From a bacterium (GTDB lineage: Bacteria > SZUA-79 > Acidulodesulfobacterales > Acidulodesulfobacteraceae), in the NCBI GenBank assembly GCA_021821565.1, contig JAKACI010000074.1:1-7370 (forward strand): DNA of 7,370 nt. The letters are read 5' to 3'. The notes below the pieces were generated by a model. The model made no database searches. It was not told where the DNA came from and worked only from the letters and a program-made list of their open reading frames with translations. How positions within the stretch are numbered: position 1 is the stretch's first letter; each line of letters begins with the position of its first letter. This document shows positions 1 through 7,370 of this stretch, in pieces. Made by a program: the position numbers and the translations under genes.

Positions 1-1607
1 GAAAAAGGAAAGCTAAAATAATAGAAACTGAAGAGAAAATATTAGAACTTATTAAAAAAAATGAAAAAGATATAAAGAATATCGGGAATATTTTAGTTTT
101 CGGAGTATTCGAAGGGGAAGAGAAAACTTTTTTAAATAATATTTTTTTTGAAAAATTAGATTTAATTTATGAAAGAATTAAAAAAATTGATTTTAGAGCT
201 AAAAAAGATAAAAAATTATTGATTGAATATCCATCTTATATTTTAATAGCGGGATTAGGGAGAAGAAATAATTTTAATTCTGATATTATTAGAATTTTGG
301 TATCAACGGCATGTAAAACTGCAAAAATTCACGCCCTAGAAAAAATTGCAATTGTTCTACCCGATAATATATTTAAAAAAAATGATTTATTTTATGCAGG
401 CGCTTCCATTGTTGAAGGTGCAGAGCTCGGAATGTATGAATTTAAAAAGTATAAGTCTAAAGATAAAAACAAAAAAGAAAATAACAATGATAATGACATT
501 AGTGATGAGACTGTAATAAAAGCAATAAAAGTTTTTTTCAAAGATTTAAAGTTAAATAAATCAGACATAAAAGATATAGAAGAAGGATTTGCCTTTGGAA
601 AAATAACATCTTCGGCTACTAATTTTGCAAGAGATTTAGTTAATGAACCTGGAAATGTAATTAATCCTGAATATCTTGCATCCGTTGCTAAAGAAATATC
701 CAAAGATAATAGTTTGAAATGTAAAATATTTGATGAAAATAAAATTTTAGAATTAGGAATGAATGCATTTTACGGGGTAGCGAGAGGATCTAAAAATCCT
801 CCCAGATTTATTCATCTTCAGTATGATAATAATAATGATAAAAAAAATAAAGATAATAAAAACGGCAAAAAAGATAAAATTAAAAAAATTGCTCTTTTAG
901 GAAAGGGTATTACATTTGACAGCGGCGGACTTTCTTTAAAGCCTGCCGATTATATGACGACGATGAAATCTGATAAATCTGGGGCATGCAGCGTTCTTGC
1001 CGTTATGAAATTTATAAATAAAATTTCTCCCGATGCCGAAGTTCACGGTATTGTAGCGGCATGCGAAAATATGCCGGGCGGCGGCGCACAGAGACCTGAC
1101 GACATAGTTAAAGCATTGAACGGAAAAACTATAGAAATTGAAAATACCGACGCGGAAGGCAGACTTACGTTTGCGGATGCATTAACATATGCCTGTAATC
1201 TAGATGTTGACGAGATAATTGATCTGGCGACTTTAACGGGGGCTTGTGTTGTGGCTTTAGGCGAATATACCTCCGGCGTAATGGGTAATAATAAAGAAAT
1301 TATTAAAAATATCCTTTCAACTTCCGAAGCGGCTGGAGAAAGAATGTGGGAACTGCCTTTTGACGAAAATATGAAAGAGAAACTGCACAGTCATGTAGCA
1401 GATATTAAAAATGTCGGGAATAGATACGGCGGAGCTATAACCGCAGGTATGTTTTTAGAAGAATTTGTCTCCGATAATGTTAAATGGTGTCATATAGATA
1501 TTGCGGGACCGGCATTTACTAAAACAGGTTTTGCGTATAATACAAAAGGCGGCACGGGTGTGGGCGTAAGAACATTGTTGTATTATTTAAATCAACGCAA
1601 GAAATAA
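1..1607 (+). CDS. pepA: Leucyl aminopeptidase (M17 family), 5'-truncated by the window edge
   Basis: Cytosolic metallo-aminopeptidase that releases N-terminal residues from peptides, using two divalent metal ions. Counting from a TTG codon at 219, the core GKGITFDSGG lies at residues 228-237 (Lys229, Asp234) and the M17 signature NTDAEGRL at 309-316 (Asp311, Glu313, Arg315), so the expected metal-binding and catalytic residues are present. The TTG at 219 is not the real start. The frame is open from base 3, and the upstream codons encode a recognisable PepA N-terminal domain (GNILVFGVFEGEE, then IEYPSYILIAGLGRR). No in-frame ATG, GTG or TTG occurs before 219, so the start lies left of the window. 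Two Lys/Asn/Asp-rich insertions occur, at bases 453-506 and 825-890. The stop is TAA at 1605-1607, with an inverted-repeat element beginning 3 bases later. It is probably not co-transcribed with nuo, since 493 bases separate them. Family assignment is very secure. Confidence 0.96.
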   Translation, partial: KRKAKIIETEEKILELIKKNEKDIKNIGNILVFGVFEGEEKTFLNNIFFEKLDLIYERIKKIDFRAKKDKKLLIEYPSYILIAGLGRRNNFNSDIIRILVSTACKTAKIHALEKIAIVLPDNIFKKNDLFYAGASIVEGAELGMYEFKKYKSKDKNKKENNNDNDISDETVIKAIKVFFKDLKLNKSDIKDIEEGFAFGKITSSATNFARDLVNEPGNVINPEYLASVAKEISKDNSLKCKIFDENKILELGMNAFYGVARGSKNPPRFIHLQYDNNNDKKNKDNKNGKKDKIKKIALLGKGITFDSGGLSLKPADYMTTMKSDKSGACSVLAVMKFINKISPDAEVHGIVAACENMPGGGAQRPDDIVKALNGKTIEIENTDAEGRLTFADALTYACNLDVDEIIDLATLTGACVVALGEYTSGVMGNNKEIIKNILSTSEAAGERMWELPFDENMKEKLHSHVADIKNVGNRYGGAITAGMFLEEFVSDNVKWCHIDIAGPAFTKTGFAYNTKGGTGVGVRTLLYYLNQRKK

Positions 1608-1609
1608 AC

Positions 1610-1767
1610 CTTAACCCAACTTCACCACTTTTATTATTCTAAAATTATAACCCGTTGATATTATTACATTTTATTTTTTATTTTGTAGTCCCCATAGACA
1701 TTTTTATTGCCCCATAAATATAGTAATATCAATATGTTGCTGATAATTATGGTGAAGTTGGGTTAAG
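1610..1767. mobile_element. 158-bp MITE-like element with 18-bp perfect terminal inverted repeats
   Basis: CTTAACCCAACTTCACCA at 1610-1627 is the exact reverse complement of 1750-1767. The interior shows weaker inverted similarity: TTGATATTATTAC at 1655-1667 against GTAATATCAA at 1723-1732, so the whole unit can fold into a long imperfect hairpin. There is no room for a transposase. The ends contain TTAACCC...GGGTTAA, so a palindromic TTAA could be part of the repeat or a target duplication; no other clear flanking duplication is visible. It starts 3 bases after the pepA stop and could also serve as its terminator. A non-autonomous transposable element is an inference; a fortuitous or regulatory palindrome is the alternative, though 18 perfect pairs make chance unlikely. 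I cannot assign an IS family. Confidence 0.6.
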
Positions 1768-1799
1768 CCATAGAAACTGTCAATAATAAACAATAACGG

Positions 1800-1819
1800 A
1801 TTCCCGCTTTCGCAGGAAC
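1800..1819. repeat. Degenerate ATTCCC-N8-GGGAAT palindrome (dRS3/REP-like)
   Basis: ATTCCCGCTTTCGCAGGAAC resembles the palindromic core ATTCCC-N8-GGGAAT known as dRS3 in Neisseria and seen as dispersed 'GGATTCCCGC...GCGGGAATGAC' repeats in many bacteria. The right arm has two changes (AGGAAC instead of GGGAAT). Arms 1801-1807 and 1812-1818 can pair with one C/A mismatch around a TTTC loop. Its G/C content stands out in this A/T-only neighbourhood, suggesting a decayed dispersed repeat. Only one copy is visible, so this rests on motif resemblance. Confidence 0.45.
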
Positions 1820-1830
1820 CCATAAAATAA

Positions 1831-1909
1831 ATTTGTATGGATTAAATATAAATTCATAAATACAATTTATATTTATTGTATAATTATTGTTTTTATAATT
1901 TATACAAAT
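1831..1909 (+). other. Possible nested AT-rich hairpin
   Basis: 1831-1844 can pair with 1896-1909 over 14 positions, two of them G-U pairs that would hold only in a + strand transcript. An inner perfect 7-bp arm pair lies at 1860-1866 and 1875-1881 with an 8-base loop. In such AT-rich DNA, inverted repeats of this kind arise easily by chance. It also lies upstream of the candidate promoter near 1988, so it would only be in RNA made from further upstream. Confidence 0.2.
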
Positions 1910-1966
1910 CCCTATTTATGTTATATAACAATATTAATTTATAATAATATTACTTATATATATAAT

Positions 1967-1985
1967 AGTATTTTTTGAAAATACT
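1967..1985. promoter_or_regulatory. Perfect 8-bp dyad next to the candidate nuo -35 box
   Basis: AGTATTTT (1967-1974) and AAAATACT (1978-1985) form a perfect inverted repeat around a TTG centre, ending two bases before the TTGACT hexamer at 1988. The position suits an operator for a dimeric regulator. A related AGTAT-N9-ATACT dyad followed by TTC occurs at 2948-2966 ahead of nuoC. No regulator can be named; operator function is inference. Confidence 0.3.
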
Positions 1986-1987
1986 TC

Positions 1988-2031
1988 TTGACTTTTTATT
2001 TGAAATTTATTAACTTATAATAACTTATAAT
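1988..2031 (+). promoter_or_regulatory. Candidate promoter zone for the nuo cluster
   Basis: TTGACT at 1988-1993 matches a sigma-70-type -35 box in 4 of 6 positions, starting TTGAC. A perfect tandem repeat of TAACTTATAA (2011-2020, 2021-2030) creates two exact TATAAT hexamers, at 2016-2021 and 2026-2031. Spacing is not ideal: 22 and 32 bases from TTGACT, or 20 bases from TTGAAA at 2000-2005 to the second TATAAT. It is the best-looking candidate in the gap, about 70 bases upstream of nuoA, but TATAAT-like words are common in such DNA. Confidence 0.3.
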
Positions 2032-2100
2032 ACAGTTAAATATTAATTATAAATAATTATAAAAATTAATAATATATTTATATTAAATTAATAACAATAA

Positions 2101-2460
2101 ATGGAACAGAACTCGTTTTTGCCTATTTTGATAATGCTTGTAATAGCAATACTTTTTGCAGTGGTTAATATTGCATTATCCGCTGCGATTGGAAAGAAAA
2201 CTTATGAAAAAGGAAAGCTAAAAGCATATGAGTGCGGCGTCGAACCCGAAGGAGAACCGCATGTCAGATTTGATATAAAATTTTATTTAATCGCAATATT
2301 CTTTTTACTGTTTGATATAGAAGCATTATTTTTATTTCCTTGGGCGGTTATATTTTTAAAGTTAGGTTTATACGGTTTTGTTGAAATGTTTTTATTTATT
2401 GCTATTTTAGTTTTTGGGCTTATTTATATATGGAAAAAAGGAGCGCTTAAATGGGATTAG
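2101..2460 (+). CDS. nuoA: NADH-quinone oxidoreductase subunit A
   Basis: Small membrane subunit of complex I that contacts the peripheral arm near the quinone site. The 119-residue length is typical. Three hydrophobic segments are visible at about residues 7-30, 60-86 and 90-111. The family signature is clear: YECG (43-46), then [13 protein letters not shown] (51-63), then [11 protein letters not shown] (71-81) with the conserved acidic pair Asp72 and Glu74; Glu95 sits in the third helix, as in characterised NuoA. The ATG at 2101 directly follows an in-frame TAA at 2098, so it cannot extend upstream in frame. No Shine-Dalgarno motif is seen; the preceding bases are nearly all A/T. It overlaps nuoB by 10 bases, implying translational coupling, and appears to open the operon. 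Nothing is missing or broken. Assignment is secure. Confidence 0.97.
2438..2443 (+). promoter_or_regulatory. Strong Shine-Dalgarno site for nuoB
   Basis: AAGGAG lies inside the end of nuoA, 7 bases before the nuoB ATG at 2451. It is the only textbook ribosome binding site in front of any start in this window and fixes the nuoB start at the overlapping ATG. Confidence 0.85.
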
Positions 2461-2921
2461 AAGATCATTTAGGGGATAATGTTCTTACGACTGCTTTAGA
2501 TAAATTGGTTTCTTGGGGAAGAAAATGGTCAATTTGGCCTGCTACTTTCGGCTTAGCTTGCTGCGCCATTGAAATGATGACGGCTGCTTCATCCCGTTAC
2601 GACATTGACCGTTTAGGGCTAATATTTCGTTCAACGCCTCGACAATCAGATTTAATGATAGTATCAGGCAGAGTCTCATATAAAATGGCGCCTGTAGTAA
2701 AAAGACTTTATGACCAAATGCCTAATCCAAAATGGGTAATAGCTATGGGTGATTGTGCATGTTCAGGGGGGTTATTTAATGTTTATAGCATTGTCCAAGG
2801 TGTAGATAAAATTATACCCGTGGATGTTTATGTACCTGGTTGTCCTCCCCGCCCTGAATCTCTTATTTACGGCATTGTGAAATTACAGGAGAAAATTGAA
2901 AAAGGAACGTTAAAGATATAA
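2451..2921 (+). CDS. nuoB: NADH-quinone oxidoreductase subunit B (N2 cluster subunit)
   Basis: Peripheral-arm subunit that holds the terminal [4Fe-4S] cluster N2, which passes electrons to quinone. At 156 residues it is at the short end of the family, with a brief N-terminus. All four N2 ligands are present: the tandem Cys37-Cys38 in [10 protein letters not shown], Cys102 in GDCACSGG, and Cys131 in VPGCPPRPE. Other conserved blocks are [21 protein letters not shown] (about 59-79) and the VQGVD segment (115-119). The ATG overlaps the end of nuoA and is preceded by a strong AAGGAG, so the start is well supported. The protein should pack against NuoD and NuoC, encoded next. Cys104, two residues after the ligand Cys102, is an extra cysteine compared with the GSCANSGG form I recall from E. 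coli. No damage is seen. Assignment is secure. Confidence 0.98.
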
Positions 2922-2991
2922 AAAATGGAAAAGTAATTGTAAATTTTAGTATCAAGAAAAAATACTTCAATTCGTTATCAAATATTAATAT

Positions 2992-3516
2992 ATGAAAAAT
3001 AACAAAGATATGGAACCGTTTTTTGCGCTAAGCGTAATCAAAGATGTGATGCAGAAGAATATTATTTCAACGGATATTTCTAATGATGACGCGCGTATAA
3101 CGACGGCAAAAGAAAATTTGATTGAATTAATAAAATTTATGAAAGAAGATTTAAGGCTTAATTTTGATATGCTCAGCGATCTTTTTGGCATTGATTATCC
3201 AAAAAGAGCTGAAAGAATTGAAATTATTTATAATTTTTATTCTACAAAAAATAATTTTAGATTGTTTGTTAAATGTCATAGCAAAATAGATGAAGCAGAC
3301 TATCCAAGTTTAACATCTATTTATGACTCTGCAAATTGGTTTGAAAGAGAAATTTACGATATGTTTGGCGTTAAGTTTAAAGGTCATCCGGATCTTAAAC
3401 GGATATTAAATCCCGGTGATTGGGAAGGACATCCGCTTCTTAAAGATTACCCGCTCAGGAAGAGACCCTCAATTGAAAGTTTAAATTACGATCTGCCGGG
3501 TTTAGTTGATATTTAG
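2992..3516 (+). CDS. nuoC: NADH-quinone oxidoreductase subunit C
   Basis: Peripheral-arm connecting subunit (30 kDa family) that carries no cofactor and braces NuoB and NuoD. Length is 174 residues, within the range for stand-alone bacterial NuoC; it is not fused to NuoD as in E. coli. The family signature is very clear: [20 protein letters not shown] at about 116-135, followed by [20 protein letters not shown] at 136-155. The N-terminal 60 residues are less conserved, as usual. The chosen ATG at 2992 has no Shine-Dalgarno motif; a second in-frame ATG at 3010 (Met7) is possible, and the signature does not decide between them. A 70-base AT-rich spacer separates it from nuoB, and an AGTAT-N9-ATACT dyad lies 25 bases upstream. 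Assignment is secure; the exact start is less certain. Confidence 0.95.
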
Positions 3517-3601
3517 CAGAATTATTGTTATTGATTTAGTTGAGCTTTATTTTATAAGGTTTTTTATAAACAAACAAATTATATTTCTGGATACTCAATC
3601 T

Positions 3602-4801
3602 ATGCTTGAATACAAAGATTTTCTTATAGACGTAGATGATTTTGCCGTCAATATAGGTCCGCAGCATCCCAGTACTCACGGGGTTTTAAGAATCCTTGTA
3701 AAATTAGACGGCGAGACCGTAATAAGTGCAGAACCTATTATCGGCTATCTTCATACAAGCATGGAAAAATATGCGGAGTTTCGGACGTATCATCAAGCAG
3801 AGACTATCACGGATAGAATGGACTATGTTTCGGGGGCATCCAATAATCTTGGATATATACTTACGGTTGAAAAATTATGCGGAGTAAAACCGCCTAAAAA
3901 AGCCGAGTATGTGAGGGTTGTTCTCACTGAATTGACAAGAATCAGTTCTCATTTGGTTTGGCTTGGAACGCATGCCGTTGATTTAGGAGCGTTAACAGAA
4001 TTTTTATACTGTTTTCGCGAAAGAGAACTTATACTTGATATTATTGAAACGATGACAGGCTCAAGGATGACTCCTTCTTTTTTCAGAGTAGGAGGAATTG
4101 CGATGGATGTTCATCATGATTTTATAGATAAAACACGTGATTTTATTAAAATATTTCCTGAAAAAGTCAACGAATATGAAGCACTGCTTACTAAAAATAA
4201 GATATGGCTTGAAAGAACTAAAAATATAGGAGTAATTTCAGCTGAAGATGCCGTAAGTTTTGCTTTCACAGGTCCCAATTTAAGAGGCAGCGGATTAAAA
4301 TACGATATAAGAAAAATTAATCCATATTCAAGTTATGAAGATTTTGATTTTGATATTCCCGTGGGCGATAACGGCGATGTTTACGACCGCTATTTAGTCA
4401 GAATTGAAGAAATGAGGCAAAGTCTTAAAATTGTAGCTCAAGCGGTTGAAAATATACCAGAAGGGGTTTATTTAAGTTACGATGAGTACCCGCAGTATGT
4501 CATTCCTCCTAAAAAAAGAGCTCTAACTACCATGGAGGGTATGATTTCTAATTTTAAATACGGTATGGATGGAATAAAGCCCCCTAAAGGAGAAGCTTAT
4601 GTTTCTATTGAAAATCCACGCGGAGAGTTAGGCTACTATATTGTTTCAGACGGTTCCGCTTTTCCGTATAGAATGCGTGTCAGACCTCCGTCTTTTTGCA
4701 GTATTAGCGCAATATGCAAAATGTGCAGCGGGTATTTGCTTGCGGATCTTATTTCAATTATTGGAAGTATTGATTTTTTATTAGGAGAAAGCGACAGATA
4801 A
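3602..4801 (+). CDS. nuoD: NADH-quinone oxidoreductase subunit D (quinone-site subunit)
   Basis: 49 kDa subunit of complex I, related to the large subunit of NiFe hydrogenases, forming the quinone pocket with NuoB. From the ATG at 3602 it is 399 residues, the usual size. Conserved blocks: NIGPQHPSTHGVLRI (17-31), GYLHTSMEKYAEFRTYHQ (48-65), TDRMDYVSGASNNLGY (70-85), and the C-terminal IIGSIDFLLGESDR. By spacing, His26 and Tyr75 correspond to the quinone-contacting His38 and Tyr87 of Thermus Nqo4. The frame is open upstream to a TTG at 3506 inside nuoC, but that would add 32 hydrophobic residues with no family resemblance, so I place the start at 3602. No clear Shine-Dalgarno motif precedes it. 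An 85-base spacer follows nuoC. Cys397-type hydrogenase ligands are not expected in NuoD. Assignment is secure. Confidence 0.96.
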   Translation: MLEYKDFLIDVDDFAVNIGPQHPSTHGVLRILVKLDGETVISAEPIIGYLHTSMEKYAEFRTYHQAETITDRMDYVSGASNNLGYILTVEKLCGVKPPKKAEYVRVVLTELTRISSHLVWLGTHAVDLGALTEFLYCFRERELILDIIETMTGSRMTPSFFRVGGIAMDVHHDFIDKTRDFIKIFPEKVNEYEALLTKNKIWLERTKNIGVISAEDAVSFAFTGPNLRGSGLKYDIRKINPYSSYEDFDFDIPVGDNGDVYDRYLVRIEEMRQSLKIVAQAVENIPEGVYLSYDEYPQYVIPPKKRALTTMEGMISNFKYGMDGIKPPKGEAYVSIENPRGELGYYIVSDGSAFPYRMRVRPPSFCSISAICKMCSGYLLADLISIIGSIDFLLGESDR

Positions 4802-4908
4802 GATAATAGGATAAAGAATAAAGCATAGGTGGAGAAGGATAGATAAAAAGGATAGATAAATAAGTAAGATAAAAAATTAATTTTTTAATGAAGTTATTTT
4901 AACAAAAT
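4802..4908 (+). other. C-depleted spacer with 13-bp tandem repeat and palindrome
   Basis: The 107-base gap between nuoD and the flavoprotein gene is extremely poor in C on the + strand: only one occurs between 4802 and 4902. It contains a perfect tandem duplication of AAGGATAGATAAA (4835-4847 and 4848-4860) and a perfect 16-bp palindrome AAAAAATTAATTTTTT (4871-4886). An ATG at 4888 is in frame with the next gene but meets TAA after four codons. The stretch might be an unstructured leader; no function is shown by the sequence. Confidence 0.6.
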
Positions 4909-6813
4909 ATGAAATTAATTAATAAAATTAATCCAAAATTAGATCTTTCATACTTTAAAAGATCGGGACATACCGAAATATCCTCTATACTTAACTGGAA
5001 CGGCGTCGTTTTGCTTGACGACAAGGATAATAAAGTTGACCTTGCAAGGTGTTATATGCAGGAGCTCCAAAAGATTTCCTGCGGTGTTTGTACCCCATGT
5101 ATGATTGGAACTTCGGTTGCCTCCGATATTCTTGAACATATCTGCAACGGTCGTGCTATTTTGGAAGATTTAGATAGATTAAGGAATCAATGCGATTGGA
5201 TTTTATCGTCTTCTAAATGTACCGTGGGGAATATGGGACCATTGGCCGTTACCGAGCTAATTGATAATTTTAGAGATGATTTTGAAAAAGCGATAATAAA
5301 TAAAGAAATTATACCGAAAGGAAATTATATAGTTCATGTTACCGCTCCTTGTATTAACGGCTGTCCGTCAAAACTTGACATTCCAAACTGGATTGAAAGA
5401 GTCAGAGACGGCAGATTCGAAGATGCCCTTGAATCTGCCAGAAGAAGTACCCCGTTAGCGGGTATTTTAGGTAGAAGCTGTTTTCATCCATGTCAGGATA
5501 ATTGCCGCAGAGCAAATGTAGATGAACCTATTCAGATATGTTTAATTAGAAGATTTGCCGCCGATAATGAATTTTATTCTAATATTAAGCCAAAGTTTAA
5601 AATTAAAGATAATGGAATTCAGGTAGCAATCGTAGGTTCTGGCCCCGCAGGTTTAAGCTGTGCATATTATTTGCGTCTAATGGGATACAAGCCTGTTATA
5701 TTTGAAGCATTACCCGTTTTGGGCGGTATGATGAACGTAGGTATCCCAAAGTTCAGGCTTCCGCAAGAATTCTTAGATAAAGAAATTGATTATGTTCTTT
5801 CAACGGGAATTGATTATAAATTAAATCAAAGGCTTGGAACGGATTTTAAGATACAGAATCTTTTTGAACAAAATTTTAAAGCTGTTTTCCTTGCGGTTGG
5901 TGCTCATAAAGGACAAAATATCGGCTTACCCGGAGAAAACGATAATCTTAAAGGTTTTTATGAAGGAGTTAAATTTTTACGCGATGTTACACTTGGAAAC
6001 AAAATAGATATCGGCAATAAAGTCATAATAGAAGGCGGAGGTAACGTTGCCATAGATTGCTGCAGGACTGCAATTAGGATAGGGTTTAAGGAAGTTATAG
6101 TCGTATATAGAAGATCTAGAGAACAGATGCCTGCGGCGGACTATGAGGTTGATCCTGCAATTAAAGAAGGCGTTAAATTTGAATTTTTAACCAATCCCGT
6201 AAGCATTATTCAAGAAAATGGAGTCGTTAAAGGGGTAAGATGTATAAAAATGAAGCTTGGAGACCCTGATGCAAGTGGCAGAAGAAGTCCTATAGAGATA
6301 AAAGGAAGCGATTTTGATATTGAGTGTGATTCATTTATTATGGCAATCGGGCAGGTACCCGATTTTGATTTTTTGAAAGATACGCCGCAGATTAAAACAG
6401 ATAAGGGCAAAACAATAATAGCAGACAAATTTACGCATATGACTGATATGCCCGGAGTTTTTGCCGGGGGAGACGCTTTTACCGGTCCTATTAGCATAGT
6501 TGATTCAAATCGTGACGGTAAAAATGCCGCAAGAAGAATAGACCAATATATAAGAACAGGTTCGTTTGAAGCAACAGACGATTGCCTTTTCGAATATTTT
6601 TTTGAAGAGATTGGTGTTTACGACAAAAAAGAGGTTATAGATTATACTGATTTCCCAAAAGGAAATCTTGCGGCTAAACAAGTGGAAGAACCTGTTAAAA
6701 ACATTATGAATAATTTTGCGGAGATTGATAAGGGTTTAACAAGTGACGACGTTATTTATGAATCTACAAGGTGTATGAGGTGTTATTTTCTTATGCTTGT
6801 AAAGTTTGAATAA
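4909..6813 (+). CDS. NuoF-type Fe-S domain fused to GltD/SfrB-like FAD-NAD(P)H oxidoreductase
   Basis: Predicted cytosolic electron-input subunit: it would oxidise NAD(P)H at FAD and pass electrons through Fe-S clusters to NuoG. The 634 residues fall into three parts. Residues about 25-130 match the end of NuoF: a partial SLBB-like stretch (GVVLLDD...VDLAR) and the N3-type ligands Cys58, Cys61, Cys64 (SCGVCTPC) and Cys104 (SKCTVGNMGP). Residues 140-225 are a Fer4_20 (DPYD domain II-like) cluster domain with APCINGCP (Cys148, Cys152) and GRSCFHPCQDNCRR (Cys191, Cys195, Cys199). Residues 238-545 are a GltD-type disulfide-reductase fold: FAD loop GSGPAG (243-248), dinucleotide loop GGGNVA (376-381), VYRRSREQMPA (399-409), and FAD-binding GVFAGGDAF (516-524). 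A C-terminal RCMRC (621-625) ends the protein. NuoF's FMN/NADH domain is absent. The layout resembles SfrB of Geobacter. It sits where nuoE and nuoF normally are. The ATG follows an in-frame TAA at 4900, so no upstream domain is hidden. Domain calls are secure; NADPH preference and the complex I role are inferred. Confidence 0.88.
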   Translation: MKLINKINPKLDLSYFKRSGHTEISSILNWNGVVLLDDKDNKVDLARCYMQELQKISCGVCTPCMIGTSVASDILEHICNGRAILEDLDRLRNQCDWILSSSKCTVGNMGPLAVTELIDNFRDDFEKAIINKEIIPKGNYIVHVTAPCINGCPSKLDIPNWIERVRDGRFEDALESARRSTPLAGILGRSCFHPCQDNCRRANVDEPIQICLIRRFAADNEFYSNIKPKFKIKDNGIQVAIVGSGPAGLSCAYYLRLMGYKPVIFEALPVLGGMMNVGIPKFRLPQEFLDKEIDYVLSTGIDYKLNQRLGTDFKIQNLFEQNFKAVFLAVGAHKGQNIGLPGENDNLKGFYEGVKFLRDVTLGNKIDIGNKVIIEGGGNVAIDCCRTAIRIGFKEVIVVYRRSREQMPAADYEVDPAIKEGVKFEFLTNPVSIIQENGVVKGVRCIKMKLGDPDASGRRSPIEIKGSDFDIECDSFIMAIGQVPDFDFLKDTPQIKTDKGKTIIADKFTHMTDMPGVFAGGDAFTGPISIVDSNRDGKNAARRIDQYIRTGSFEATDDCLFEYFFEEIGVYDKKEVIDYTDFPKGNLAAKQVEEPVKNIMNNFAEIDKGLTSDDVIYESTRCMRCYFLMLVKFE

Positions 6814-6961
6814 AATTATAATACAATTATCTTAAAGCTGTTATATTAAATATTATATATTATTTATGTGTTTATTTTTATTAATTATTTAGTTTATTTC
6901 ATAATTTGCTTTATTTTTTAATTTTATTTATATTATATGAATGTAATAGGGAATATACCAA
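6814..6961. other. 148-base AT-rich spacer before nuoG
   Basis: Almost entirely A and T, with no gene. A weak promoter-like pair exists (TTGCTT at 6906-6911, TATATT at 6929-6934, 17-base spacing), but only the -10 hexamer is a good match and such words are frequent here. AGGGA at 6948-6952, nine bases before the GTG at 6962, is a modest ribosome binding site. The in-frame stops TAA 6944 and TAG 6947 exclude an earlier nuoG start. Confidence 0.5.
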
Positions 6962-7370
6962 GTGGATATTGAAATTACAATAAACGGCAAAAAAATAATG
7001 ACTGAATCGGGTCTTACTATTCTTGAAGCGGCGTCTCAAGCCGGCATAAAAATTCCTGTTTTATGTTATTTAAGGCGCCTTAGACCGATTGGTTCTTGCA
7101 GAATCTGCGTGGTTGAGGTTAAAGGGGTTAAAAATCCTCTTCCGTCTTGCGTTGCAAAAGTAAAAGAAGGCTATGAAATCTTAACCGATACGGAAAAAGT
7201 ATGGGATGTAAGAAAAGAAGTATTGTCGCATCTTTTATTAGATCATCCTCTAGACTGTCCTGTTTGTGATAAATCCGGAGAATGCAGTTTGCAGGACCTT
7301 TCATTCGAATTTGGAATTACAACCCAGAAAAATAAAAAGATATTTCCCGATAGAACTCATATATTTAAAA
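6962..7370 (+). CDS. nuoG: NADH-quinone oxidoreductase subunit G, N-terminal part (cut by window end)
   Basis: Fe-S subunit at the head of the complex I electron wire, here only its first 136 residues. The N-terminus is a plant-type [2Fe-2S] ferredoxin domain with Cys35, Cys46, Cys49 and Cys63 (PVLCY, GSCRICVVEV, LPSC). It is followed by the His-Cys3 cluster motif typical of NuoG and [FeFe] hydrogenases: His95, Cys99, Cys102, Cys108 (HPLDCPVCDKSGECSLQD). The frame stays open to the edge. I chose the GTG at 6962 because in-frame stops lie 15-18 bases upstream, the ferredoxin fold begins straight after it, and AGGGA lies nine bases before. The next gene upstream is the GltD-like fusion, so this could equally be an SfrA-like or formate-dehydrogenase-type NuoG homologue; the missing C-terminal part, with or without molybdopterin ligands, would tell. 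Confidence 0.9.
   Translation, partial: MDIEITINGKKIMTESGLTILEAASQAGIKIPVLCYLRRLRPIGSCRICVVEVKGVKNPLPSCVAKVKEGYEILTDTEKVWDVRKEVLSHLLLDHPLDCPVCDKSGECSLQDLSFEFGITTQKNKKIFPDRTHIFK

Follow-up and report, generated by a model that had tools for sequence, protein, structure and literature searches.

We describe a complex I in which NuoE and the FMN- and NADH-binding part of NuoF have probably been replaced by a single SfrB-type subunit that sets a GltD-type FAD module on a retained N3 domain, which would make the enzyme an NADP(H):quinone oxidoreductase. We read the finding as a modular re-heading of complex I; the arrangement itself is genuine, is conserved, and recurs. Existing accounts mostly present complex I as fuelled by NADH, as headless and fuelled by ferredoxin or, as a proposal, as bifurcating. 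A head reading NADP(H) would, if true, tie the anabolic nucleotide pool directly to the proton gradient. We infer the assembly of the new subunit with NuoG, its FAD cofactor, its preference for NADP(H), and the direction of the reaction; the weakest links are the putative physical assembly and the nucleotide, which is predicted from a motif.

Gene order and conservation of the operon

The window, i.e., the whole stretch of 7,370 nucleotides that was analysed, carries a gene for an M17 leucyl aminopeptidase, then nuoA-B-C-D, an ORF of 634 codons, and the start of nuoG, according to ORF, Pfam, and NCBIfam calls:

2101..2460, + strand: nuoA (PF00507, 124 bits)
2451..2921, + strand: nuoB (PF01058; NCBIfam NuoB above cut-off; N2 cluster ligands)
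2992..3516, + strand: nuoC (PF00329; NuoC_fam above cut-off)
3596..4801, + strand: nuoD (TIGR01962, 518 bits, above cut-off; start codon uncertain, ORF listed from 3506)
4909..6813, + strand: SfrB-type flavoprotein of 634 aa in the nuoE/nuoF slot (ORF call, Pfam; orthologues in 28 of 30 phylum genomes)
6962..7369, + strand: N-terminal part of nuoG, running off the window (PF13510, PF10588)

The flavoprotein ORF is bounded by the end of nuoD at 4801 and the start of nuoG at 6962, and the flanking gaps, 107 and 148 bases long, leave no room for nuoE or nuoF. The ORF, gene order, gaps, cysteine numbers, and domain calls of the preliminary description were all recovered by our ORF and Pfam analyses.

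The host group consists of uncultured acid-mine bacteria. The nearest relatives of the flavoprotein (93–96% identity) belong to metagenome-assembled genomes that carry the label Candidatus Acididesulfobacter diazotrophicus, Deltaproteobacteria bacterium, or simply bacterium, and in the list of relatives identity drops from 66% straight to 46% outside the group. We used 30 genomes of the phylum to stand in for the window's own genome. A full-length orthologue was found in 28 of them, with 68–100% identity to that of Ca. Acididesulfobacter diazotrophicus isolate AP1 (L002). The other two genomes are small, at 1.0 and 1.3 Mb, and the absences are soft because the genomes of the phylum are metagenome-assembled.

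The flavoprotein was flanked by nuoD and nuoG at all 28 loci of these 28 genomes, which bears out the earlier claim that it alone fills the slot of nuoE and nuoF. At 19 of the 23 longer loci we found the complete series nuoA-B-C-D-flavoprotein-G-H-I-J-K-L-M-N, the other four being cut by contig ends. No further ORF of at least 80 aa was found between nuoA and nuoN in these 23 loci; with the Pfam matches of the flavoprotein itself, this means that NuoE and an FMN-binding NuoF are absent from the operon within that span. NuoG was present in all 23. In L002 it has a full length of 707 aa (L002:12032-14155) and scores 281 bits against TIGR01973, under the cut-off of 470. NuoA-D were identified in the window by Pfam and NCBIfam, NuoH-N in L002 by NCBIfam.

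Two trivial explanations were discarded. An assembly artefact is ruled out by the agreement of the 28 loci, and a pseudogene or decaying frame by the dN/dS of the flavoprotein, which is 0.056 against both L002 and L007.

Domains and motifs of the flavoprotein

The flavoprotein is a single chain, whose predicted fold we count among the observations. Pfam matched NADH_4Fe-4S (PF10589, aa 44-127, 67 bits), Fer4_20 (PF14691, aa 145-222, 70 bits), and Pyr_redox_2 (PF07992, aa 238-528, 106 bits); at E 0.001 there was no match to PF01512 (the FMN domain), SLBB, or PF01257. The three profiles in one chain without PF01512 are the signature of SfrB and of the beta subunit of NADP-type formate dehydrogenases, and Pfam finds the same three-domain chain in the nuo-embedded protein of locus L090. 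The label "SfrB-type" is our own and presumes a likeness to Geobacter SfrB. The features are:

4972..5319, + strand: N3 cassette, a NuoF/HydB-type C-terminal domain (aa ~22-137; Cys58/61/64/104)
5341..5574, + strand: two-[4Fe-4S] domain of GltD/DPD type (PF14691, aa 145-222; Cys148/152/191/195/199)
5620..6492, + strand: FAD and NADP(H) Rossmann domains (aa 238-528)
6106..6114, + strand: Tyr-Arg-Arg, predicted NADP(H) phosphate-binding motif (aa 400-402; in 68 of 68 aligned proteins)
6772..6783, + strand: C-terminal CxxC, displaced first cluster ligands (Cys622 and Cys625; in 68 of 68 aligned proteins)

Judged from these matches, the protein is a hybrid of a NuoF C-terminal domain, a permuted two-cluster ferredoxin domain, and a FAD-NADP(H) domain of GltD/NfnB type. 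The description of the head as foreign therefore stands for the GltD-type FAD module and fails for the N-terminal ~137 residues, which match NuoF's own N3-bearing C-terminal domain. We aligned 68 proteins: 29 of the phylum including that of the window, seven nuo-embedded proteins from outside it, nine of SfrAB type, and 23 of a longer fused type. Cys148/152/191/195/199 and Cys622/625 were present in all of them. Seven cysteines are what two [4Fe-4S] clusters would require if one ligand is not a cysteine, as would be the case by analogy with NfnB, where that ligand is a glutamate (PMC7596348). The family profile aligns at its C-terminal end (602–641) with residues 3–42 of NfnB (4ylf_B) and at 604–641 with residues 8–45 of NfnI (5jca_L). 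The matched N-terminal residues sit directly ahead of the point where the match of the ferredoxin domain begins, and in NfnB they form a short segment ending in RCLxC. Hence, the CxxC of Cys622 and Cys625 has moved to the C-terminus. This permutation is common to all aligned relatives and not peculiar to the form found in the nuo operon.

The nucleotide is predicted to be NADP(H). In NfnB the YRR triad accommodates the phosphate, and in DsrL-2 it marks the use of NADP(H) (PMC7596348). The earlier claim of a diaphorase was right in placing a flavoprotein in the slot, and is refined here in that we predict NADP(H), not NADH, as the substrate. The same head might have NADH, or both nucleotides, as its physiological donor. 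Canonical complex I uses NADH, the preference for NADP(H) is read from the motif, and DsrL of the same order has YNK, not YRR (PMC7596348), so nucleotide use varies within the group. We nevertheless regard this alternative as unlikely, given that YRR was found in 29 of 29 proteins of the phylum and that the triad binds the phosphate in NfnB and accompanies presumed NADP(H) use in DsrL-2 enzymes. The triad is equally invariant in the SfrAB-type and fused relatives, and is thus no marker of a use specific to complex I.

The predicted iron-sulphur wire from N3 to N2

The four-cysteine N3 set is complete in all 29 proteins of the phylum. The third cysteine of the motif is also present in six of the seven nuo-embedded outsiders and in 23 of 23 fused proteins, and it is a glycine in the remaining outsider and in five of the nine SfrAB-type proteins. 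This contrast, drawn from small numbers and related rows, is what would be expected if N3 carried current in the complex I form.

The ligands further down were found at all of the 23 longer loci for NuoG: Cys35/46/49/63 (N1b), His95 with Cys99/102/108 (N5), Cys147/150/153/157 and Cys209/212/215/219 (N4 plus an apparent second ferredoxin-type cluster), and Cys245/248/252/277 (N7-like). All eight ligands of NuoI were present in 23 of 23, and NuoB Cys37/38/102/131 (N2) in the 21 orthologues found among these loci. The cluster names in the three subunits are our assignments from the motifs and from Thermus numbering. The operon thus combines NuoA-D and NuoH-N with the ligands of N1b, N4, N5, N6a/b, and N2, as expected of a complex I.

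The flavoprotein and the NuoG-like protein could instead form a separate, soluble NADPH oxidoreductase resembling SfrAB, leaving the other 11 subunits as a headless, ferredoxin-driven complex I. Such pairs do exist: at nine loci of other genomes an SfrB-type and a NuoG-like protein occur without a nuo membrane gene in the stretch, and the NADPH-dependent formate dehydrogenase of Moorella contains SfrB and SfrA (PMC13040438). We consider this improbable here, because the two genes stand between nuoD and nuoH at every one of the 23 longer loci and because the N3 set is intact in the phylum, unlike in most of the SfrAB-type proteins. NuoG also lacks matches to PF04879 and PF01568 at E 0.001, i.e., the Molybdop_Fe4S4 and Molydop_binding domains, unlike the two formate dehydrogenases that we scanned; this is a weak argument, as the nuo-embedded split NuoG of L090 has both.

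NuoEF-like proteins and other ion pumps in the phylum

The preliminary description had pointed to a second nuo operon with nuoE and nuoF as the observation that would speak against it. None was found in the phylum by a search for NuoH in 28 genomes and the inspection of ten NuoEF loci. Each of the 28 flavoprotein-carrying genomes has one strong NuoH (418–434 bits), other PF00146 matches scoring 77–121 bits, and on this ground we rejected a second complex I in the phylum. Of the two genomes without the flavoprotein, G028 has a partial NuoH (306 bits) and a match of 104 bits, and G029 only one of 106 bits.

NuoEF-like proteins from elsewhere in the genome could dock on the complex, with the flavoprotein as an extra. 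Proteins matching PF01512 do occur in 18 of the 30 genomes (14 of 23 and four of seven), as do proteins matching PF01257 (18 of 30). We find this extremely unlikely, as 12 of the 30 genomes show no PF01512 protein and as the NuoEF-like proteins adjoin a formate dehydrogenase alpha-like protein at all of the ten loci inspected, in nine of the 18 genomes. These neighbours have 931–1152 aa, one being cut by the end of the stretch. Pfam analysis of two such pairs gave PF00384 and PF01568 in both, and FdsD in one. Four of the NuoEF loci (L114, L115, L116, and L118) lie beside genes similar to NuoB, NuoD, NuoL, and NuoM at 24–38% identity, which we take for a putative group 4 hydrogenase-like module.

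We searched the 30 genomes for other pumps. PntB was not found above the cut-off in any of them (one weak match below it), nor were NQR2, RnfD, or RnfE, and control genomes were positive in both searches. The searches for NuoH, PntB, and NQR2/RnfD/RnfE revealed no ion-pumping NAD(P)H dehydrogenase in the phylum other than the one encoded by this operon.

Similar loci in other phyla

We surveyed nuo clusters outside the phylum in two overlapping samples of 291 and 386 genomes, scoring the top four or three candidates per genome. We inspected 44 outside loci (30 and 14), which were of limited length and in some cases at contig ends. Seven have an SfrB-type protein in a nuo cluster, three have a longer fused protein near nuo genes, and 34 lack nuo membrane genes in the stretch. 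The nuo-embedded arrangement, seen at all 28 loci of the phylum, is therefore not unique to this group. The gene orders differ among the seven. G264 has A-B-C-D-SfrB-G-H-I-J-K-L and G126 D-SfrB-G-H-I-J-K-L (contig-cut), both with nuoG split in two; G347 has A-B-C-D-SfrB-G-G'-H-I-J, G363 SfrB-G-A-B-C-D-H..L-M, and G200, G053, and G292 SfrB-G-J-K-L-M, with N also seen in G292. The flavoprotein occurs in all genomes of the phyla of G264 (n = 2) and of G200 (n = 3).

The fused type has ~1020 aa and combines the same parts with NuoF's FMN domain (Pfam on L091). It lies near nuo genes at L091, L094, and L100. The group of 23 was defined by length (768–1062 aa, L164 being contig-cut), with Pfam applied to L091 only.

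The nuo-embedded proteins occupy four separate positions in the tree, requiring four changes, in which gain and loss are not distinguishable. A tree with all of them in one clade was rejected (lnL difference 81.7, p-AU 9.8e-18). The set of the phylum was thinned to 11 of 29 rows for the tree, and neither the alignment nor the tree includes L096, L106, L108, L111, or L113. The branches of L156 and L157 are long, and grouping L157 with the rows of the phylum drew a warning from the tree program.

PF01512 proteins occur elsewhere in five of the seven positive outside genomes (G264, G363, G200, G053, and G292), and none was found in G126 and G347. We inspected the context of seven such loci (L171–L175, L183, and L184). 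The ~450-aa proteins of L171, L172, L174, and L184 have no similarity, or less than 40 bits, to the NuoEF and formate dehydrogenase references, and we take them for candidate RnfC-like proteins. L183 (G264) is a NuoEF/HydB-like set. L175 (G363) is a NuoE-NuoF-NuoG/FDH-like set, so the head there may be an addition and not the sole replacement.

Proposed mechanism and driving force

In the mechanism that we propose, NADPH would pass a hydride to FAD, from which electrons would travel singly to the N3-type cluster by way of the two [4Fe-4S] clusters in the ferredoxin-like domain. They would then reach quinone through NuoG (N1b, N4, and N5), NuoI (N6a and N6b), and NuoB (N2), with the membrane arm pumping protons. 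The retained N3 would serve as the adaptor for the SfrB-type module. The entry of electrons through FAD in a GltD-like fold, as first suggested, is what the domains, the presence in 28 of 30 genomes, the wire ligands, and the recurrence elsewhere point to. Run in reverse, the enzyme would reduce NADP+ with quinol at the cost of the proton gradient, a direct supply of NADPH that could suit an acidophile with a large gradient.

A similar path has been resolved by cryo-EM in StnC, where NADPH and FAD sit in the GltD domain and two [4Fe-4S] clusters lead linearly onward; its authors regard NADPH-oxidising StnC as an electron input module able to replace a hydrogenase subunit (PMC10482914). The FAD might also bifurcate or confurcate, splitting or merging electrons among NADPH, ferredoxin, and the wire of complex I, since NfnB, whose FAD bifurcates, has the same GltD-type fold (PMC7483475), and since a bifurcating complex I, Nuo-Bfu, has been proposed (PMC9304861). 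This seems very unlikely: no other ORF of at least 80 aa lies between nuoA and nuoN at the 23 longer loci, so the operon has no NfnA or BfuB/C partner, and the FAD of StnC and Nfn-Bfu is argued to be a plain entry for NADP(H) and not the site of bifurcation (PMC10482914, PMC9304861).

An NADPH-driven head would increase the driving force. Approximate in-cell potentials are -280 mV for NADH, -380 mV for NADPH, and -74 mV for menaquinone (PMC9304861, Table 1), from which we computed ~306 mV per electron from NADPH to menaquinone against 206 mV from NADH. Two electrons thus give ~612 and 412 meV, respectively, and moving four protons against an assumed 150 mV takes 600 meV. Hence, four protons would be affordable with NADPH and not with NADH, on figures that assume menaquinone and general nucleotide potentials, which may not be those of the host. 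The operon makes a case for how menaquinone users could reach the driving force for pumping. It is a real, if tentative, possibility that complex I was made NADPH-driven repeatedly, at the four positions of the tree, through the exchange of NuoE and NuoF's FMN domain for a GltD-type FAD module attached to the kept N3 domain, with a gain in driving force.

Comparison with known systems

In the open-licence literature that we searched, we found no account of a complex I with an SfrB/GltD-type head. Canonical 14-subunit complex I shares A-D, G-N, and the ligands from N1b to N2 with the present operon; it has NuoE and the FMN/SLBB part of NuoF where the latter has a FAD/NADP(H) module. Tan et al. 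2019 report that the order's four genomes have nearly complete nuo sets except nuoE, nuoF, and nuoG (PMC6776010). L002 appears to be one of these genomes, yet it has nuoG, and its E/F slot is filled by the flavoprotein. This published annotation is thereby corrected. The complex I of Helicobacter and Thermoplasmatales lacks NuoE and NuoF, as here, and the headless 11-subunit form lacks NuoG too, whereas the present operon has NuoG and a filled slot; the available text of these accounts does not mention a replacement subunit (PMC11238625, PMC10669018).

SfrB and the beta subunit of NADP+-type formate dehydrogenases (Geobacter SfrAB, Moorella NADPH-FDH) have the same three domains and a similar length, and many relatives with these domains at ~39–46% identity are labelled formate dehydrogenase beta subunit at the source. 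Their partner is SfrA or FdhA, whereas the flavoprotein described here is encoded between nuoD and nuoG within a complete nuo operon.

The closest solved structures are those of StnABC/NfnABC (8oh5, 9bov, and 9n5u), in which a GltD-like FAD/NADPH domain is wired into a NuoG-like domain. That domain is present here, and a HydB/HydC-type or NfnA partner is absent from the operon. In StnABC/NfnABC, the GltD domain forms one chain with the NuoG-like subunit and supplies electrons to an FMN bifurcating module; in the present flavoprotein it is joined to the N3 domain of NuoF and would feed a membrane pump. If this is true, the N3 domain of NuoF would act as a socket for different flavin modules.

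Nuo-Bfu is likewise a complex I with a replaced input module and likewise a proposal from gene clusters (Schut et al. 2022, PMC9304861). According to these authors, a bifurcating FMN module replaces NuoEFG. Its bifurcating core is the FMN-containing BfuBC, working with NADH and ferredoxin (PMC9304861), whereas the present operon has no protein with an FMN domain. If our reading is true, the SfrB-headed complex I would be the NADPH counterpart of the proposed, ferredoxin-boosted Nuo-Bfu.

NuoG, NuoE and NuoF in related loci

Features of nuoG stand out in L002, a related locus of the same phylum with a full nuo operon, and in two loci from outside the phylum:

L002, 12032-14155: nuoG, with conserved Cys sets in a ferredoxin-like region
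L090, 3272-5959: nuoG split into two adjacent genes (pieces of about 350 and 530-540 aa)
L088, 3287-5971: nuoG split likewise, with pieces in the same size ranges

The eight conserved Cys of the ferredoxin-like region (147/150/153/157 and 209/212/215/219) suggest, at the sequence level, that NuoG of the L002 type carries one cluster beyond those of standard NuoG. Pfam did not match Molybdop_Fe4S4 in the NuoG of L002, despite a conserved N7-like Cys set. The split pieces of L090 hold full molybdopterin-type domains (PF04879, PF00384, PF01568).

The outside genome G363 encodes an SfrB-type head in its nuo cluster and, elsewhere (L175), a NuoE-NuoF pair adjoining a NuoG/FDH-like gene. Within the phylum, four loci (L114, L115, L116, L118) encode a NuoE-NuoF fusion and a formate dehydrogenase alpha subunit next to NuoB/D/L/M-like genes (24-38% identity). 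The latter probably form a group 4 hydrogenase-like complex, and the whole set is possibly an NAD-linked, membrane-bound enzyme for formate or hydrogen.

Long fused proteins near nuo genes

Three loci outside the phylum encode fused proteins of ~1020 aa:

L091, 5987-9067: N3 and GltD parts plus an FMN domain and SLBB (the one of the three checked with Pfam)
L094, 4711-7791: assigned to the L091 type by length
L100, 3209-6268: assigned to the L091 type by length

They lie near nuoH-I-J in L091 and L094, where the stretch also holds a second NuoG-like gene, and near nuoA-B-C-D in L100. A complex I bearing both an NADH/FMN and an NADPH/FAD site is conceivable from such proteins.

The window and its flavoprotein

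Window 1608-2100: very AT-rich stretch of about 490 bases between the aminopeptidase gene and nuoA (GC about 23-26%; no ORF of at least 60 aa listed)
Window 6772-6783: C-terminal CxxC (Cys622, Cys625) of the flavoprotein

Five of the nine SfrAB-type proteins (L084, L093, L103, L158, L160) have Gly where the N3 motif has its third Cys. The CxxC is N-terminal in NfnB, whereas it lies at the C-terminus in all 68 aligned proteins, the flavoprotein among them. The ferredoxin domain of the flavoprotein is circularly permuted relative to that of NfnB.
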